Source: Brochothrix thermosphacta DSM 20171 = FSL F6-1036 (lineage in GTDB: Bacteria; Bacillota; Bacilli; Lactobacillales; Listeriaceae). Taken from it: a stretch of DNA of 64,000 nt. A model generated the notes under the pieces. That model was not told the origin of the DNA. It searched no databases and saw nothing but the letters and a program-made list of their open reading frames with translations. Below, piece after piece: positions 1 to 64,000 of the stretch (positions are counted from its first letter, which is position 1; every line of letters begins with the position of its first letter). The DNA is taken from positions 2,314,285 to 2,378,284 of the forward strand of contig NZ_CP145608.1 of NCBI RefSeq assembly GCF_036884295.1, read 5' to 3'. The position numbers were made by a program, and so were the translations under genes.

Positions 1-526
1 GCATATCCACACGTAATTTCGCGTCTAAATTAGAAAGTGGTTCATCCATTAAAAGCACACTGGGTTCAATAACAATTGCGCGTGCAAGCGCAATACGTTG
101 TTGTTGTCCACCCGAAAGGTTTTCCGGTAACCGGTCTTTAAATTGGGAAATTTGCACGACATCCATCATTGTAGCTACTTTCTTTTCGATGTCGGCTTTT
201 GACAGCTTTATTTTACGATTTTCTAAACCGAAAGTGATGTTTTTCTTCACTGTTAAATGTGGGAAAATAGCATAGTTTTGAAATACCATCCCGATATTAC
301 GATCTTGTGGTGAACTCGCGTTAATGGCTTTCTTATTAAAACATATTTCACCACCTTCAATACTATTAAAGCCCGCTACCATGCGTAGTAAAGTTGTTTT
401 GCCACACCCTGACGGTCCTAGTAAGGTGAAAAATTCTGATGGTTGTACTCGTAATGACAGTGCCGGAATAACCGTATTGTCTCCATACTTTTTGATTACT
501 TTTTCAAATGTGATTTCAGTGCTCAT
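1..526 (-). CDS. ABC transporter ATP-binding protein, Fe3+/phosphonate-type (3' end outside window)
   Basis: Reading leftward from an ATG at 526 the frame stays open to the window edge, about 175 residues. Visible ATPase motifs are Walker A (GPSGCGKTT), a Q-loop (MVFQNYAIFPH), the signature LSGGQQQRIALARA and Walker B (VLLMDEPLSNLDAKLR). The LSNLDAKLR wording is typical of the CUT/FbpC/PotA group that energises iron(III), polyamine, sugar or aminoethylphosphonate uptake. The RBS AGGAGT lies 7 bases before ATG. It follows the binding-protein gene on the same strand, so the two probably belong to one importer whose permease lies outside the window or elsewhere. The substrate is inferred only from the neighbour. 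Confidence 0.88.
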   Translation of the reverse strand, partial: MSTEITFEKVIKKYGDNTVIPALSLRVQPSEFFTLLGPSGCGKTTLLRMVAGFNSIEGGEICFNKKAINASSPQDRNIGMVFQNYAIFPHLTVKKNITFGLENRKIKLSKADIEKKVATMMDVVQISQFKDRLPENLSGGQQQRIALARAIVIEPSVLLMDEPLSNLDAKLRVDM

Positions 527-610
527 TTTTAGCAACTCCTTTAGGACTGTTTGATTGATATAAAACGGCCCATTACCCCCCATGTTATCCGAAAGTAACA
601 GACCCTTGTG

Positions 611-1645
611 TTATTGCTTTTTAGTGAATAATTCTGTATATTCTTTCACGATTTTATCCTTGTTTTTTTGAACATAATCTTCATCTTCTTCAAGTGTTTT
701 AATATCTTTCATCGGTGTCATATGGTCACCTAATTTTGCATCTTTACGAAGAGGACGATTGGTTAAATCATTCCCAAAGACATCTTGTGCCTCTTTTGAA
801 GTCATAAAATCAACAAATTTTTCTGCGTTCTCTTTGTGTTTAGCATTTTTAATAATACCTAATGAGGCATCTAAATAAACGGAACCTTCTTTAGGATAAA
901 CAACTTTCACGGGCGCACCATCACGCACATAACTTGCTGATGGATCTTCATATGTTAACCCCACAGCAAACTCCCCATCAGCCACTCCTTTATGAACTGC
1001 TCCCGATCCATTAGCAACTTTACCATCAAGATTTCCAATTAATTTACCCACATAATCCCAACCTTTTTGTGAGTTATAATCACCGCCAACTGCTAATAAC
1101 ATGTTTGTTAACTGTGCAAAAGCTGAACTTGAGCTTGCTGGATCTGCTGCCGCAATTTTACCTTTTAATTTAGGGTTTAATAAATCTTCATAACTTTCGA
1201 CCTTAATATCGCCGATTAAGTCAGTATTAACAAGGATATTACTACCATCTGTAATATAAGGTGTAAGTACGCCATCAATATTTTGATGACCCGTTAACAT
1301 TTCTTTATCATTCTTAGACGTGTATTTTTCAAACAAGTCTTCATTTGTTAGTTTCGACTTATTCAAACCGCCAAACATCACATCTGCATAGGGTTTATCT
1401 TTTTCAGATGAAATACGTTTTAAAAGTTCTCCCGTTCCTGCAGATACCAATTCGACTTTAATCCCTGTTTCATCCTCAAACATCGGAATTAACGTGTTCA
1501 CGATATTTTCACTGTTAGGCGAATAAACAACCAATGTATTATCTTTTTTGGAATCCTTATTTTTTGCTGAATCACCATTTCCACATGCTGCTAATAGTGT
1601 GACGAGTACTAATGAAAGAACCACTACACTTGCGATTTTCTTCAT
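611..1645 (-). CDS. Extracellular solute-binding lipoprotein (family 1, Fe3+/FbpA-like)
   Basis: A 344-residue lipoprotein with a signal peptide ending in a lipobox (LLAAC, Cys21), followed by a Ser/Lys/Asp-rich linker. The mature part reads like iron(III)- or 2-aminoethylphosphonate-binding proteins: LVVYSPNSENIVNTLIPMFE near the start, ADVMFGG around residues 87-93, and LTYEDPSASYV with a C-terminal FVDFMTSKEAQDVFG. It should capture substrate outside the membrane and deliver it to an ABC permease energised by the ATPase just downstream. A cre-like box and a direct repeat precede it, suggesting catabolite and specific control. Fe3+ is the common assignment for the family but the ligand cannot be read from sequence. 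Confidence 0.85.
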   Translation of the reverse strand: MKKIASVVVLSLVLVTLLAACGNGDSAKNKDSKKDNTLVVYSPNSENIVNTLIPMFEDETGIKVELVSAGTGELLKRISSEKDKPYADVMFGGLNKSKLTNEDLFEKYTSKNDKEMLTGHQNIDGVLTPYITDGSNILVNTDLIGDIKVESYEDLLNPKLKGKIAAADPASSSSAFAQLTNMLLAVGGDYNSQKGWDYVGKLIGNLDGKVANGSGAVHKGVADGEFAVGLTYEDPSASYVRDGAPVKVVYPKEGSVYLDASLGIIKNAKHKENAEKFVDFMTSKEAQDVFGNDLTNRPLRKDAKLGDHMTPMKDIKTLEEDEDYVQKNKDKIVKEYTELFTKKQ

Positions 1646-1688
1646 TTTAAAGCCCCCTTATATTTTATTAAACCAAGCATATCACAGG

Positions 1689-1702
1689 TTAAAGCGCTTA
1701 CA
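1689..1702 (-). promoter_or_regulatory. Candidate catabolite-responsive element (cre)
   Basis: On the minus strand the site reads TGTAAGCGCTTTAA, matching 13 of 14 positions of the CcpA consensus TGWAARCGYTWNCW. It lies 44 bp upstream of the binding-protein start codon, where CcpA binding would block or modulate transcription of the ABC uptake operon. It could also affect the divergent NhaC gene. The assignment is by consensus only. Confidence 0.55.
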
Positions 1703-1705
1703 ATG

Positions 1706-1738
1706 CTAAAATAGAACACTTTTGTCTAAAATAGAACA
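1706..1738. repeat. Two 13-bp direct repeats spaced 20 bp, candidate operator
   Basis: CTAAAATAGAACA occurs at 1706-1718 and exactly again at 1726-1738, so the copies are 20 bp (about two helical turns) apart. They sit in the divergent intergenic region upstream of the binding-protein gene, beside the cre-like box. Same-face direct repeats are typical of activator binding, for example response regulators or AraC-type proteins. The binding protein is unknown. Confidence 0.5.
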
Positions 1739-1790
1739 ACTTATATTCTTTTTTATTTTTCTGTTTAAGATACTCATAAGCCCCAAGCCA

Positions 1791-1819
1791 TTGACAATTA
1801 GCACCATCGATGGTATTAT
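1791..1819 (+). promoter_or_regulatory. Sigma-A promoter of the NhaC gene
   Basis: TTGACA at 1791-1796, a 17-bp spacer and TATTAT at 1814-1819 form a near-consensus vegetative promoter. Transcription would start near 1826, giving a leader of about 55 nt. In that leader an imperfect inverted repeat (TTAACGC...GCGTGTTA, about 1832-1851) could be an operator. Confidence 0.7.
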
Positions 1820-1881
1820 TCACTTATAGTTTAACGCGGTAAAGCGTGTTAGAGATGAAAATTTAAAGGGGTTCTTTTACA

Positions 1882-3255
1882 ATGTCAAATTCAAAACAAA
1901 AAAATATTCTCGAAGTTTTAATTATATTAGCGCTTATTCTCGCTATTTTAGGATTCAGTGTCATCAAATTAGGACTAGCGCCACAAGTACCCATTATGGC
2001 TGCGATTGCTCTGTTAATTTTATGGGGTAAAATGCATCGCGAATCGTGGCACTTAATTCATCAAGGCATTACGAAAGGGATTTCGACAGGCCTCATTCCA
2101 ATGATTATTTTCATTCTAATTGGGGCTTTGATTGGGGTATGGATTGCCGCAGGAATTATTCCATCAATGATGGTACTCGGATTTGAAATCGTTAATCCGC
2201 ACATCTTTATTCCCTCTGTATTCGTTATTTGTTCAGTCGTTGGTGTTGCAGTTGGGAGTGCTTTTACAGTTACTTCTACCGTCGGAATTGCCTTTTTAGG
2301 TATCGGCCTATCAATGGGTTTTTCACCTGCATTAATCGCAGGTGCTGTTATCTCAGGTGCCGTATTTGGTGATAAAATGTCACCCTTGTCTGATAGTACT
2401 AACCTTTCAGCAGCAATTGCAGAAGTAGATTTATTCCTTCACATTCGTAACTTAATGTGGACGACAATTCCCGCTTTCTTTATTGCCTTGATTGGCTTTG
2501 CTATCTTAGGAACAAACAGCCAAGAAGTGCCTCTTGAAAAAATAACTGAAATTTCACAGTTGTTACAATCACAATTTACAATCAGTTGGTGGTCCGCTGT
2601 GCCGGTTATTTTGATCTTTGTCTGTGCACAAATCAAATTACCTGCAATACCGACACTCTTCATTTCAATTACTGTAGGTATTATCATGTTACTTGCTACC
2701 AAAACAAACGTTAACATTAAAGAAGTGGCAGATATCATCCAAAACGGTTATGTTTCTAAAACAGACAACGCTACAATTGACACGCTCTTAACGCATGGCG
2801 GGATTCAAAGTATGATGTGGTCGATTTCATTAATCATTCTAGCGTTAGCACTCGGTGGTCTTTTGGTTGAACTAGGTGTTATTAGCACCTTGATGAATCT
2901 CCTTGTCCGCCAATTAAACACACGTGGAAAACTCATTTTAACAACTGCTCTGAGCTGTATTGGTATTAACTTATTAGTCGGAGAACAATACTTATCGATT
3001 ATTTTACCTGGTAATGCCTTTAAAGAACAATACGCAGTGAATGGTTTACATCCATTAGCACTCTCTCGCGTTTTAGAAGATTCTGGCGCTGTAGTGAACT
3101 CTTTGGTCCCTTGGAGCGTTAGTGGTGTCTTTATGGCTGCTACACTCGGTGTTCCCACGTTAGATTACTTACCTTTTGCCTTCTTCTGTTTGCTTTGCCC
3201 TATCATCACTGTGATCGCTGGCTTCACAAACATTGGTATTAAGAAATTAGCTTAA
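1882..3255 (+). CDS. NhaC-family Na+/H+ antiporter
   Basis: A 457-residue polytopic membrane protein with about eleven hydrophobic segments. The region around residues 160-185 (AVFGDKMSPLSDSTNLSAA) carries the GD.xSPxSDxT signature of the NhaC family, and the C-terminal half has a second copy of the fold (ALGGLLVELGV, LVGEQYLSIILPG, SRVLEDSGAVVNSLVPWS). It should exchange Na+ for H+; some relatives (MleN) exchange malate/Na+ for lactate/H+, so the exact substrate is open. Monocistronic: own promoter, RBS AAAGGGG before ATG and a terminator right after the stop. No neighbouring malolactic genes support the MleN role. Confidence 0.88.
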   Translation: MSNSKQKNILEVLIILALILAILGFSVIKLGLAPQVPIMAAIALLILWGKMHRESWHLIHQGITKGISTGLIPMIIFILIGALIGVWIAAGIIPSMMVLGFEIVNPHIFIPSVFVICSVVGVAVGSAFTVTSTVGIAFLGIGLSMGFSPALIAGAVISGAVFGDKMSPLSDSTNLSAAIAEVDLFLHIRNLMWTTIPAFFIALIGFAILGTNSQEVPLEKITEISQLLQSQFTISWWSAVPVILIFVCAQIKLPAIPTLFISITVGIIMLLATKTNVNIKEVADIIQNGYVSKTDNATIDTLLTHGGIQSMMWSISLIILALALGGLLVELGVISTLMNLLVRQLNTRGKLILTTALSCIGINLLVGEQYLSIILPGNAFKEQYAVNGLHPLALSRVLEDSGAVVNSLVPWSVSGVFMAATLGVPTLDYLPFAFFCLLCPIITVIAGFTNIGIKKLA

Positions 3256-3263
3256 ATAGTCAT

Positions 3264-3317
3264 AAAAAAAGTAGCAGCAGTGAATGAATCATCATTCGCT
3301 ACCGCTACTTTTTATTT
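3264..3317 (+). terminator. Rho-independent terminator after NhaC gene
   Basis: AAAAAGTAGC at 3266-3275 pairs with GCTACTTTTT at 3304-3313, and inner AGTGAATGA pairs with TCATTCGCT. T-rich DNA follows. A-rich DNA on the other side means it may also end transcripts coming from ada. Confidence 0.75.
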
Positions 3318-3429
3318 TGTCATTTACGAAACCGCTAAGCGATTAAACCTACTCCAATTTTTGGAATGACTCAGGTGTAACAACACATATTGCTGTTTGT
3401 CTCCTGTATAAAAGGGATGATCCTGCGAC

Positions 3430-4488
3430 TCAGGCCTTTCTTGTATTTTCTTCATTGCGCAACAACCATTTCTTCCGTTCAACACCACCACCATATCCAC
3501 CCATTTCACCATTGCTTTGAATGACGCGATGACAAGGGATTAAAAGGGAAATTTGATTGGCACCATTCGCTCGAGCAACTGCACGTGCCGCTTTATCGTT
3601 ACCTAATTGTTGTGCCAATGCCTTGTAACTTGTAGTGGTACCACTAGGAATCGTTCGTAATAAAGCCCAAACAGTTCTTTCAAATGGCGTACCTATTTCG
3701 GCCGCTATCGGCGTTTCGAACGCTGATAGTTCACCGTTAAAATACTGATTCAACTCCTGTTCAAGTCTCTCCAATAAAAGATTTGTTCCTGGTACGATGG
3801 CAACGGTTTGCCGTTTTCGTAGCTTTTCAATCTCTTTTTCCAACCCCCGACGGTCAACAAACTCCAATAAGTAAAGCGCCTCGTCATTTGCAATCGCCAA
3901 CATGGGTCCTAATTTAGTTTCAATCCAACAAGCACTTAACAAGCGGATGTCTTTATTTTTCTGGGGCACAATTCCCATCGTACGTGTAAAAGCATCACGA
4001 AAACCATTGCTTGATTCAAAGCTGCTGTCCAGTTGTGCATCGATTAAACGCGTACCTTTACGAATGGAATGGAAGGCTAGTCCTAAACGGCGTGCTCGAG
4101 CATATTCAATAAAAGTCATTCCAAATTGTTTTTTAAATTGACGGCGTGCTGTGTTTGGGCTAATTGTGAGTTCATCAAAATCTCGATCCGTCCATTTTTT
4201 CTCAGGATTTGCCTCTATACTCGCAACAAGCTCTTTCACTTCAGGTGATAAACCACTTGGTGTATTACGCGGCTGACATCGTTTACACGGCCGATAAGAA
4301 GCAAGCGTTGCTTCTTGGGCTGTATCAAAAAACTCACAGTTTTCTTCCTTTGGCTTACGCGCGGGACAAGTCGGTCGGCAAAAAACACCTGTTGTTTTTA
4401 CACCGACATAAAAAATACCTTCATAATGCGAATTTTTTTCAATTAACATTTTATAGTAGACCTTTTTTGTTTGCTCATCTTGAATCAT
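3430..4488 (-). CDS. ada: Ada: methylphosphotriester/O6-methylguanine-DNA methyltransferase and transcriptional activator
   Basis: A 352-residue fusion of three parts, the length of E. coli Ada. The N-terminal AdaA domain has four zinc cysteines (Cys37 and Cys41 in VFCRPTCPA, Cys68 and Cys71 in RPCKRC); the first is the expected acceptor for methylphosphotriesters. An AraC-type HTH follows at about 90-185. The C-terminal AGT domain has the acceptor motif IPCHRVI and the preceding TTSYKALA. It repairs alkylated DNA and, once methylated, activates its regulon. The ATG at 4488 is chosen because GGGGGAAG lies 5 bases upstream and it overlaps the TGA of the preceding gene by one base (TGATG), implying translational coupling. 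Confidence 0.92.
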   Translation of the reverse strand: MIQDEQTKKVYYKMLIEKNSHYEGIFYVGVKTTGVFCRPTCPARKPKEENCEFFDTAQEATLASYRPCKRCQPRNTPSGLSPEVKELVASIEANPEKKWTDRDFDELTISPNTARRQFKKQFGMTFIEYARARRLGLAFHSIRKGTRLIDAQLDSSFESSNGFRDAFTRTMGIVPQKNKDIRLLSACWIETKLGPMLAIANDEALYLLEFVDRRGLEKEIEKLRKRQTVAIVPGTNLLLERLEQELNQYFNGELSAFETPIAAEIGTPFERTVWALLRTIPSGTTTSYKALAQQLGNDKAARAVARANGANQISLLIPCHRVIQSNGEMGGYGGGVERKKWLLRNEENTRKA

Positions 4489-5231
4489 CACATCTTCCCC
4501 CACTCATTGATTGAATCAGCAAAAGCCTCTTTCTGACTAAGATAAATGCTCGGCCCATAACTTATTCGACTAACGCCTATCGCTTGATATTCTGCTAATG
4601 AAACGCTGTTATTCGTTATCATTATATTAACAGGTACCGGTGCTTTTTTCACGAATTCAGCCAACAATGTTAAATCTGTTAAACCCGGTATAAAAATACC
4701 ATTTGCACCATTATCGGCGTAAATTAAAGCGCGCTCTAATGCAGTCGCTACTAACTCCTTTGTTTCCTTACCAGCCTCTAAAAAGACATCTGTACGTGCA
4801 TTTATAAAGACTGGCCGTTTTGCTTTTTTAGCTACCGTTGAGACAATTTCCAGACGCTTGGCTTGCTCAGATACTGTATATAAGCCTTTTTCAGGGTGGC
4901 GGTCTTCAAAATTAATTCCTGCTACACCTGTTGCCATTACTTGTGCTGCATGCGCTTCTAACTTAGCCAGTGATTCGGCATATAAACCTTCAACATCTAC
5001 TGACACAGGTATGTTCACGCTAGCGACTAAGCGCTTGGTCATCCAAACTAATTGCTCAAAAGGGAGCTGTTCACCATCTTCATAGCCCCACGCGTTTGCA
5101 ATCGCATAACTACTTGTAGCGACTGCTTGTGCACCCCTTTCACTGATGACTTGTGCTGACACGACATCCCAACAATTGTGCAAGATTAACGGTTGTGCTT
5201 GGTGATGTGCTTCAAAAAAGGTTGATTTCAT
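4488..5231 (-). CDS. Isocitrate lyase/PEP mutase superfamily protein
   Basis: About 247 residues of the ICL/PEPM TIM-barrel superfamily: ILHNCWDVVSAQ at the start, PVSVDVEGLY and GVAGINFEDR as Mg2+/substrate segments, then VFINARTDVFL. These enzymes make or break C-C or P-C bonds of alpha-keto or 2-hydroxy acids; this small subgroup has no settled substrate. It lacks the catalytic Cys loop (KKCGH) of true isocitrate lyase. ATG 5231 (GGGGA, spacing 6) fits the family length; ATG 5249 with AGGAAG upstream is an alternative. It is the promoter-proximal gene of a coupled pair with ada, which is odd for a metabolic enzyme and hints at a role linked to alkylation stress. Confidence 0.8.
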   Translation of the reverse strand: MKSTFFEAHHQAQPLILHNCWDVVSAQVISERGAQAVATSSYAIANAWGYEDGEQLPFEQLVWMTKRLVASVNIPVSVDVEGLYAESLAKLEAHAAQVMATGVAGINFEDRHPEKGLYTVSEQAKRLEIVSTVAKKAKRPVFINARTDVFLEAGKETKELVATALERALIYADNGANGIFIPGLTDLTLLAEFVKKAPVPVNIMITNNSVSLAEYQAIGVSRISYGPSIYLSQKEAFADSINEWGKM

Positions 5232-5509
5232 TATGATTCCCCATTTCATTTTTAGTCTTCCTGTATCATAATTTATTTCGCTACACCACATACCCACAAA
5301 ATTAACAGCAATATTTAAGGTGTTTTTAGAGGGACATAAAATTAAAAATCAACCGCTGTTAACCTCGTGCTATCATAGGTTGACTAGCTATCTGTCTTAT
5401 GCGATTACGGCTTCAAAATTTTTGCCCACGATTTACTATGTTACACTTGATATGTGAGGGAAACCTGACAGACTCCAAAAATACTGAACTTAGGGAAGAA
5501 GTAATCATC

Positions 5510-6505
5510 GTGAAAAAAACGATTGGATTTATTATCAGCCATAAGGAAAATGAACATCGCTTGGCATTATTACCAACAGATTTCATTAAGATAAAGAACC
5601 CATCGTATTTATTTTTTGAAGAGAATTACGGCGCCTATTTAAATATAAGTGATCAACAATATCGTGATGTTGGTGCCCAGATTGTCTCTCGAGAGATGGC
5701 ACTGCAACAAGATATCATCTGTGAACCTAAATTAGGTGATGCAGATTTTTTACACACTCTAAAACCACACCAAACATTGTTTGGTTGGATACACGCTGAG
5801 CAAAACAAGCAATTATCGCAACTGCTCATTGCCAAAGAACTGAAAGTCTTTGCTTGGGAAGAAATGTTCCATCTTAACCGCCACCTCTTTTGGCGGAACA
5901 ACGAACTAGCTGGTGAGGCAGCAGTACTTCATGCTTATTTATTACATGGTTGCCTCCCCTACGAAACCAAAGTAGCTGTGATTGGACGCGGCAATGTCGC
6001 AAATGGTGCTGTTAAAATTCTTCAACGTCTAGGTGCTGAAGTAACAGTCTATAAGCGTAATCAAGAGCTATTATTGCATGAAGAACTTGGTGAATTTGAC
6101 GTGATCGTTAATGCCCTTTTATGGGATAACGCTCGTAAGGATTACCTTATCACACGTGCTGATTTGAAAAGAATGAAATCCAACGCACTTATTATCGATG
6201 TAAGTAGCGATTATGATGGTGCGATTGAAAGCTCACATCCAACTTCTTTAGAAGAACCGACATTCACTGTTGAAAATATTTGCCACTATGCCGTAGACCA
6301 TACCCCTAGTATGCTCTACCGTACATCGACGCAAAGTATTTCAACTGTCATTGCACCCTTTTTGGATGATTTAATTACGGGAACAAGTAATCCTATTTTA
6401 GCTAAGGCCGAAATTTTACGTAACCCAGCGAGTAAGACTGTTAAAATCCATAAAATTAAACCACGTATTGCTGATAGCGGCAATGTATCGAGTAATAAAA
6501 AATAA
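5510..6505 (+). CDS. ceo: N5-(carboxyethyl)ornithine synthase-like dehydrogenase
   Basis: 331 residues in the alanine dehydrogenase/PNT fold, close to the Lactococcus lactis carboxyethylornithine synthase (about 313 aa). Visible are the N-terminal GFIISHKENEHRLALLP, EENYGAYLNISDQQYRDVGA, LFGWIHAEQN, and a Rossmann NAD(P) site AVIGRGNVANGAVKILQRLG around residues 170-190. The L. lactis enzyme reductively condenses pyruvate with the side-chain amine of ornithine or lysine using NADPH. A GTG at 5510 is taken as start because GGGAAGAA lies 8-10 bases before it and it aligns with the family N-terminus. An upstream in-frame ATG at 5399 lacks an RBS. Monocistronic. Confidence 0.8.
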   Translation: MKKTIGFIISHKENEHRLALLPTDFIKIKNPSYLFFEENYGAYLNISDQQYRDVGAQIVSREMALQQDIICEPKLGDADFLHTLKPHQTLFGWIHAEQNKQLSQLLIAKELKVFAWEEMFHLNRHLFWRNNELAGEAAVLHAYLLHGCLPYETKVAVIGRGNVANGAVKILQRLGAEVTVYKRNQELLLHEELGEFDVIVNALLWDNARKDYLITRADLKRMKSNALIIDVSSDYDGAIESSHPTSLEEPTFTVENICHYAVDHTPSMLYRTSTQSISTVIAPFLDDLITGTSNPILAKAEILRNPASKTVKIHKIKPRIADSGNVSSNKK

Positions 6506-6507
6506 AT

Positions 6508-6558
6508 AAAAGCACTCCTCTTTCATTCGAACTGAATTTAAGCAGAAGTGTTTTTTTT
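6508..6558 (+). terminator. Probable terminator after ceo
   Basis: AAAGCACT pairs imperfectly with AGTG-TTT around 6508-6516 and 6547-6553, followed by a run of eight T. The loop is long and the stem short, so the call is tentative, but position and T-run fit. Confidence 0.45.
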
Positions 6559-6673
6559 ATGGGGACATTTCGCGGCAGCTGACTGGTCAACTAACATAAA
6601 AATTCATCGCAATATCATCCCCTTCATTAGTAGTTACACTCTCTTATTTTCTAGCTACTTTCAAAATCACAAA

Positions 6674-7293
6674 AAAACACTATCCTGACAAACTGCGTCA
6701 AAACAGTGTTTCCTCCAATTCAGGCGCAATAGCGATGTTGAGATAGTAGGCACGACAAGTGAATGACGGTGCGCATACCTCAGTACGCAATCCCGAATGA
6801 ACGAGAAGTAACGCCCTAGATTAGTATCGCTATTGTGTCTGAAAATGCTTTTATTTGTATCTAGTATTTCAAGCCATAACTTCCAAAATTTCAAAAACAC
6901 TATCCTGACAAACTGCGTCAAAATAGTGTTTTATCAAATTCAGGCGCAATAGCGATGTTGAGATACTAGGCACGACAAGTGAATGACGGTGCGCGTACCT
7001 CAGTACGCAATCCCGAATGAACGAGAAGTAACGCCCTAGATTAGTATCGCTATTGTGTCTGAAAATGCTTTTATTTGTATCTAGCATTCCAAGCCATAAC
7101 TTCCAAAATTTCAAAAACACTATCCTGACAAACTGCGTCAAAATAGTGTTTTATCAAATTCAGGCGCAATAGCGATGTTGAGATAGTAGGCACGACAAGT
7201 GAATGACGGTGCGCGTACCTCAGTACGCAATCCCAAATGAACGAGAAGTAACGCCCTAGATTAGTATCGCTATTGTGTCAGAAAATGCTTTTA
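6674..7293. repeat. Three tandem copies of a 220-bp structured repeat
   Basis: The unit beginning AAAACACTATCCTGAC recurs at 6674, 6894 and 7114, an exact period of 220 bp, with only scattered substitutions. The third copy is cut short after about 180 bp. Each unit has (i) a 10-bp hairpin AAAACACTAT/ATAGTGTTTT (for example 6894-6932), (ii) a 121-nt element at 6721-6841, 6941-7061 and 7161-7281 with long inverted arms (CAGGCGCAATAGCGAT...ATCGCTATTGTGTCTG), and (iii) a small GCGTAC-CTCA-GTACGC hairpin inside it. Frames across the repeat look like chance. The copies lie between the convergent ceo and MMPL genes, and the MMPL stop codon falls inside the last repeat bases. Confidence 0.9.
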
Positions 7294-9876
7294 GCGTTTT
7301 CTGAATAATATAATCAATGCCGGTAACACTGTTAACGCGCAGATTAAGCACAGCAGTGTATCTAACACGGTTGTTATTCCGAAATCACGTAAGATTGGGA
7401 AACTTACAAACATTAGTGTTGAGAAACCAACGATAACTGTTAAACCTGATACAGTGATTGCTTGTCCCACTTTAGATAACGAGACGTGAATCGCTTCTTT
7501 TGTTGCCAAACCTTTTGCTTCTTCTTCACGGAATCGTTCCATAATTAAAATCGTGAACTCTGTCCCTATCCCTAATACCAAACAGCTTAACGCGGTTGTT
7601 AAGGGGTTGTATGACATCCCTAGCATTTTTAATAGTAACGGTGAAAAACCGAGTACTAATAAGATTGGAATAATTGGATAAATCGCATGTTTTACACGTC
7701 GGTAAACTAGGAATAATCCCACAAAGATAATCAATAAACCTGCACCAATCATTAGATTACTGTTGGCTCCAATATTATCAATACCAAAGAGCATCATAAC
7801 TTGTGCGCCTGCCGGTTTTACTGAGATGCCTTTGCCAGCATCAATTTTAGCAGTAATTTTATTCAATAATGCTAACTGATCGGCAGAAGATAGATTATTA
7901 TCAATTTGGAACTGTAACGTTGCATAGTGTTTATTTTTACTTACAACCATTTCTTGAACTGATTTTGGTAATTGTGACACACTCTCAGGTAATTTTTCAT
8001 TATCCTTTTTAACTGTCCCTTTACCTTCAATGTCTTCCACATAAGTTGCGACAGATGTTACTCCCGTAACGTCTTTAAATTCACCTTTAACTTTATCACC
8101 AAAAGTCTTCATCCATGATACAACTTCTGGCTGTGTCACATCATCAGCTTCTACTAAATAACTGATAAAGGTTGTAGAACCCACTGTTTCTTGTAGATAA
8201 TTAGTGTTTTGTAATGCCTTCATTTCTTGTGGAATCATTTTCATCATGTTTGTTTCCGTTGGTATTGATTTTTCAACCGAAAAACCAATGCCTGCTAGAA
8301 TAACGCCGACAATCAAAATTGGAGCTGCAAATTTACCAACCAATTTAGCGTAACTTCCTAACCCACGCGACAACCATGTTTCATCATTGTTTTTAATTTT
8401 CACTTCGCCTTTTTTCTTTTTCTTGTCCATCATATTGAATGTAGAGAACATTAATACGAGTTCAACAATGTAACAGAAAATAACACCTAAAGCGAGTGTT
8501 AAACCAAATTGTTGCATCATTGGTGCTTTTGAAAGGAACATTGTTAAGAAGCTCAATGCCATAATAGCGACTGCAATTCCTACAGCTGGTCCGATATGTC
8601 GAATAGCAGTGACGGTTGCTTCATCTGCTTTATAGTCGCTTTTCTTAAATTCTTCTTCATAACGATTATGGAATTGAACACCAAAATCCGTTCCTAGCCC
8701 AATGATAATCGGTAAGGTTGCCATTGTTGCTAGCGTAATTGGAATTCCTACCCAGCCCATAAAACCAAATGTCCAGATGAGACCTATCAGAACAAAACCT
8801 AATGAGATCACACGTCGACGCACTGGGAAAACAACTAATAATACAACAATCATTAATACAACTGACAAGGATAACATCACTGTCATTGTTGTCATTACTT
8901 CACCTTGAACATCACCTTGAATAATCGGCCCACCTGCTAATTTAACAGTGATGCCATCTCCAAAATCAGTGTTTTTAACTAATTTTTTCAGTTCCTCATT
9001 TGTATGTACTGCTGTATCCATCTCAGTATCATCTGATGTGTTAAGCATTATTAAAACATTGCCACCATTGTTGGGTATGATTTTTTCCAATGCTGTCGGT
9101 ATTTTTCCTTTATCAGAAAAGACGATTTGACGTAACAATGAGTTATCCATATCCTGGATTTTAGGCATTGCTTTAATCACAGCTTCTTGCATATTAGCCG
9201 ATTGTTTTTTTGTTAAAATACTTTGCGTATATGCTTCTACTTTTTGACGCTGTTCTTTTGTTAACGTAGACTGAACAATTCCTGCTTGCTGTTCTGGTGT
9301 CGCTGCAGCACCCAAGCCAGCAATTTGTTGACCGACTGTCATTTTTTGTGGATCTGTTAACAACGATTGCATGTATTCTTGAATTTTTGCACTTTGATTA
9401 GCAGATAAACTTGCTTGCATATCTGACTCGATTTTTTTCATTTTTGCTGCTGGAATTGCTTTTTGAATACTCTCAGATAATTTCGAATCACCTGACATAT
9501 TGAAACCAGCACTTGGGTTATTTGATGCTAACATTTCATTCATTAAGCTAATATAGTTTGATGCACCCGTAATCGCTTCAATCTTAGTCGCTTTTTCAGA
9601 AAATGTTGTGATTTTTTGAGCTGTTTCATGTGAGATCAACTTGTCTTTATCACCTTCAAGCAGCAAATAGATGCCATCCCCACCAAAGTTTTTTTGATAA
9701 GTCGTTGTGTCTTTATAGACATCTGATTTACTGCTAACAAAAACATCATTGCCCATTTTCATATCTAATTTAGTTGCTCCAAACGCTAAAAAGACTGTCA
9801 CTGCTAAAATGACAATAATATTTACCTTGGCATGTTTAATGATGAAATGGCCAATTTTATTAAATAATTTATCCAT
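7291..9876 (-). CDS. MMPL/RND-family membrane exporter
   Basis: An 861-residue protein with the duplicated RND layout: one N-terminal membrane segment, a large extracellular loop (about 40-330, rich in Gln/Ala/Lys), five membrane segments (about 335-490), then the same pattern again with the last helices from about 690 to the C-terminus. Motifs include LPIIIGLGTDFGVQFHNRYEEE and LVLGIGTEFTILIMERFREEE, the acidic proton-relay helices of MMPL proteins. It probably exports lipids, hydrophobic drugs or peptides. RBS GGGAAGGTGAG precedes ATG. Its TetR regulator lies 112 bp upstream on the same strand. The stop codon lies within the 220-bp repeat, so the C-terminus (ending LFRKR) may have been altered. 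Confidence 0.9.
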   Translation of the reverse strand: MDKLFNKIGHFIIKHAKVNIIVILAVTVFLAFGATKLDMKMGNDVFVSSKSDVYKDTTTYQKNFGGDGIYLLLEGDKDKLISHETAQKITTFSEKATKIEAITGASNYISLMNEMLASNNPSAGFNMSGDSKLSESIQKAIPAAKMKKIESDMQASLSANQSAKIQEYMQSLLTDPQKMTVGQQIAGLGAAATPEQQAGIVQSTLTKEQRQKVEAYTQSILTKKQSANMQEAVIKAMPKIQDMDNSLLRQIVFSDKGKIPTALEKIIPNNGGNVLIMLNTSDDTEMDTAVHTNEELKKLVKNTDFGDGITVKLAGGPIIQGDVQGEVMTTMTVMLSLSVVLMIVVLLVVFPVRRRVISLGFVLIGLIWTFGFMGWVGIPITLATMATLPIIIGLGTDFGVQFHNRYEEEFKKSDYKADEATVTAIRHIGPAVGIAVAIMALSFLTMFLSKAPMMQQFGLTLALGVIFCYIVELVLMFSTFNMMDKKKKKGEVKIKNNDETWLSRGLGSYAKLVGKFAAPILIVGVILAGIGFSVEKSIPTETNMMKMIPQEMKALQNTNYLQETVGSTTFISYLVEADDVTQPEVVSWMKTFGDKVKGEFKDVTGVTSVATYVEDIEGKGTVKKDNEKLPESVSQLPKSVQEMVVSKNKHYATLQFQIDNNLSSADQLALLNKITAKIDAGKGISVKPAGAQVMMLFGIDNIGANSNLMIGAGLLIIFVGLFLVYRRVKHAIYPIIPILLVLGFSPLLLKMLGMSYNPLTTALSCLVLGIGTEFTILIMERFREEEAKGLATKEAIHVSLSKVGQAITVSGLTVIVGFSTLMFVSFPILRDFGITTVLDTLLCLICALTVLPALIILFRKR

Positions 9877-9988
9877 AATAATTGTCTCACCTTCCCTTTA
9901 TGATAGTAAATATATCAACTTTAAAAGGGGCTGTCTAAGTCCAACATTCACCATTCGTTCTAAAATGAGACATATGTTTCAAAATGTA

Positions 9989-10531
9989 TTATTTAATGAG
10001 ATCATCAATGATTTTAACAAACTCTTCACGCGAATAATTGTCGCCGCTACTCACCATCCGCTTCAATACCTCAATAATACCACTGCTATAAAAATGGCAC
10101 ATCATTTCTGGATAAGTTGATTTCCTAATTTTAATTGAAAGGTCGTCATCCCAGTTTTGATAATGATCAAACATAATTGCGCTAACTTTTTTTATAAGGA
10201 CTTCATATAATTCATAATTACCATTTTTTGTAATCACATTCATGAAATTGGTTTTATTTGCTTCGATAAAACCAATCACTTCTTCAGACATTGAGCGACT
10301 CGTGGGCTTACTAGCTTCGACTTTTTCATACATATCAGCGCTAATAAACTCCACTAGCTCTTCCAACAAAGCGTATTTGTCCGTGTAATAACGATAGAAT
10401 GTACTGCGGTGAATGTGTGCAGCTTCACATAATTGATTGATGGTGATACTCGAAAATGATTTAGTTTCTAATAAAGACATCAACGTTTGTTCAAATAATT
10501 TTTTAGTCCTGGTTTGAGTTAAATTAGCCAT
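9989..10531 (-). CDS. TetR/AcrR-family regulator of the MMPL exporter
   Basis: 180 residues; the N-terminal HTH (about 8-55) reads LFEQTLMSLLETKSFSSITI then LCEAAHIHRSTFYRYYTDK, the standard TetR DNA-binding helices. The C-terminal part matches the TetR_C domain often found beside MMPL genes (MYEKVEASK, FYSSGIIEVLKRMVSSG). Placed directly upstream of the exporter on the same strand, it most likely represses the pair until an exporter substrate binds. An inverted repeat 30 bp upstream is a candidate operator. Confidence 0.88.
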   Translation of the reverse strand: MANLTQTRTKKLFEQTLMSLLETKSFSSITINQLCEAAHIHRSTFYRYYTDKYALLEELVEFISADMYEKVEASKPTSRSMSEEVIGFIEANKTNFMNVITKNGNYELYEVLIKKVSAIMFDHYQNWDDDLSIKIRKSTYPEMMCHFYSSGIIEVLKRMVSSGDNYSREEFVKIIDDLIK

Positions 10532-10562
10532 ACTTGGTCTCTCCTTTTTTACACTCTTTTAC

Positions 10563-10580
10563 TTACTATTACAAAAGTAA
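10563..10580. promoter_or_regulatory. Candidate TetR operator
   Basis: TTACT-N8-AGTAA is an inverted repeat about 32 bp upstream of the TetR start codon, in the likely promoter region. TetR proteins usually bind such short palindromes and repress their own operon. No second site was seen. Confidence 0.4.
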
Positions 10581-10611
10581 TCACACAATGCAATAAATCA
10601 GCATACACAAC

Positions 10612-10647
10612 AAAAAACAGGTCTTAAATCGCTAAAAAACCTGTTTA
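10612..10647 (-). terminator. Terminator after the LysR gene
   Basis: On the minus strand AAACAGGT and ACCTGTTTTTT form a stem followed by T residues, about 35 bp after the LysR stop codon. It separates that gene from the TetR-MMPL unit. Confidence 0.7.
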
Positions 10648-10679
10648 CCCTCACATATGAACGAAAAAAATTGCTCTAT

Positions 10680-11579
10680 TTAAACTAATTCTGTTTTTAG
10701 ATAGGCTTCTTTAATACGTGCAATCAAATCCAGCATATTTTCCGATGGATTATTTTGTTGTGCTCGCGTTAAAACTCCAATTGACGGCCTAATTGATACG
10801 CCTTCTGATTCTTTTACAACTGTTCCTGCAATCGGATTTAAATTAGCTGTTCGCGTAAATAGTGAAATCCCTAAATCTGCTTGCACGTAATATTTATGTG
10901 CCATGCTGCTAGACAGAACCATTTTATTGTAGTTAGAACCGATTTTTTTCTGTAATAGATGTTCGATTTGAATACGAATTGGGCAATTATTAGGGGTAAA
11001 TAGAAAACGCTCTCCCTTTAAATCTTTAATCTTTATGCTATCTTGTTGTGCGACACGATGATGTTCATTCACTAACACCACTAGTTCATCTTTAAAGAAA
11101 CGTTCATACCGATTACCTACACTTATTTCAGGCTCTCCACAAATAGCGAAATCAATCTCATCTTTTTCTAGCAATTGACTACATAAATTCGCATCACCTA
11201 CGATAACATCTACACCTATATCTGGGTTATCTTCTAAAAATCGTGCCAATACTTTAGGAAACTTCACACTTGCTGTGGGTTCTGAAATACCGATTCGGAA
11301 ATTCGCTGCTGTTTCCGTTTTGATGTTACGCACTGTATTCTCTAATAGTACAAACTCGTCCAATAATTTGGCTGATTTTTCTAGAAACAAGCGCCCGCTC
11401 GTCGTCAATTGTGCCTGTTTGCCACGTTTGAACAACTGCACACCTAAATCTGTTTCCAATTGTTTAATGCGAAAGGTGATTGTCGGTTGTGAATAATTTA
11501 ATGCCTCGGCAGCTTTTTGAAAACTACCAAATTTCACAACAGCATGAAAGGTTTCAATTGCACGTATTTCCATATTCAT
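10680..11579 (-). CDS. LysR-family regulator of the sulfur operon (YtlI-like)
   Basis: 299 residues. The N-terminal winged HTH (FHAVVKFGSFQKAAEALNYS, QPTITFRIKQLE) and a periplasmic-binding-like effector domain (about 90-290) are clear. In B. subtilis the LysR activator YtlI is encoded next to the ytmI-tcyJKLMN-ytmO-ytnI-ytnJ operon; here a LysR gene sits divergently in front of the same operon, so the role is inferred by context. The start ATG at 11579 has AGGAGG 5 bases upstream; an ATG two codons later is possible. The ligand is probably an O-acetylserine-like or S-succinyl thiol metabolite, which is not provable from sequence. Confidence 0.82.
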   Translation of the reverse strand: MNMEIRAIETFHAVVKFGSFQKAAEALNYSQPTITFRIKQLETDLGVQLFKRGKQAQLTTSGRLFLEKSAKLLDEFVLLENTVRNIKTETAANFRIGISEPTASVKFPKVLARFLEDNPDIGVDVIVGDANLCSQLLEKDEIDFAICGEPEISVGNRYERFFKDELVVLVNEHHRVAQQDSIKIKDLKGERFLFTPNNCPIRIQIEHLLQKKIGSNYNKMVLSSSMAHKYYVQADLGISLFTRTANLNPIAGTVVKESEGVSIRPSIGVLTRAQQNNPSENMLDLIARIKEAYLKTELV

Positions 11580-11681
11580 CCCATCCTCCTTCAACATTTA
11601 ATCCTCTGTGAACTCTTCTTATAACAATGTTTCACACTTAAAACATACTAATTACATCATTTTACTATGAATTAAAAAAAT

Positions 11682-11714
11682 TTGATAGTCACACGCTTTT
11701 AGATTATCAATAAT
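11682..11714. promoter_or_regulatory. Candidate LysR binding region of the sulfur operon
   Basis: TTGATA at 11682-11687 and TATCAA at 11705-11710 form a perfect 6-bp inverted repeat with 17 bp between the arms. It overlaps a second palindrome, ATTAT-CA-ATAAT (11703-11714). Both lie in the divergent 254-bp region, about 120-150 bp upstream of the first operon gene, a usual place for a LysR activator. A CymR-type site could also be present in this AT-rich DNA but I could not define one. Confidence 0.45.
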
Positions 11715-11833
11715 ACTAATATTTTTTATTCATTAATTTAATTAGTCAGATAACTTTTATTGCGTTACAATTACATACAACCAATACCAACTTAAACAGT
11801 AGGGATTAAAATTTGTGAGGAGGATTTTTATTT

Positions 11834-12385
11834 ATGACTACGATAACATTAATTGCTGGCGGCTATTCAGAAGCTTCACGTTTAACTGCCCTTATTCAAA
11901 AGGCGGATGCTTATTGTCATCCTCGCCATATCAATTTCCAAGTAGTTCAAGTTCATCAACTCAATGCAGAAGCACTTATCACAGCTGACTTCAAACATCC
12001 TGACATCGTTGCTGCCCACTTACTAGTGGAACAAAGTGCCGCAGTTATTGTGGTAACTCCCACATTCAAAGCTTCTTATTCAGGTATCTTAAAAACATTT
12101 TTGGACTTGCTTCCTTCTCGTATTTTAAAAGGTAAACCTGTTCTCCCTTTAGCTTTAGGTGGTTCCAAAGGTCACCTATTGATGTTGAAATATGCATTAG
12201 AACCGATTTTATCGGAATTAGGGGCTGAATTTATTGCACATGGCACCTATATAACAGACGATCAAGTAACTAAAGATTTCAATAATCATTATCACATCAA
12301 TGAAGAAGCGACGAGCCGTATTGAATCATCATTAACATCGTTGCTAAATCAAGTGTCTCAACAACAAACTATTTTAGTTAATTGA
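11834..12385 (+). CDS. NAD(P)H-dependent FMN reductase (SsuE-like)
   Basis: 183 residues of flavodoxin-like fold: ITLIAGGYSEASRLTALIQK is the phosphate-binding start, and VVTPTFKASYSGILKTFLDL is the FMN-contacting motif of SsuE-type reductases. It should supply reduced FMN to two-component monooxygenases. As first gene of the operon, with GAGGAGG before ATG, it is the obvious electron source for the two luciferase-family monooxygenases encoded 5 and 6.3 kb downstream. The classical B. subtilis ytmI operon starts instead with the acetyltransferase, so a dedicated reductase in front is a useful variation. Confidence 0.85.
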   Translation: MTTITLIAGGYSEASRLTALIQKADAYCHPRHINFQVVQVHQLNAEALITADFKHPDIVAAHLLVEQSAAVIVVTPTFKASYSGILKTFLDLLPSRILKGKPVLPLALGGSKGHLLMLKYALEPILSELGAEFIAHGTYITDDQVTKDFNNHYHINEEATSRIESSLTSLLNQVSQQQTILVN

Positions 12386-12404
12386 TTACACAGGAGGAAT
12401 TCAA

Positions 12405-12941
12405 ATGACCACAGAACGTATACGCATTGCTACTGAAGATGATATCGAAGCGTTTCATACTTTACTTTATAAATCTTTTCAAAGTATTCGTGATTTAGGC
12501 ATTGATTGGCCGAGTGCTAACGCTTCTCGTGAATTAGTTTTAGAAAACATCACCAACTACTCCGCTTATGTACTTGAAGTAGATGGGAAACTCGTTTCAA
12601 CCATCACCATCCGTTTTCCTTGGGAAAGCGAAACACCTGTATCGAAATACCCGTTTGTTTGGTGGTTTGGTACCGATCCTGAATACGCATCCAAAGGATA
12701 CGGGAATCAGTTGCTTACATATATAGAAGAAACACTCTTACGCGATACACTTAAAGTCCCAACTTTAACGCTGGGCACGTCGGCACGAAAACATCCTTGG
12801 TTACTTGAGATGTATCAGCGTAAAGGTTATGAAATTTATTTCGAGCATGAATCGCCTGATGGTGATTTAGGTGCCATGTTACGTAAAGTCTTGATTCCTG
12901 AAAAATTTAACGCAGCGCTTTTATCCATTCCAACATTCTAA
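12405..12941 (+). CDS. ytmI: GNAT acetyltransferase (YtmI/SnaA-like)
   Basis: 178 residues of GNAT fold, with acetyl-CoA binding around PEYASKGYGNQLLTYIEE and a beta-strand AYVLEVDGKLVSTITIRF. In B. subtilis YtmI heads the tcyJKLMN operon and is reported to N-acetylate S-(2-succino)cysteine as the entry to its breakdown. Identical neighbours support the same job here. RBS AGGAGG precedes the ATG, 19 bp after the FMN reductase stop. Sequence alone would only say GNAT; the specific role rests on synteny. Confidence 0.75.
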   Translation: MTTERIRIATEDDIEAFHTLLYKSFQSIRDLGIDWPSANASRELVLENITNYSAYVLEVDGKLVSTITIRFPWESETPVSKYPFVWWFGTDPEYASKGYGNQLLTYIEETLLRDTLKVPTLTLGTSARKHPWLLEMYQRKGYEIYFEHESPDGDLGAMLRKVLIPEKFNAALLSIPTF

Positions 12942-12967
12942 TATTTTATCTTATTGGGGGCTTATCT

Positions 12968-13774
12968 ATGAAAAAAATATTTCTTTGTTTTACAGCATTA
13001 ACGCTTATTTTCCTTGTATCGTGTGCACCGAAAGCTGCAACTTCCGACAAAAAAAAGAACGTTGAAACTATTATCGTTGGGACAGGCACACAATATCCTG
13101 GCATTTGTTTCATTGATGAAAACGGCAAATTGACAGGCTATGATATCGAGGTGATTCGTGCAATTGATAAAAAATTACCGCAATACAACTTTGAATTTAA
13201 AACAATGGATTTTGCCAACTTACTTACAAGCTTAGGCGCCAATAAAATCGATATGATTGCACATAACATGGCTAAAAACAAAGAACGCGAAGAAAAATTT
13301 CTCTTCAATAATGAACCTTATAACTACTCACCGTTGTACATCACTGTTGCCAAAGATAACAATGACGTCAAATCCATTAAAGACCTTGATGGCAAAAAAG
13401 TGGTGGTTAGTGCCACATCTAATGCGGCTGATTACGTGACAGAGTACAACAAAAAGAATGGTAATAAAATTGAAATTGCTTATGCGGGTCAAGGAAGTAA
13501 TGATACGGCCAATCAACTTAAAAACGGACGTGCTGACGCTACTCTTTCAACACCCTTTGCAGTTAAACACCAAAATGATACGAGTAGCATCAAAGAAAAA
13601 GTCGTTGGTGATATTCTCTTAGATACAAAAGTTTACTTCGTTTTCCCTAAACAAAAAACAGATCTTTCTAAGGCTGTTGATACGGCAATTAAAGAGTTGA
13701 GTACTGACGGTACTTTGAAAAAATTAAGCAAAAGATGGCTAGGCGACGATTACTCAAAATCGAGTTTTAAATAG
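12968..13774 (+). CDS. tcyJ: Cystine/thiol ABC transporter binding lipoprotein TcyJ-like
   Basis: 268 residues with a lipoprotein signal peptide (LIFLVSC, Cys19) and a family-3 amino acid-binding domain: KLTGYDIEVIRAIDKKLPQY, MDFANLLTSLGANKIDMIAH and a C-terminal DGTLKKLSKRWLGDDYSKSS. It binds cystine or related disulfides and S-modified cysteines outside the cell and presents them to the TcyLM permease. RBS GGGGG lies before the ATG. Only 15 bp separate it from the paralogous binding protein downstream. Confidence 0.85.
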   Translation: MKKIFLCFTALTLIFLVSCAPKAATSDKKKNVETIIVGTGTQYPGICFIDENGKLTGYDIEVIRAIDKKLPQYNFEFKTMDFANLLTSLGANKIDMIAHNMAKNKEREEKFLFNNEPYNYSPLYITVAKDNNDVKSIKDLDGKKVVVSATSNAADYVTEYNKKNGNKIEIAYAGQGSNDTANQLKNGRADATLSTPFAVKHQNDTSSIKEKVVGDILLDTKVYFVFPKQKTDLSKAVDTAIKELSTDGTLKKLSKRWLGDDYSKSSFK

Positions 13775-13789
13775 AAGAGGAGCATTTAT

Positions 13790-14602
13790 ATGACAAAAAC
13801 AAGATACCTATTATTACTATTATCCGTTTTCACATTGGTATTGCTGAGTGCATGTGGCGCAAGCGCTGGTTCGACGAAAGATAAAGTTACCAAAGTCATT
13901 GTCGGGACTGGTACGCAGTTCCCTAATGTTTGTTTTATTGATAAAGACGGTAAACTCACAGGTTATGATGTCGAACTTGTGCGTGAAATTGATAAACGCC
14001 TTTCCAACTATGACTTCGAGTTCAAAACAATGGATTTCTCTAACTTAGTGGTTAGTCTGGGTGCCAATAAAATCGATATGATTGCTCATGAAATGGAAAT
14101 TAACGATGAGCGTAAAGAAAAATTCACGTTCAATAAAGTGCCTTATAACTACTTTCCTAACCAAATTACTGTTTTAAAAGATAATAAAGATATCAATAAT
14201 ATTGCTGATTTAAAAGGTAAAACAGTCATTACAAGTGCTACTTCAAATGGTGCAGCTTTAATCAATAAAATTAACAAAGATAATGGCGATCAATTTAAAG
14301 TCGTGTATGCAGGTCAAGGAAGTAATGATGTTGCTAAACAACTCGAATCCGGCCGCGCTGATGCAACTGTATCGACGACATTTGCTGTTAAATTCCAAAA
14401 TGAAAGTAGTCCTATTAAAGAAAAAGTAGTCGGTGACGTTTTTAGCGACTCAAAAGTATACTTTATGTTTGATAAAAAAGACAAAACACTCAACAAAGAA
14501 GTTGATAAAGCACTTAAGGAAATTATCGACGATGGTACGTTGAAAAAATTAAGTGAAAAATGGCTTGGTGGTGACTACTCTAAATCAAGTTTTGGCAGTT
14601 AA
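13790..14602 (+). CDS. tcyK: Cystine/thiol ABC transporter binding lipoprotein TcyK-like
   Basis: 270 residues, paralogous to the preceding gene; both share VGTGTQxPxxCFIDxxGKLTGYD and the KWLGxDYSKSSF ending. The lipobox is LLSAC with Cys22. Residues in the binding pocket differ (NKVPYNYFPNQ against NNEPYNYSPLY), so the pair probably widens the ligand range as TcyJ and TcyK do in B. subtilis. RBS AGAGGAG precedes ATG. Confidence 0.85.
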   Translation: MTKTRYLLLLLSVFTLVLLSACGASAGSTKDKVTKVIVGTGTQFPNVCFIDKDGKLTGYDVELVREIDKRLSNYDFEFKTMDFSNLVVSLGANKIDMIAHEMEINDERKEKFTFNKVPYNYFPNQITVLKDNKDINNIADLKGKTVITSATSNGAALINKINKDNGDQFKVVYAGQGSNDVAKQLESGRADATVSTTFAVKFQNESSPIKEKVVGDVFSDSKVYFMFDKKDKTLNKEVDKALKEIIDDGTLKKLSEKWLGGDYSKSSFGS

Positions 14603-14632
14603 TCACATCCCAATTAAAAGCAGGTGAAACAA

Positions 14633-15352
14633 ATGGATAAATTTTTCGATGTGGCGTTAATTCCACAGTTTCTAGCAACCTTAATTAAATATTTACCAAC
14701 GACCCTTTATATTTTAGTTGTCTCTCTCTTGTTAGGCTTTGTACTGGGTGTGTTGATTGCTTTACCACGGATTTACAATATTCCAGTACTGAAACAACTT
14801 GCGATTGTTTACACTTCTTTTTTCCGAGGCACACCGATTATTGTACAGCTCTTCATTGTGTTTTACGGTATCCCCATTCTCACCGCACTAGTGAATGTGG
14901 ATACAACACGAATGGATCCACTATACGCTGCCATTATAACGTATGGCCTTAGCAGCGCTGCTTCCATTGCAGAAATAATTCGTTCTGCCATCAATAGTGT
15001 TCCAAAATCACAAACAGAAGCTGCGCTATCCATTGGACTCACACAGCGTCAAAATTTCTTCCGAATCGTCTTTCCACAAGCACTTAAACAAGCTACCCCC
15101 AACTTTTGGAACTTAATTATTGGGTTCTTAAAAGATACTTCGTTAGCCTTTTCTATCGGGGTTATGGATATGTCTGGGCGTGGCGAGACACTTATCACAT
15201 CTAGCAATCACTCGCTTGAAGTTTATGTTTCTTTAGCGATTATTTATTATCTTGTTGCACTTGTTTTAGAAGCAATTTTCAAACAAATAGAACTTCGGCT
15301 CAAACGCGACAAAGCCAATACGCGCACTATCTTTGAAATGATTCGTCAGTAA
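14633..15352 (+). CDS. tcyL: Cystine/thiol ABC transporter permease TcyL-like
   Basis: 239 residues, the size of B. subtilis TcyL, with about five membrane helices. The EAA loop reads TEAALSIGLTQRQNFFRIVFPQALKQATPNF, the contact for the ATPase. It forms a heteromeric channel with the next gene product. ATG 14633 is preferred (AGGTG 6 bases upstream); a GTG three codons earlier has no RBS. Confidence 0.88.
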   Translation: MDKFFDVALIPQFLATLIKYLPTTLYILVVSLLLGFVLGVLIALPRIYNIPVLKQLAIVYTSFFRGTPIIVQLFIVFYGIPILTALVNVDTTRMDPLYAAIITYGLSSAASIAEIIRSAINSVPKSQTEAALSIGLTQRQNFFRIVFPQALKQATPNFWNLIIGFLKDTSLAFSIGVMDMSGRGETLITSSNHSLEVYVSLAIIYYLVALVLEAIFKQIELRLKRDKANTRTIFEMIRQ

Positions 15353-15368
15353 AAGGAGCTGAGTACCT

Positions 15369-16076
15369 ATGTCAATCGATTACGCCTTTATTTGGACAGC
15401 GTTCAAGCTATTGCTAAACGCTATTCCACTCACCTTGTTGATGACTGTGCTACCTTTACTTTTCGGTTCACTCATTGCCATCGGCATCACTTATATTCGT
15501 CTGTACAATATCAGATTTCTTAATCCAATCGCCACTTTTTTTGTTTCTTTTTTCAGAAGCACACCCGCGATTTTACACATTATGTTAATTTATATTCTTT
15601 CACCAATTCTGATCGATTATTTAGCAAAAACAATTGGGTTTAGTGTCCAAACCAACAAGATACCTATTGCTGCCTTTGTGATTGTTGCACTTTCATTTAC
15701 AGCGAGTGCCTATATTGCAGAAGCTTTGCGTTCCGGTATTCTTGCAATACATGTAGGTGAAGTAGAAGCTGGTTATGCTGTTGGCCTCACCTTCTCTCAA
15801 ACCATTAGGCGGCTCATACTTCCACAAAGTTTTTATTACGCTTTGCCTAACTTTGTTAACTTATTCGTCGGCTTTTTGCATACGACAGCGATAGCAGCAA
15901 TTGTTGCCGTACCCGAGATTACTGGGCGCGCTACTGTCGTCGCATCAACCAATTATTCATTTTTAGAAGCTTACATTGCCGCTGCACTTATCTATTGGGG
16001 ATTATCCATCTTAATTGAGTGGGCGGCCCATTTATTAGAACGTAAAATAACTGCCTTTAAAGGAGGTATTTCATGA
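15369..16076 (+). CDS. tcyM: Cystine/thiol ABC transporter permease TcyM-like
   Basis: 235 residues, a second His/Gln-type permease with EAA loop [31 protein letters not shown]. It pairs with TcyL. RBS AAAGGAG lies before the ATG, 16 bp after tcyL. Its stop codon overlaps the start of the ATPase gene (ATGA, 4 bp), indicating coupled translation. Confidence 0.88.
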
Positions 16077-16828
16077 TTGAAATTAAAGATATTCATAAAT
16101 CGTTTGGTAATCATCATGTGTTAAAAGGTATTGATCTAACCGTTGAAAAAGGGAGTGTTGTCACTATTATTGGTCCAAGCGGCTCTGGTAAAACAACGTT
16201 TTTACGCTGCCTCAACCTCTTAGAACAACCTGATTCTGGCGCTATACGTATGAACAATCAACAGATTGATTGCGAAAAACCTTCAAAAAAAGACATTCTT
16301 GCGTTACGAAAACAAACGGCCATGGTTTTTCAACAATATAATCTTTTTTCACATAAAACCGTTTTACAAAACATTACTGAGGGTTTAATTGTTGCTCGTA
16401 AAATCAAAAAAGATATCGCTGAAAGTATTGCCCATGAACAGCTAAAGCGTGTGGGTCTCAGTGATAAAGCTGATTTTTATCCGGTACAACTTTCTGGTGG
16501 CCAAGCACAACGCGTTGGCATTGCTCGTGCGTTAGCCCTCAATCCTGATGTCATTTTATTTGACGAACCTACTGCTGCACTTGATCCAGAATTGGTAGGT
16601 GAAGTATTACAGGTAATGCTTGAAATAGCTAAAACTGGTGTCACGATGATTGTGGTGACACATGAAATGGAATTTGCCAAACGTGTCAGCGATCATATCA
16701 TTTTTATGGATGAAGGACGCATTGTTGAGCAAGGGCCGCCACTCCTCCTCTTTAATAGCGCTAAAGAAGATCGCACAAAAAAATTCCTGCACCGCGTGTC
16801 GGCAGAATATTTATACGAAGCCATCTAA
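16073..16828 (+). CDS. tcyN: Cystine/thiol ABC transporter ATPase TcyN-like
   Basis: 251 residues with Walker [11 protein letters not shown] (about 34-43), Q-loop VFQQYNLF, signature [15 protein letters not shown], Walker [13 protein letters not shown] and the switch His in VVTHEMEFA. It is a polar amino acid-type ATPase that drives TcyLM. RBS AAGGAGG lies inside the end of tcyM. Confidence 0.92.
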
Positions 16829-16840
16829 AGGAGGATCTCT

Positions 16841-17863
16841 ATGACCATCTCATTAAGTATTTTAGAACAAAGTATCCAACCGCATGATTTTGATTTAAAA
16901 GATGTATTAACAGAAACAGTAGCCTTAGCACAACTTGCTGAGTCTTTGAATTTCAAACGTTTTTGGGTAGCTGAGCATCATAATATGGCGAGTGCAGCTG
17001 GCTCAGCGCCTGAAATTTTGCTTGCTTACTTAGCTGCAAAAACAGAAAAAATACAATTAGCGTCGGGTGGTGTCATGTTGCAACATTACAGTCCTTTTAA
17101 AGTGGTTGAGCAATTTAACACATTGAATAATTTAGCCGATGGACGTATTAGCCTCGGTGTTGGTAAAGCACCCGGTGGTCTACAGTCATCTACTCAAGCA
17201 CTACAAGAAGGTTTCGCTAGTGATACCGCACCTTCATTTGAAGAAAAATTAGCAACATTGACACATTTCACACGCCATGACTTTGTGGAAGGGCATCCCT
17301 ACGCTGACTTAAAAGCGCAACCAGATGTGGGGACACCTCTACCCTTATATTTATTGGGTGGCAGTGTAACAAGCGCTATTTTAGCAGCCGGACTGGGCAT
17401 CAATTTCGTTTACGCCCATTTTATTAACGGTGACGACACGCTGTTAAAAGATGTTCACACAGCCTATCATCAGCATTTCACAGGTGATACTCCTAACTTT
17501 CAATTAGCATCGGTTTATGCGCTTGCCTCATCGAAGGCTGCAGCCGAAAAACTAATTACCGTTGGCAAAGGCTTTCGGGTTGTTTCAGCAGATGGTAAAA
17601 AGTTAAATCTCAATACGCGTGAACAAGTGGATAGCTATGTCGCTACGCTGGATCAATCCTACGAAGTGATACAACAGCAGGCTGGTCGATTTGTCGGAAC
17701 GCCCGCAGCGGTTTTACAACAATTACATGATTTCCATACAACCTATGGCATCAGTGATTTTATCGCCGTCACACCGATTGAAGATGCAGCAGCAAAACGA
17801 AGCTCCATTACAGCTTTAGGAGCATTGCTCCCCCAACTAAAAATCTTAGAGAAAGTGGTGTAA
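16841..17863 (+). CDS. ytmO: Luciferase-like flavin monooxygenase YtmO-like
   Basis: 340 residues of the bacterial luciferase-like TIM-barrel family: SLSILEQSIQPHDF at the N-terminus, FWVAEHHNMASAAGSAPEIL around residues 46-65, and ISLGVGKAPGGLQS. FMNH2-dependent, it probably oxidises an imported S-modified cysteine. It belongs to the conserved ytm operon; the FMN reductase is encoded by the first gene. RBS AAAGGAGG precedes ATG, 12 bp after tcyN. The exact substrate is inferred from synteny only. Confidence 0.83.
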   Translation: MTISLSILEQSIQPHDFDLKDVLTETVALAQLAESLNFKRFWVAEHHNMASAAGSAPEILLAYLAAKTEKIQLASGGVMLQHYSPFKVVEQFNTLNNLADGRISLGVGKAPGGLQSSTQALQEGFASDTAPSFEEKLATLTHFTRHDFVEGHPYADLKAQPDVGTPLPLYLLGGSVTSAILAAGLGINFVYAHFINGDDTLLKDVHTAYHQHFTGDTPNFQLASVYALASSKAAAEKLITVGKGFRVVSADGKKLNLNTREQVDSYVATLDQSYEVIQQQAGRFVGTPAAVLQQLHDFHTTYGISDFIAVTPIEDAAAKRSSITALGALLPQLKILEKVV

Positions 17864-17866
17864 TAG

Positions 17867-18139
17867 ATGACTGAAAATACACAAAAAGTAATTGTTTGGA
17901 GTAAAAAAGGTTGCCATTATTGCCAAGATGTAAAGGATTACCTTACAGAGAACTACATCCCCTATACTGATATTGATGTGACTGAAAATGATAATTTACG
18001 CGATGTTCTTGATGCTAAATATGGTATTCGTTATGTGCCTGTTGTTGAAATCGGCACGGGTTCTAACGATTACAAAGCCGTCACTGATATTGGGATTGAA
18101 CATCTTGCCAAAGCACTTAAAACGAAAGAGGTGATATAA
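17867..18139 (+). CDS. ytnI: Glutaredoxin-like protein YtnI
   Basis: 90 residues with thioredoxin fold and redox pair Cys16-His-Tyr-Cys19 in KKGCHYCQDVKDYL; a VPVVEI cis-Pro segment follows. It is likely a thiol reductant for the sulfur pathway. It starts 3 bp after ytmO, and its TAA overlaps the ATG of the next gene by one base (TAATG), so translation of the last gene is coupled. Confidence 0.83.
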   Translation: MTENTQKVIVWSKKGCHYCQDVKDYLTENYIPYTDIDVTENDNLRDVLDAKYGIRYVPVVEIGTGSNDYKAVTDIGIEHLAKALKTKEVI

Positions 18140-19470
18140 TGGGACGTTCAGACAAACTAAAATTCGGTGCCATTTTACATGGTGTTGGCGGTTCAACAGA
18201 TGGTTGGCGCCACCCTAGTGTTGATCCTGCAACGAGTACAAATTTTGATGCATACAAGTACAAAGCCTTAACAAGCGAACGGGGGTTATTTAGTTTTGTT
18301 TTCATTGCCGACGGGCTTTATATTTCAGATAAATCAATCCCGCACTTCTTGAATCGTTTTGAACCTATCACAGTTCTTTCTGCGCTTGCTGCAGTTACAC
18401 AACATGTTGGTTTAATCGCTACTATTTCTACTTCTTTTAGTGACCCGTTCACTATTTCACGTCAATTATTATCACTTGATCATCTGAGTAACGGGCGTGC
18501 CGGTTGGAACTTAGTGACCTCGCCACAAGAAGGCGCTGCCCACAATTTCAGCAAAGCTCACCTCCCATCTCATGCTGAACGCTATGAAATTGCACAAGAG
18601 CATCTTGATGTTGTGCGTGGTTTATGGGACTCATGGGAAGATGATGCTTTTACATATGATAAAAAAACAGGACAGTTTTTTGACCCTGAAAAATTACATC
18701 GCCTTAATCATCAAGGTAAATATTTCCAAGTCAACGGTCCTTTAAATGTCCAACGCTCTAAGCAAGGGTATCCGCTTGTTTTTCAAGCAGGCGCTTCAAC
18801 AGCTGGAAAGTCATTTGCAGCTTCAAACGCCGATTCAATTTTCACAATGTCAGAATCATTGGAGAAAGCAAAAGACTTTTATCGTGATGTAAAAGAACAA
18901 GCAACAGCCGCAGGGCGCAATGCCAGCACACTTCGTATTTTCCCTGGTATTAGCCCAATTGTTGCTGAATCAAAAGAAGCAGCTGAGGCCAAATACCAAG
19001 AATTTGCTGCTCTTGTTCCAATCGAAAATGCCGTCACTTATCTTGGGCGCTACTTTGACGATTATGATCTAACGCAGTTTGATTTGGATGCTCCTTTCCC
19101 TGATTTAGGTGATATTGGTAAAAATGCTTTCCAAAGTTTTTCAGATAATATGAAAAAACGCGCCAAAGAAGAAGGTCTCACCTTACGGTAAGCAGCTATT
19201 GAAGCAGCAACACCACGCCCCCAATTTATTGGCACGGCTAAAGATGTCGCTGACAAAATTGAGGAGTGGTTTGAAGAAGAGGCAGCCGATGGTTTCATCA
19301 TCAGCTCCGACATCCCTAACTCGCTAGATGACTTCGTTGATTATGTCATTCCGCTTCTACAAGAACGTGGCATCTATGATACTGCCTACGACAGCAATAC
19401 ATTGCGAGGCAATTTAAATATTCCGCTTCCAGACAATCGTTATACATTAAAAAAGCAGAAAACTCATTAA
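18139..19470 (+). pseudogene. ytnJ: YtnJ-like NtaA/SnaA/DszA monooxygenase gene interrupted by in-frame TAA
   Basis: The frame opens at 18139 and encodes 350 residues of an NtaA/DszA-type FMNH2-dependent monooxygenase (KLKFGAILHGVGGSTDGWRH; GLIATISTSFSDPFTISRQL; GRAGWNLVTSP). It then meets TAA at 19189-19191. The same frame continues without interruption to TAA at 19468-19470, encoding a family-typical C-terminal part with PRPQFIGTAKDVADKIEEWF, DGFIISSDIP and FVDYVIPLLQERG. Whole length would be 443 codons, matching B. subtilis YtnJ (about 442). A single base change (GAA or CAA to TAA) explains it. The truncated product lacks the last quarter, including part of the barrel, so it is probably inactive unless the stop is read through or is a sequencing error. 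Confidence 0.88.
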
Positions 19471-19532
19471 ATTGACAACTATTAGAATAGAATAAAAACA
19501 GAACTGCCCTCTTTCAAGAAACAAATAAAAAA

Positions 19533-19568
19533 ACATTTCGTGTTGAATTCAAAATTAAATTTAACACG
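19533..19568. repeat. Left hairpin repeat flanking the toxin-antitoxin pair
   Basis: CGTGTTGAATT and AATTTAACACG form an 11-bp stem (one G-T pair). A related 36-bp sequence with 29 matching positions and the same hairpin lies at 20721-20757, on the far side of the two toxin-antitoxin cassettes, in the same orientation. It may also act as a weak terminator for the sulfur operon, although no clean T-run follows. Confidence 0.5.
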
Positions 19569-19716
19569 AGATTCTTTTAGTGTAAGCGTATAGGAAGTCA
19601 TATTTAGAAAGAGATTTCTCTAAAACGAGCAGAAAAGAAGAGCCATAAACGCTAACTTCGATTCTTTTACAAGTCCTTACTTCATTACTGTGTAGTCGCT
19701 TCGTGACTTTTTATTG

Positions 19717-19745
19717 TTGCAACTTTTCTTAGTATCAGTTACACT
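19717..19745 (+). promoter_or_regulatory. Promoter of antitoxin RNA A
   Basis: TTGCAA at 19717-19722, a 17-bp spacer and TACACT at 19740-19745. Both hexamers and the spacer length are identical in the second cassette although the spacer bases differ, which supports function. Start of transcription is expected near 19752. Confidence 0.7.
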
Positions 19746-19751
19746 AAAAGC

Positions 19752-19874
19752 ACATAAAAAAAGACACTAGCTTCAACTAGTGTCCGTGTAGAACCGTTTA
19801 AGACGGTAGCTATACAATTAATAGAATTTAAATAACCGTAAACTCGCTAAAGTTTTTGACGGTTATTTTTTTTG
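19752..19874 (+). ncRNA. Antisense antitoxin RNA A (RatA-like)
   Basis: About 120 nt from the promoter above to a terminator whose stem AATAACCGT/ACGGTTATT (19831-19839 and 19859-19867) is followed by a T-run ending near 19874. It also contains the hairpin GACACTAG/CTAGTGTC. The RNA is complementary to the whole 3' part of the toxin message, including the last few codons, the arrangement of txpA/ratA in B. subtilis. Pairing of the overlapping 3' ends would block translation or trigger RNase III decay. Confidence 0.7.
19756..19784 (-). terminator. Terminator of toxin mRNA A
   Basis: On the minus strand the perfect stem GACACTAG/CTAGTGTC (19763-19770 and 19777-19784) is followed by seven T. 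Toxin mRNA would therefore be about 300 nt, running from about 20055 to 19756. Confidence 0.8.
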
Positions 19875-19967
19875 GTCTAATTTTATGAATACCACAACCA
19901 GTGTTAATAATGAAATGATGAACATTCCAAAAACAAACATTAGTTGTAGTGACTCAAAAATAGTCAC
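19863..19967 (-). CDS. Holin-like type I toxin peptide, copy A (34 aa)
   Basis: A 34-residue peptide starting with GTG at 19967, preceded by the strong RBS AGGAAAGG. It has a short charged N-terminus (MTIFESLQ), a single membrane helix (LMFVFGMFIISLLTLVVVFI) and a charged tail (KLDQKK). This is the pattern of the TxpA/BsrG/holin-like toxin group, which damages the membrane or envelope when over-expressed. A near-identical second copy follows 534 bp away. An antisense RNA overlaps its 3' end. The long 5' leader, about 90 nt, could fold over the RBS as in other type I toxins. Confidence 0.85.
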   Translation of the reverse strand: MTIFESLQLMFVFGMFIISLLTLVVVFIKLDQKK

Positions 19968-20061
19968 AAAAAGGCCTTTCCTTTCCTAGATTGGACACCT
20001 ATTTCCATAAGCATCACCACCCTTCGGGATAGCCACCGTCTTCCACTTCTCTACCTCAATT

Positions 20062-20089
20062 ACTATAACATATTCAATCCTCAATCGAA
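20062..20089 (-). promoter_or_regulatory. Promoter of toxin mRNA A
   Basis: On the minus strand an extended -10 box TGTTATAGT (20062-20070) is preceded at 16 bp by TTCGAT (20084-20089). The extended -10 is conserved in cassette B. Confidence 0.6.
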
Positions 20090-20251
20090 TGTTTAAACTA
20101 AATGACTACTCACGGTATAGCCTATCCAAAGTAAGTCGTTTAGAAAGCGATTGTTATGAAATTAGCAAAAAAGAAGAGCAGTAAATACTAACTTCGATTC
20201 TTTCACAATTCCTTACTTCATTGCTGAGCAGCCGCTCCGTGACTTTTGTTG

Positions 20252-20280
20252 TTGCAAGTTTTCTTTGTATCAGTTACACT
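20252..20280 (+). promoter_or_regulatory. Promoter of antitoxin RNA B
   Basis: TTGCAA at 20252-20257, 17-bp spacer, TACACT at 20275-20280; same hexamers as cassette A. Confidence 0.7.
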
Positions 20281-20286
20281 GAAAGT

Positions 20287-20408
20287 ACATAAAAAAGACA
20301 CTAGCTTCAACTAGTGTCTGTGTAGAACCGTTTAAGACGGTAGCTATACAATTATTCTATTGAAAGATAACCGTTAACCTGCTAAAGTTTGGACGGTTAT
20401 TTTTTTTT
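20287..20408 (+). ncRNA. Antisense antitoxin RNA B (RatA-like)
   Basis: About 120 nt, ending in the stem ATAACCGT/ACGGTTAT (20367-20374 and 20393-20400) followed by eight T. Layout equals copy A. Between the two copies the toxin-mRNA terminator stem and the block around GTAGAACCGTTTAAGACGG are identical, while the terminator loop has diverged (for example AAACTCGCTAAAGTTTTTG against TAACCTGCTAAAGTTTGG). Such loop changes could limit cross-talk between the copies. Confidence 0.7.
20290..20318 (-). terminator. Terminator of toxin mRNA B
   Basis: Minus-strand stem GACACTAG/CTAGTGTC (20297-20304 and 20311-20318) followed by six T, identical to copy A. Confidence 0.8.
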
Positions 20409-20501
20409 GTCTAATTTAATGAGTACTACAACCAACATTAATAATGAAATGATAAACATTCCAAAAACCAACATTAGTTGTAGTGACTCAAAAATAGTCA
20501 C
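20397..20501 (-). CDS. Holin-like type I toxin peptide, copy B (34 aa)
   Basis: 34 residues from GTG 20501 with RBS AGGAAAGG. It differs from copy A at five positions, all conservative or in the tail (LMLVFGMFIISLLMLVVVLI, then KLDKKK). Keeping the frame, the hydrophobic helix and the charged ends while DNA has diverged suggests selection on the peptide. Same promoter, terminator and antisense RNA arrangement as copy A. Confidence 0.85.
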   Translation of the reverse strand: MTIFESLQLMLVFGMFIISLLMLVVVLIKLDKKK

Positions 20502-20595
20502 AAAAAAGCCTTTCCTTTCCTAGATTGGACACCTATTTCCATAAGCATCACCACCCTTCAGGATAGCCACCGTCTTCCACTTCTCTACCTCAATT

Positions 20596-20623
20596 ACTAT
20601 AACATACTAGATCCTCAATCTAA
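20596..20623 (-). promoter_or_regulatory. Promoter of toxin mRNA B
   Basis: Minus-strand extended -10 TGTTATAGT (20596-20604) with TTAGAT 16 bp upstream (20618-20623). Transcript start near 20589. Confidence 0.6.
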
Positions 20624-20720
20624 TATTTAAACTACATGACCATTCTTGTTATCAAAATGAATAATTGGTATATAATATAGAAATTATGTAGCACACTTGT
20701 TCATGGGATTAATATAAAAA

Positions 20721-20757
20721 AGCATTTCTTGTCGAATTAAAAACTCAATTTAACAGG
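20721..20757. repeat. Right hairpin repeat flanking the toxin-antitoxin pair
   Basis: Same orientation and 29 of 36 matching positions to 19533-19568; the stem CTTGT-GAATT/AATTT-ACAGG is retained. The two flank the doubled cassette, which suggests a duplicated or mobile unit, or simply further repeat copies. Confidence 0.45.
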
Positions 20758-20835
20758 CGATGATTTTAACACGTGTGTGTTTGTCTTTCACTCGCGACAC
20801 ATATAGTCGCTATTCATACTTCTTCAACCCCTTTG

Positions 20836-20880
20836 TTTCTGAACGGCTTATTTTACTTTTAGTTTTCTCCAGTATTTACC
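20836..20880 (-). repeat. Degenerate duplicate of the thiE 3' end
   Basis: A 19-bp identical block (TTTTACTTTTAGTTTTCTC), with GAACG five bases before it and CAGTA nearby, repeats the 3' coding end of thiE (20958-21000) about 120 bp downstream of it. The rest between 20758 and 20934 holds no gene that I can see. This is probably a relic of a small duplication. Confidence 0.5.
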
Positions 20881-20934
20881 AAACAACTCCTTTGAAATTT
20901 CAAAAATAATATTTTGATAAAAACAATCAAATTT

Positions 20935-21612
20935 TTATTTCCTCCAATTTCTTTGGAGCTGAACGTTTGGTTTTACTTTTAGTTTTCTCACAGTAGTTTG
21001 TTTATCTATGCTTTGAGCTATTTCAGAGATAACAGCGATGCCATCAATCCCTGTTTCACGAACAATTTGTACGTTTGTGCTTGTAATTCCTCCAATAGCC
21101 ACTTGGGGTATCGCAGAACTTAGTGCTTGGCAGTCTTTTAACAATTCAATGCCCACAGTGGCTTGAGCATCAATTTTTGACACTGTATTGAATACAGGAC
21201 CAATACCAATATATGCTAAGTCTTTTTGCGTCATTGCTTCTTCAAATTCGCTTAATGTATTGGTAGATAAACCTATTGCCAAACTATTTTTCACATGCTC
21301 AACCGTTTCTGCGAGTGCTGTATCCGATTGACCAATATGAATCGCATCCGCTTGTATTTTCATAGCTAGCGCAATATCATCATTCACAATAAAAGGAATA
21401 TCATAGCGTAGACATAACTTTTGACACGCTCGAGCAACTCTTTCAATATCATCAGGTTGAGACAAACTGCGCGGCCCTTTTTCACGATACTGAAAAGCTG
21501 TAATACCAGCATCTAAGGCTTCTTCTAGCATGTCTGTTAGTGTTTGACCCATTGGTACATCTTGTGTACCCGCAATAAAATAAACGTTTAATGCCGCTCG
21601 CCAATTAATCAT
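20935..21612 (-). CDS. thiE: Thiamine-phosphate synthase
   Basis: 225 residues, TIM barrel. QYREKGPRS (about 40-48) binds pyrophosphate, FIVNDDIALA and DAIHIGQSD follow, and YIGIGPVF sits near the thiazole site. It joins HMP-pyrophosphate and thiazole phosphate to thiamine phosphate. ATG 21612 is chosen: AGAGGAAG is just upstream and it overlaps the thiD stop by 8 bp. The C-terminal tail (RKLKVKPNVQLQRNWRK) is basic and longer than usual, and its DNA is partly duplicated downstream. Confidence 0.93.
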   Translation of the reverse strand: MINWRAALNVYFIAGTQDVPMGQTLTDMLEEALDAGITAFQYREKGPRSLSQPDDIERVARACQKLCLRYDIPFIVNDDIALAMKIQADAIHIGQSDTALAETVEHVKNSLAIGLSTNTLSEFEEAMTQKDLAYIGIGPVFNTVSKIDAQATVGIELLKDCQALSSAIPQVAIGGITSTNVQIVRETGIDGIAVISEIAQSIDKQTTVRKLKVKPNVQLQRNWRK

Positions 21613-22417
21613 TGTTATCTTCCTCTCGGTAAGCCCAATGATTCGTTGGTCCATGTCCATGGCCAATACCTAAGCCGTTAGCAATAGCAGACTGAATAAA
21701 CGCTTTTGCGATGACAACCGCTTCTTGTATGCTATGTCCCTTTGCTATTTCAGCAGTGATACACGCGCCCAAAGTACAACCGGTACCATGTGTATCTTTG
21801 GTTTCAATACGTTCACCATGCAGCCATGCCTCTTCACCATTCTCTAATAAGATATAATCGACCGTGACAGTGGGATTAGAACCATGCCCTCCTTTAATAA
21901 GGACATTACGACAGCCCATTGCTTGTAGCCTCTCAGCCGCATTCTCCATATCTGCTTCAGTAGTGATAGTCATACCACTTAAAGCCTCAGCTTCAGGTAA
22001 ATTTGGTGTCACTATGGTGGCTAATGGCAATAACTCTGTTTTCAATACCTCTAATGCTTCTTCTGCCATCAATGAAGCGCCGCCCTTAGCAATCATGACA
22101 GGGTCTACGATAAGTGGAATATCTGGGTATCCTTTAAGAATATCACTCACAGTTTGAATATAACTCGCATCCACCAACATTCCTGTTTTGATAGCGGATA
22201 GCTCAAAATCACTGAGCAGTGCTTCTAGTTGTTGTTTTACTCCAATAAGTGGCACAGGGTAAACATTCTGAACGCCTAACGTATTTTGCACTGTAACAGC
22301 TGTGATTACAGATGTGCCATAGACCCTTCGTTCTTGAAACGTTTTAATATCCGCTTGAATACCTGCGCCACCGCCACTATCACTACCAGCGATTGTACAT
22401 ACTTGTGGTATTGTCAT
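21605..22417 (-). CDS. thiD: Hydroxymethylpyrimidine/phosphomethylpyrimidine kinase
   Basis: 270 residues of the ribokinase fold: TIAGSDSGGGAGIQADIKTF at the N-terminus, DPVMIAKGGASLM, and the ATP/anion-hole motif TKDTHGTGCTLGACI. It phosphorylates HMP twice to HMP-PP for ThiE. It overlaps thiM by 4 bp (ATGA) and thiE by 8 bp, so the three are one coupled transcription unit. Confidence 0.94.
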   Translation of the reverse strand: MTIPQVCTIAGSDSGGGAGIQADIKTFQERRVYGTSVITAVTVQNTLGVQNVYPVPLIGVKQQLEALLSDFELSAIKTGMLVDASYIQTVSDILKGYPDIPLIVDPVMIAKGGASLMAEEALEVLKTELLPLATIVTPNLPEAEALSGMTITTEADMENAAERLQAMGCRNVLIKGGHGSNPTVTVDYILLENGEEAWLHGERIETKDTHGTGCTLGACITAEIAKGHSIQEAVVIAKAFIQSAIANGLGIGHGHGPTNHWAYREEDNND

Positions 22418-23220
22418 TTATCCACACCCTCCCATCGATTAATTTTCTTGTGTTGTTGATACTGAGGCACTGTTAAATTTGCCAATCCATCCATAAAATG
22501 AACTCTAAACGATCCAGGTCCATTGGATTGTTGTTTGGCTTTCTCGCCAACAATACCATAGGCAGCATGTGCAGTAATAATGGCCTCAATTACTTCCGTT
22601 TTATTAGCACAGGCGATAAAAGCGCCACAAACACCACTCAATAAACAACCCATTCCTGTGACTTGCGCCATCAGCGAAACCCCATTCCTAATTTCTGCGG
22701 ATTCCCGTCCATTTGTAATATAGTCAACTTCACCACTCACCGCCACGATACAGTTGAAGCGTTGGGCAACCTTATTCGCCATCTCAGAAACCGAAACCTT
22801 CCCTTGACCAGCATCTACGCCTTTAGCTTGCCACTCTACCTCAGCTAAATTTGCTATTTCACCGCTATTCCCACGAATCAATGTCACGTTCACTGCTGCT
22901 AAAATTTCGCGCGCCTTTTCTTGACGGTAGCTGCTTGCACCGACTCCAACTGGATCTAATACCACTGGTACATCTGCTTTATTTGCAGCGGTGCCTGCTA
23001 TCATCATCGCTTCTACACCTGCAGATGTTAACGTTCCAATATTAAGGACAAGTGCTTTGGAAATGCTTGCTATACTAGCGACTTCTTCAACCGCATAAGC
23101 CATGACCGGGGAAGCACCCATTGCTAGTAAACCATTTGCGACATCATTTGCTACCACTTGATTGGTCATATTATGCACCAACGGGTTGTTTACTCTCACC
23201 TTTTCCAATAAGTGTGTCAT
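22414..23220 (-). CDS. thiM: Hydroxyethylthiazole kinase
   Basis: 268 residues. PLVHNMTNQVVANDVANGLLA opens the fold, DPVGVGASSYR is the substrate loop and QVTGMGCLLSGVCGAF the ATP-binding anion hole with the conserved Cys. It phosphorylates the thiazole moiety for salvage. ATG 23220 has AAGGAGGAG 10 bases upstream; the frame extends eight codons further without an RBS. It lies directly behind a TPP riboswitch. Confidence 0.94.
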   Translation of the reverse strand: MTHLLEKVRVNNPLVHNMTNQVVANDVANGLLAMGASPVMAYAVEEVASIASISKALVLNIGTLTSAGVEAMMIAGTAANKADVPVVLDPVGVGASSYRQEKAREILAAVNVTLIRGNSGEIANLAEVEWQAKGVDAGQGKVSVSEMANKVAQRFNCIVAVSGEVDYITNGRESAEIRNGVSLMAQVTGMGCLLSGVCGAFIACANKTEVIEAIITAHAAYGIVGEKAKQQSNGPGSFRVHFMDGLANLTVPQYQQHKKINRWEGVDK

Positions 23221-23270
23221 TTTTTTCTTCTCCTCCTTCTGCAACTGATTGAACGTTACCTAGAAACAAC

Positions 23271-23302
23271 AAAAAAAGCCATTCTCTTAAAGAAAATGGC
23301 TT
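23271..23302 (-). terminator. Attenuator terminator of the TPP riboswitch
   Basis: On the minus strand AAGCCATTTTCTT pairs with AGAGAATGGCTT and is followed by seven T, between aptamer and thiM. TPP binding is expected to favour this stem and stop transcription of thiMDE. Confidence 0.88.
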
Positions 23303-23341
23303 CACCGTAGGAAACACAAACGAGACGTGTCCCTTCACTTC

Positions 23342-23428
23342 TGCCACATTTCCTCCGCTGGTACTAACCAGATCAGGTCCAAGGGTCAGGACAAACCTAT
23401 CTCAGCCTTAAAAAAGGCCCCCCTAGTG
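23342..23428 (-). promoter_or_regulatory. TPP riboswitch (THI element)
   Basis: The minus strand shows the conserved aptamer: ACTAGGGGGGCC (P1/P2), GGCTGAGATAGG, GACCCTTGGACCTGATCTGG and TTAGTACCAGCGGAGGAA. The order and spacing match the thiamine pyrophosphate aptamer. It sits 120 bp ahead of thiM with a terminator between, so control is by transcription attenuation: high TPP turns the salvage operon off. Confidence 0.95.
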
Positions 23429-23490
23429 GTATCGATTCAATTCACTTAAAGAATAGCACGCTTAACAGATTGTCGCAAGTTGTGGCACTT

Positions 23491-24369
23491 TTACTGTTTT
23501 TGAAAATAGTCGGTGAGTTCTGTGATAAACCTTTGTGCCGCTTTACTCAAATAACGATCATTGCGATAAATAATGGCTAATGACCGTTGTGGTGCGTCTT
23601 CTATTGGAATAGCTATCATATCTTTCTCCTCAAACGCTTCAATTAATTTATGGGGTTGGATTGAAGCCCCAACTCCCGCTTCAATCAATTGAAAGATGGC
23701 CGTTGAAGAACCAGGTGCCATTATCGGTTCTACACGAATGCCTTGTGTCAAACACCAACGGTCAATTAAATCACGGCCATAAAAACCTTTTGGGTATAAA
23801 ATCAATGGTATATCTGCTAATTCACTAATTTCAATTTTTTTCCGTGTCGCCAAGTGACTTTTTTTAGATACAAAAAGGCAATAGGATTCTTTGAAAATTG
23901 GACGTGCTGTTAATTGTGAATGTGCGGGTTCCACTAAGGCTAATCCAATATCTACTTCATTAAGCAATACTTTATTGGGAATATCAATTGAAGGGATTAC
24001 CTCGATATGGACAGACGGAAAGTCACGATGAAAGGCCACTAATAATTCAGTCAAATGATAATCCAAATCAGAAGGTAGCACTGCAACACGCAATGTCCCA
24101 CTGTATGCATCTTTTAAATCATCTATCGCTGTTTGGGCGTTTTCCAATTCTTTAATTGCTTTGATAGCATACCGTTGTAGAATCAAACCGGCTTCTGTTT
24201 GCACTGTTTTTTTACCTAGACGATCAAATAAAGGCACACCCACCTCGCCCTCTAACACACGGATCTGCTGACTTAAAGTTGGTTGTGAAATACCGATTTT
24301 GAAAGCTGCTTCTGAAAAATGTAATTCCTCACATAATGTTAAAAAATAGTGTAAATGTCGCAATTCCAT
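23491..24369 (-). CDS. LysR-family regulator (CynR-like)
   Basis: 292 residues: HTH ELHFSEAAFKIGISQPTLSQ followed by QIRVLEGEVGVPLFDRLGKK, then a typical effector domain. It is similar in length and wording to CynR/CysL-type regulators. It is divergent from a CynX/NimT-type transporter gene, with a LysR box in between, and so probably controls it. No cyanase or carbonic anhydrase gene lies nearby, so the effector is unlikely to be simply cyanate. Confidence 0.83.
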   Translation of the reverse strand: MELRHLHYFLTLCEELHFSEAAFKIGISQPTLSQQIRVLEGEVGVPLFDRLGKKTVQTEAGLILQRYAIKAIKELENAQTAIDDLKDAYSGTLRVAVLPSDLDYHLTELLVAFHRDFPSVHIEVIPSIDIPNKVLLNEVDIGLALVEPAHSQLTARPIFKESYCLFVSKKSHLATRKKIEISELADIPLILYPKGFYGRDLIDRWCLTQGIRVEPIMAPGSSTAIFQLIEAGVGASIQPHKLIEAFEEKDMIAIPIEDAPQRSLAIIYRNDRYLSKAAQRFITELTDYFQKQ

Positions 24370-24385
24370 TATTCCACCTCTTCCT

Positions 24386-24414
24386 ATAGCTAAAAACTAT
24401 CGTTTGTATACAAA
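24386..24414. promoter_or_regulatory. LysR box and adjacent 12-bp palindrome
   Basis: ATAG-N7-CTAT (24386-24400) fits the ATAN-N7-NTAT class of LysR sites. Two bases later comes the perfect palindrome TTTGTATACAAA (24403-24414). They lie between the divergent LysR and MFS genes, starting 17 bp upstream of the LysR start codon. Confidence 0.55.
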
Positions 24415-24493
24415 TAATAGTGTTGTTGTATGTTTAAATCAAGTCTAAACTGATGATATCGCTAAATAATTCACAATTTAAAGGAGTTACACT

Positions 24494-25627
24494 ATGAAAA
24501 AGTTATATCTAATACTCATTATTATTTTTGTCTCACTCAATTTACGACCTGCCATTACATCTGTTGGGCCCTTATTAGGCCAAATCCAAGCTGATTTACA
24601 TATAAGCGCCGGTTCAGCAAGTCTTATCACCACATTACCCGTTTTATGTATGGGTTTATTTTCATTGCTAGCGATCAAAATCAGTCAACGTTTCAGTGTT
24701 GAAAAAGCCTTGTTCATTGCAATGTTACTGTTATTTGTTGCTACACTTGCTCGTTTCTTTGTAGATTCATTAACAAGTTTATTATTAACCGCTCTAATCG
24801 CAGGTATCGGCATCGGTATTGTCGGCCCTCTAATTGCCGGCTTTATTAAGAAACATTTCCCGGAAAATAACGGAATGATGAGTTTTTATTCAGTATCAAT
24901 GGTTGTTGGCGCTGCTGTTGCCTCTAGTTTTACAATCCCCCTCTTCACTGCCTTTAATGACTCTTGGCAAATGTCCTTGAGTTTTTGGTCATTGTTGGCA
25001 GTTATCGCTGCGCTACTGCTACTACCACTCATAAAAAATAGTCCCACTAACAAAAATCAGCTTGTTAAACTTTCCTCATTATGGCGCCAAGCTTTTCCTA
25101 TGATACTCTTTTTCAGTTTTATGGCAGCCATTTTCTACATTCTTACCGCATGGTTATCACCTTATGTACAAGCAACTGGCATGTCTCGTTATCACTCTGG
25201 TTTATTATTAGCTGTATTTACAGGTGTACAAATTCCTGTGAGTTTCCTCATTCCATTGTTAGTGACTCGATTTGGTAAACAATACCTTTGGTTAATATTT
25301 TGCGGGATAGCCGAGCTTCTGGGTGTTTTATTCCTGATTGGTGGTTTATCACCTTGGTTTTCTACTATTATTCTTGGCATCGGTGCAGGCGGCCTCTTCC
25401 CACTCGCATTGCTTCTACCTATGACCAGAGCGCAAACGTCTCAAGAAGCTATTTCTCTCTCTGCTCTTATGCAATTCGGCGGTTTTATCATCGGTGCTTG
25501 TGGACCGCTTCTATTCGGTTTAATGATTGATTACTTCGGTAATTTCTCTCTCGCATGGGGAATGGTAGTTATCCTGATCGTTACTATGTTAGCAAGTGTT
25601 ATAAAACTAGTTAGAGCTTCATACTAA
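24494..25627 (+). CDS. MFS transporter, CynX/NimT family
   Basis: 377 residues with about twelve membrane helices. SLNLRPAITSVGPLLGQIQADL at the N-terminus is the hallmark of CynX/NimT transporters, and the loop AIKISQRFSVEKAL corresponds to the MFS A motif. Members export or take up cyanate, nitroimidazoles or other small organics; the substrate here is unknown. RBS AAAGGAG before ATG. A perfect terminator follows one base after the stop codon. Confidence 0.87.
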   Translation: MKKLYLILIIIFVSLNLRPAITSVGPLLGQIQADLHISAGSASLITTLPVLCMGLFSLLAIKISQRFSVEKALFIAMLLLFVATLARFFVDSLTSLLLTALIAGIGIGIVGPLIAGFIKKHFPENNGMMSFYSVSMVVGAAVASSFTIPLFTAFNDSWQMSLSFWSLLAVIAALLLLPLIKNSPTNKNQLVKLSSLWRQAFPMILFFSFMAAIFYILTAWLSPYVQATGMSRYHSGLLLAVFTGVQIPVSFLIPLLVTRFGKQYLWLIFCGIAELLGVLFLIGGLSPWFSTIILGIGAGGLFPLALLLPMTRAQTSQEAISLSALMQFGGFIIGACGPLLFGLMIDYFGNFSLAWGMVVILIVTMLASVIKLVRASY

Positions 25628-25655
25628 AAAGAGCCCTTCATTCGAAGGGCTCTTT
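25628..25655. terminator. Bidirectional terminator
   Basis: AAAGAGCCCTTC-ATTC-GAAGGGCTCTTT, a perfect 12-bp stem with A and T runs at both ends, between convergent genes (MFS transporter and hydrolase). Confidence 0.92.
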
Positions 25656-25690
25656 AATCGAAGATAAATTGGAAGATAAATCCGTACTCT

Positions 25691-26455
25691 TTACTTTTTT
25701 AAAAAGTTCTTTTCATAAAAAGCTGCGATTTGGTCCATTACATCTCCTCGAACAAGATGACGCTCATGCTCATCTGTTAAAAACACAGTATTTTGAGCAT
25801 ATTTTTCTGCTTTAATCGTGTTATAAAAATCATAGGCTGCTTCATAAGGTATCTTTTCATCTAGTTTGCCATGCCAAAATAAAAAGGGACGATTCGCAAT
25901 CATTTCTGGATGTTGCGCTAAATCATAATGGCCCACCCAGGATAAGGCCAATCGTAAATCTTTAGGTACAGCTATCTGTCGTTTAGCTGCAGAACTTATG
26001 ACTAAATCAATATAAGACAGCGGACTCGGCGTCCCCATAACACAAGCCGCTGCTTGTATTTCTGGGTGTTGCGTTAATAACGCACAAGTGGTTATTCCGC
26101 CCATTGACACACCACCAACAGCGATTAAATCCCTCTCAATCATCTGTTTTTTTTCAAAGAAACGAACCAAAACAGAGAATTCTAAAATATTATGCTGAAT
26201 ACTCGACCAAAAGGTAACCGAAGGTATGGAAGAAGGTTCTCCCAACTTACGTTCACCGTGAAACATTGCATCTGGTAAAATTACCCGCACACCCAAACGC
26301 GCTATTTTACGTGCTTGCGTTAAAACAAGCTCCTTTGACGATTGCCAACCATGATAATAAATTAATAAGGGTAATGCTTCTGAGCGTGACTCCTCTGATA
26401 CAACTTCTAATACTGGAATACGTTCAATTGAACGATGACGTACTGCTATCTTCAT
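25691..26455 (-). CDS. Alpha/beta hydrolase (YitV-like esterase/peptidase)
   Basis: 254 residues. LLIYYHGWQSSKELVLTQA gives the oxyanion strand, GGVSMGGITTCALL the nucleophile elbow (Ser in GVSMG), FWHGKLDEKIPYEAAYDFY the acid and DEHERHLV the histidine. It resembles the prolyl oligopeptidase-like YitV family; the substrate is unknown. It is followed upstream on the same strand by the GtrA-like gene with 45 bp between, possibly co-transcribed. Confidence 0.83.
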   Translation of the reverse strand: MKIAVRHRSIERIPVLEVVSEESRSEALPLLIYYHGWQSSKELVLTQARKIARLGVRVILPDAMFHGERKLGEPSSIPSVTFWSSIQHNILEFSVLVRFFEKKQMIERDLIAVGGVSMGGITTCALLTQHPEIQAAACVMGTPSPLSYIDLVISSAAKRQIAVPKDLRLALSWVGHYDLAQHPEMIANRPFLFWHGKLDEKIPYEAAYDFYNTIKAEKYAQNTVFLTDEHERHLVRGDVMDQIAAFYEKNFLKK

Positions 26456-26500
26456 CTATCTCATCCTTTTATCAGCCTTCGTTTGTTAACGAAATAGCGT

Positions 26501-26893
26501 TTATTTAAAAATTAACCATTTGCTCGCTGCATAGTTAACAATAACAACCACAACATTCGCAATAATCTTGGCTATCAGTGCCATAATGCCAAAGACGCTT
26601 ACCATTAATACCGTTAAACCAACGTCAATCCCTAGCGATACACCACGAAATCCTAAAAAAAGAAAAATCTCTTTTACAGTGCCTTTCGTATCTTTTTCGA
26701 TGCGTTCAAATACCCATAATTTATTGCTGAAGTATGCGAAAATAATCGCTAAGATATTCGCTATGGTTGCACTGACCGCAAGCTCTATTGTTGTATATTC
26801 GTCTAAGCAATAAAACGCTACAATATTTACTAACGTTGTTAAACCACCCATTACTAAGTATAAAAACGCTTCTTTTTTATTGTTATTACTCAT
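26501..26893 (-). CDS. GtrA/DPMS-family membrane protein
   Basis: 130 residues with four membrane helices: LVMGGLTTLVNIVAFYCLDE, ATIANILAIIFAYFSNKLWVF, the third from about 70, and ANVVVVIVNYAASKWLIFK. This is the GtrA fold, thought to flip undecaprenyl-phosphate sugars, or GtcA in Listeria wall teichoic acid decoration. RBS AAGGAG before ATG. A divergent polytopic glycosyltransferase-like gene lies 170 bp away, so they may share a pathway. Confidence 0.85.
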   Translation of the reverse strand: MSNNNKKEAFLYLVMGGLTTLVNIVAFYCLDEYTTIELAVSATIANILAIIFAYFSNKLWVFERIEKDTKGTVKEIFLFLGFRGVSLGIDVGLTVLMVSVFGIMALIAKIIANVVVVIVNYAASKWLIFK

Positions 26894-27065
26894 TATGAAC
26901 TCCTTTTATTTACTGTTTACTTTGTGTTTTATCATAACCTTTTGCTATTGTTTCTGCAAATTTACAAGCGTTCTTCTTTTAACTGGTAATACCACATAAC
27001 TGTTTACAAATAACGACAGTATTTGTTATGCTGAACCTTTAAATAATCAATAGGAGGATCTACTA

Positions 27066-28643
27066 ATGCAACGCGCTAAAGAAAAACAAAAATCACCTTG
27101 GTATGATTATTTAATACTTTTATGCTTCGCCTTTTTCACCTTATTGTTCTTCACAAAATCATCACCCTTATTTTACCTTAACGATTGGGTTGACTCCAAT
27201 GCTTACTTTACAGTTGGGAAAGGGATTATTCATGGCTTAATCCCCTACAGAGATTTATTTGAACAAAAAGGGCCTTTACTCTATTTTATTCATGCCGGAG
27301 CCTACCTCATTGAACGTAAAAATTTCACTGGTGTCTATGTTTTTCAAAGTATTGGCTTATTTATATCATTATTGTTTGCTTATAAAACCTTCACCCTCTA
27401 CACTACACGCAAAATTGCATTGCTAATGAGCTTATTTTTACCTCCGCTACTTTTAATCACCTTATTTTATCGAACAGGTGATTCTGCAGAAGAATTTTCT
27501 ACCCCCTTTATTTTTGGTCTCCTTTACTTCACTTTCAAAATCATCCATTCTCAAACTTTTCAGCATGGCCTCAGTTGTTATTTATATCAAGGTATTTCTT
27601 TAGGCGCTGTCTTTTGGATGAAATACACCTTAATCGGTCCTTGGATTGGTTTTTTCTTCTTTATTTGCTGTCTCCTACTTATAAAAAAAGAATTCGTTTT
27701 ATTATTAAAAATCACCCTAATTAGTTTATGCGGTTTCAGCTTGATGTCTATCCCCATTCTCTTTTATTTCTATTATCATCAAGCCATCACTGATTTAATA
27801 GATGTTTATTTTTACTTTAATATCTTTTATTACCCTCCTACTACACACGCTTTTTTCAGCATCATACGTTCGTTCGTATTCACCGCTGGCAACATCATAA
27901 AAGCACCACTCATTCTAAAATTGATGCTAATAGTTGGGCTTTTTTCAGCCTTTTGCACAACCGTGATTTCAAAACGATTAATTGATAGATTACTCCTATT
28001 AACTCTGTTCAGTTTCACATTCATTACAGCTTATTGGGGTGGGAAAAACTACCTTTATTATTTCCTCATACTTTTACCATTTGTTATTTACGCTTTTATT
28101 GCCGCCCTTAAAACAATCAAAAAAAGACTAATTAATATTACTTTTGAAATAACACACCGTCATCTATTTATTGCTATTTTTGTAAGTATGGCGCTTACTT
28201 TTATGAATAATCCACTGATTTTAGAATCAAAAATTTTCCCTAACAATTCCACGCTGGTCAACAATAAACAAAATATTTCTACGAAAACGCCTCAAACTAT
28301 CCAACATATTTTCGCTAATATTATCAAAAAATCTAACAACCAAACGCTCCTTAATTATGGATTTTTGGATTACGGAGTCTATACTGCTGGGGATTTCCTT
28401 CCAAATGTACGTTACTTTATGAAACAAAACATATCGAACGAGATTTATCCTGATATTATGGACGCACAAAATAAGTACATCAAATTGAAGACCACTCAGT
28501 TCGTTATTGTAAAAACCAAACACCCTCTCAAAGAAAAAGATGTTGGCACAGCTCTCTTACACAAAAATTATCAGTTGGTTGCTGATTATAGCGATAAAAA
28601 AACGAAAACAGTCCACTATTGGTTGTTTGAATCAAAAAAATAA
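27066..28643 (+). CDS. Polytopic membrane protein, probable GT-C glycosyltransferase
   Basis: 525 residues, about eleven membrane helices and a C-terminal extracellular domain (about 390-525). The first loop contains DWVDSNAYFTVGKGIIHGLIPYRDLFEQKGPLLYFIH, acidic residues in the place expected for a GT-C (PMT/ArnT-like) active site. The family is believed to transfer sugars from polyprenyl carriers to surface polymers. Next to a GtrA-like gene it may glycosylate teichoic acid or another envelope polymer. AT-rich and Phe/Leu-rich. RBS TAGGAGG. Specific acceptor and donor are unknown. Confidence 0.72.
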   Translation: MQRAKEKQKSPWYDYLILLCFAFFTLLFFTKSSPLFYLNDWVDSNAYFTVGKGIIHGLIPYRDLFEQKGPLLYFIHAGAYLIERKNFTGVYVFQSIGLFISLLFAYKTFTLYTTRKIALLMSLFLPPLLLITLFYRTGDSAEEFSTPFIFGLLYFTFKIIHSQTFQHGLSCYLYQGISLGAVFWMKYTLIGPWIGFFFFICCLLLIKKEFVLLLKITLISLCGFSLMSIPILFYFYYHQAITDLIDVYFYFNIFYYPPTTHAFFSIIRSFVFTAGNIIKAPLILKLMLIVGLFSAFCTTVISKRLIDRLLLLTLFSFTFITAYWGGKNYLYYFLILLPFVIYAFIAALKTIKKRLINITFEITHRHLFIAIFVSMALTFMNNPLILESKIFPNNSTLVNNKQNISTKTPQTIQHIFANIIKKSNNQTLLNYGFLDYGVYTAGDFLPNVRYFMKQNISNEIYPDIMDAQNKYIKLKTTQFVIVKTKHPLKEKDVGTALLHKNYQLVADYSDKKTKTVHYWLFESKK

Positions 28644-28680
28644 CATGCAGTAAACTGTCACTAACAGCCTTACTACATGT
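28643..28680. terminator. Hairpin between convergent genes
   Basis: ACATG, AGTAA and CTGT pair with ACAG, TTACT and CATGT, overlapping the last base of the stop codon. There is no T-run, so it may be a 3' stabilising or weak termination structure serving both genes. Confidence 0.45.
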
Positions 28681-28687
28681 CTTCCGT

Positions 28688-29068
28688 TCATTCTAATGGC
28701 ACAAATAAGCTGATTAAATTTCCATCAACATCTTCAAGGATACAATAACGTTGCCCCCAGAAAGCATCCCATGGTTCACGAACACCTTGATAACCTTTTG
28801 CGATAACATTATCATATAAGCGATCTAACTCCTGAACGTTTTCGCATAAAAAGGCTAACTCAATCCTTTGTCCTTTAGGTTTTTCTAACTCACCAAACAA
28901 CGGCGTCACCATTTCTTCCGTATTAAATGATAAACGGACCCCGCCTTGATCCACTTCAACATAGGCCTCTTTCTCAGCATTATCTGGAAAACTAAAACCT
29001 AATGCACGATAAAAAGCTAACGATGCTTTCATATCTTTAACAATGATACCAACCATATCAAGTTTCAT
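28688..29068 (-). CDS. VOC-family (glyoxalase/bleomycin-resistance fold) protein
   Basis: 126 residues: MVGIIVKDMKASLAFYRALGF at the N-terminus and YCILEDVDGNLISLFVPLE at the C-terminus, the two beta-alpha-beta-beta-beta modules of the VOC superfamily. The metal ligand positions are not clear enough to call glyoxalase I. It is the last of three small genes read leftward. Confidence 0.8.
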   Translation of the reverse strand: MKLDMVGIIVKDMKASLAFYRALGFSFPDNAEKEAYVEVDQGGVRLSFNTEEMVTPLFGELEKPKGQRIELAFLCENVQELDRLYDNVIAKGYQGVREPWDAFWGQRYCILEDVDGNLISLFVPLE

Positions 29069-29097
29069 CTTATAACCTCCAGTTACTTTTATTTGAA

Positions 29098-29466
29098 CTA
29101 ACCTTCGTTAATCTCAGCCTTCATTTTCTTGGTTAACTTGTCGTAAATTAATTGGTACGATTGTTTTAGACATTTTTCTATTATGGGTGCACCAATCGAT
29201 TCATCTTCCAATAAAATTGAAATCCAATGTGTTTTATTCATATAGTACCCTGGTGAAATTGCTGCATTTAATTCAATCAACTCTTCGTTATCAGAAGGTA
29301 AACCTTTAACGGTTAAAATCGTTTGTCCTGTTTTGTTGGTGCCGTTCATTGCAAATATTTTCCCACCAACCAGAAAAGTATCTGCTCCCCATTCATCTTT
29401 ATGGACAATCATTGCACCAGGCAATTCAGACACAATATCCTTCAATAATTCACCTGCATTCACCAT
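29098..29466 (-). CDS. MmcQ/YjbR-family protein
   Basis: 122 residues with the YjbR pattern: DTFLVGGKIFAM, ILTVKGLPSDNEEL, GYYMNKTHWISILLED and a C-terminal SYQLIYDKLTKKM. The fold binds DNA in related proteins, but no function is established. It lies 5 bp downstream of the GNAT gene and likely shares its transcript. Confidence 0.8.
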   Translation of the reverse strand: MVNAGELLKDIVSELPGAMIVHKDEWGADTFLVGGKIFAMNGTNKTGQTILTVKGLPSDNEELIELNAAISPGYYMNKTHWISILLEDESIGAPIIEKCLKQSYQLIYDKLTKKMKAEINEG

Positions 29467-29470
29467 TATC

Positions 29471-30022
29471 TCAACTCCTTTTTTTCAAATGTGTTAATAG
29501 ACGAATCAATAGCGGGGGTAAGGTCAACGCGTAAACATCTGTAATACGTTCAACGATTTTATCATCTCTGCTCATGTCATCTTTAGTTAGATAGAGCACT
29601 TCATATTTAACGCCAAATGAGCGCCAATCATATGGACTACGTTGCGCACCATTTTTTTCATAAAAATCGATACGCTTTTGTTTACTTTCATCTGTCGGAT
29701 ATTCACATTCAATCAACAAATTAGGCAGGTTTTTTTCCTTATGTAAACGCTGTAAAAAATAACTGCCATATCCATCTTGTTGATGCTTTGGCAAAATCGC
29801 AAACAAATCGAGAATACCAATATTTTGTTTTGGATCTCTTAATACCGCTGCAAAACCTATTAATTCACCCGCTTTTTCCAATATCCAGACAAAATAACAC
29901 CCTCGTTTCATCAATTTTTTCAAACCTGAATACCTTCTAATTTCATTGCGTGGAAACATTGTCATAACATAGTTCTGATGTATCTGTTTAAAGGCTTCAG
30001 CCTCGATTTCTCTTATATTCAT
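29471..30022 (-). CDS. GNAT-family N-acetyltransferase
   Basis: 183 residues. LIGFAAVLRDPKQNIGILDLFAILPKHQQDGYGSYFLQRL carries the acetyl-CoA binding Q-x-x-G-x-G region in the form QQDGYGS. ATG 30022 is taken because AAAAGGAG lies 5 bases upstream; seven more codons upstream have no RBS. Probably first gene of a three-gene unit with YjbR- and VOC-type proteins. Substrate unknown. Confidence 0.8.
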   Translation of the reverse strand: MNIREIEAEAFKQIHQNYVMTMFPRNEIRRYSGLKKLMKRGCYFVWILEKAGELIGFAAVLRDPKQNIGILDLFAILPKHQQDGYGSYFLQRLHKEKNLPNLLIECEYPTDESKQKRIDFYEKNGAQRSPYDWRSFGVKYEVLYLTKDDMSRDDKIVERITDVYALTLPPLLIRLLTHLKKRS

Positions 30023-30179
30023 AGAGCTCCTTTTAAAGCACATTCATTCTTAACTTTAATTATACGGATAGAAAAAACATTCGTCAAAAATGTCCGCCTT
30101 AAATAAAAGATTTAACTAACATAACTAATCAAATAATTCATTTAATTAACAGTAATATTACAAATATTACATTTTTAAC

Positions 30180-30211
30180 TTCCACCTGAGTGTACCCTAT
30201 GTTATAGTACA
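30180..30211 (+). promoter_or_regulatory. Promoter with embedded operator for the ABC-PASTA operon
   Basis: TTCCAC (30180-30185), a 17-bp spacer and extended -10 TGTTATAGT (TATAGT 30203-30208). The inverted repeat TGTAC-N11-GTACA (30191-30211) covers spacer and -10 box, and a further GTACCCC follows at 30215, so a repressor bound here would block RNA polymerase. The start would be near 30215, leaving a leader of about 145 nt. Confidence 0.55.
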
Positions 30212-30290
30212 GTTGTACCCCTTTCTAACAAAGCTCTAGGAAAATTTATCCTGTTCATTGTTGTAAATATCTTTACGATATATTTAGACT

Positions 30291-30323
30291 GATGACTAGT
30301 TAGTAAACTAGCTACTCGTCATC
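30291..30323 (+). other. Leader hairpin before the ABC-PASTA operon
   Basis: GATGAC pairs with GTCATC, and inner CTAGTT-AGTA-AACTAG pairs as a separate stem. It lies about 40 nt ahead of the first start codon in the predicted 5' leader. It has no T-run, so it is not a terminator. Possible RNA-level control or stability element. Confidence 0.45.
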
Positions 30324-30362
30324 TAATTACTATAAAAATCAAACCACAAAAGGAGTTTTTAC

Positions 30363-31865
30363 ATGAATTTTTTCAAGCGCGCATTAGTTAGCATTTCACG
30401 AAAAAAAGGCAAGTCCCTTCTTCTTTTTGCAATTATCTTTATCTTAGGGAATGTCATTGCAGGTGCTGTTTCGATTTCACAAGCGACAAACAATGTCGAA
30501 AAAACAGTTAAGGATCAATTGGGTGCACAAGCAACCATTGATATGTCTGAAGAAACAATGGAAAAATTATTTAAAGATAGTAACGAAGATACGGAATTTC
30601 CTGAACCACCAAGTGTTGATGTGATTAAAAAAGTCGGCGCACTTGATTCTGTAAAATACTACGATTATAACATTGAGGATTATTATACCTCCGAAAAAGT
30701 AAAAGCAGTTATACCAAAAGATGAGGAAGAAAACGCTGAAGACATGGGTAACAGTTTCCAAGCTAAAGGTGTTGAGTACGCCAATCTTCTTGATGTTGAA
30801 GAGAATAAAATAAAGTTAGATGCAGGAAGTGTCTTTACTAAAGAACAGGTAGCAGATGGTAAAAATGTCATTATTATGTCTTCCCAAGTTGCCAAACTCA
30901 ATAACATTTCAGTTGGTGACAACTTTGTTTTAGATAATGTCTACACTTCGTACGATGATAAAACTGACAAAGAAAAAAAATTATTTACACATGTCAATTC
31001 TTTTAAAGTAGTGGGACTTTTCACACCTACTAAAATTGAATCAAAGAAAAAATTAAGCAACGATAAAAAAATGGAACAAGAATGGGTAACGAACGAGCTT
31101 ATCAACACTTTCTATCTACCTAATAAGACCGTTTCAAGAATGAATCAAGCTTATGTGAAAGAATCGTTTGAAAAAGATACCACAATGGCTGATGGTATGA
31201 GCGAAAAAGAACTGGCGAACTATAAAAAAGGTGCTAGTCAAGAGGCTTATTCATCAACATTTGTAATTAAAAAACCTGAACAAATGCCTGATTTTGTAGC
31301 AGATGCAACACCATTATTACCAAAACACTATTCAATTATTTCCGCACAAGATAAATACGATACAATTTCTGGTTCTATGAATAAAGTAGCCAAATTTTCT
31401 AAATATATTTTAATTACAGCAGCAGCAGCTTCAATTATTATATTAACGCTTGTAATTATTCTCTTTATTCGCGACCGTAAAAAAGAACTCGGTATTTATC
31501 TTTCACTTGGAGAAAAGAAAATAAAAATTATCGGTCAAATCTTTATTGAAGTTCTCATTGTTGCCTTCATTGCTATTTCAATTTCGCTTTTCACTGGGAA
31601 CTTACTGGCGAAAAACGTTTCAACTTCATTGATTAGTAATGATACAAAAACGGAACAATCTAGCGGTATGATGTCCTCAGGTAATCAAATTGGCAATGCT
31701 AATGCTGATATTGATTTTGATACTGTTAAAGATTCATATACTGTGAAAATTGATGGTCCTTACATTGCCTTCTTCTATCTCATTGGCCTTGTGACTGTGA
31801 TTCTTTCAACTGCGCTACCAATGCTTTATATTCTTCGATTAAATCCTAAAAAAATTATGATGTAA
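30363..31865 (+). CDS. ABC transporter permease (MacB/FtsX type)
   Basis: 500 residues: one N-terminal helix (LLLFAIIFILGNVIAGAVSI, about 18-40), a large extracellular domain (about 45-340, charged, MacB-like), and three C-terminal helices of the FtsX domain (from about 345, ending LYILRLNPKKIMM). Such mechanotransmission permeases sense or expel antimicrobial peptides or control wall hydrolases. RBS AAAGGAG. First gene of a tight three-gene operon with its ATPase and a PASTA protein. A Met/Ser/Asn-rich insert (about 430-460) lies in the last extracellular loop. Confidence 0.88.
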   Translation: MNFFKRALVSISRKKGKSLLLFAIIFILGNVIAGAVSISQATNNVEKTVKDQLGAQATIDMSEETMEKLFKDSNEDTEFPEPPSVDVIKKVGALDSVKYYDYNIEDYYTSEKVKAVIPKDEEENAEDMGNSFQAKGVEYANLLDVEENKIKLDAGSVFTKEQVADGKNVIIMSSQVAKLNNISVGDNFVLDNVYTSYDDKTDKEKKLFTHVNSFKVVGLFTPTKIESKKKLSNDKKMEQEWVTNELINTFYLPNKTVSRMNQAYVKESFEKDTTMADGMSEKELANYKKGASQEAYSSTFVIKKPEQMPDFVADATPLLPKHYSIISAQDKYDTISGSMNKVAKFSKYILITAAAASIIILTLVIILFIRDRKKELGIYLSLGEKKIKIIGQIFIEVLIVAFIAISISLFTGNLLAKNVSTSLISNDTKTEQSSGMMSSGNQIGNANADIDFDTVKDSYTVKIDGPYIAFFYLIGLVTVILSTALPMLYILRLNPKKIMM

Positions 31866-31877
31866 GGAAGTGAAACC

Positions 31878-32552
31878 ATGAGTATACTAACAGTCAAAGA
31901 TGTCGATTATTTTTATCAAGATGGCGATCGCCAACGTTTCATTCTCAAAGATACCGATTTAGCATTTGAGAAAGGGAAATTTTATACTATCCTTGGGCAA
32001 TCTGGCTCGGGAAAATCAACTTTTCTTTCATTGATTAGCGGCTTAGATACACCGCATAAAGGCCAAATATTATACAACGATGTTGATATTAAAACGATCG
32101 GTTACGAAGAGTATCGTCGCAATGATATGAGTATTATTTTCCAGGGTTACAATTTGATTCCTTATTTAACTGCTGTTGAAAATGTTTTAGTTCCGATGTC
32201 GATTACTACAAATGATATTCCCACAGATCATAATGAAGTAGCCTTAAATTTATTGGATTATATTGGTTTAAATAATGACAAAGCAAAACGAGTGGTCACA
32301 CAACTTTCTGGTGGTGAACAACAGCGTGTCGCTATCGCGCGTGCCCTAGCAACAAATGTTGATATTATTCTTGCCGATGAACCGACAGGTAATCTCGATG
32401 AAGATATGGAACAAGAAATCGTTGCTATTTTCAAAGAACTTGCTCATCAACACAATAAATGTATCATTGTTGTTACACACTCTAAAGAAATTGCAGAATT
32501 ATCGGATGAAACGTACTATCTGCATAAGGGGGCTTTCAGCCAAAATGAGTGA
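31878..32552 (+). CDS. ABC transporter ATP-binding protein (MacB/LolD type)
   Basis: 224 residues with Walker [14 protein letters not shown]-loop [11 protein letters not shown], signature [15 protein letters not shown], Walker [13 protein letters not shown] and switch His VVTHSKE. It starts 12 bp after the permease gene (RBS AAGGAAG), and its stop overlaps the start of the PASTA gene by 8 bp. Partners with the upstream permease. Confidence 0.93.
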
Positions 32553-34053
32553 TTTTTTATCCAATTTCGATAATAAAAATTATCGTTCACGCACTGAAAA
32601 AAAAGCAGAAGAAAGCTCTGAAAAAGCTACATCGTCACAAACAGATGCTACTTCTACTCCTGAAATAGAAAAAAAGACAGTGGCCCACAAAAAGCAAAAG
32701 CCTATTCCATCTCGTGTTGATATGAAGAAAGCAGCAGCGAATCCAACTGATATGGACCCTAATGAAAATACGCAAATCGATCCTACGTACGCTAAACGTA
32801 AACGTCGTAAACGTATTTTAACAGCTGCCATTTCAATTATTCTTATCGCTTTAATTTGGTGGATATACTACAGTATGACTCATGTTAAGTTACCGAACTT
32901 TGTCGATAAAAACATTAGTGAGGTGCGTACTTGGTCAAATGAACAAAATGTGAAGCTACAGGTCGAACAAAAATATGATACTAAAACTGAACCAAATATT
33001 GTACTCTCACAAGAACAACAAGCTGATACTAACATCAAAAAAGGCGGCAATTTAATTGTTACAATCAGTATCGGTCCTAATCCTGATGAACAACTCAAAC
33101 TGCCTAATTTTTCTGAAATGACTAAAGCTGAGGCTCAGACTTGGGTAGATAAGGAAAAAGCTGAAAACATTACAATTACTGATGACTTCAACAAAAAAAT
33201 CGCGAAAGGGAAATTCATCAAGCAGACTTTCCCAAGCTCGGATGTCACTGCCGACAATTATAAGCGTAAAGATCAACTCGTGTTATATTTCTCTAAAGGT
33301 GAAGAAATATTTGAGAAAAACATCGAATTGCCAAACTTCTCTAAGAAAACTAAAGACGAGGTTTCTGAATGGGGTAAAACAAACGATGTGAAAATCACTT
33401 TCGAAAATGGAACAGCTGACGGAGCAGAAATTGGAACTGTCATCTCACAAAACTTTTCAAAAGGCACCAAAGTTGCGAAAAAATCGACATTAGTTGTGAC
33501 AATTGCAACACTAAAAGTTCCTAATTTTGCTGATTACACGATTGAATCCGCTGGTGAAATCGAAGGTATCACTGCAAGTGTGAAAAAACAATTCTCTGAA
33601 TCAGCTCCCTATGGTAGCTTAATTTCACAATCTCTTGAAGCTGGTACCTTCATTACTAACAAAGAAGGCGATGCAACAGTCAAAGTTGTTTATTCAGCCG
33701 GTCGTCCGTACTTGAAGAGCTATTTCGGCACACTTGAAGGGCAACTAGCAGAAGATTTTTATAATGATTATAAAGCAAATGGGGCTAATATCACTTATAC
33801 AACTTATAGTGTTGATTCAGATGAAGAAAAAGGTACTGTGGTTAAAATGAGTAATTATAACGCCTATGTATCGATGAATTATACTGTTTCACTCGGTATT
33901 AGTAATGGAAAAGGTTATACACCTTCTGCTGAAAATACCGAAAAAAACACTGATACTGATGCTATCGATGACGATACTGCTGAAAATGATCCAAAAGATA
34001 CCAAAACTAAAGACGATAAAAAAGATACAGCAACTAATGTTGATGCTGAATAA
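32545..34053 (+). CDS. Kinase-less PASTA-domain membrane protein
   Basis: 502 residues. A charged cytoplasmic N-terminus (1-90, Lys/Glu/Thr-rich), one membrane helix (about 91-111) and at least four extracellular PASTA repeats starting with (L/V)PNF at about 116, 186, 260 and 328, plus a degenerate fifth to about 460. The tail is Asp/Thr/Lys-rich. No kinase domain is present: the N-terminus is too short. PASTA repeats of PrkC/StkP bind muropeptides or wall precursors. The ATG at 32545 with AAGGGGG upstream, overlapping the ATPase stop, is the start; the frame is open further upstream inside the ATPase gene. Possibly a sensor or anchor partner of the ABC transporter. Confidence 0.85.
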   Translation: MSDFLSNFDNKNYRSRTEKKAEESSEKATSSQTDATSTPEIEKKTVAHKKQKPIPSRVDMKKAAANPTDMDPNENTQIDPTYAKRKRRKRILTAAISIILIALIWWIYYSMTHVKLPNFVDKNISEVRTWSNEQNVKLQVEQKYDTKTEPNIVLSQEQQADTNIKKGGNLIVTISIGPNPDEQLKLPNFSEMTKAEAQTWVDKEKAENITITDDFNKKIAKGKFIKQTFPSSDVTADNYKRKDQLVLYFSKGEEIFEKNIELPNFSKKTKDEVSEWGKTNDVKITFENGTADGAEIGTVISQNFSKGTKVAKKSTLVVTIATLKVPNFADYTIESAGEIEGITASVKKQFSESAPYGSLISQSLEAGTFITNKEGDATVKVVYSAGRPYLKSYFGTLEGQLAEDFYNDYKANGANITYTTYSVDSDEEKGTVVKMSNYNAYVSMNYTVSLGISNGKGYTPSAENTEKNTDTDAIDDDTAENDPKDTKTKDDKKDTATNVDAE

Positions 34054-34063
34054 CAACATAATT

Positions 34064-34095
34064 ACAGACTCCTAAATTTAGGAGTCTGTTTTTTT
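34064..34095 (+). terminator. Terminator of the ABC-PASTA operon
   Basis: ACAGACTCCTAAATTTAGGAGTCTGT folds as a perfect stem and is followed by seven T. Confidence 0.93.
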
Positions 34096-34448
34096 GACTC
34101 TATATCAAATAGTGCTAATATCGTAGCGGATTTATCCGCTTTACGAGAGTAGTATGGGTGCTGACATTGTGCGAAGTTATGAGCTTACAAGGACAGTATG
34201 GGACGCAGCGACTGCGAGTACCACTCCATTATTCAAGCAGTTGAGTACCTCCCTTTATGTTAATTCCTTAAGAGTGCCAATAAGTTTTTCATAATTAGAT
34301 ACTCAAAAACACCTTATCAAAAAGACTGATAACAAGTCTCCTAATGATAAGGTGTTTTTGATGATTTTCGAACTATTCTTATAGTGAGCTTTATTCTATA
34401 TAGTTAGCACCAATAAAATTCCCTTTCATTATTTATATTAGATTAATA
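34096..34448. other. 353-bp intergenic region with hairpins, no gene seen
   Basis: No plausible coding frame. GCGGAT-TT-ATCCGC (near 34126-34139) and CGCAG...CTGCG form small hairpins, and CAGTATGGGACGC and a related GAGTAGTATGGGTGC give a loose internal repeat. At 34304-34360 a terminator-like structure closes the downstream gene. The base composition of 34110-34260 is more GC-rich than the surrounding intergenic DNA, so it may be a remnant or a small RNA. I do not recognise it. Confidence 0.4.
34304..34360. terminator. Long hairpin terminator (16-bp arms)
   Basis: CAAAAACACCTTATCA (34304-34319) pairs perfectly with TGATAAGGTGTTTTTG (34345-34360), and the loop holds a second stem AGACT/AGTCT. 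T runs lie at both ends. It lies about 90 bp beyond the natB-like stop and can act on either strand. Confidence 0.7.
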
Positions 34449-35693
34449 TCACTTCTCTCTTCTAATTGTTTTTTTTATAATTTTACTAAAAGATACCTCT
34501 GGTGCTAATAGGGATTCTTTGTAACTTCTGCTTGCGATATAAGATAACAAGATAATCATTGCAATTGCTAGTACTAACGAAAGTAAAAGCTCGTAAACAT
34601 TTACATCTCTTGATGTCATACGAAATAACATCGTAAAAGGTGAAAAGAAAGGAATATAACTGGTCAACTTTATCAAACTATCATTAACCTCATCGATATT
34701 AAATATGATTAGGTAGATTGGAATAAACAAGAGGACATTAATCGGCATAACTGCTTGATTTATATTCTCTAAATTTTTTGTCATCGCTCCAATAATCATC
34801 GCAAAAATAATATACGTCGCTAATCCAATAAAAATATATATAATGCTTATTAGTATCAACAAAACTATATGCAAATTCACTTCTGTATCCATACCTTTTA
34901 CAGAAATAATATCATTATCAAAAAGCCAACAAATTAATATCGTAGCGATTACCACACCTAACTGCGTCAATGCTACCGCGATTAAAGAGAGTATTTTACC
35001 CCATAAATGAAGCAACGGAGAAATACTTGTGAGAATCATCTCCATAACTTTAGAGTTCTTTTCTGTAGCAATCTCTAATGCCGCCTGATTTGAATAACTC
35101 AATATAATAATAAACATTACTGCAATACTAAAATAGACAATATATTGAATGAGTTCAGCTTCTTTACTTGAGTAAGCCGTATCACTTTTTATTTTTTCAG
35201 TTATTATTACATTGCTTTTTCCCAATTTTTCAATTTGTTTAATACTCAAACCGTAGTCATTTGCCCTTTTTTCAAACTGTAGTTTAGACAGCAACAATTG
35301 AATGTTAACTTTTTCACTTTCCTCGACAGCCCCTTTATATATCAATTTAGACTCTATATCTTTATGTTCATTTTCCTTAATAATATAAAACCTTGAAATA
35401 TCATTAGTTTGGATGTTTTTTAATGCGTCACTTGCACTACTCATATGGAACTTTACTTTCGGATTTAATAACTCATTATTATTCTTTATTTCCTGATATA
35501 TTTTCGCGTTATTAGTTACAATCGCAACATTACTAACTTCTTCAGAAACAAACCACTGCTTAATATTATCAAAATTTAAAAGTCCTACAACCCCGATTAC
35601 TAATATAAGTGCCAGCGATACGAAAGATACACTACAAACTTTTTGACGGTATGTGAACTTGAATACGAGCCAAAATTTATTCATCTGTATCAC
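34449..35693 (-). CDS. natB: ABC-2 type permease (NatB-like)
   Basis: 414 residues: N-terminal helix (about 20-40), an extracellular domain (about 45-175) and five to six C-terminal helices. The segment KNSKVMEMILTSISPLLHLWGKI is characteristic of NatB/ABC-2 exporters. In B. subtilis NatAB exports Na+; similar pairs export antibiotics or lipids. It overlaps the ATPase gene by 17 bp. Assignment to Na+ rests on family resemblance only. Confidence 0.82.
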   Translation of the reverse strand: MIQMNKFWLVFKFTYRQKVCSVSFVSLALILVIGVVGLLNFDNIKQWFVSEEVSNVAIVTNNAKIYQEIKNNNELLNPKVKFHMSSASDALKNIQTNDISRFYIIKENEHKDIESKLIYKGAVEESEKVNIQLLLSKLQFEKRANDYGLSIKQIEKLGKSNVIITEKIKSDTAYSSKEAELIQYIVYFSIAVMFIIILSYSNQAALEIATEKNSKVMEMILTSISPLLHLWGKILSLIAVALTQLGVVIATILICWLFDNDIISVKGMDTEVNLHIVLLILISIIYIFIGLATYIIFAMIIGAMTKNLENINQAVMPINVLLFIPIYLIIFNIDEVNDSLIKLTSYIPFFSPFTMLFRMTSRDVNVYELLLSLVLAIAMIILLSYIASRSYKESLLAPEVSFSKIIKKTIRREK

Positions 35694-36585
35694 TTCCTTT
35701 TTTATTCATAATCTCTAGGAAAACATCTTTTATTGACGGTTCTTGTATTTCAAATCTAGTAATAAATTTTTGTTTTTTTACTTCTTGGAATATTTTGTGA
35801 CACGTATCTTCATCCTTAACTTTTAATGTCAGAACATTTTTTTGTTGTATTACCTCTTGCACACCTTCAATATCTTTTAAATAGCTCATATCTATATCAC
35901 TAGCAATCACGATTGATTTATACTGCAGTTTATTCTTCACTTCAGTTATTGTGCCGTAGGCTTTTAATCTGCCATCATTTAAAATAGCTACTTTATTACA
36001 AAGCTCTTCTATATGCTCTAAACGGTGTGAACTAAAAATAATAGTAGTGCCTTGTTCATTTAATTCTATTATCGCTTCTTTTAAAATTTCGACATTTATC
36101 GGGTCCAGACCACTAAAGGGTTCATCTAAAATCAAAAGTTCTGGATTGTGTATGATACTAACTATTAGTTGTATCTTTTGCTGGTTGCCTTTCGATAGCT
36201 CTACTATCTTTTTATGTGTATATTGAATCACACTGAATTTTTCCAGCCAATAATCTGCATTTTTTATAATAGTTTTTTTATTTAATCCTTTCAAACTCCC
36301 CATGAAAATAAGTTCCTCCATCACAGTTAAATTAGAATGAAGGCCTCTTTCTTCAGGAAGAAATCCGATGTTATCAAAATCTTTTTTTGTGAATTCTATA
36401 CCTTTAAATAAGATTGTACCGCTAGTTGGGTTTAATAAACCCAGTATTATTCTAAATGTTGTTGATTTCCCTGCTCCATTCTGTCCTAAAAAGCCAAGCA
36501 TATCACCTTTCTCAAGTTCTAAATTAAGATTATCTAATACGATATGCTCTTTGAATTTTTTTGTTATATTTTTCACGCGTAACAT
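35677..36585 (-). CDS. natA: ABC transporter ATP-binding protein (NatA-like)
   Basis: 302 residues: Walker A GFLGQNGAGKSTTF, Q-loop FLPEERGLHSNLT, signature variant LSKGNQQKIQL, Walker B LLILDEPFSGLDP, switch His FSSHRLEHIEEL, and a C-terminal regulatory domain (about 225-300). The LSKGNQQK signature with the E-R-G-L Q-loop is usual for NatA/YhaQ-type ATPases. RBS AAAGGAG before ATG. First gene of the pair. Confidence 0.87.
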   Translation of the reverse strand: MLRVKNITKKFKEHIVLDNLNLELEKGDMLGFLGQNGAGKSTTFRIILGLLNPTSGTILFKGIEFTKKDFDNIGFLPEERGLHSNLTVMEELIFMGSLKGLNKKTIIKNADYWLEKFSVIQYTHKKIVELSKGNQQKIQLIVSIIHNPELLILDEPFSGLDPINVEILKEAIIELNEQGTTIIFSSHRLEHIEELCNKVAILNDGRLKAYGTITEVKNKLQYKSIVIASDIDMSYLKDIEGVQEVIQQKNVLTLKVKDEDTCHKIFQEVKKQKFITRFEIQEPSIKDVFLEIMNKKGSDTDE

Positions 36586-36974
36586 TTATACATCTCCTTT
36601 ATATAGCTGCTGTATTTATAACTAGTAAAAAGAATGAATTTTGAAAATTCTGTTTTTTATAAACTTAAAAAAATTTAATATTTGTGCATCATATCTAATA
36701 GCTATTTATGATAATAAAAAATGCCTTTTGTATATTTTTGTGGTAAAAATACCTATTACCATCAATCTATCATACACAAGTTTCTTTGTATACATCAATC
36801 GCATTATACAGTTAATTAGAACCATTCAAATTGAATTAAAATGATTATGCGATTATTTATACCTATGCATTTATACATTAATCAGAACAGTTTATAATAC
36901 ATTCAAAAAATACGTCATTAAGCGCATTTTTGCATTCCGTCTACAAAGTAGCAAGCCACATTCCTAGAAAATTA
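36586..36974. other. Very AT-rich 390-bp intergenic region, no gene seen
   Basis: The stretch between natA and the terminator near 36974 is strongly AT-rich. A 67-codon frame at 36641-36844 has no RBS, and its hydrophobic composition is what AT-rich noise gives. Promoter elements for natA should lie within the first 100 bp, but I could not single one out. Confidence 0.5.
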
Positions 36975-37014
36975 AAAGCACTTCTTGACAGAGATTGTCA
37001 AAAAGTGCTCTTTT
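36974..37014 (-). terminator. Terminator after the DUF1846 gene
   Basis: AAAAGCACTT and TTGACA pair with TGTCAA and AAGTGC-TTTT across 36974-37014, with a short GAGAT loop. The T-run on the minus strand lies at the far end. Confidence 0.8.
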
Positions 37015-37035
37015 AAATAAAATAGGCTTGATTAC

Positions 37036-38544
37036 TTAAATATAATACAGATTATCTGATGGATAGACTGGATCACAGGTGATATCTAAACCTAATTTAC
37101 GGAGTGTTTGTTCATCATTATCATTCAACATCACTGTCGAATGCGCTTGAACGCCATTTAATTCAGATAACTTATCGTAAGCTAACTGCGCCGTTGGGTT
37201 TGTTACCGCACTAATTGCTAAAGCAATTAATACTTCGCTTGCACTAAGTGCCGTCAGTTTATGATGTAACTCATTTTTTTTCATTTCTTGAATCGTTTCT
37301 AAAATAACAGGTGATAATAATAAAATCTCATCTGATATATTAGCAAATGTCTTGATAGCATTAAGAATCGCTGCCGCACAGGTATCCATCAATGCTGTTG
37401 TTTTTCCTGTGATAATACGACCGTCATTTAGCTCTAATGCAATCACAGCAGGCATATCATTGTTACCTGTCGTTTCTTTGAGACGCATTGCATAATCACG
37501 TGCAGGTTGCACAGATTTACGATCTTTTTTCTTGAGCTCAACTTCTTCCATAATCAACTTGATGCGATTTAAAGTATCTTCATCTAAAAGTCCCTTTTTA
37601 AAATCACATTCTGTGGCAAAACAACGACGAATAATTTCTTGTTTCGATGCTTCTTGAATTGCAGCATCGTCTGTAATACCAAAACCAACACGGTTAACAC
37701 CCATATCAGTTGGTGAATGATAGACAGATTCTTTACCTGTAATTTTTTCAATCATTCGTTTAATGACTGGGAACGTTTCAACATCGCGATTATAGTTAAC
37801 CGCTACTTCTTGATACGAATCATAGTGAAATGAATCAATCATATTCACATCTTTCAAGTCAACTGTTGCTGCTTCATAAGCGATATTGAGTGGGTGCTTC
37901 AAGGGTACATTCCAAACAGGGAATGTCTCAAATTTAGAGTACCCTGCTTCGCGACCTTGATGACTTTCATGATAAAGTTGATTTAAACAAGTTGCTAATT
38001 TACCGCTACCAGGTCCTGGTGCAGTGACAACGACAATCGGTTTTGTTGTTGGAATATAAGCATTTTTGCCAAATCCTTCTTCGCTAACAATTTTATCAAT
38101 ATTAGAAGGATAATCTTCGATTGCAGCGTGTTTAAACACCTTAATATCACGGCGCTCTAGCTTGTTAATAAATAATTTTGTAGAGGGCTGACCACTATAA
38201 CGTGTGATGACAACACTGTTAACTTCTAAGCCAAATTCACGTAACTCATCAATTTGTCTCAAAATATCTTTGTCGTATGTAATACCATAATCACCACGTA
38301 CTTTATTACGTTCAATGTCGCCTGCGTAAACGCACATCAAAATTTCTGTCTTATCTTTTAGCTTTTGTAACAATTTAATTTTGGCATCTTCATCAAATCC
38401 AGGTAACACACGTTTAGCATGTTTATCACCAATCAATTTACCGCCAAATTCTAAATAGAGTTTATCATAGTCATTAACACGTTCTAAAATATATTTTGAT
38501 TGCTCTTCAATATATTTTTGTGGATCGAATCCTACTTTTGTCAT
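37036..38544 (-). CDS. DUF1846 (UPF0371) family protein
   Basis: 502 residues, the usual length of this widely conserved Firmicute family. It begins [19 protein letters not shown] and holds a phosphate-loop-like motif [22 protein letters not shown] at about residues 180-200, and [19 protein letters not shown] later. Structures show two Rossmann-like domains but no agreed function. ATG 38544 is chosen: GGGGGCC lies 7 bases upstream. Monocistronic. Confidence 0.9.
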
Positions 38545-38701
38545 TTTAAGGCCCCCGTTAATTTTGTCGCTCATTTTATTTTCCGTGTATTCAACACATT
38601 CTTCTCTATTATAGACGATTGAGATAGATTGACAACCTCTTATAGCGATTAATTCAATCGCAAAATGGCAAGGTTTTTACATAATGCGACATAAGCTATT
38701 G

Positions 38702-38738
38702 AGGAAGGTCTCTAAAAGACTATTCTAGAGACTTTCCT
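38702..38738. other. Inverted repeat between MazG-like and DUF1846 genes
   Basis: AGGAAGGTCTCTA (38702-38714) pairs with TAGAGACTTTCCT (38726-38738) with one mismatch. No T-run follows on the minus strand, so termination is uncertain; it could also be a regulatory site for the DUF1846 gene. Confidence 0.4.
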
Positions 38739-38823
38739 AATAACCGTAGCATCTTATCTCTACTTAATAGACTTCTCGAAAGCAGCTAATTAAGTTACAT
38801 CCAACACACCAAAAATTTTATCA

Positions 38824-39141
38824 TTACATCGTATCTTTACCCATATGAGCTTCCCATTTAGCTGTCTTCTTCTCTAACAATTCACTAAAAGTAGCTTCAG
38901 TTGCCGTATCTTCTGCTGATAATTTTTCAAACAACGCCAATGCTACCAAAATAACATCTACACATTCTTCCTGTGCATCTGCCATCGATAATTTTTTATA
39001 AACGCTGCCACTACTATTACCAGCTGATAAAATTGCTTGAGCGACTTCGCCAGTTTCTTCAGCTAATTTCAAAGCCATTTGTTCTAATGTTTTAGGTTCA
39101 CGCTTTGCTAATGCTAATATTGATTGAATATTATTTTGCAT
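38824..39141 (-). CDS. MazG-like nucleotide pyrophosphohydrolase
   Basis: 105 residues of all-alpha NTP-PPase fold: LKLAEETGEVAQAIL holds the metal-binding E-E-x-x-E type motif, and DAQEECVDVILVALAL the second acidic site. It should hydrolyse non-canonical or excess nucleoside triphosphates. ATG 39141 is selected, with AAGGGG 8 bases upstream. It follows the DUF1349 gene by 22 bp and is likely co-transcribed. Confidence 0.83.
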   Translation of the reverse strand: MQNNIQSILALAKREPKTLEQMALKLAEETGEVAQAILSAGNSSGSVYKKLSMADAQEECVDVILVALALFEKLSAEDTATEATFSELLEKKTAKWEAHMGKDTM

Positions 39142-39163
39142 GCCTTCATCCCCTTTATTTTGA

Positions 39164-39766
39164 TTATGTATACGCTTCTTCTTTATCCGCAAAACCTTTT
39201 TCGTAGTGCAATTCACTCATTTCAACTTCTAACTTATCGCCTTGGGGGCTACAAGCATATACACCGATTTGCAGTGGTTCGGCTGTGGGTTCCATGTGAA
39301 ACAAGCGGATTGTCTCCCACTTTTCACCCTCTATAGAAGTTGCAACATAAACAGTTTCGCGGATTTTTATTATTCTGAAATAATAGCTATCACGGTCAGG
39401 TACTGCCATTGTTGCCCAATCAGAAAAGCCATCTTTTGTTACAACTGAACCTAATTTATTATCTGCCTCTGGGATATATTCAACAGATGTTTTTGCCCAG
39501 TTACCTTCATCTAATCGCAACATTAATCCGGCTTGATCATACCTTTGCTGTGGCAACATTTTTATTTTCACTGAGAATAAAAAATTATCTACTGCTTCAG
39601 TACTTAAAAAATGACCATCATCACGTTTAAAACCATAGTGTGTTTGTTGCCAAAAGTCCGTGTCTTTTTTCGTTGTGACAATCAACAGCTCTTTTTCTGT
39701 ATCCACCTGCATTTCTGCTGGTGCATTATACCAAGACATTGTTGGATATAAATCATTAAATGTCAT
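39164..39766 (-). CDS. DUF1349 domain protein (concanavalin-like fold)
   Basis: 200 residues filling one DUF1349 domain: FWQQTHYGFKRDDGHFL, DQAGLMLRLDEGNWAKTSVEY and YYFRIIKIRETVYVATSIEGEKW. The fold is a beta-sandwich related to laminin/concanavalin lectins and xylosidase C-termini. No signal peptide, so cytoplasmic. Function unknown; carbohydrate binding is possible. Confidence 0.83.
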   Translation of the reverse strand: MTFNDLYPTMSWYNAPAEMQVDTEKELLIVTTKKDTDFWQQTHYGFKRDDGHFLSTEAVDNFLFSVKIKMLPQQRYDQAGLMLRLDEGNWAKTSVEYIPEADNKLGSVVTKDGFSDWATMAVPDRDSYYFRIIKIRETVYVATSIEGEKWETIRLFHMEPTAEPLQIGVYACSPQGDKLEVEMSELHYEKGFADKEEAYT

Positions 39767-39931
39767 ACTCTTTTGCCCCCTTTATTAAAATGAGTATTCT
39801 CTCTCTTATTTTAGCATGATTGTGAGATAAACTCTTGTGACTTCAATCCTTAGGCTGATATCTTTGCTTTCAAGCCATTCTTTGTTAGAGTGGGGGTATA
39901 TTTGTGATACACTCACAGACATCATATCGTT

Positions 39932-39948
39932 AGTTAACGTCGTTAACT
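39932..39948. promoter_or_regulatory. Perfect 17-bp palindrome, candidate operator
   Basis: AGTTAACGTCGTTAACT has perfect 8-bp arms around one central base, immediately upstream of the RBS of the luciferase-family gene. No T-run follows, so it is a protein-binding site or 5' leader hairpin, not a terminator. A plausible promoter lies just upstream (TTGTTA, 17 bp, TGATAC). Confidence 0.6.
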
Positions 39949-39967
39949 CAGAAAAGGAGTTTTTTTC

Positions 39968-40966
39968 ATGAAATTAAGTATTTTAGATCAGGCTGTTGTT
40001 CCCAAAAACACCGATGCAAGCGAGGCGCTAAACAATGCCGTTGAGCTTGCAATTGTGGGTGAAGAATTAGGTTATGAACGTATTTGGTTAGCAGAACATC
40101 ATAATAACGAAGGTATTGCCAGTTCTGCACCCGAAATAACAATGGCTCATATCGCGGCTAAAACAAAACGTATTCATGTTGGTTCTGGCGGTACGATGGT
40201 GATGCATTACGCACCTTACAAGCTTGCTGAAACATTTAAAACACTCAGTGCACTTTCGCCCGGTCGTGTTGATTTCGGCGCTGGACGCGCACCAGGAGGC
40301 GATCATTATTCAACTATGGCACTATCAGAAGGACGTCCACCAGCTTATGACTCCGCCTATACAAAAATTAGAGAAGCGCTCGCCTTGATGAATGACCAAA
40401 TGCCAGAGAACCCACTCTATCATAATGCTTTTGCTGTGCCACTTAACGTCACATTACCCACCGCTTGGTTACTTGGTTCTACAGGTGATAGCGCCTACCA
40501 AGCAGGTCGCATGGGACTTGGTTATTCTTACGCTCAGTTTTTCACAGGGAAAATGGAACCTGATGTTTTCAAACGTTACCGTGAAAGTTTTTCACCCTCT
40601 TACTTCATGGAAAAACCTAACATCATTGTTTGTTATATGATTACTGTCGCTGAAACGATTGAAGAAGCAGAATACGAAGCATTGCCTGCTGATATCTCAC
40701 GTTTAAACTTAATGAGAGGTCGGTTAGAACAACGTCTTTCTCCTGAAGAAGCACAAAATTATCCCTTAACAGAGCGTGATCGTTTGGCGATTAGTGAGAA
40801 TCGTAAAGCACATCTTGTAGGTACACCTGCAATGATTAAAGATATGCTAGAAGCAGAGCAAGCCTTACACGGTTTTGATGAAGCAATGATTTTATGTCCA
40901 CCTTATGCACAATCAAAACGTCTTGAAATGTACCGTTTGTTAGCTGATACCTTTATAACACAATAA
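39968..40966 (+). CDS. Luciferase-like monooxygenase (YceB/YhbW-type)
   Basis: 332 residues with the same N-terminal plan as the YtmO-like protein in this window: KLSILDQAVVPKNTDASEAL, IWLAEHHNNEGIASSAPEI and VDFGAGRAPGGDHYST. It belongs to the single-component flavin-dependent LLM class; the substrate is unknown. Monocistronic, with a clear terminator. The operator-like palindrome in its leader suggests inducible expression. Confidence 0.85.
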   Translation: MKLSILDQAVVPKNTDASEALNNAVELAIVGEELGYERIWLAEHHNNEGIASSAPEITMAHIAAKTKRIHVGSGGTMVMHYAPYKLAETFKTLSALSPGRVDFGAGRAPGGDHYSTMALSEGRPPAYDSAYTKIREALALMNDQMPENPLYHNAFAVPLNVTLPTAWLLGSTGDSAYQAGRMGLGYSYAQFFTGKMEPDVFKRYRESFSPSYFMEKPNIIVCYMITVAETIEEAEYEALPADISRLNLMRGRLEQRLSPEEAQNYPLTERDRLAISENRKAHLVGTPAMIKDMLEAEQALHGFDEAMILCPPYAQSKRLEMYRLLADTFITQ

Positions 40967-40972
40967 ATAAAA

Positions 40973-41026
40973 GAACCGACCTCAAAAGTTAGATCACCAT
41001 CTAATTTTTTGAAGGTCGGTTTTTTT
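40973..41026 (+). terminator. Terminator after the luciferase-family gene
   Basis: AACCGACCT (40974-40982) pairs with AGGTCGGTT (41013-41021), with a further inner stem TTAGAT/ATCTAA, followed by T residues. Confidence 0.88.
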
Positions 41027-41086
41027 GGGGGCTAATATGGGCGTTACACCTAATTTGCAGCGTTAAACAGCTTACTTTTTTTATTT

Positions 41087-41551
41087 TTAATCCATTCTTT
41101 TTAAAAAGTCTTTATCAATTTGCACAGCATATTTCTCCATAATTGCTGTCCAAACCTCACCTGTTGGATCACCTGTTTCAGTGAAAATCGTTTGCATTTT
41201 TTCTATTTGAGCCGCACTGATCTTATCATCAATTGCTTTACCCGAAGCAGTAACATAGACGTTTTTCTTACGTTTATCCTCACTGTTTTGAATAGTTTCG
41301 ACCCACCCTTTGTCCACTAACTCTTGCATGGGACGGTTCAATGCTTGCTTGGTAATATCCAGCACATCTAATAATTCCTTCACCGTCAGACCAGGCATCC
41401 GCACTACAAAAAATAAAATACGTCGATGAACCTTGCTCAACTGATAGTGTTCAACTAAATCATCCGCTGTTTTGATAAACGAACGGTAACCAAAATAAAA
41501 CAAGGCGAGCTTCTTATCAAAGTCTACTTTTTTATCTGCCAATATACTCAT
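41087..41551 (-). CDS. MarR-family regulator
   Basis: 154 residues; winged HTH VRMPGLTVKELLDVLDITKQALNRPMQEL and wing WVETIQNSEDKRKKNVYVT. Divergent from the keto acid decarboxylase gene; the intergenic palindrome overlapping the decarboxylase promoter makes it the probable regulator. MarR proteins respond to phenolics, oxidants or metabolites. Confidence 0.87.
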   Translation of the reverse strand: MSILADKKVDFDKKLALFYFGYRSFIKTADDLVEHYQLSKVHRRILFFVVRMPGLTVKELLDVLDITKQALNRPMQELVDKGWVETIQNSEDKRKKNVYVTASGKAIDDKISAAQIEKMQTIFTETGDPTGEVWTAIMEKYAVQIDKDFLKRMD

Positions 41552-41608
41552 TCCTTCCCGCCATAATAATGTGTTAATTATAGCATATTTCAGAAAATTG
41601 AATTATAG

Positions 41609-41647
41609 GTCAATCAAGTTGACTTATTATACCGATAGGGCTATAGT
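41609..41647 (+). promoter_or_regulatory. Promoter of the keto acid decarboxylase gene with overlapping palindrome
   Basis: TTGACT (41619-41624), 17 bp and TATAGT (41642-41647) form a strong sigma-A promoter. GTCAA-N5-TTGAC (41609-41623) is a palindrome over the -35 box. Binding there, presumably by the divergent MarR protein, would repress the decarboxylase. Confidence 0.68.
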
Positions 41648-41680
41648 GTAATTGAAATAGAATATTAGGAGGAGATAGAC

Positions 41681-43327
41681 ATGTATACAATTGGCGATTA
41701 TTTATTAGATCGTTTAAACGAATTAGGCGTTGAAGATATTTTTGGTGTTCCTGGTGATTACAATCTCACTTTCCTAGATCATATTACTGCTCACCCACAG
41801 TTATCTTGGGTCGGAAATGCCAATGAATTAAATGCTGCTTATGCAGCAGATGGTTATGCTCGTACAAAAGGTTTCGCTGCTTTAGTGACAACTTTCGGTG
41901 TGGGTGAACTTAGTGCTATCAATGGGTTAGCTGGTAGCTTCGCTGAACGTGTTCCCGTGATTGAAATAGTCGGTTCGCCCGTATCTACAGTACAAACCGA
42001 TAAGAAATTAGTCCATCATACGCTAGGAGATGGCGATTTCTTACACTTTGAAAAAATGCATGATGCGGTGACCGTTGCAAGTGCTCATTTAACCATCCAA
42101 AATGCGACTTCTGAAATTGATCGTGTGCTTACAACAGCCTTATCATTACGTCGTCCTGGTTATATCAATTTACCTATTGATGTTGCAGCTGCTCCTGCAG
42201 AAAAAGCACAAAAAAAATTACAGCTAAAAGTGACATCGCCAATCGATAGTACTCTGTTAGAAAAAATCCAAACAGCCTTTTCTTCGGCAAAACAACCTGT
42301 TTTTATTACGGGACATGAAATCCAAAGTTATCATTTAGAAGATACTGTCGCTAAAATTGCTGCGCATACAACTGTTCCTGTTGCTGCTCTTTCTTTAGGA
42401 AAAAGTAGTATCGATGAAACACACCCACAATTTGTTGGTATCTATTCAGGGGCTTTAACAGCAGAACCCTTAAAAACTTACGTAGATAATGCTGACCTTG
42501 TTATTTTACTGGGTGCGCAACTAACGGATACTGCAACCAGTGGTTTCAGTCAAAGTTTCAGTGCTTCTAAAATCATCGCTATTCATCCTGAAACAACAAC
42601 TGTTTTCGGACAAGATTATCCTTCAAATGACTTCAAAGAACTCATTGAAGCGTTAACTACGATTGATTATCGTATGGAAACAAGTGCAGCGTTAAAAACA
42701 ATGCCTTCTACTAAAGAATTCATTGCGACTGATACGCTCTTAACACAAAATCGTTTTTGGGAAGCGATTGAAACCAATTTCAAACAAAACGACACCATTG
42801 TTGCTGAACAAGGAACCTCTTTTTTCGGTATTACAAACACTCAGTTTAAAAAAGATATGCGTTTAATTGGGCAACCACTCTGGGGTTCAATTGGTTATAC
42901 TTTCCCTGCAGCACTTGGAAGTCAACTTGCTGCTAGAAGCAAACGCCATCTTCTCTTTATCGGAGATGGTTCGTTACAACTTACCATTCAAGAACTCGGA
43001 ATGGCATTACGTGCAAAATTAACACCACTTATTTTTGTTATTAACAACAATGGGTATACTGTTGAGCGTGAAATCCATGGGCCTAATGAGCGTTATAATG
43101 ATATCCCTACATGGGACTATGCTCAGCTCCCAACTGTTTTTGGTGGCACGGACCAAAATGTAGCGACTTATAAAGTAACGACTGAAACAGAGTTAGCTGA
43201 AGCACTTGTAACCGCGAAAGCTGATACAACACGCTTACAATGGATTGAAGTCGTTATGGACCAAACAGATGCACCAGAATTATTAAAAGAAATGGGCCGC
43301 ATTTTTGCCAAACAAAACACACACTAA
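41681..43327 (+). CDS. kdcA: Branched-chain/indolepyruvate alpha-keto acid decarboxylase
   Basis: 548 residues, matching Lactococcus KdcA/KivD (547-548). Thiamine diphosphate enzyme: catalytic Glu49 in GNANELNAAYAADGYAR, the His-His pair in LVHHTLGDGDF (about 111-112), and the TPP/Mg motif GDGSLQLTIQELGMALR...NNNGYTVER near 430-465. It converts 2-keto acids from Leu, Ile, Val or aromatic residues to aldehydes, giving malty aroma compounds; pyruvate and indolepyruvate are alternative substrates. RBS AGGAGGAG. It depends on TPP, whose salvage genes lie 18 kb away. Confidence 0.88.
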   Translation: MYTIGDYLLDRLNELGVEDIFGVPGDYNLTFLDHITAHPQLSWVGNANELNAAYAADGYARTKGFAALVTTFGVGELSAINGLAGSFAERVPVIEIVGSPVSTVQTDKKLVHHTLGDGDFLHFEKMHDAVTVASAHLTIQNATSEIDRVLTTALSLRRPGYINLPIDVAAAPAEKAQKKLQLKVTSPIDSTLLEKIQTAFSSAKQPVFITGHEIQSYHLEDTVAKIAAHTTVPVAALSLGKSSIDETHPQFVGIYSGALTAEPLKTYVDNADLVILLGAQLTDTATSGFSQSFSASKIIAIHPETTTVFGQDYPSNDFKELIEALTTIDYRMETSAALKTMPSTKEFIATDTLLTQNRFWEAIETNFKQNDTIVAEQGTSFFGITNTQFKKDMRLIGQPLWGSIGYTFPAALGSQLAARSKRHLLFIGDGSLQLTIQELGMALRAKLTPLIFVINNNGYTVEREIHGPNERYNDIPTWDYAQLPTVFGGTDQNVATYKVTTETELAEALVTAKADTTRLQWIEVVMDQTDAPELLKEMGRIFAKQNTH

Positions 43328-43367
43328 AAATATTGTTAACGCTATGTAACACAAGATAGCTGCACTA

Positions 43368-43401
43368 AAAAAGGAGTAAACTCAAGAGTTTACTCCTTTT
43401 T
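43368..43401 (+). terminator. Terminator after kdcA-like gene
   Basis: A perfect 16-bp stem, AAAAAGGAGTAAACTC against GAGTTTACTCCTTTTT, with a two-base loop. A and T runs on both sides make it bidirectional between convergent genes. Confidence 0.92.
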
Positions 43402-43447
43402 GTGTTTAAAACAAAACCAGTTCGTTTAGCTATATTTGATAAACAGC

Positions 43448-44374
43448 TTAAGCTTCTCGTTTCATCATATGAGTGTTCAAAAAGACAATGTAATGAATGA
43501 TGACATACAGTACCATTGCACAGGCAATAACTGTTTCAATGATTCCCGCCACATGTAAAAATTGTAGTTGTGGTAATTGTTTTGCACTTAATGTTAATGC
43601 TGTTGCTGATATTACCATCGGGAATGTCAACGCAGCATAACTTGGATAAAACGATAGACGTAGTACACGTGGTATTTGCAGTAATACAAACACATACAAA
43701 GCTTGAGCTAAACAAAGCAATGCAATCGCCAACCAACGAATTTCTCCACCATAAATCGTGATACATCCTGCTAGACATAATGAAGCCGGTGCAGCAATAA
43801 TACCGATCAACGGGAGTGTTGCTTCTGGCATTTTTTTGTGCCAATAGACACGTTTAAATACAATTGGTAACACGATTACATACAGAGCTAGTGCAATCCA
43901 TAAAAAGGTTTTTCCTAGTGTTGGGTAAAAATTCAAGCTGGTAACGGGGATTACGCCAATACCAACATACATCACAAACCAACTAGGATATATTTTCCCA
44001 ATATGCCAAGGAAAAACAAATCGTGCTGTAAAATAGGTCATTAAACCAATGTGTAGTACAACAGCTACTAACCACAAAATTTGAGCTACAAGATGCCAAC
44101 CAGCGAGCGGTTCTATATAGGTTGCTAAAATCATTATTGCCATCGTAAATGTGGGTGTTACAGCAACGATTATTGGATTATTAAAATCTGACCGTACATG
44201 ACCTGGGTGTATCAATAGTTTCAATACTAATATAAAAACCATCACTCCACCTATAATTGCTAAACCATTCCCTATCAGAGGGTTGCCCCATAACTTAAAT
44301 AAATTACCTAACGAACATACAGCTAAAGCCAAACCAGCCATCGGTAAAGGAATACCTGCTAAAAAGTGTTTCAT
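43448..44374 (-). CDS. TDT-family transporter (TehA/SLAC1-like)
   Basis: 308 residues with ten membrane helices. It opens AGIPLPMAGLALAVCSLGNL, and FTMAIMILATYI and IGKIYPSWFVMYVGIGV are typical of the TDT family, which includes tellurite-resistance TehA and the plant anion channel SLAC1. Probable anion or dicarboxylate export. A LysR gene lies divergently 137 bp away and presumably regulates it. Confidence 0.85.
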   Translation of the reverse strand: MKHFLAGIPLPMAGLALAVCSLGNLFKLWGNPLIGNGLAIIGGVMVFILVLKLLIHPGHVRSDFNNPIIVAVTPTFTMAIMILATYIEPLAGWHLVAQILWLVAVVLHIGLMTYFTARFVFPWHIGKIYPSWFVMYVGIGVIPVTSLNFYPTLGKTFLWIALALYVIVLPIVFKRVYWHKKMPEATLPLIGIIAAPASLCLAGCITIYGGEIRWLAIALLCLAQALYVFVLLQIPRVLRLSFYPSYAALTFPMVISATALTLSAKQLPQLQFLHVAGIIETVIACAMVLYVIIHYIVFLNTHMMKREA

Positions 44375-44428
44375 AACATTGACGCCCCTTTTCTTCCCTT
44401 GAAAAATTCTTATATCATTTCTTTACAT

Positions 44429-44448
44429 ATCCTATCTTACAATAGTAT
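44429..44448. promoter_or_regulatory. Candidate LysR operator upstream of the TDT gene
   Basis: AT-C-CTAT-N6-ATAG-T-AT is an inverted repeat lying centrally between divergent TDT and LysR genes. The spacing suits a LysR half-site pair. Confidence 0.45.
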
Positions 44449-44511
44449 GATTAATAAAGGAAATCGTTATTTTTTATGCAATTGATAAATTTTCTCTATA
44501 GGAGGGGTTAG

Positions 44512-45354
44512 ATGTTTAAATTACTCAAAACATTCATCGCAGTATACGAGCAAGAGAGCTTTACAAAAGCAGCCGATTTATTATTTTTAACACAACCTAC
44601 AATTTCGGGTCATATCAAAAAACTTGAAGACGAACTCGATACCTTATTATTTATTCGCACAAGTAATAAGGCTGTTTATCCTTGCCAAGCAGCGCAGATT
44701 TTTTACCCTAAAGCGATTGAATTGTTAGCCAATTGGGAACAGGAAAAACGTGCCCTTCAAAATGAAGAAAGTTATCATCAGCGTCTCCATTTAGCTGCCT
44801 CATTAACAATTGGCACTGAAGTTCTTCCGAAAATTTTAGCGGAAATTGCGCATGATTATCCACAGTTGCAAGTAACGCTCACCATTTGTAATTCAGATGA
44901 AGTCGCCGCTTTAATGGAAAATTCGCAATGTGACCTCGGCTTTGTAGAAAAAACTATCTTCTCTCATCATCTAAAAAGTCGCTTGTTGTGTCAAGACCGC
45001 CTCATTAAAATTACAACCGCACCCGATCTTAATCATTGGATTATTCGTGAACAAGGTTCTGGTTTGTTATTTGCAACACAAAATTATTTCGACACGAATA
45101 GAATCGTACCTGAGCATATTCTCACCGTCAATAATAACGATGCCATCATTCATTTACTTCATCTGAACATGGGCAATGCTTTATTGTCTGAAAGATATAT
45201 ACATCGTTTAACAATACCGTTCACTTACTTACCCGATCACTACACGCGACATTTTTCATTAATTCATCGCCCACGACAACTCGAAGATCCTTATTATGCT
45301 AAATTGATTGATCAGTTGACAACGTATGTCCAAGAGGATACACCTACGCCTTAA
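44512..45354 (+). CDS. LysR-family regulator of the TDT transporter
   Basis: 280 residues: HTH QESFTKAADLLFLTQPTISGHIKKLEDELDTLLF, then the effector domain (about 90-275). RBS AGGAGGG. Its 3' end overlaps the end of the convergent histidine kinase gene by 11 bp, so readthrough in either direction could give antisense RNA. Confidence 0.86.
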   Translation: MFKLLKTFIAVYEQESFTKAADLLFLTQPTISGHIKKLEDELDTLLFIRTSNKAVYPCQAAQIFYPKAIELLANWEQEKRALQNEESYHQRLHLAASLTIGTEVLPKILAEIAHDYPQLQVTLTICNSDEVAALMENSQCDLGFVEKTIFSHHLKSRLLCQDRLIKITTAPDLNHWIIREQGSGLLFATQNYFDTNRIVPEHILTVNNNDAIIHLLHLNMGNALLSERYIHRLTIPFTYLPDHYTRHFSLIHRPRQLEDPYYAKLIDQLTTYVQEDTPTP

Positions 45355-46735
45355 TGGGTAAGTGTAAAATAAAGGAGAAGTGTCCGTCAACAATCGCTAT
45401 TTTTGTACGATAACCGTGTGCCTCACTAATCGCCGCAACAATTGCCAAACCTAAACCTGTACCAGAAAGCGCTTCGTTACGAGAAGGCTCATGCGTATAA
45501 AAGGCGTCCCATAATTTATTGATGGGGAAATCCTCAGATAATGTTGTTTGATTGCTTAACACCAGTGTTACATCAGTAGTTGTTTGCGACCACGTCGCAG
45601 TGATTATTTTACTACTCGCATATTTCAGGCTATTGCTTACGATATTATCAAATAATAAACGCAGCACTTCTGCCTCAGCAAAAATAACGGTTTCTTTTTC
45701 GAGCCCGATTGTCTGCAATTGATGTTGTGTTAAATTTAATGCAGGTGTGCTTTCGTTCACGGTCTCTGACCAGAGTTTATTGATGCTCACGGCTTCACGT
45801 TTAATTTCACGTTGCTCGAGTTGTGAAAGTTTTAGCATCCGATTAACAATGTCATTCAAACGGTTGTTTTGTTCTTGAATAACGGTTAAATAGGCCCCAT
45901 CATCTAGACCATCTTTTATTCCTGCTGAGTAAGCACCAATAAGGGCAATGGGCGTTTTTAATTCATGTGTCAAATCAGCTATCAATTGCTTCAATTGTGT
46001 ATTATGCGCCACCAGTTGTTGCTGATAGAGCTGTAAATTTGTACTCATTCGATTAATATTTTTTGAAAGATCTCCAATTTCATCCGTCGTAATATGAGTC
46101 ATTTTCACGAAATCAAACTCGGCAATCTTACCCGTTACTTCTTTCAATTCAATCAAGGGTTGCACCATTTTTCGTGCGGCAATAAACACTAAACTGATTA
46201 TCACTAGTAACGTTAACAGTAACGTAACGCCATTAAAACGGTTCATCACTGCACTGGTTTCGGAAAAGTGAACGGTCGAAACACCTACCACGTAAAGTTG
46301 ATTATCCAACACTTTCAACTGCACAAGAAAACTCGCTTTTTGTTTATCTTGATTGTATTCTTTCTGAATTGTTTCAGGATTTCCCTTGAGTTTTTCTAAC
46401 GTATCCTCCGTTATCCAAAATCGATTGAGCGCAACTCTGTTTCTGGTTAATTCAAACGACACTCGCTCATTAAAAGCATCATTATTTTCCTCTACGATGG
46501 GCACTCTAACGATTACTACCTGTTGCTGCTCTTTTTGCTCTTGTAACCATTTTTCTGTTCTTAAGGCTTTGGGTTTTTCAGAAATATCCGCCATCATCGC
46601 ACTGATTTTATTTTCCATCTGCCAATGATAATAACGTGGCGCAACATAACTATTAACGGTATACATGACCGCAAAACAGACCACAATAATCGCTGAAAAA
46701 AACAACGCCATTTTGATACTAATTTTATTTTTCAA
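45344..46735 (-). CDS. Sensor histidine kinase
   Basis: 463 residues. Two membrane helices (about 8-28 and 170-186) enclose an extracellular sensor of about 140 residues, followed by HAMP (about 190-240), the phosphoacceptor His257 in LTHELKTPIALIGAY, N box NIVSNSLKYA and G box GTGLGLAIV. It signals to the OmpR-type regulator whose gene overlaps its start by 11 bp. The upstream glucosaminidase gene in the same unit hints that it watches the cell wall. The stimulus is unknown. Confidence 0.9.
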   Translation of the reverse strand: MKNKISIKMALFFSAIIVVCFAVMYTVNSYVAPRYYHWQMENKISAMMADISEKPKALRTEKWLQEQKEQQQVVIVRVPIVEENNDAFNERVSFELTRNRVALNRFWITEDTLEKLKGNPETIQKEYNQDKQKASFLVQLKVLDNQLYVVGVSTVHFSETSAVMNRFNGVTLLLTLLVIISLVFIAARKMVQPLIELKEVTGKIAEFDFVKMTHITTDEIGDLSKNINRMSTNLQLYQQQLVAHNTQLKQLIADLTHELKTPIALIGAYSAGIKDGLDDGAYLTVIQEQNNRLNDIVNRMLKLSQLEQREIKREAVSINKLWSETVNESTPALNLTQHQLQTIGLEKETVIFAEAEVLRLLFDNIVSNSLKYASSKIITATWSQTTTDVTLVLSNQTTLSEDFPINKLWDAFYTHEPSRNEALSGTGLGLAIVAAISEAHGYRTKIAIVDGHFSFILHLPIKA

Positions 46736-47363
46736 TACAATACCCCAATCCTCGTCGCGTCGTTATAGTATCGGCTCCAATTTTTTCTCGCAAACGACGA
46801 ATATGAGTATCAACTGTACGGTCGACACCCTCATAATCTAAACCCCAAACATTATCAATCAACTGTTCACGCGTGACGTTTCGCCCACGATTTAACAACA
46901 AGACGTTGAGCAACTCGTATTCTTTTTTCGTAAGCTGAAGTTCAACCCTATCCTTCCAAACACGATGATTTTTCATATCTACAACTAAGTCACCCACATG
47001 ATGTAGTTCATCAATACCGAGCAATCTTTTAATTCTTAAAAGTAACACTTGTGGATCAAATGGTTTACGAATGAATTCATCGGCACCGACTGTTAACGAC
47101 TCAACCTCATCTGTAATTTCGCTTTTCGCTGTTAACATCATAATTTTCAAATCAGCAACTTGTTTAATTGTTTGAATAATTTCAATGCCATCCATTTCTG
47201 GCATCATCCAATCGACAATTAGTAAATCGATTTTTTCTGTTTCTAATATCGCTAAAGCATCCCTACCATTCAAAGCAGTATACACTTCAAAATGTGCTTT
47301 TTTCAAATAAGCTGTTAGTATTGTGACCATTTCTGGACTATCATCGACTACTAAAATTTTCAT
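46725..47363 (-). CDS. OmpR-family response regulator
   Basis: 212 residues. Receiver: acidic pocket ILVVDDSPE, phospho-acceptor Asp51 in LLIVDWMMPEMDG, Lys in RKPFDPQ. C-terminal winged HTH with TKKEYELLNVLLLNRGRNVTREQL and VDRTVDTHIRRLREKIG. ATG 47363 follows GAGAGGAG by 8 bases. It probably regulates the wall hydrolase gene next to it and itself. Confidence 0.9.
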   Translation of the reverse strand: MKILVVDDSPEMVTILTAYLKKAHFEVYTALNGRDALAILETEKIDLLIVDWMMPEMDGIEIIQTIKQVADLKIMMLTAKSEITDEVESLTVGADEFIRKPFDPQVLLLRIKRLLGIDELHHVGDLVVDMKNHRVWKDRVELQLTKKEYELLNVLLLNRGRNVTREQLIDNVWGLDYEGVDRTVDTHIRRLREKIGADTITTRRGLGYCIEK

Positions 47364-47377
47364 TCTTAATACTCCTC

Positions 47378-47956
47378 TCACCGCGGACGATCGTATTTAA
47401 ATAAACTGTACTGTTCAATTATTTCAATTATTTTTTCGGCATATTTTGGATCGGTCGCATAACCACCCTCTTGCAAAATATAGGCTGATTCACGATAATT
47501 TTTACTTTTCTCTAACCCACTGTATGTACCACCCTCTAAAAATTCCGCATGGTCCAACACAGAATCAGCAATCGAATCATAGACTTTAAAATTATCAACT
47601 ATTGTAATGCGTTCGCCCTCTTCATATTCATCGGTTGTCATTTTAATCGTTTCGCCTTTTATACCAAAGAGGTTGTTACTTTTTAGCGCTAATTCACTGC
47701 GACCCCAATCTGACTCTAAGATAGCTTGTGCAATTGTAATACTTGCTGAAAGAGATGTTTCATCCTCTAATTTTTGTGCTTGTTTAGAAATATCTTCAAT
47801 GAATTTTGTTTGATATCTTGTATTATAACGTTCTTCCCAGTCAATCGCTGCTTTCTCCTCTGGCTGACTCAGTAACCCTATCGTTATTATTCCCACTAAA
47901 CAGACTAAAAATCCTATAATAATATATCTTTTTTTTATATTTTTTTGTTTTTCCAT
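47378..47956 (-). CDS. Membrane-anchored glucosaminidase (peptidoglycan hydrolase)
   Basis: 192 residues: a basic N-terminus, a single helix (YIIIGFLVCLVGIITIGLL, about 11-29) and an extracellular glucosaminidase domain (FlgJ/LytG type, about 50-190) with SITIAQAILESDWGRSELALKSNNLFGIKG, where Glu in ILESDWG is the catalytic acid. It cuts the glycan strand of peptidoglycan. First gene of a unit with the two-component system, whose RR start follows 15 bp after its stop. Confidence 0.87.
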   Translation of the reverse strand: MEKQKNIKKRYIIIGFLVCLVGIITIGLLSQPEEKAAIDWEERYNTRYQTKFIEDISKQAQKLEDETSLSASITIAQAILESDWGRSELALKSNNLFGIKGETIKMTTDEYEEGERITIVDNFKVYDSIADSVLDHAEFLEGGTYSGLEKSKNYRESAYILQEGGYATDPKYAEKIIEIIEQYSLFKYDRPR

Positions 47957-48024
47957 TTCAACTCACTCCTTAAGATTTACTTGTTAACCTTATCTTAAGG
48001 GAGCAATGTCACAGTAATATGTCA

Positions 48025-48059
48025 AAATAAAAACCACCTGTCAACATGTGACAAAGTGG
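48025..48059 (-). terminator. Terminator after the DUF1456 gene
   Basis: The minus strand shows CCAC-TTTGTCA-CATGT-TGACAGG-TGG followed by TTTTTATTT, just after the stop codon. The stem has small mismatches. Confidence 0.65.
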
Positions 48060-48066
48060 CTGAAAT

Positions 48067-48567
48067 CTAATTGCGGTAACGTAAAGCTAAACCTTTTAGG
48101 AAGTTACGCGCAAATTTATCGCCGCATTGTTTAAAATTACGGTGATCATCCTTACGTAAAACTGCACTTAATTCGCCTTTAGATAAGTAAACACCTGCAT
48201 CATCTAAAATTTCCAGCATATCATCGCTCGTTAATGATAAAGCAATTTTAACTTTCTTCAACAAAAGATTGTTGATGTGACGAATTTCTTTGCTTTTTTG
48301 TTGAGGGGGTAATGGTTGGTCATCTTTACGCCCTCGTTTAAACGTTATAAAACCATTGAAAAATGAGTCGATCATTGCATTGTCACACGATTTCACATAA
48401 ACATTACCATCATCTTCACTCGTCATTAAGTATTCTTGTTTTGTTAGCATGTCTTTTACTTCTTGCAAAGTTAATTCAACACCTGCTAGTCGAAACATTT
48501 CAACCATGTCTGTATCTTTGATGTCTAGTGCGTAACGTAAACGCAACAGTATATCATTATTATTCAT
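48067..48567 (-). CDS. DUF1456 (YehS-like) protein
   Basis: 166 residues with two DUF1456 repeats: NDILLRLRYALDIKDTDMVEMFRLAGVELT (about 3-32) and NNLLLKKVKIALSLTSDDMLEILDDAGVYLS (about 98-128). Each is followed by a conserved FxxFxGFxxxRG-type segment (FFNGFITFKRGRKD; FLKGLALRYRN). Full-length member; function unknown. Confidence 0.88.
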   Translation of the reverse strand: MNNNDILLRLRYALDIKDTDMVEMFRLAGVELTLQEVKDMLTKQEYLMTSEDDGNVYVKSCDNAMIDSFFNGFITFKRGRKDDQPLPPQQKSKEIRHINNLLLKKVKIALSLTSDDMLEILDDAGVYLSKGELSAVLRKDDHRNFKQCGDKFARNFLKGLALRYRN

Positions 48568-48818
48568 CGTCGTCTTCCTTTCACTTTACCGATTTGACTC
48601 GCACTTATAAGTATACTTCTTTCTGAGTAGTCTTGCATGTTTTTTTGTGAGGGTTATAGAGCATTTGCCTTAAAAGTAATTCCTCTGAAAAGTTAGTTAA
48701 CCCCACTATTCTGTGAACCATCATTTTTAATCAACATTTTCTGCCACTTGTGTGATTTAAATCGTCAACGTCATCATAAATAGGATTCATATAAATAAGT
48801 CCCCCTTAATAAGGCAGC
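48568..48818. other. 250-bp intergenic region, nothing clear
   Basis: Contains the promoter region of the DUF1456 gene (read leftward) but no convincing -35/-10 pair, repeat or gene. The sequence is of average composition. Confidence 0.4.
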
Positions 48819-48856
48819 AAAAAGCCTAAAACAATATTAAATGTTTTAGGCTTTTT
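48819..48856 (-). terminator. Terminator after the RibD-like gene
   Basis: AAAAAGCCTAAAACA (48819-48833) pairs perfectly with TGTTTTAGGCTTTTT (48842-48856), with A and T runs on both sides. Confidence 0.9.
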
Positions 48857-48865
48857 ATAACTACT

Positions 48866-49408
48866 TTAGCGCGTATAAACTTGGCTACTCATACCATTGA
48901 CAGCTGTAATTTCTTTTAATTTCAAATGACGTTTTGTGCTGTTTCCTTCAAACAAAGAGATTCCTTGTCCTAAAATAACAGGAACAGTTGTGAGGTTGTA
49001 CTCATCAATTAAATCTGCTTTGATGAGCGGTGCTATTAGGCTAGCGCCACCGACCAACCAAATATCGCCACCTTCTTCAGCTAATAATCGTTCAATCAGC
49101 GATACGACCGATGCATTGACAAATTGCACGCCTTCCTTTGCTTTTAAATGTTGTTGCGTTGTTAAAACATAGGACTTTGCCCCTTCGTAGGGGTAATGAT
49201 CTGGCGAAAGTTCTTCCACAACTTGTTGATAGGTTGTTCGCCCCATTACAACGGTATCAATTGTTTCATAAAACCGTTCATAAGAATCATCACTGACTGG
49301 TTTATCCACCGTTACCTCACCTAAAAAATCAATACCGCCTTGTGTATCTGCGATAAAACCATCAATGCTCACCGCAATATAAAGAATAACTTTTCTTTTC
49401 ATAACCAT
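48866..49408 (-). CDS. RibD C-terminal/dihydrofolate reductase-family protein
   Basis: 180 residues: VILYIAVSIDGFIADTQGGIDFL at the N-terminus, DTVVMGRTTYQQVV for NADPH binding, and IWLVGGASLIAPLIKADLIDEYNLTTVPVILGQGISLFEG. It is a reductase fold of the YwjB/YyaP group with no assigned substrate. It is divergent from a TetR-family gene with a long palindrome in between, so the TetR protein probably represses it. Confidence 0.85.
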   Translation of the reverse strand: MVMKRKVILYIAVSIDGFIADTQGGIDFLGEVTVDKPVSDDSYERFYETIDTVVMGRTTYQQVVEELSPDHYPYEGAKSYVLTTQQHLKAKEGVQFVNASVVSLIERLLAEEGGDIWLVGGASLIAPLIKADLIDEYNLTTVPVILGQGISLFEGNSTKRHLKLKEITAVNGMSSQVYTR

Positions 49409-49466
49409 CCGCCTTTCATTTATTACTAATAAATATAGTATACTCTAGAAAGGATAACGACATCAT

Positions 49467-49490
49467 CCGACAATGTTATATCAGTGTCGG
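49467..49490. promoter_or_regulatory. 24-bp palindrome, TetR operator candidate
   Basis: CCGACA-A-TG at 49467-49475 mirrors CA-G-TGTCGG at 49482-49490 around TTATAT. The arms are perfect except for one symmetrical pair of positions. It lies 16 bp before the TetR start codon and 58 bp before the divergent reductase gene. Confidence 0.65.
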
Positions 49491-49506
49491 TCTTTGGAGG
49501 AAAATC

Positions 49507-50019
49507 ATGAAATTAACCATTTGGAAAACCACTTATCGTTTATTAACTGAACAAAAAACACCTTTTTCAAAGCTATCTATCCGAGCAATTTGCGAAGCAT
49601 GTGCGATTCACCATACCTCATTCTATTACCATTTTAACGATAAATTTGATTTATTTAACTTTGGTATACAGCAACTTTTAGCTGATTATGAACGGCTTTC
49701 AATACAAACTAAATTCACGTCACCTTTTAGTGTATCGAATACTTTCTTTAAAAATTCTGATTTACAATTATTAATAACCGCACAAACTCATGATCCACTC
49801 GCACCCTCATTAATTACCCGTTATGCTGAAAAACAATTAGTCACTGAAGCCTTTTTGTACCTTGAAAATAAAACGATCAGTGTGCCACAACAATTATTGG
49901 CACAACAACTCGTCCGTACGATTTTCACTATCAGCGATTGGTCTCAAACGCAAGCACACATTTCCGATACTGAACTAGATGCCTTGTATCAAGAGTTGAC
50001 TGCAGATTTATTTATATAG
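49507..50019 (+). CDS. TetR-family regulator
   Basis: 170 residues; HTH FSKLSIRAICEACAIHHTSFYYHFNDKFDLF near residues 20-50, then a short C-terminal domain of the TetR_C group seen in DhaS-like proteins. RBS GGAGG. It probably controls itself and the divergent RibD-like reductase through the 24-bp palindrome. Ends 4 bp before the convergent ROK gene, without a terminator between. Confidence 0.85.
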   Translation: MKLTIWKTTYRLLTEQKTPFSKLSIRAICEACAIHHTSFYYHFNDKFDLFNFGIQQLLADYERLSIQTKFTSPFSVSNTFFKNSDLQLLITAQTHDPLAPSLITRYAEKQLVTEAFLYLENKTISVPQQLLAQQLVRTIFTISDWSQTQAHISDTELDALYQELTADLFI

Positions 50020-50023
50020 TGAG

Positions 50024-51043
50024 TTATTTGAATGAGAATGGTAATGATACTTCATATTGTGTATTTAAGCGTTGCAGCGATAAACAAATCATCCCATAAA
50101 CATAGTAGGCATAAAAACCTTGCCGCACTGTGACTGTTGTTTTTTCAACTGCTGGAAAAACCGCTTCAATTCGCTCTTCTATTTTTTGCTTCACAGCAAC
50201 AGTTGCATGTGTACCAAAAACAACGACATGATGCGGGTCATACATACTGACTAATGATTGTGCCGACTGAATGATATTTTCTTCGATATCTGTCGCAGTT
50301 ACAACCGATTCCCAATTTTGTTTGACAGGCAAATACTTAATTTCTCCCGCGAGACCATTCTTACCTTTTATCAATTTACCATTAAGATAAATCCCTGCCC
50401 CTGGCGGGTTTGAATCCGGGTAATATAGACCAACGACAGACTCACTCTGTAAGAATTTTTCACTAGTACAAAAACCAATAATTGCCGCATTAATATCATT
50501 TTCTAATATAACAGGTAATTGAAACCGTTCAGTCAATGTTTTTTCTAATTGAACATCCAGTAGTTTTTCAAAATCAATCATTGTTAATCTGCCATTGATT
50601 TCTTGTCCTGGAATCCCTACGCTGATTAATTTCAAAGTAGAGTAACGCGCAACATATGGCGCTAATGCTTCTATTAAAAACGACAGTGTTAGCTGCTGAA
50701 CTTCCTTACGTTCTTCAACTATTGCCTCGCCAAAAGCATTTCCTACGACTATATCAACCACTTCATTTTCTTTTTCTTGGGATAAACACACCGTTAAAAA
50801 TAATTCAAACTCACCATTGTATGCATATAAAGTTGCTTTACGTCCCGCTGTAGATTGTGTTTCTTTTAATTTTAATACTTCCTGACTATCCACCAATTCT
50901 TGAATAATCGCATTAATTGTGACAACACTCAAGCCGCTTATTTCAGATAATTCCGGCTTTGTCATCGTCTTTTTTGCTTTCAATATTTTACGCACCGTAT
51001 TGACGTTGAGTTTTTTCATCAGTCTCGCATCGCCAATTTTCAT
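50024..51043 (-). CDS. ROK-family transcriptional regulator
   Basis: 339 residues: an N-terminal winged HTH (KLNVNTVRKILKAKKTMTKPELSEISGLSVVTINAIIQEL), then a ROK domain (about 85-310). The sugar-kinase-like ATP and sugar motifs are degenerate: GIPGQEING, ENDINAAIIGF and GAGIYLNGKLIKGKNGLAGEIKYLP are present, but the usual zinc cysteine cluster C-x-C-G-x-x-G-C is absent. It is thus a regulator rather than a kinase, probably binding a sugar. RBS AGAGGTG before ATG. No sugar operon is adjacent. Confidence 0.86.
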   Translation of the reverse strand: MKIGDARLMKKLNVNTVRKILKAKKTMTKPELSEISGLSVVTINAIIQELVDSQEVLKLKETQSTAGRKATLYAYNGEFELFLTVCLSQEKENEVVDIVVGNAFGEAIVEERKEVQQLTLSFLIEALAPYVARYSTLKLISVGIPGQEINGRLTMIDFEKLLDVQLEKTLTERFQLPVILENDINAAIIGFCTSEKFLQSESVVGLYYPDSNPPGAGIYLNGKLIKGKNGLAGEIKYLPVKQNWESVVTATDIEENIIQSAQSLVSMYDPHHVVVFGTHATVAVKQKIEERIEAVFPAVEKTTVTVRQGFYAYYVYGMICLSLQRLNTQYEVSLPFSFK

Positions 51044-51076
51044 GTCTACACCTCTTTTATATTCTCTACTGCTTTG

Positions 51077-51460
51077 TTAAATAGTTATTTCAATTTGATT
51101 TCCTTCTGGATCTTTAATACAACTTTCATAATAACCGTCACCTGTTGTACGTGGTTGACTCACGACTTCATACCCCTCGTTTTCTAACTGTTCAGTGAGC
51201 TGATTCACCTTTTCTTTACTTCCTACGTTGACAGCTAAATGCGTCCAACCTACTCTGTATAAGCTGCTTTCTTCAGGCTTATTTTCTGGTCGTGTCATTA
51301 ATTCGAGACGCGCACCTTCTTCAAAAGATAAAAAGTAGGTTTGTAATCCTGTTTTTGGATTGTGATATTTTTCGCCCGCAACACCGTGGAAATAAGTTTG
51401 ATAAAACATACGCATTTTTTCTAAATCCAATACATATAAAGCAATATGATCAATCTTCAT
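51077..51460 (-). CDS. VOC-family protein (YwkD-like glyoxalase fold)
   Basis: 127 residues: KIDHIALYVLDLEKMRMFYQTYF gives the first metal-site His, GWTHLAVNVGS the second, and CIKDPEGNQIEITI the Glu. Ligand pattern His-Glu-His-Glu is mostly present, so a metal-dependent lyase or dioxygenase role is possible. Lies between acetyltransferase and ROK regulator genes on the same strand, possibly one transcript. Confidence 0.82.
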   Translation of the reverse strand: MKIDHIALYVLDLEKMRMFYQTYFHGVAGEKYHNPKTGLQTYFLSFEEGARLELMTRPENKPEESSLYRVGWTHLAVNVGSKEKVNQLTEQLENEGYEVVSQPRTTGDGYYESCIKDPEGNQIEITI

Positions 51461-51483
51461 CGTTTTTCCCCCTTAATTTGTGG

Positions 51484-52095
51484 TTAGTAATCCGTCACAT
51501 CAAAACGTTGGTTTTTATAATAATAATCACGATCTTCTTCTGTAATTGCACGGAATACACGACAAGGGTTTCCCACGGCAATAACATTGGCGGGAATATC
51601 TTTCGTTACCACACTGCCTGATCCGATGACCGTATTTTCACCGATTGTTACACCAGGATTAACAACTGTATTACCACCAATCCATACATTATCACCGATA
51701 GTAATGGCAATGCCATATTCATAACCAGAATTACGCGATGTCGGATGAACAGGGTGCCCGGCTGTGAACAGCGATACATTCGGAGCAAATTGTACGTTTG
51801 ATCCAATAGTGACAGGACCCACATCTAAAATCGTGCAGTTATAGTTGGCGTAGAAGTTTTCACCTACCGAAATATTTGCACCGTAATCACAGCGAAACGG
51901 TTGTTTGACTGTAATCGCTTCGCCCGTATTACCAAAAATAGCTTTGATCCCTTTCGATAACTCCTCACGTTGCGTGGGTAATAGTTGATTATACTTATGT
52001 ACTTTTATTTTTAGTTCATCGCGTTCTTTTACTAAACTTGCATCTTTATTTGCGATATACGGCAGACCTGCTATCATGCGTTCTCTTTGATTCAT
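51484..52095 (-). CDS. Sugar O-acetyltransferase (maltose/galactoside acetyltransferase)
   Basis: 203 residues: N-terminal Mac domain (RERMIAGLPYIANKD) and a left-handed beta-helix of hexapeptide repeats, with the catalytic His in LFTAGHPVHPTSRNSG. Length and wording match LacA/Maa. It acetylates glucose, maltose or galactosides with acetyl-CoA, possibly as a detoxification step. Confidence 0.9.
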   Translation of the reverse strand: MNQRERMIAGLPYIANKDASLVKERDELKIKVHKYNQLLPTQREELSKGIKAIFGNTGEAITVKQPFRCDYGANISVGENFYANYNCTILDVGPVTIGSNVQFAPNVSLFTAGHPVHPTSRNSGYEYGIAITIGDNVWIGGNTVVNPGVTIGENTVIGSGSVVTKDIPANVIAVGNPCRVFRAITEEDRDYYYKNQRFDVTDY

Positions 52096-52166
52096 TTTGA
52101 CGCCTCCCTGACTTTATAAAGGTTCTTTATAAACAGTTTACGTCACCGTCTTAACCTTGTCAAACT

Positions 52167-52979
52167 TTAACTTTCACTTACGATTGGCACAAAAATGCTC
52201 AGCCTGTATTCACTTCCCACATCTGTTGTCTCTAATGATGTGAGTTGGTAAGCCACGCTCCCTATCCCTGGTAAATTAAAGATTAATTGTAAGTCTGGGT
52301 CACGATTAATCGTATTGGCATGCCACATTTTTTTAAATGTTTCACTTTTTGCTTCGAGTGCCTGAATAAAAATGCCGTATTGTGGATCAGCGGTATATTT
52401 GCCGTAATTACCTTTAAAAATCGCCACAAATTGTGTAGCTAATTCCGTCCAATTGAGTGCCAAACGACGAATTGCCCTTTTTGTAAAAATCACATCAATC
52501 AAATTACGTTCGGTTACCTTCAATTGTTGAAAATCAATCAGCAATCGTGTTGCAGCATCATTCCAATCTACAATGTTCAAATAGCGATCAGTGACTAATA
52601 CGGGATAGTCACTAATTGCCTGCACTACTTTATGTACATCTTTGTGTTTATGGGTGGTAGCAGGTTGTGTCGGTGCGACTGCCTCATATTGGTAGTGTAC
52701 CGCTAGCGAGAGTAAATAATTATTTTCTTCAGGTGTTAGTTGTAATACATTGGCAATGGCACGTACTGTATCAACTGATAGCTGTATATTTTTCCCTTGT
52801 TCAAATCGTGTGTACCAACTTGTGCTCACACCAGCAAGCATTGCGACTTCCTCACGTCTTAAACCAATAACACGACGTCTTTGCCCTCCTAAAGGTAAAC
52901 CGACTGCTTCTGGTGACAATGATGCCCGTTTGTTTGTTAAAAAAGTTGAAAGTTCTTTTAATCTTGTTTCCGCTTCCAT
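52167..52979 (-). CDS. XRE-family regulator with MmyB-like ligand-binding domain
   Basis: 270 residues: HTH_XRE (LRREEVAMLAGVSTSWYTRFEQGK, about 35-60) and the MmyB C-terminal PAS-like domain (about 105-265) with YPVLVTDRYLNIVDWNDAATRLL. Such proteins are found next to FabF-like and short-chain dehydrogenase genes and bind fatty acids in the structures known. It is divergent from a fabF-like gene, compatible with fatty-acid-linked regulation. No precise target is known. Confidence 0.87.
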   Translation of the reverse strand: MEAETRLKELSTFLTNKRASLSPEAVGLPLGGQRRRVIGLRREEVAMLAGVSTSWYTRFEQGKNIQLSVDTVRAIANVLQLTPEENNYLLSLAVHYQYEAVAPTQPATTHKHKDVHKVVQAISDYPVLVTDRYLNIVDWNDAATRLLIDFQQLKVTERNLIDVIFTKRAIRRLALNWTELATQFVAIFKGNYGKYTADPQYGIFIQALEAKSETFKKMWHANTINRDPDLQLIFNLPGIGSVAYQLTSLETTDVGSEYRLSIFVPIVSES

Positions 52980-53100
52980 TTTGATACACTCCCTTTTATT
53001 AGCCTATTACTTTTTATCCTACCATAAATACAGTTCTGTCATAGGATATAACAGCTTGCTATACTAGCATTATCTTAGATAAATGAAGGGTTGGATAATT

Positions 53101-54333
53101 ATGCAAGAACGTGTTGTCATTACAGGCATGGGAATGATTTCCCCGCTTGGTTATACAGTTGATGAAAGTTATCACAATTTACGTGCAGGAAAATCGGGGA
53201 TTCAAAAATTACAAAATAGTGACGCGCAGACAGCATTAATTGGCGGTGTCATTAATGATCCTTATTCACACAGCTCTATTACAGTTAAAGAGCGACGACG
53301 CTTAGATAGATTTGCCTTTTTCGCACTCGAAGCAGCACAGCAAGCGTTTGACGATTCAGGAATTGAAAACAACTGTGATTCTTATCGTTTGGGCACCTTT
53401 GTTGGATCGGGGATTGGCGGAATAGAAACATTGATTAACAATATTGAGCTCTACAACACAAGAGGTCCTCGTCGTGTGAGTCCTTCTTTTGTACCGATGA
53501 TTATGCCTAATGCTGCCACGGGCAATATAAGTATCGCGTTTAATGCTAAAGGTCCTTCTTACGCGCCTGTTTCGGCCTGTGCTACAGGAAATACGGCAAT
53601 TGGTGAGGCTTATCGTCAGATTAAAGCTGGTTATATTGACGCTGCGTTTGCTGGAGGAAGCGAGGCTTCAATGGTGCCTGTTGCTTTTGCTGGTTTTGCA
53701 AACGCTCGCGCACTTTCTTCTGCTTATACAGAAACACCAGAAGCTGCCAGCCGTCCGTTTGACGATGCTCGTGATGGTTTTGTAATGGGAGAAGGCGGTG
53801 CTGTTCTTATTTTAGAAAGTCTCAGTCATGCCAATGCTCGCGGCGCCAACATCTATGCGGAGATAACAGGTTATGGCACCACAACCGATGCTCATCATCT
53901 TGTTGCACCTGAACCAACTGGCGATGGTGCTTATCGTGCGATGACCTTGGCATTAGCTGATGCCCATTTACAACCAAAAGATATTGATGTCATCAGCGCC
54001 CATGCTACAAGCACCCCTCTTGGTGATGCTATCGAAGCTGCCTCTTTACATAAGCTCTTCAAAGAGGAGTTAGCACATATTCCTGTTACTGCCAACAAAT
54101 CGATGACCGGGCATTTATTCGGTGCTGCTGGTGCCTTCGAAGCTATCGCTCTTGCTAAAATGCTCGCAAATAATGAAATAACACCTACCCGCAATTATCG
54201 TTCGGATCATCACGAAGGCGAACTTAATTTGAGTGACAAATTAATAACGAAACCCCTCACACATGGCCTCAGCAATAGTTTTGGCTTTGGTGGCCATAAT
54301 GCTGTACTCGTGATAAGCGCCTTCACCTCTTAA
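53101..54333 (+). CDS. fabF: 3-oxoacyl-ACP synthase II (FabF)
   Basis: 410 residues. Catalytic triad Cys160 in VSACATGN, His in SAHATSTPLGD and His in NKSMTGHLFGAAGA; also the closing loop SNSFGFGGHNAV. It elongates acyl-ACP with malonyl-ACP in fatty-acid synthesis. ATG 53101 is chosen: AAGGG lies about 10 bases upstream and it matches the family start; an earlier ATG at 53083 lacks an RBS. It stands alone here, outside a fab cluster, so it may be a second KAS copy or belong to a special pathway. Confidence 0.9.
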   Translation: MQERVVITGMGMISPLGYTVDESYHNLRAGKSGIQKLQNSDAQTALIGGVINDPYSHSSITVKERRRLDRFAFFALEAAQQAFDDSGIENNCDSYRLGTFVGSGIGGIETLINNIELYNTRGPRRVSPSFVPMIMPNAATGNISIAFNAKGPSYAPVSACATGNTAIGEAYRQIKAGYIDAAFAGGSEASMVPVAFAGFANARALSSAYTETPEAASRPFDDARDGFVMGEGGAVLILESLSHANARGANIYAEITGYGTTTDAHHLVAPEPTGDGAYRAMTLALADAHLQPKDIDVISAHATSTPLGDAIEAASLHKLFKEELAHIPVTANKSMTGHLFGAAGAFEAIALAKMLANNEITPTRNYRSDHHEGELNLSDKLITKPLTHGLSNSFGFGGHNAVLVISAFTS

Positions 54334-54335
54334 AA

Positions 54336-54369
54336 AACAAAAAACTGACATTAAGAGTCAGTTTTTTTT
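54336..54369. terminator. Bidirectional terminator after fabF
   Basis: AAAACTGAC (54341-54349) pairs with GTCAGTTTT (54357-54365), followed by T. It overlaps the 3' end of the convergent DUF1722 coding sequence. Confidence 0.8.
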
Positions 54370-54743
54370 GTTGGGAATAATAAATTTGAATTCAATAAAT
54401 ACTTCATTTGATACTTCACTGTTAACGCACGTAAAAAGGGCAATAACTCATCCGTGGTGGGTGAAAAATGCTCACTCAATTCACGGTAACGTACGAGCTC
54501 CTCAGGTGTTGCTATGCGTTTGAAATAGCCCCACACATGTTGATATGCATTTAACAATGAACCTCTTGTAGGAACCGTTTCATAAGCGTTCTGAATCAAT
54601 CGACGATAGGAACCTTCTTTCTCTTCGCTCCATTCATTACCTTTAAACAACTGCCGTATGGCGTTGTACTCTCTTTGGGAATGCGCCATCACATCGTATT
54701 TAAGCGCCGCCCATTCCTGCTGTTGCTCTCGCGTAACTTGCAT
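54351..54743 (-). CDS. DUF1722 (YbgA-like) protein
   Basis: 130 residues: EWAALKYDVMAHSQREYNAIRQLF, LLNAYQHVWGYFKR and LPFLRALTVKYQMKYLLNSNLLFP match the YbgA domain, seen alone or fused to DUF523. Function unknown, often near photolyase or repair genes. Its DNA-repair neighbour just upstream fits this. The last codons lie in the fabF terminator. Confidence 0.85.
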   Translation of the reverse strand: MQVTREQQQEWAALKYDVMAHSQREYNAIRQLFKGNEWSEEKEGSYRRLIQNAYETVPTRGSLLNAYQHVWGYFKRIATPEELVRYRELSEHFSPTTDELLPFLRALTVKYQMKYLLNSNLLFPTKKTDS

Positions 54744-54764
54744 TGAGTATCACTCCTCTACAAT

Positions 54765-55862
54765 TTAAATACTGAAATCAACAGTTGTTTCACCAATGAT
54801 CTCACCGTTTAATACTAAACGAAAAACATACGTTCCTGTATAATGTTGACGCGTCGTTAAGTTTTTCCAAACGTAATTTTTCTCACCGCCATAAGTCTTC
54901 ATTAGTGGCGTTATTTTCTTTTCACTTAAAAAGAAACGTTTAGTAGAAGTTCCATGTTTTTTTACAAAATCCACTTCTAATAGAAGTCGTACGGTTGTTT
55001 TTTCACTTGCTAATGCGTCGAATGAATACGTAAACGTTGATGTCTCGCCCAAACTAACTGCAATACGATCAACATTAAATACAACATCCGTGAGTGTCAT
55101 GTCAGAAGCAGCTGCATAATCTAACAGTGCCAACACATCTGACTGACCTTCTTTCAGCAATGTTCTTAACCCTTTACGTATGAGCCACATGACTTCTGCT
55201 GATGCGTTACTATGCCATTCACCCATCAATTCTATCACCAGCTGTGGGTGGTCTTTGCTCAAGTCATTAATATTATTAGCCACGCTTTTTCGTACATAAA
55301 GTGACTCATCATCTTTTAGTTGTTTTAAAATAGTGATAATATCAGCTGTTTGATCTACTAATCCCGGCACTTTTTTTGCCCATGGTAAACGCGTACGACA
55401 TCCCTCGCTGGCTAAACGACGGACATGTTCATCAGTTGGATGTTGTGACCAAATCTTCATTTTCGTCATTGTTTCTTCGTAATGATTTGTTAGAAAGGCA
55501 CGGATTGCAAATTCACCTGTCGAACCGCTTGTTAATTGCTCAAGTAATTGTAGCGCTACTGGCACATTATTTTGACCGTATTTCGCCACGTAATCAGGTA
55601 AAAAGATGTAAGCTAGGCCTTTACCTGTTTCTTGTATGTGTAACAATAATGGTCCAACAACTGTCAGGTCTTTGTTTTCCAAACTCTCATGCAAAGCACT
55701 TGAAAACCGGTCCACTCGACCCATTAACGTTAATTCTTCCCAACCTTTTGCTTCTATTTTTTGTTGAAAGAGCGCCTGGTTAAAGGTCGCATCATACTCT
55801 AAAATTGCTGACATGATTGTCTCCAAAAAAACTTCTGAATAAATATCCTTCACTAATGCCAT
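54765..55862 (-). CDS. alkC: DNA alkylation repair protein (AlkC-like, HEAT repeats)
   Basis: 365 residues of an all-helical HEAT-repeat protein: SEGCRTRLPWAKKVPGLVD and DESLYVRKSVANNINDLSKDHP are the AlkC/AlkD DNA-contact segments. A C-terminal Ig-like beta domain (about 255-365) is the mark of the AlkC type. It is a glycosylase that removes N3- and N7-alkylpurines without base flipping in characterised relatives. It lies 21 bp upstream of the DUF1722 gene, likely one transcript. The ada gene is 50 kb away, so two alkylation-repair routes occur in this window. Confidence 0.83.
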   Translation of the reverse strand: MALVKDIYSEVFLETIMSAILEYDATFNQALFQQKIEAKGWEELTLMGRVDRFSSALHESLENKDLTVVGPLLLHIQETGKGLAYIFLPDYVAKYGQNNVPVALQLLEQLTSGSTGEFAIRAFLTNHYEETMTKMKIWSQHPTDEHVRRLASEGCRTRLPWAKKVPGLVDQTADIITILKQLKDDESLYVRKSVANNINDLSKDHPQLVIELMGEWHSNASAEVMWLIRKGLRTLLKEGQSDVLALLDYAAASDMTLTDVVFNVDRIAVSLGETSTFTYSFDALASEKTTVRLLLEVDFVKKHGTSTKRFFLSEKKITPLMKTYGGEKNYVWKNLTTRQHYTGTYVFRLVLNGEIIGETTVDFSI

Positions 55863-55883
55863 TTCATAACCCCTTATTAATTT

Positions 55884-56702
55884 TTAGTTTGCATTGTTGA
55901 AAGAAGTGCTATGTTTTGCAAAGAAGCGCTGATAGGTTTGAACATTTTCTAATGCTGTCCAGTCACATGTATGCAATCCCGGTAAATCTAATTGATAAAT
56001 GGTACTTTCCAATCCACCTAGTAAAAAAGGTGAATGTGTTGCAATAATAAATTGACAGTTTAAAAACCGTGCAGCATCAGCAATAAAATCAACTAGTTTC
56101 AACTGGTTTTCAGGTGACAAGGATGCTTCTGGCTCATCTAACAAATAAATACCCTCGGGTTCAATAAAATCTTCATATATATGTTTTGCTGTTTCACCGT
56201 TTGAATATTTTTCTTGAGAGAAACTGAGCCTATCAATACTTTTCTTCATCTCATATGTTTCGAGATGCTCTGAACGCTCTGCTTTCGTCTCACCAAGCTT
56301 ACCACGTTCATAGAAATAACCTTCACGCAAAATAGCTTCTTGCTGTATCTTTTTTATCTCATATAAGATATCTTCACTTTTGATATAACGACTGTTTGCA
56401 GGTATATTAAAATCACGATTAGTCACTTCATCAAGCTCGAAACTAATCTGACTCTCATTCACATAGTTGGCAAAATAATCAACGCTACCTCCTTGTTTGG
56501 GTGGTTCTGCACCTGGTATCCCTAACTTTTGTGCCAGGATATTTAACAGCGTCGATTTACCAGAACCGTTAGTGCCATATAATATTGTGACCGTATCAAA
56601 TACGAGAACTTCTGAACGCTTATTGGCTAGAATATTGTACGGATAGATAGTACACGCCTTCATTTTTTTAGCAGACAATTGAAAACTTCGTAGATAACGC
56701 AT
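55884..56702 (-). CDS. AAA-family ATPase (RecF/SMC-like)
   Basis: 272 residues: Walker A LYGTNGSGKSTLLNILAQKL (about 41-60), Walker B GIYLLDEPEASLSPENQL and the switch IATHSPFLLGG. Domain of the AAA_21/AAA_23 type. The LLDEPEASLSP wording resembles stand-alone anti-phage or repair ATPases, but no nuclease or toxin gene lies beside it. Probably co-transcribed with the alkylation repair gene 21 bp downstream. Function not known. Confidence 0.83.
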   Translation of the reverse strand: MRYLRSFQLSAKKMKACTIYPYNILANKRSEVLVFDTVTILYGTNGSGKSTLLNILAQKLGIPGAEPPKQGGSVDYFANYVNESQISFELDEVTNRDFNIPANSRYIKSEDILYEIKKIQQEAILREGYFYERGKLGETKAERSEHLETYEMKKSIDRLSFSQEKYSNGETAKHIYEDFIEPEGIYLLDEPEASLSPENQLKLVDFIADAARFLNCQFIIATHSPFLLGGLESTIYQLDLPGLHTCDWTALENVQTYQRFFAKHSTSFNNAN

Positions 56703-56718
56703 CCTGCCACTCCTCTAA

Positions 56719-57216
56719 TTAATTGTTAGAACCATTATGAGAATGGGACTCTGAGTCTTCTACATAATCAATCGCAATCACTAACGCAATAATCGTATGT
56801 TCTAAACGCTCATCTTTAATTTCGACTTCAAACGTGTCACCCCAACTCAGCAACTTCTTTCTCACGCTTGCCACTCTTTGTCCATCACGCAGAACATCAA
56901 AGTTACGCTCCCACCAATCCCCATTGATTTCAAGACCTTCCGCTTCAATGTGATAACGCGTTTTGAACAAAGTTAATGCCTTCTTGATAATAATTTCTTT
57001 CTCACCCTCTACAGCGACATAAAACGTGGGATGCAAACTGAACATTTTTTTCGTAATAGTTGCTATTTCATTATCTTGTGTATCACGAATCACGAAGCTT
57101 TTTTTCATTGAAAACACACTACCTTCAACAAAATATTTATCATTTTGCCGTTCATCTTTGACTGTGAATTTACCGCCAAGACTAAATACTTTTTGCTTAA
57201 TATAAAGATAACTCAT
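56719..57216 (-). CDS. LURP-one-related (YxjI-like) protein
   Basis: 165 residues of the tubby-like LOR fold: YIKQKVFSLGGKFTVKDERQ, YFVEGSVFSMKKSFVIRDTQD, and a central KKMFSLHPTFYV. Related to phospholipid scramblase and tubby beta-barrels; function in bacteria unknown. ATG 57216 has GAAGGGATG upstream. Its 3' end lies 16 bp before the ATPase gene. Confidence 0.85.
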   Translation of the reverse strand: MSYLYIKQKVFSLGGKFTVKDERQNDKYFVEGSVFSMKKSFVIRDTQDNEIATITKKMFSLHPTFYVAVEGEKEIIIKKALTLFKTRYHIEAEGLEINGDWWERNFDVLRDGQRVASVRKKLLSWGDTFEVEIKDERLEHTIIALVIAIDYVEDSESHSHNGSNN

Positions 57217-57272
57217 TATTTTAACATCCCTTCTCATTGGAATTAGCTTACTCCTATTATACACTCAACAGG

Positions 57273-58682
57273 TTAATTGCGTCGTTCCTCACTATCTGTA
57301 GCAGAGGTCGTCACTTCTAATGACAAATCCGCCTCCTCAAATAGATGTCGAATCGTTATCACAGCATCTCTTCCTGCTTTATCCCAGATAGGTGCCTCTG
57401 ACAAATCAAGTCGCATCCCATCTTCTAGTGTTATGTTCTCAAAATAAGTGATCATCGTTTGGGCCGAAACAAAAAATAGCGGTCCCGTAACTTTCACAGT
57501 TTTATTTTCACGTGAAACATTAATGTTTGCTAATTGAACGATAAAAATCACCATGCTTAACAATACACCTACCAAAATACCAATTGCGAGATTGTGTGTG
57601 TAGACAACAAGTATTACTGTAACGACCATTATAGCAGTCTCAGTTGCTGGCAAATGGGGGGGTTCTCGTAAGCTTGACCAACTAAAGGTTTTAACAGCAA
57701 CCACAATCATAATGCCAATCAAGGCTGCTGTTGGTATTTGAACCATCACATCTTTGAAAAATACAATTAAAATGAATAAGGTCAACCCGGCAGTAAGTGT
57801 TGAGAGCCGTTTTCTTCCACCCGATTCCACATTGATGACTGCTTGGCCAATCATTGCACAACCAGCAGGGCCTCCAAAGAAACCTGTGATGATATTTGCT
57901 AACCCTTGTGACTTCACTTCGCGTTTATTATCACCCAGCGTTCCCGTCATTTTATTAATCAGCGGTAAGGTCAACAACGATTCCATTAAGCCAACAAAAG
58001 CGAGTGCAAGTGCCGTTGGCGTTATAATTACCAATGTTTCAAAAGTGAACGGTACCATTGGAATACCTGGTAAAGCTAAGACACCCGTCATCTCGCCTAA
58101 ATCACCAACTGTTTGTAATTGTAGTTGCGGCATCAATGCAATACACGTCATCGCTACAATAATAATTAATGCGGGTGGCACGGCACGAGTGACACGTGGT
58201 AAAACATACATCAACACAACCGTAATTCCTACCACCGCATAAGTTGTTCCATTTTGATGCTCCAATTGTTGAATTTGCGCTAAAAAAATCAATAATGCCA
58301 AGGCATTTACAAATCCCATCATTACAGGTTTTGAAATGAACCGCATTAATTTATGTATCCCTAAATAACCGAATAACAACTGGAAAACCCCTGTTAAAAT
58401 GGTGGCTGCAATCATATACTCGATACCATGATTTTTAATTAACACGACCATTACTAGTGCCATTGAGCCTGCTGCTGCTGACATCATCGCTGGTCGTCCC
58501 CCTGTTAAAGAAGTAACAATCGCTGTAATCACTGAGGCAAATAGTGCTGTCATTGGATTAACCCCTGCAATAATCGCAAAACCAATCACTTCCGGTATTA
58601 AAGCAACCGCCGTCACTAATCCACCTAGCAGATCATTTTTTACATTTCCGAGCCACTCGTCTCGTTTGATACTTAGTAACAT
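57273..58682 (-). CDS. SulP-family anion transporter with short STAS domain
   Basis: 469 residues. About eleven membrane helices with GLVTAVALIPEVIGFAIIAGVNP (first helix motif), FFGGPAGCAMIGQAVINVESGGRKRLST (helix 8 region), and a C-terminal cytoplasmic part (about 400-469) that forms most of a STAS domain. Transports sulfate, bicarbonate, oxalate or other anions; which is unknown. RBS GGAGG. Slightly shorter than the family because of a clipped STAS. Confidence 0.87.
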   Translation of the reverse strand: MLLSIKRDEWLGNVKNDLLGGLVTAVALIPEVIGFAIIAGVNPMTALFASVITAIVTSLTGGRPAMMSAAAGSMALVMVVLIKNHGIEYMIAATILTGVFQLLFGYLGIHKLMRFISKPVMMGFVNALALLIFLAQIQQLEHQNGTTYAVVGITVVLMYVLPRVTRAVPPALIIIVAMTCIALMPQLQLQTVGDLGEMTGVLALPGIPMVPFTFETLVIITPTALALAFVGLMESLLTLPLINKMTGTLGDNKREVKSQGLANIITGFFGGPAGCAMIGQAVINVESGGRKRLSTLTAGLTLFILIVFFKDVMVQIPTAALIGIMIVVAVKTFSWSSLREPPHLPATETAIMVVTVILVVYTHNLAIGILVGVLLSMVIFIVQLANINVSRENKTVKVTGPLFFVSAQTMITYFENITLEDGMRLDLSEAPIWDKAGRDAVITIRHLFEEADLSLEVTTSATDSEERRN

Positions 58683-58718
58683 TTCTTACCTCCTTTATTT
58701 TACGTTAATAAAAATGAA

Positions 58719-58753
58719 CAAAAAAAGATGTGGTTGAGTTACCCACATCTTTT
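58719..58753 (-). terminator. Terminator after efp
   Basis: Minus strand: AAAAGATGTGGG pairs with CCACATCTTTT, then T7. Eight to ten bases after the stop codon. Confidence 0.88.
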
Positions 58754-58761
58754 CTGAGAGA

Positions 58762-59325
58762 TTATTTAGCCGCACGTTTCAAATACGAACCATCAGCTGT
58801 GTTAACTTCTAACACTTCGCCTGCTTCAATGAAATCAGGAACGTTAACTGTTAAGCCAGTTTCCATCTTAGCTGGTTTACCTGAACCTGTTGCTGTCGCA
58901 CCTTTAATTGAAGGTTGTGTTTCAACAACTTTTAATTCAACTGTTTTTGGTAACGTCACACCAATTACTTCAGTCCCATAAAATTGGATTTTAACTTCCA
59001 TGTTTTCTAAGATATAAAGCATTTCATCTTCAACGATTGTAGTTGGAATTTCGTATTGGTCATATGTTTCTAAATCCATAAAAATCTCAATGTCATCTTG
59101 GTTGTATAAGTATTGAACTGGTTTTGATTCAATGTATGCTTTTGGCACTTTATCATCTGGACGCATTGTTGTTTCAATTGTAGAACCTGAACGGATATCT
59201 TTCAGTTTCATACGCATTACTGTGTTACCTTTACCTGGTTTATGATGACTTGCTTCCAATACTTTGATTAATTTACCATCTTGTTCAAATGTCATACCTG
59301 CTTTAAGATCGCTCACTGCTATCAT
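58762..59325 (-). CDS. efp: Elongation factor P
   Basis: 187 residues, three beta-barrel domains. The loop [16 protein letters not shown] holds the conserved lysine (Lys32) in GKGN that is modified in other bacteria. The C-terminal OB domain carries the signature [29 protein letters not shown] helps ribosomes stalled at polyproline stretches. RBS AAGGAGAAT precedes ATG. Monocistronic. Confidence 0.96.
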
Positions 59326-59498
59326 TTTATGATTCTCCTTTTTTCTAACTATACTCTTTACTCATTGTAGCAAATTATCGGAAAATATTCTATAGAAAGA
59401 CCAGCACTAACCGCTGTTTTTTTCTATATAAAGTGGTTTTTTTAAACTTTTTAGATACACCTGTTTTATTTAAAAGCCTCTAAAGTACTAATTAATCA

Positions 59499-61193
59499 CT
59501 AATCAAGCTTTTTTTTGCGACGGAAAGAATAGACAATTACCGCTAGCCAAGATGCGATAGTCACACTCAAGGCGATTTTAAAGAGCACTGTCGAATGATA
59601 AGCGACACTTAAACGATTTTTACCGCTTTTTTGTTGAACAATCGGGGTGCCCAGTCCTGTTTTACGGATTTCTTTATCCACCAATTTCTCTCCATTTAAC
59701 GTTAATTCAGTCGCCCTATATTTAACAATAGGCAGCGCCACTTCTTTACTTTCTTTGCCTTGCCACTCCAACCATAATTTACCATCTGCAACAGTTTTTG
59801 TTACTTGATGATTTTTATCAATAATAAGCTCTGCGTAATTTTTGTAGGTATTACCCGTTAGTTTATCATTGATTGGTAAATAATCAGGTGTGGATTTTTG
59901 CCAATATTGTAAACTTAGCGCTTTATCTTTAGCAAAAAACGACCTTTTTATTTCATCGTTATCTTTCTTACTAATAATTGTATAATATGATTGATTAAAT
60001 TCTTTTGGGTTTTTATAATGCCACATGTCTACTGTCGCGTTGATAGCCAAAACTGCTTGTATGATACTCAAAATAACGGCAATGCTTACATACCAACGGA
60101 GTCGTGTTTTATGGATACGACCCGAATTAAGAATGAGTGCGAACGAGAAAAGCAATAATACCGTACAAGGAACAAAGAAACGAAATGGAAATTGAATCAA
60201 TTCAATCAAAGGCACATGTGCCTTCATCAATGTTTCCCATGGTATCACACTGGTCGAAAGAATTAAAAAGAAAGCAGCTGTACTAATAACCACTTTATTT
60301 AATTTAGAAAAATCACGCCAATAGCGAATCGTAATAATTAATTGTATGAGCAAAATCACCACAAGAATCATTGGATTTATTAACCAATAACTGCTGTGAT
60401 TATTAATCGTATTGAGTGACATGTTGTTATTCACAAATGGTGCTAAAATATTATTTTCCTTATATAGATTAAGGTAGCTCACCCATATATTGCAGGTGAG
60501 TATAAAGAATAAACCGATAGCCATCGCTAATTGTTTCACCATAAGACTTTTTTCTTTTGAAGCCAACCAACCACTAATTACAAAAGGAAGGTATATTAAT
60601 CCTAAAATCAGACTTGTAAACACATGCGTTTGAAACATTAATGCCATGAATACTGCCAGTTGTATCGGATGAATACGTTGCTTTGTTATCATATCCCTAA
60701 GTGGAATTAAACAGAGCGGTAAAATACTGGCCCCCCAACTAGTAAAGCCTTGTCTAATCGTCCAGTATTGTACTGCAAATGTCGTCATATAGATGATGGC
60801 TGCTGCCACACTAATCTTTATTTTGACTTTATTGGTACGTAATAATGCATACATTGAAAATCCTGATAGCAGATACAATATAAAATTAGAAAGTACTTGA
60901 TAATAAAACCACGAACCACTTGCCAACACTAATAAACCTTGTAGATATGCAAACAATGGCCCATAAAAAGCATTTACAATACGCCCCGACTCTTGAAAAC
61001 CAAACATCGAAATGAAATACTGGAAATTACCTGTTTTTATTTGCATGGCGGTATCATAAAATCGATTAAAATGAAAGATTGCATCTGATCCAATAATCAT
61101 GCCTCGGCTAATAAGGTGAGGTATTATAAAAATAAATGCGACAATAATAATAATTAGAATTGGTGTTAACTTACTCCACTTGAATTTTTTCAC
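59499..61193 (-). CDS. Large polytopic membrane protein (PTPS-related/GT-C-like)
   Basis: 564 residues with about eleven to twelve membrane helices, a C-terminal extracellular domain (about 385-540) and a last anchor helix. The first loop reads GSDAIFHFNRFYDTAMQIKTGNFQYF, with an acidic residue pair as in polyprenyl-linked sugar transferases; the plan resembles the 6-pyruvoyl-tetrahydropterin synthase-related membrane family and YfhO. Likely transfers a sugar to an envelope polymer. Function uncertain. Monocistronic, no near neighbours in the same pathway. Confidence 0.65.
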   Translation of the reverse strand: MKKFKWSKLTPILIIIIVAFIFIIPHLISRGMIIGSDAIFHFNRFYDTAMQIKTGNFQYFISMFGFQESGRIVNAFYGPLFAYLQGLLVLASGSWFYYQVLSNFILYLLSGFSMYALLRTNKVKIKISVAAAIIYMTTFAVQYWTIRQGFTSWGASILPLCLIPLRDMITKQRIHPIQLAVFMALMFQTHVFTSLILGLIYLPFVISGWLASKEKSLMVKQLAMAIGLFFILTCNIWVSYLNLYKENNILAPFVNNNMSLNTINNHSSYWLINPMILVVILLIQLIITIRYWRDFSKLNKVVISTAAFFLILSTSVIPWETLMKAHVPLIELIQFPFRFFVPCTVLLLFSFALILNSGRIHKTRLRWYVSIAVILSIIQAVLAINATVDMWHYKNPKEFNQSYYTIISKKDNDEIKRSFFAKDKALSLQYWQKSTPDYLPINDKLTGNTYKNYAELIIDKNHQVTKTVADGKLWLEWQGKESKEVALPIVKYRATELTLNGEKLVDKEIRKTGLGTPIVQQKSGKNRLSVAYHSTVLFKIALSVTIASWLAVIVYSFRRKKKLD

Positions 61194-61344
61194 GTTTATT
61201 AATTCCTTTCATCATTACTGAGAAGTCTATATATCTAGTACTGAATAGTTTTTATTAACCCGGTCATTATTCCTATTATATAGGATTCCGTTGCATTTTT
61301 CACTTATAAAGGGAAAAGGTACTATTTCATTTAAACTTCTACAA

Positions 61345-61384
61345 TAAAAATAACCAGTCACCGATAAAACCGCTCACTGGTTAC
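61345..61384 (-). terminator. Terminator after the ElaA-like gene
   Basis: Minus strand: AACCAGT and GCGG pair with ACTGGTT and an inner GGTG, followed by ATTTTTATT. Located 60 bp after the stop codon. Confidence 0.75.
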
Positions 61385-61440
61385 TAAACTATCTATTATT
61401 TACCTATACTCAAAAAAGTAGCGATGTTTTTGCAAACTTA

Positions 61441-61875
61441 CTATTTTGCCATATCAATATGTTTGATGTCGTCTTCTAAGTAATAATCTGATACAGATTT
61501 AAAGCCAAAAGACCCATAAAATTTTTCCAAGTAGGCTTGTGCTTGTATTTTAACAAGTCTATTCGGGTATCGTTTATTAATTTCAGCTATAACAGTTGTT
61601 AATAATTTTTGTCCTTCACCCGTTCCCCGATATTTCGAAGCTGTGATAACACGTCCAAATGTAATATATTCCTCATTATCAATAATACGCGCGTATGCAA
61701 CTAAATCTTGCTTTTCATCTACCTTAAATACATGTAAGCATGTTAAGTCCTCTATCGTTGGTTCTTGGAAGACACACTCTTGTTCAACGACAAAAACTTC
61801 AGAACGTGTATAGAGAATTGCAAATAGCTCTCTTGCTGTCATTTCCTCTAATTTCTTAACTTGCCATTCACTCAT
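61441..61875 (-). CDS. ElaA-type GNAT N-acetyltransferase
   Basis: 144 residues: ARELFAILYTRSEVFVVEQECVFQEPTIEDLTCLHVF and GRVITASKYRGTGEGQKLLTTVI with the acetyl-CoA loop RGTGEG; this is the ElaA layout. Substrate unknown. RBS GGGAGGAG precedes the ATG. Confidence 0.88.
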   Translation of the reverse strand: MSEWQVKKLEEMTARELFAILYTRSEVFVVEQECVFQEPTIEDLTCLHVFKVDEKQDLVAYARIIDNEEYITFGRVITASKYRGTGEGQKLLTTVIAEINKRYPNRLVKIQAQAYLEKFYGSFGFKSVSDYYLEDDIKHIDMAK

Positions 61876-62165
61876 ACTTCAATCTCCTCCCAACAAAAAA
61901 TATTATTCCTATAATTTAACACAAAATTAGTAATATACCGAATTTAGGGTATTGTATAGTCTATCATTATTTTGCTAAATAACTTCTATATTTTATCAAT
62001 TTTTATAGTTCACTACCACCACTAAGGCTAAGGAAAGTAAAGAAGAACATGTAAGTTAATACTAACCAAGAGATTTTTTTATAAAAAATGCAAATATTTA
62101 TCAATTAGTCCTTTTTTTGATATAATAATAGATAATACTGACTAATTGAAGTAGGAGGTTCCAAC

Positions 62166-63623
62166 TTGAGAAAAATACTATCTACTCATGATTTACGCGT
62201 TTTGCATATTGTTGAGTACCTACATTTACATGAACAACCTTCTGTAAGTGAAATCTGTCGTTTTTTCAATATCACGTCGAAAACATTACGCACTGATATT
62301 AATTTTATAAATGAATATTGTATGCCTTTACACATTACAACCCATAATTTTGATGGTATCTTCCTGGATATACCACAAAACTATACCGTTGAATATCTTT
62401 ATGAAACCATTCTTTCTAATAGTACTGAATTCAAAATAATCGAAACTGTTTTCTTTGATGAAACGCATACCGTTGACTCTTTAGCTGAAAAATTATAACT
62501 TAGCACATCAACAGTGCGTCGTCTCATTAAGCGTATTAATAAGGCATTAGTCCCTGAAGCTTTTTCTATCAGCCTTACTCCTCTAAAAATCGTAGGAAAC
62601 GAGACAAATATTTGTAACTTCATCATCTATTATATCTCTGAAAAATATACGGGTCGAAAAAAACCTTTTTCTAGAATACAATTGAATGTTCTTGATAAAA
62701 TGTTTATTTCAGCTACAAAGTCTAATGGTCACACAGTAAATTTCCCTCAAATTGAAAAATTACGTATTTGGATAATGGTTATTATTATTCGTCTTCAAAA
62801 TGGGAATCATACCGATGTGTATACACCCTTTTCAGAGGATGTTGATTTGTCTGCACTAGAAAACCCTCTGTTTAAAAACCTTTTCAAACTAACTTTCAAA
62901 GTAGAATTAACCGACGAAGTTATCTTTCGATTGTTTTATCCTTTTATAAATGAAAATTTTGCAGTTAATCAAGAAACACTTACTTCTATGGTCCAAAAAA
63001 AGGCTGAAGTAGCGGAAAAAGTTACTGCTCTACGTACATTATTAGATAATATTGCTTTAAAAATGAATATCCCACAACCTAACCAAAATGAGGTATTACT
63101 CAACCTCTATAATATTAGTATCTTCCAATATGGGAAACCCTATATACTATACAATCGTTACCAATATTTTGTTGATAGTATTGAAAAAGATTACCCCGAA
63201 TTCATCGCTGTCTTCAAAGAAGAACTTAGCAAAAGTAATTTAGGTGAATTAGAGACGCATACAATTAATTCATTTGCCTATACTATTTTTACAAATTGGC
63301 AAAATCTAATGCTTGAGCTAGAAAAATTAGCACCCAAAATGTCAGTTGGCTTATTTTTCAATACTGACGTGGAACATATGCGCATGTTAAAAGATAAAAT
63401 CACATATCTTTTTAATAACAATCTCGAATCGACTATAATAATGGACCTTTCACTCAAGTCATTTACGAAACATGCTCAAAAATACGATATTGTACTGACT
63501 AATATAACTGGATTACACGTCAATAATGTGCCTGTATTTTGCGTACCTGTTTTCCCGACAACAAAAGATTGGGTAGTTATTCATAACTACTATGAAAAAA
63601 ACATAAAAACCTCTCCCAAATGA
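62166..63623 (+). pseudogene. Mga-family transcriptional regulator interrupted by an in-frame TAA
   Basis: Start TTG 62166 with AGGAGG 7 bases upstream. The first 110 codons encode an Mga-type HTH module (VSEICRFFNITSKTLRTDINFI). A TAA at 62496-62498 stops it, and the same frame reads on from 62499 without further stops to 63623, starting with LSTSTVRRLIKRINKAL, the recognition helix of the second HTH. The rest fits an Mga PRD-like region and EIIB-like C-terminus. Whole length would be 485 codons, close to Mga (about 500). TAT or TAC to TAA at a position usually Tyr would explain the break inside the HTH. The truncated product lacks the second HTH's recognition helix and all PRD parts and should be inactive. 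Confidence 0.83.
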
Positions 63624-63681
63624 AATAAGAATGTTCAACCATTCTCTTCCGTCTAAGAAAAAGTTTTTATGAAGTAGCACA

Positions 63682-64000
63682 TTATTTATAGGCATCTTTT
63701 ATAACATCTGATATTGTATAACTCCTAGTATCAAAACGATTCCGTGATTTTGAGTATTCGAATGGGATACCATTTTGTTGATACACAACTTGTTCAACTT
63801 CTAATACCGGTGTTGTTTTTTTACAATTGAGATATTCAATATCATATTTGTCTGGAATATCTGCGTGTATTTTACGATAAGCACCACCAATAACCAATCC
63901 TAGTTCTTCTTTGATGTATCTGTAAATTGATTTTTCTAATATAGATGGCACTAACTTTTCAACAATACTTGCAACAAAATAAGTTTTTTCTAATACATAC
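63682..64000 (-). CDS. GntR-family regulator, C-terminal UTRA part (5' end outside window)
   Basis: The minus-strand frame is open from the window edge to a stop at 63682, about 105 codons. The segment YVLEKTYFVASIVEKLVPSI, LGLVIGGAYRKIHADIPDKY and VLEVEQVVYQQNGIPFEYSK fits the UTRA effector domain of HutC/FarR-type GntR regulators. A GTG at 63951 is not the real start; the DNA-binding domain lies beyond the edge. Convergent with the broken Mga-like gene; sugar-related regulation is likely. Confidence 0.8.
   Translation of the reverse strand, partial: YVLEKTYFVASIVEKLVPSILEKSIYRYIKEELGLVIGGAYRKIHADIPDKYDIEYLNCKKTTPVLEVEQVVYQQNGIPFEYSKSRNRFDTRSYTISDVIKDAYK

Follow-up and report, generated by a model that had tools for sequence, protein, structure and literature searches.

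Folded repeats in a Brochothrix thermosphacta tandem array are probably decayed copies of a non-autonomous IS1182-type mobile element

In the genome of Brochothrix thermosphacta DSM 20171, three tandem units stand between two genes whose ends face each other, which raises the question of what these units are and how they came to be there. The window analyzed here is a 64,000-nt stretch of contig NZ_CP145608.1, and the features of the array are collected in Table 1. An exact 220-bp period holding an element of about 121 nt had been read from the letters alone and was borne out: the copies start at 6673, 6893 and 7113, a spacing of 220 and 220 bp, Tandem Repeats Finder reports 2.8 copies with 97% matches and no indels, and each unit contains a 121-125-nt element. 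The terminator-like hairpin said to separate the units is present as an A/T-flanked hairpin in every unit; the terminator scan, however, accepted just the hairpin preceding copy 1, on the minus strand (1 site, with 0.7 expected from shuffles). Sequences similar to this hairpin are dispersed over the genome (BLAST, positions 1-48 of the unit query). The tetraloop hairpin GCGTAC-CTCA-GTACGC claimed for the middle of the element is broken in copy 1, where GCATAC leaves an A-C mismatch on the plus strand.

Table 1. Features of the array and its neighbors in window coordinates (R2, covariance model described in the text)
Feature	Position	Strand	Basis or remark
Tandem array, three 220-bp units (third incomplete)	6673..7293	+	repeat finding
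Structured element copy 1 (core 6721-6841)	6719..6843	+	R2, built without copy 1: 43.2 bits
Structured element copy 2 (core 6941-7061)	6939..7063	+	folding; R2 44.4 bits
Structured element copy 3 (core 7161-7281)	7159..7283	+	R2 44.3 bits
A/T-flanked hairpin before copy 1	6674..6711	not assigned	terminator-like on minus strand
Same A/T-flanked hairpin before copy 2	6894..6932	not assigned	arms 6894-6909 / 6917-6932
Same A/T-flanked hairpin before copy 3	7114..7152	not assigned	arms 7114-7129 / 7137-7152
Gene with alanine dehydrogenase / PNT domains	5399..6505	+	ends toward array
MMPL-family membrane protein gene	7291..9876	-	ends at array

The element folds better on one strand than on the other. 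In copy 2, the arms at 6941-6961 and 7041-7061 form 21 consecutive pairs including five G-U, a run that lengthens to 23 when the outermost U-A pairs are included. The 21-position plus-strand pairing described by the sequence-only reading thus holds for copy 2 but not for copy 3, in which one outer-stem mismatch leaves a run shorter than 21. That reading was correct in placing A-C at the G-U sites of a minus-strand transcript, all five G-U pairs of copy 2 becoming A-C. Predicted RNA folding energies on the plus and minus strands were -46.1 and -39.9 kcal/mol for copy 1, -48.2 and -43.5 for copy 2, and -44.5 and -35.4 for copy 3, and the plus strand was the more stable in six out of six sequences compared (the three window copies and three Listeria relatives). 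None of 200 dinucleotide shuffles of the copy 2 plus strand folds as well (z -6.3); the minus strand likewise beats its shuffles (z -5.0).

In order to find relatives, one unit was used as a BLAST query, which gave 38 matches in its own genome and 12 in the second species of the genus; a further 29 genomes gave no match. The matches in the own genome form three modules: the hairpin (1-48), the core (about 63-150) and a tail (174-210). The sequence-only reading had proposed a search of related genomes with a covariance model, and such a search found dispersed homologs with covariation. The model R1, built from an alignment of 17 copies (A1), counts 29 copies in the own genome and 33 in the other species, the 17 model-building copies included. 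Over 60 genomes, 11 showed a match, including both species of the genus; all 11 lie within the family of the host (36 genomes of it searched), and none of the 24 genomes from other families matched. Listeria fleischmannii LU2006-1 (G043) holds 40 copies and L. goaensis (G005) six. Among the nine Listeria genomes listed as group g2, seven have one to seven copies, L. booriae (G008) among them, and two have none; orthologous copies occur there in several species, with outer stems that, by eye, change in concert. Accordingly short, non-coding, multi-copy and dispersed, the element resembles a MITE in these respects.

Several variants and neighbors of the family were also noted. At G000 C1:2010813-2011514 (L005, about 1479-2205), the core is repeated seven times head to tail, about every 102 nt, and lacks the long basal stem. 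In four variants of the element (L164-L167), the apical domain is enlarged by about 50-55 nt and is similar among the four copies read. In the second genome of the genus, another small hairpin element is nested inside the element at one position (L033, L034, L035, L037, L038 and L040). A second repeat family of this genome, seen at L015, L016, L019, L020, L023, L027 and L028, has two halves that enclose a variable terminator-like hairpin, and the window unit includes part of it.

The conserved fold was examined in an alignment of 22 Listeria copies (A2). From the base upward, it begins with a basal stem of 21 bp, then has a GA/GA internal loop, 3 bp, a conserved UA-G-GC / AA-C-GAC module and 6 bp. 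Above these, a 4-bp helix lies between two mirrored, purine-rich internal loops, and a GCGUAC-GUACGU hairpin forms the apex. In A2, 98.9% of cells pair, and both sides have changed in 28 of 45 pairs (shuffled mean 15.2; slid versions 4-8, a comparison favored by taking the structure from the first row of the alignment), with both-side changes in 145 cells (shuffled 38.5). The corresponding figures for A1 are 88.5% of cells and 20 of 45 pairs (shuffled 10.2; slid 3-9). G-U cells outnumber A-C cells by 82 to 17 in A1 and 79 to 5 in A2, and pairs showing only G-U outnumber those showing only A-C by 16 to 3 and 16 to 4, respectively; the sum of 32 versus 7 gives p = 7e-5 if columns are independent, which is a rough figure because the copies are related. 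Together with a third set described below, in which G-U also exceeds A-C, the covariation supports selection for the folding of one strand.

Whether that strand acts as RNA is a separate matter. Folded single-stranded DNA also accommodates G-T more readily than A-C, and the element has no fixed orientation relative to the gene expected to transcribe it, so RNA and folded single-stranded DNA are not separated by these data. Selection for a plus-strand RNA rather than a DNA palindrome, as first suggested, therefore stands as far as one-strand folding is concerned, but its covariation and G-U excess also fit folded single-stranded DNA. In the orientation check, a co-directed gene precedes 16 of 26 Listeria copies. 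A role as a 3'-UTR RNA with fixed orientation was considered and is not supported, since the other 10 follow no such gene.

Relatives beyond the family were searched with R2, a covariance model built from Listeria copies only, which recovers the three window copies at E-values of 1.3e-7 to 2.4e-7 in 141 kb. At 1e-5, it matches 11 of 299 Bacilli genomes, the own genome included. A repeat of Brucella daejeonensis, first met by an exact pattern scan and giving at least 40 BLAST matches there, shows the same apical fold; R2 found it in 20 of 20 loci, 19 of them at 9.5e-10 to 2.8e-6 and L217 at 0.004. The model also finds one Phyllobacterium plasmid locus and, in the order to which the Brucella genome belongs, matches four of 121 genomes, that genome included. 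On plasmids, the Brucella repeat has relatives in 31 alphaproteobacterial records. A third alignment of 32 matches from 29 of 30 loci (L217 fell below threshold) has 87.7% of its cells paired and both sides changed in 41 of 45 pairs (shuffled 27.1; slid 22-24), figures that lean to the model because the sequences were fitted to R2. G-U and A-C cells number 56 and 17 in Alphaproteobacteria and 38 and 11 in other Bacilli. In five Bacilli genomes, copies adjoin rRNA genes: directly before 16S rRNA at L223 and, by reading, at L227, where the 16S is masked; directly before 23S rRNA at L228; and after 5S rRNA at L224 and L226. At L224, a longer stretch, comprising a partial 5S and its terminator, is present on both sides of the element.

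Membership in an Rfam 15 family was rejected, as no match over the gathering cut-off fell at the element in the window or in the loci given, and lenient E-values gave nothing convincing for it. The phage collection searched contained no element match, nor did viral contigs match the one exact pattern of this genus that was used. Against plasmids, the window unit had no match and a Listeria copy had one short alphaproteobacterial match. On these results, an origin from phages or plasmids in Bacillota was rejected.

The ends of the element suggest how it moves. Preserved copies end in an inverted repeat of about 15 bp, like CAGAYTGTWGACAAA, and are arranged as a terminator-like hairpin, a CAG-type end, the element, the reversed CAG-type end and a second copy of that hairpin, often with a T-run behind it. 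Counts of the end pattern SAGMYTGHWGAHAAA against its reversal were 25/1, 67/2, 96/2, 38/1 and 5/0 in five genomes, an excess of 25 to 48 times over the reversed control in four of them and 5 versus 0 in the fifth. To look for duplication, 24 Listeria loci were examined (20 of 40 copies from L. fleischmannii and four of six from L. goaensis), and a left end was found in 20. In 17 of these 20, the whole hairpin recurs in direct orientation over 18-36 bp with no more than two mismatches (none in 12), within a few bases of the element ends; for each locus, the script kept the best result over a narrow range of offsets and lengths, without a null. The remaining three loci have 6-11 mismatches between the flanking hairpins. 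At L076, the flanking hairpins appear by eye to be mutually inverted and to differ by paired stem changes. Empty sites were also read from alignments: at the locus of L087, L. goaensis carries a single hairpin without the element, as do five genomes at that of L078.

In the host genus, 28 loci from 62 known copies, each array counted once, were scored with a null. Six loci score 21-31; the best mismatched pairing reaches 7-9 among those six and 12 among all 28. None of the remaining 22 scores above 8 or shows a duplication by script; among them are L025/L067 and L039/L044, where duplication is clear by eye and the script missed the left ends. The window array (L001) shows neither hairpin duplication nor matching ends: its copies end in TTCAGGCGC and GTGTCTGAA (GTGTCAGAA in copy 3), which do not match the end pattern. 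Target-site duplication, expected of a MITE, is thus present in preserved copies but not in the window array. On inspection, no duplication was seen at the g2 Listeria copies or at the copies before 16S or 23S rRNA. None of 26 Listeria loci (of 28 elements) and two of 24 scored in the host genus (25 given) lie between divergent genes, and this near absence from divergent-gene gaps means that the gene context fits terminators. The Brucella ends are only suggestive of the same terminal repeat: 12 left and 11 right ends, out of 20 each, mismatch at no more than two of 15 positions, compared to 12 of 400 random 70-nt stretches that match equally, with search words chosen after the ends had been seen. 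By reading, no hairpin duplication was noticed in the 20 Brucella loci.

Paired ends are mostly a few hundred bases apart, and no transposase was seen by eye in the stretches read. An autonomous copy between paired ends was sought without success in 20 stretches of G001, in six loci of L. fleischmannii and two of L. goaensis, and among the close end pairs listed in these two Listeria genomes, as distinct from widely spaced ones (e.g. G005 C11:187693-194052). We searched for IS1182-type transposases because work on IS1272, a member of that family, reports targeting of inverted repeats and sketches a duplication of the stem-loop. They were found in six of 19 genomes. A Bacillus relative (G073) carries three intact insertion sequence copies with the ends CAGGCTGTCGAGAAA and CAGATTGTAGAGAAA, each between duplicated hairpins, and its transposase scores 479.8 bits against the NCBIfam IS1182 model (cut-off 270), which places it in the IS1182 family. 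With this protein as query, 12 of 47 genomes match. Among 12 of 30 insertion sequence loci inspected, nine show an end on either side and a hairpin repeat that is exact over 17-32 bp; the six Listeria loci among these end in CAGACTGTAGACAAA and CAGACTGTAGAAAAA and match the element end pattern at both ends, although they were not used to define it. The remaining three comprise one with a single end beside a hairpin (L263), one with none (L281) and one lacking the repeat (L260). Terminal inverted repeats matching an autonomous element, a further MITE feature, are therefore found in preserved copies but not in the window copies.

With regard to an autonomous partner in the same genome, as expected of a MITE, the genomes differ. 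The Bacillus relative, which also has 12 element copies, one of them (L220) with a hairpin duplication and similar ends by eye, is the only genome in which the element and an intact insertion sequence with matching ends were both seen. Distant or broken IS1182-type genes accompany the element in G002, G004, G117, G131 and G244, and G001 has one broken IS1182-type remnant. No such transposase was found in the window genome, L. fleischmannii G043 or L. goaensis G005, and three Listeria genomes with an intact close insertion sequence (G035, G037 and G038) gave no element match with R1 under strict filters. Draft genomes can miss insertion sequences; the window genome is a single contig, so its transposase source must be lost or foreign. 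Hairpin duplication is not universal among IS1182-type elements: at six such copies in G117 and two in G004, the ends are different and no duplicated hairpin is visible.

On the basis of these features, we consider it probable (roughly 0.7) that the three units are copies, decayed and amplified in tandem, of a non-autonomous IS1182-type mobile element with a folded core of about 121 nt. At 121-250 nt, the element has no room for an IS1182 transposase and does not encode one; only its proposed partner does. An IS1182-type transposase would act in trans on the element ends and join them at the foot of a terminator hairpin, possibly extruded as a cruciform, and repair would then copy the hairpin to give hairpin-element-hairpin. 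In the window, the ends would have decayed and tandem duplication would have produced the three units. This way of moving is well supported by the anatomy of the loci. The core would most plausibly work either as a folded DNA strand during transposition or as an RNA structure through which insertions at gene ends are tolerated. The sequence-only reading missed that the element is dispersed and, judging from IS1182-like ends and whole-hairpin duplications, mobile. It had named a match to a known transposon with terminal repeats as evidence against itself; such ends and duplications come close to that, and the structural claim survives. The folded mobile elements form a real, patchily spread family that is probably old.

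Other readings give the core or the mover a different part. We hold it possible, as a tentative reading, that the core is a hitherto undescribed structured RNA common to Bacillota and Alphaproteobacteria, present also at mature rRNA ends and spreading by means of acquired IS1182 ends; if so, each jump would enter and copy a terminator, and gene ends would keep a working one. That the core is primarily a functional RNA, for example in processing, stability or antitermination in transcripts and rRNA operons, with mobility secondary and the stem base having come to match IS1182 ends in some lineages, appears unlikely to us. Such a role would account for a fold kept in Listeriaceae, other Bacilli and Alphaproteobacteria, the G-U excess in every set, the copies directly before 16S or 23S or after 5S rRNA in five Bacilli genomes and the concerted outer-stem changes, seen by eye, in orthologous g2 Listeria copies. 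However, presence in 11 of 299 Bacilli genomes is patchy, orientation to the neighboring gene is not fixed (16 of 26 co-directed, 10 not) and Rfam gives no match.

Movement by another enzyme, such as a Y1/RAYT transposase, a reverse transcriptase or a Cas1-like integrase duplicating a hairpin repeat, is improbable: ends and hairpin duplication match IS1182-family elements, even though the genomes richest in the element have no transposase of the proposed type. Least credible is an ordinary local event in which a structured terminator region that had never been mobile was duplicated in tandem. The lack of an insertion signature in the window array agrees with it, but it is already disfavored by the dozens of copies dispersed over two species, by the homologous family of other genera and by the empty sites.

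Compared to known systems, the non-autonomous IS1182-type element shares some features and departs in others. Halling and Bricker reportedly described the Bru-RS palindromic repeats of Brucella in 1994. As cited in passages of PMC2267715 and PMC3163539, Bru-RS are intergenic palindromes of 103-105 bp present in tens of copies, and the Brucella daejeonensis repeat agrees with them in host, length and palindromy, from which, rather than from sequence, its identity is suggested. In excerpts of PMC5678879, IS1272 targets inverted repeats and is reported to replace the target without duplication, while pathway b of the model there has joining at the 5' foot of the stem-loop possibly duplicate the whole stem-loop. 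The Listeria and Bacillus-relative insertion sequences likewise have such ends and duplicate whole hairpins, in keeping with the inverted-repeat targets of the family in those excerpts. Unlike the IS1182 family, the element lacks a transposase and has a conserved folded core, and unlike IS1272 as described there, it is flanked by a duplicated hairpin. It resembles bacterial MITEs and BOX, RUP and SPRITE, as portrayed in the consulted text of PMC10969869, in being short, non-coding, dispersed, intergenic and folded with inverted ends; in contrast to these, its target duplication is a whole terminator-like hairpin and its core is conserved across phyla. A word search of the main text of PMC10969869 gave no IS1182, Listeria or Bru-RS, and titles and abstract beginnings in the open-access literature yielded no description of the element. 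The loci would thus provide genomic evidence for hairpin-guided transposition in which the whole hairpin is duplicated, as foreseen by one possible pathway in the excerpts of PMC5678879. They suggest a way for mobile DNA to enter gene ends with the terminator left intact, and one conserved fold, absent from the Rfam 15 reports, links repeats of Listeriaceae, other Bacilli and Alphaproteobacteria.

Elsewhere in the window, two Rfam matches to rli28, a Listeria sRNA, lie about 355 bp apart on the minus strand (19901-20077 and 20432-20611). A TPP riboswitch (Rfam) is found on the minus strand at 23332-23434, and a short tandem repeat with a period of 30 and 2.4 copies at 30101-30174.
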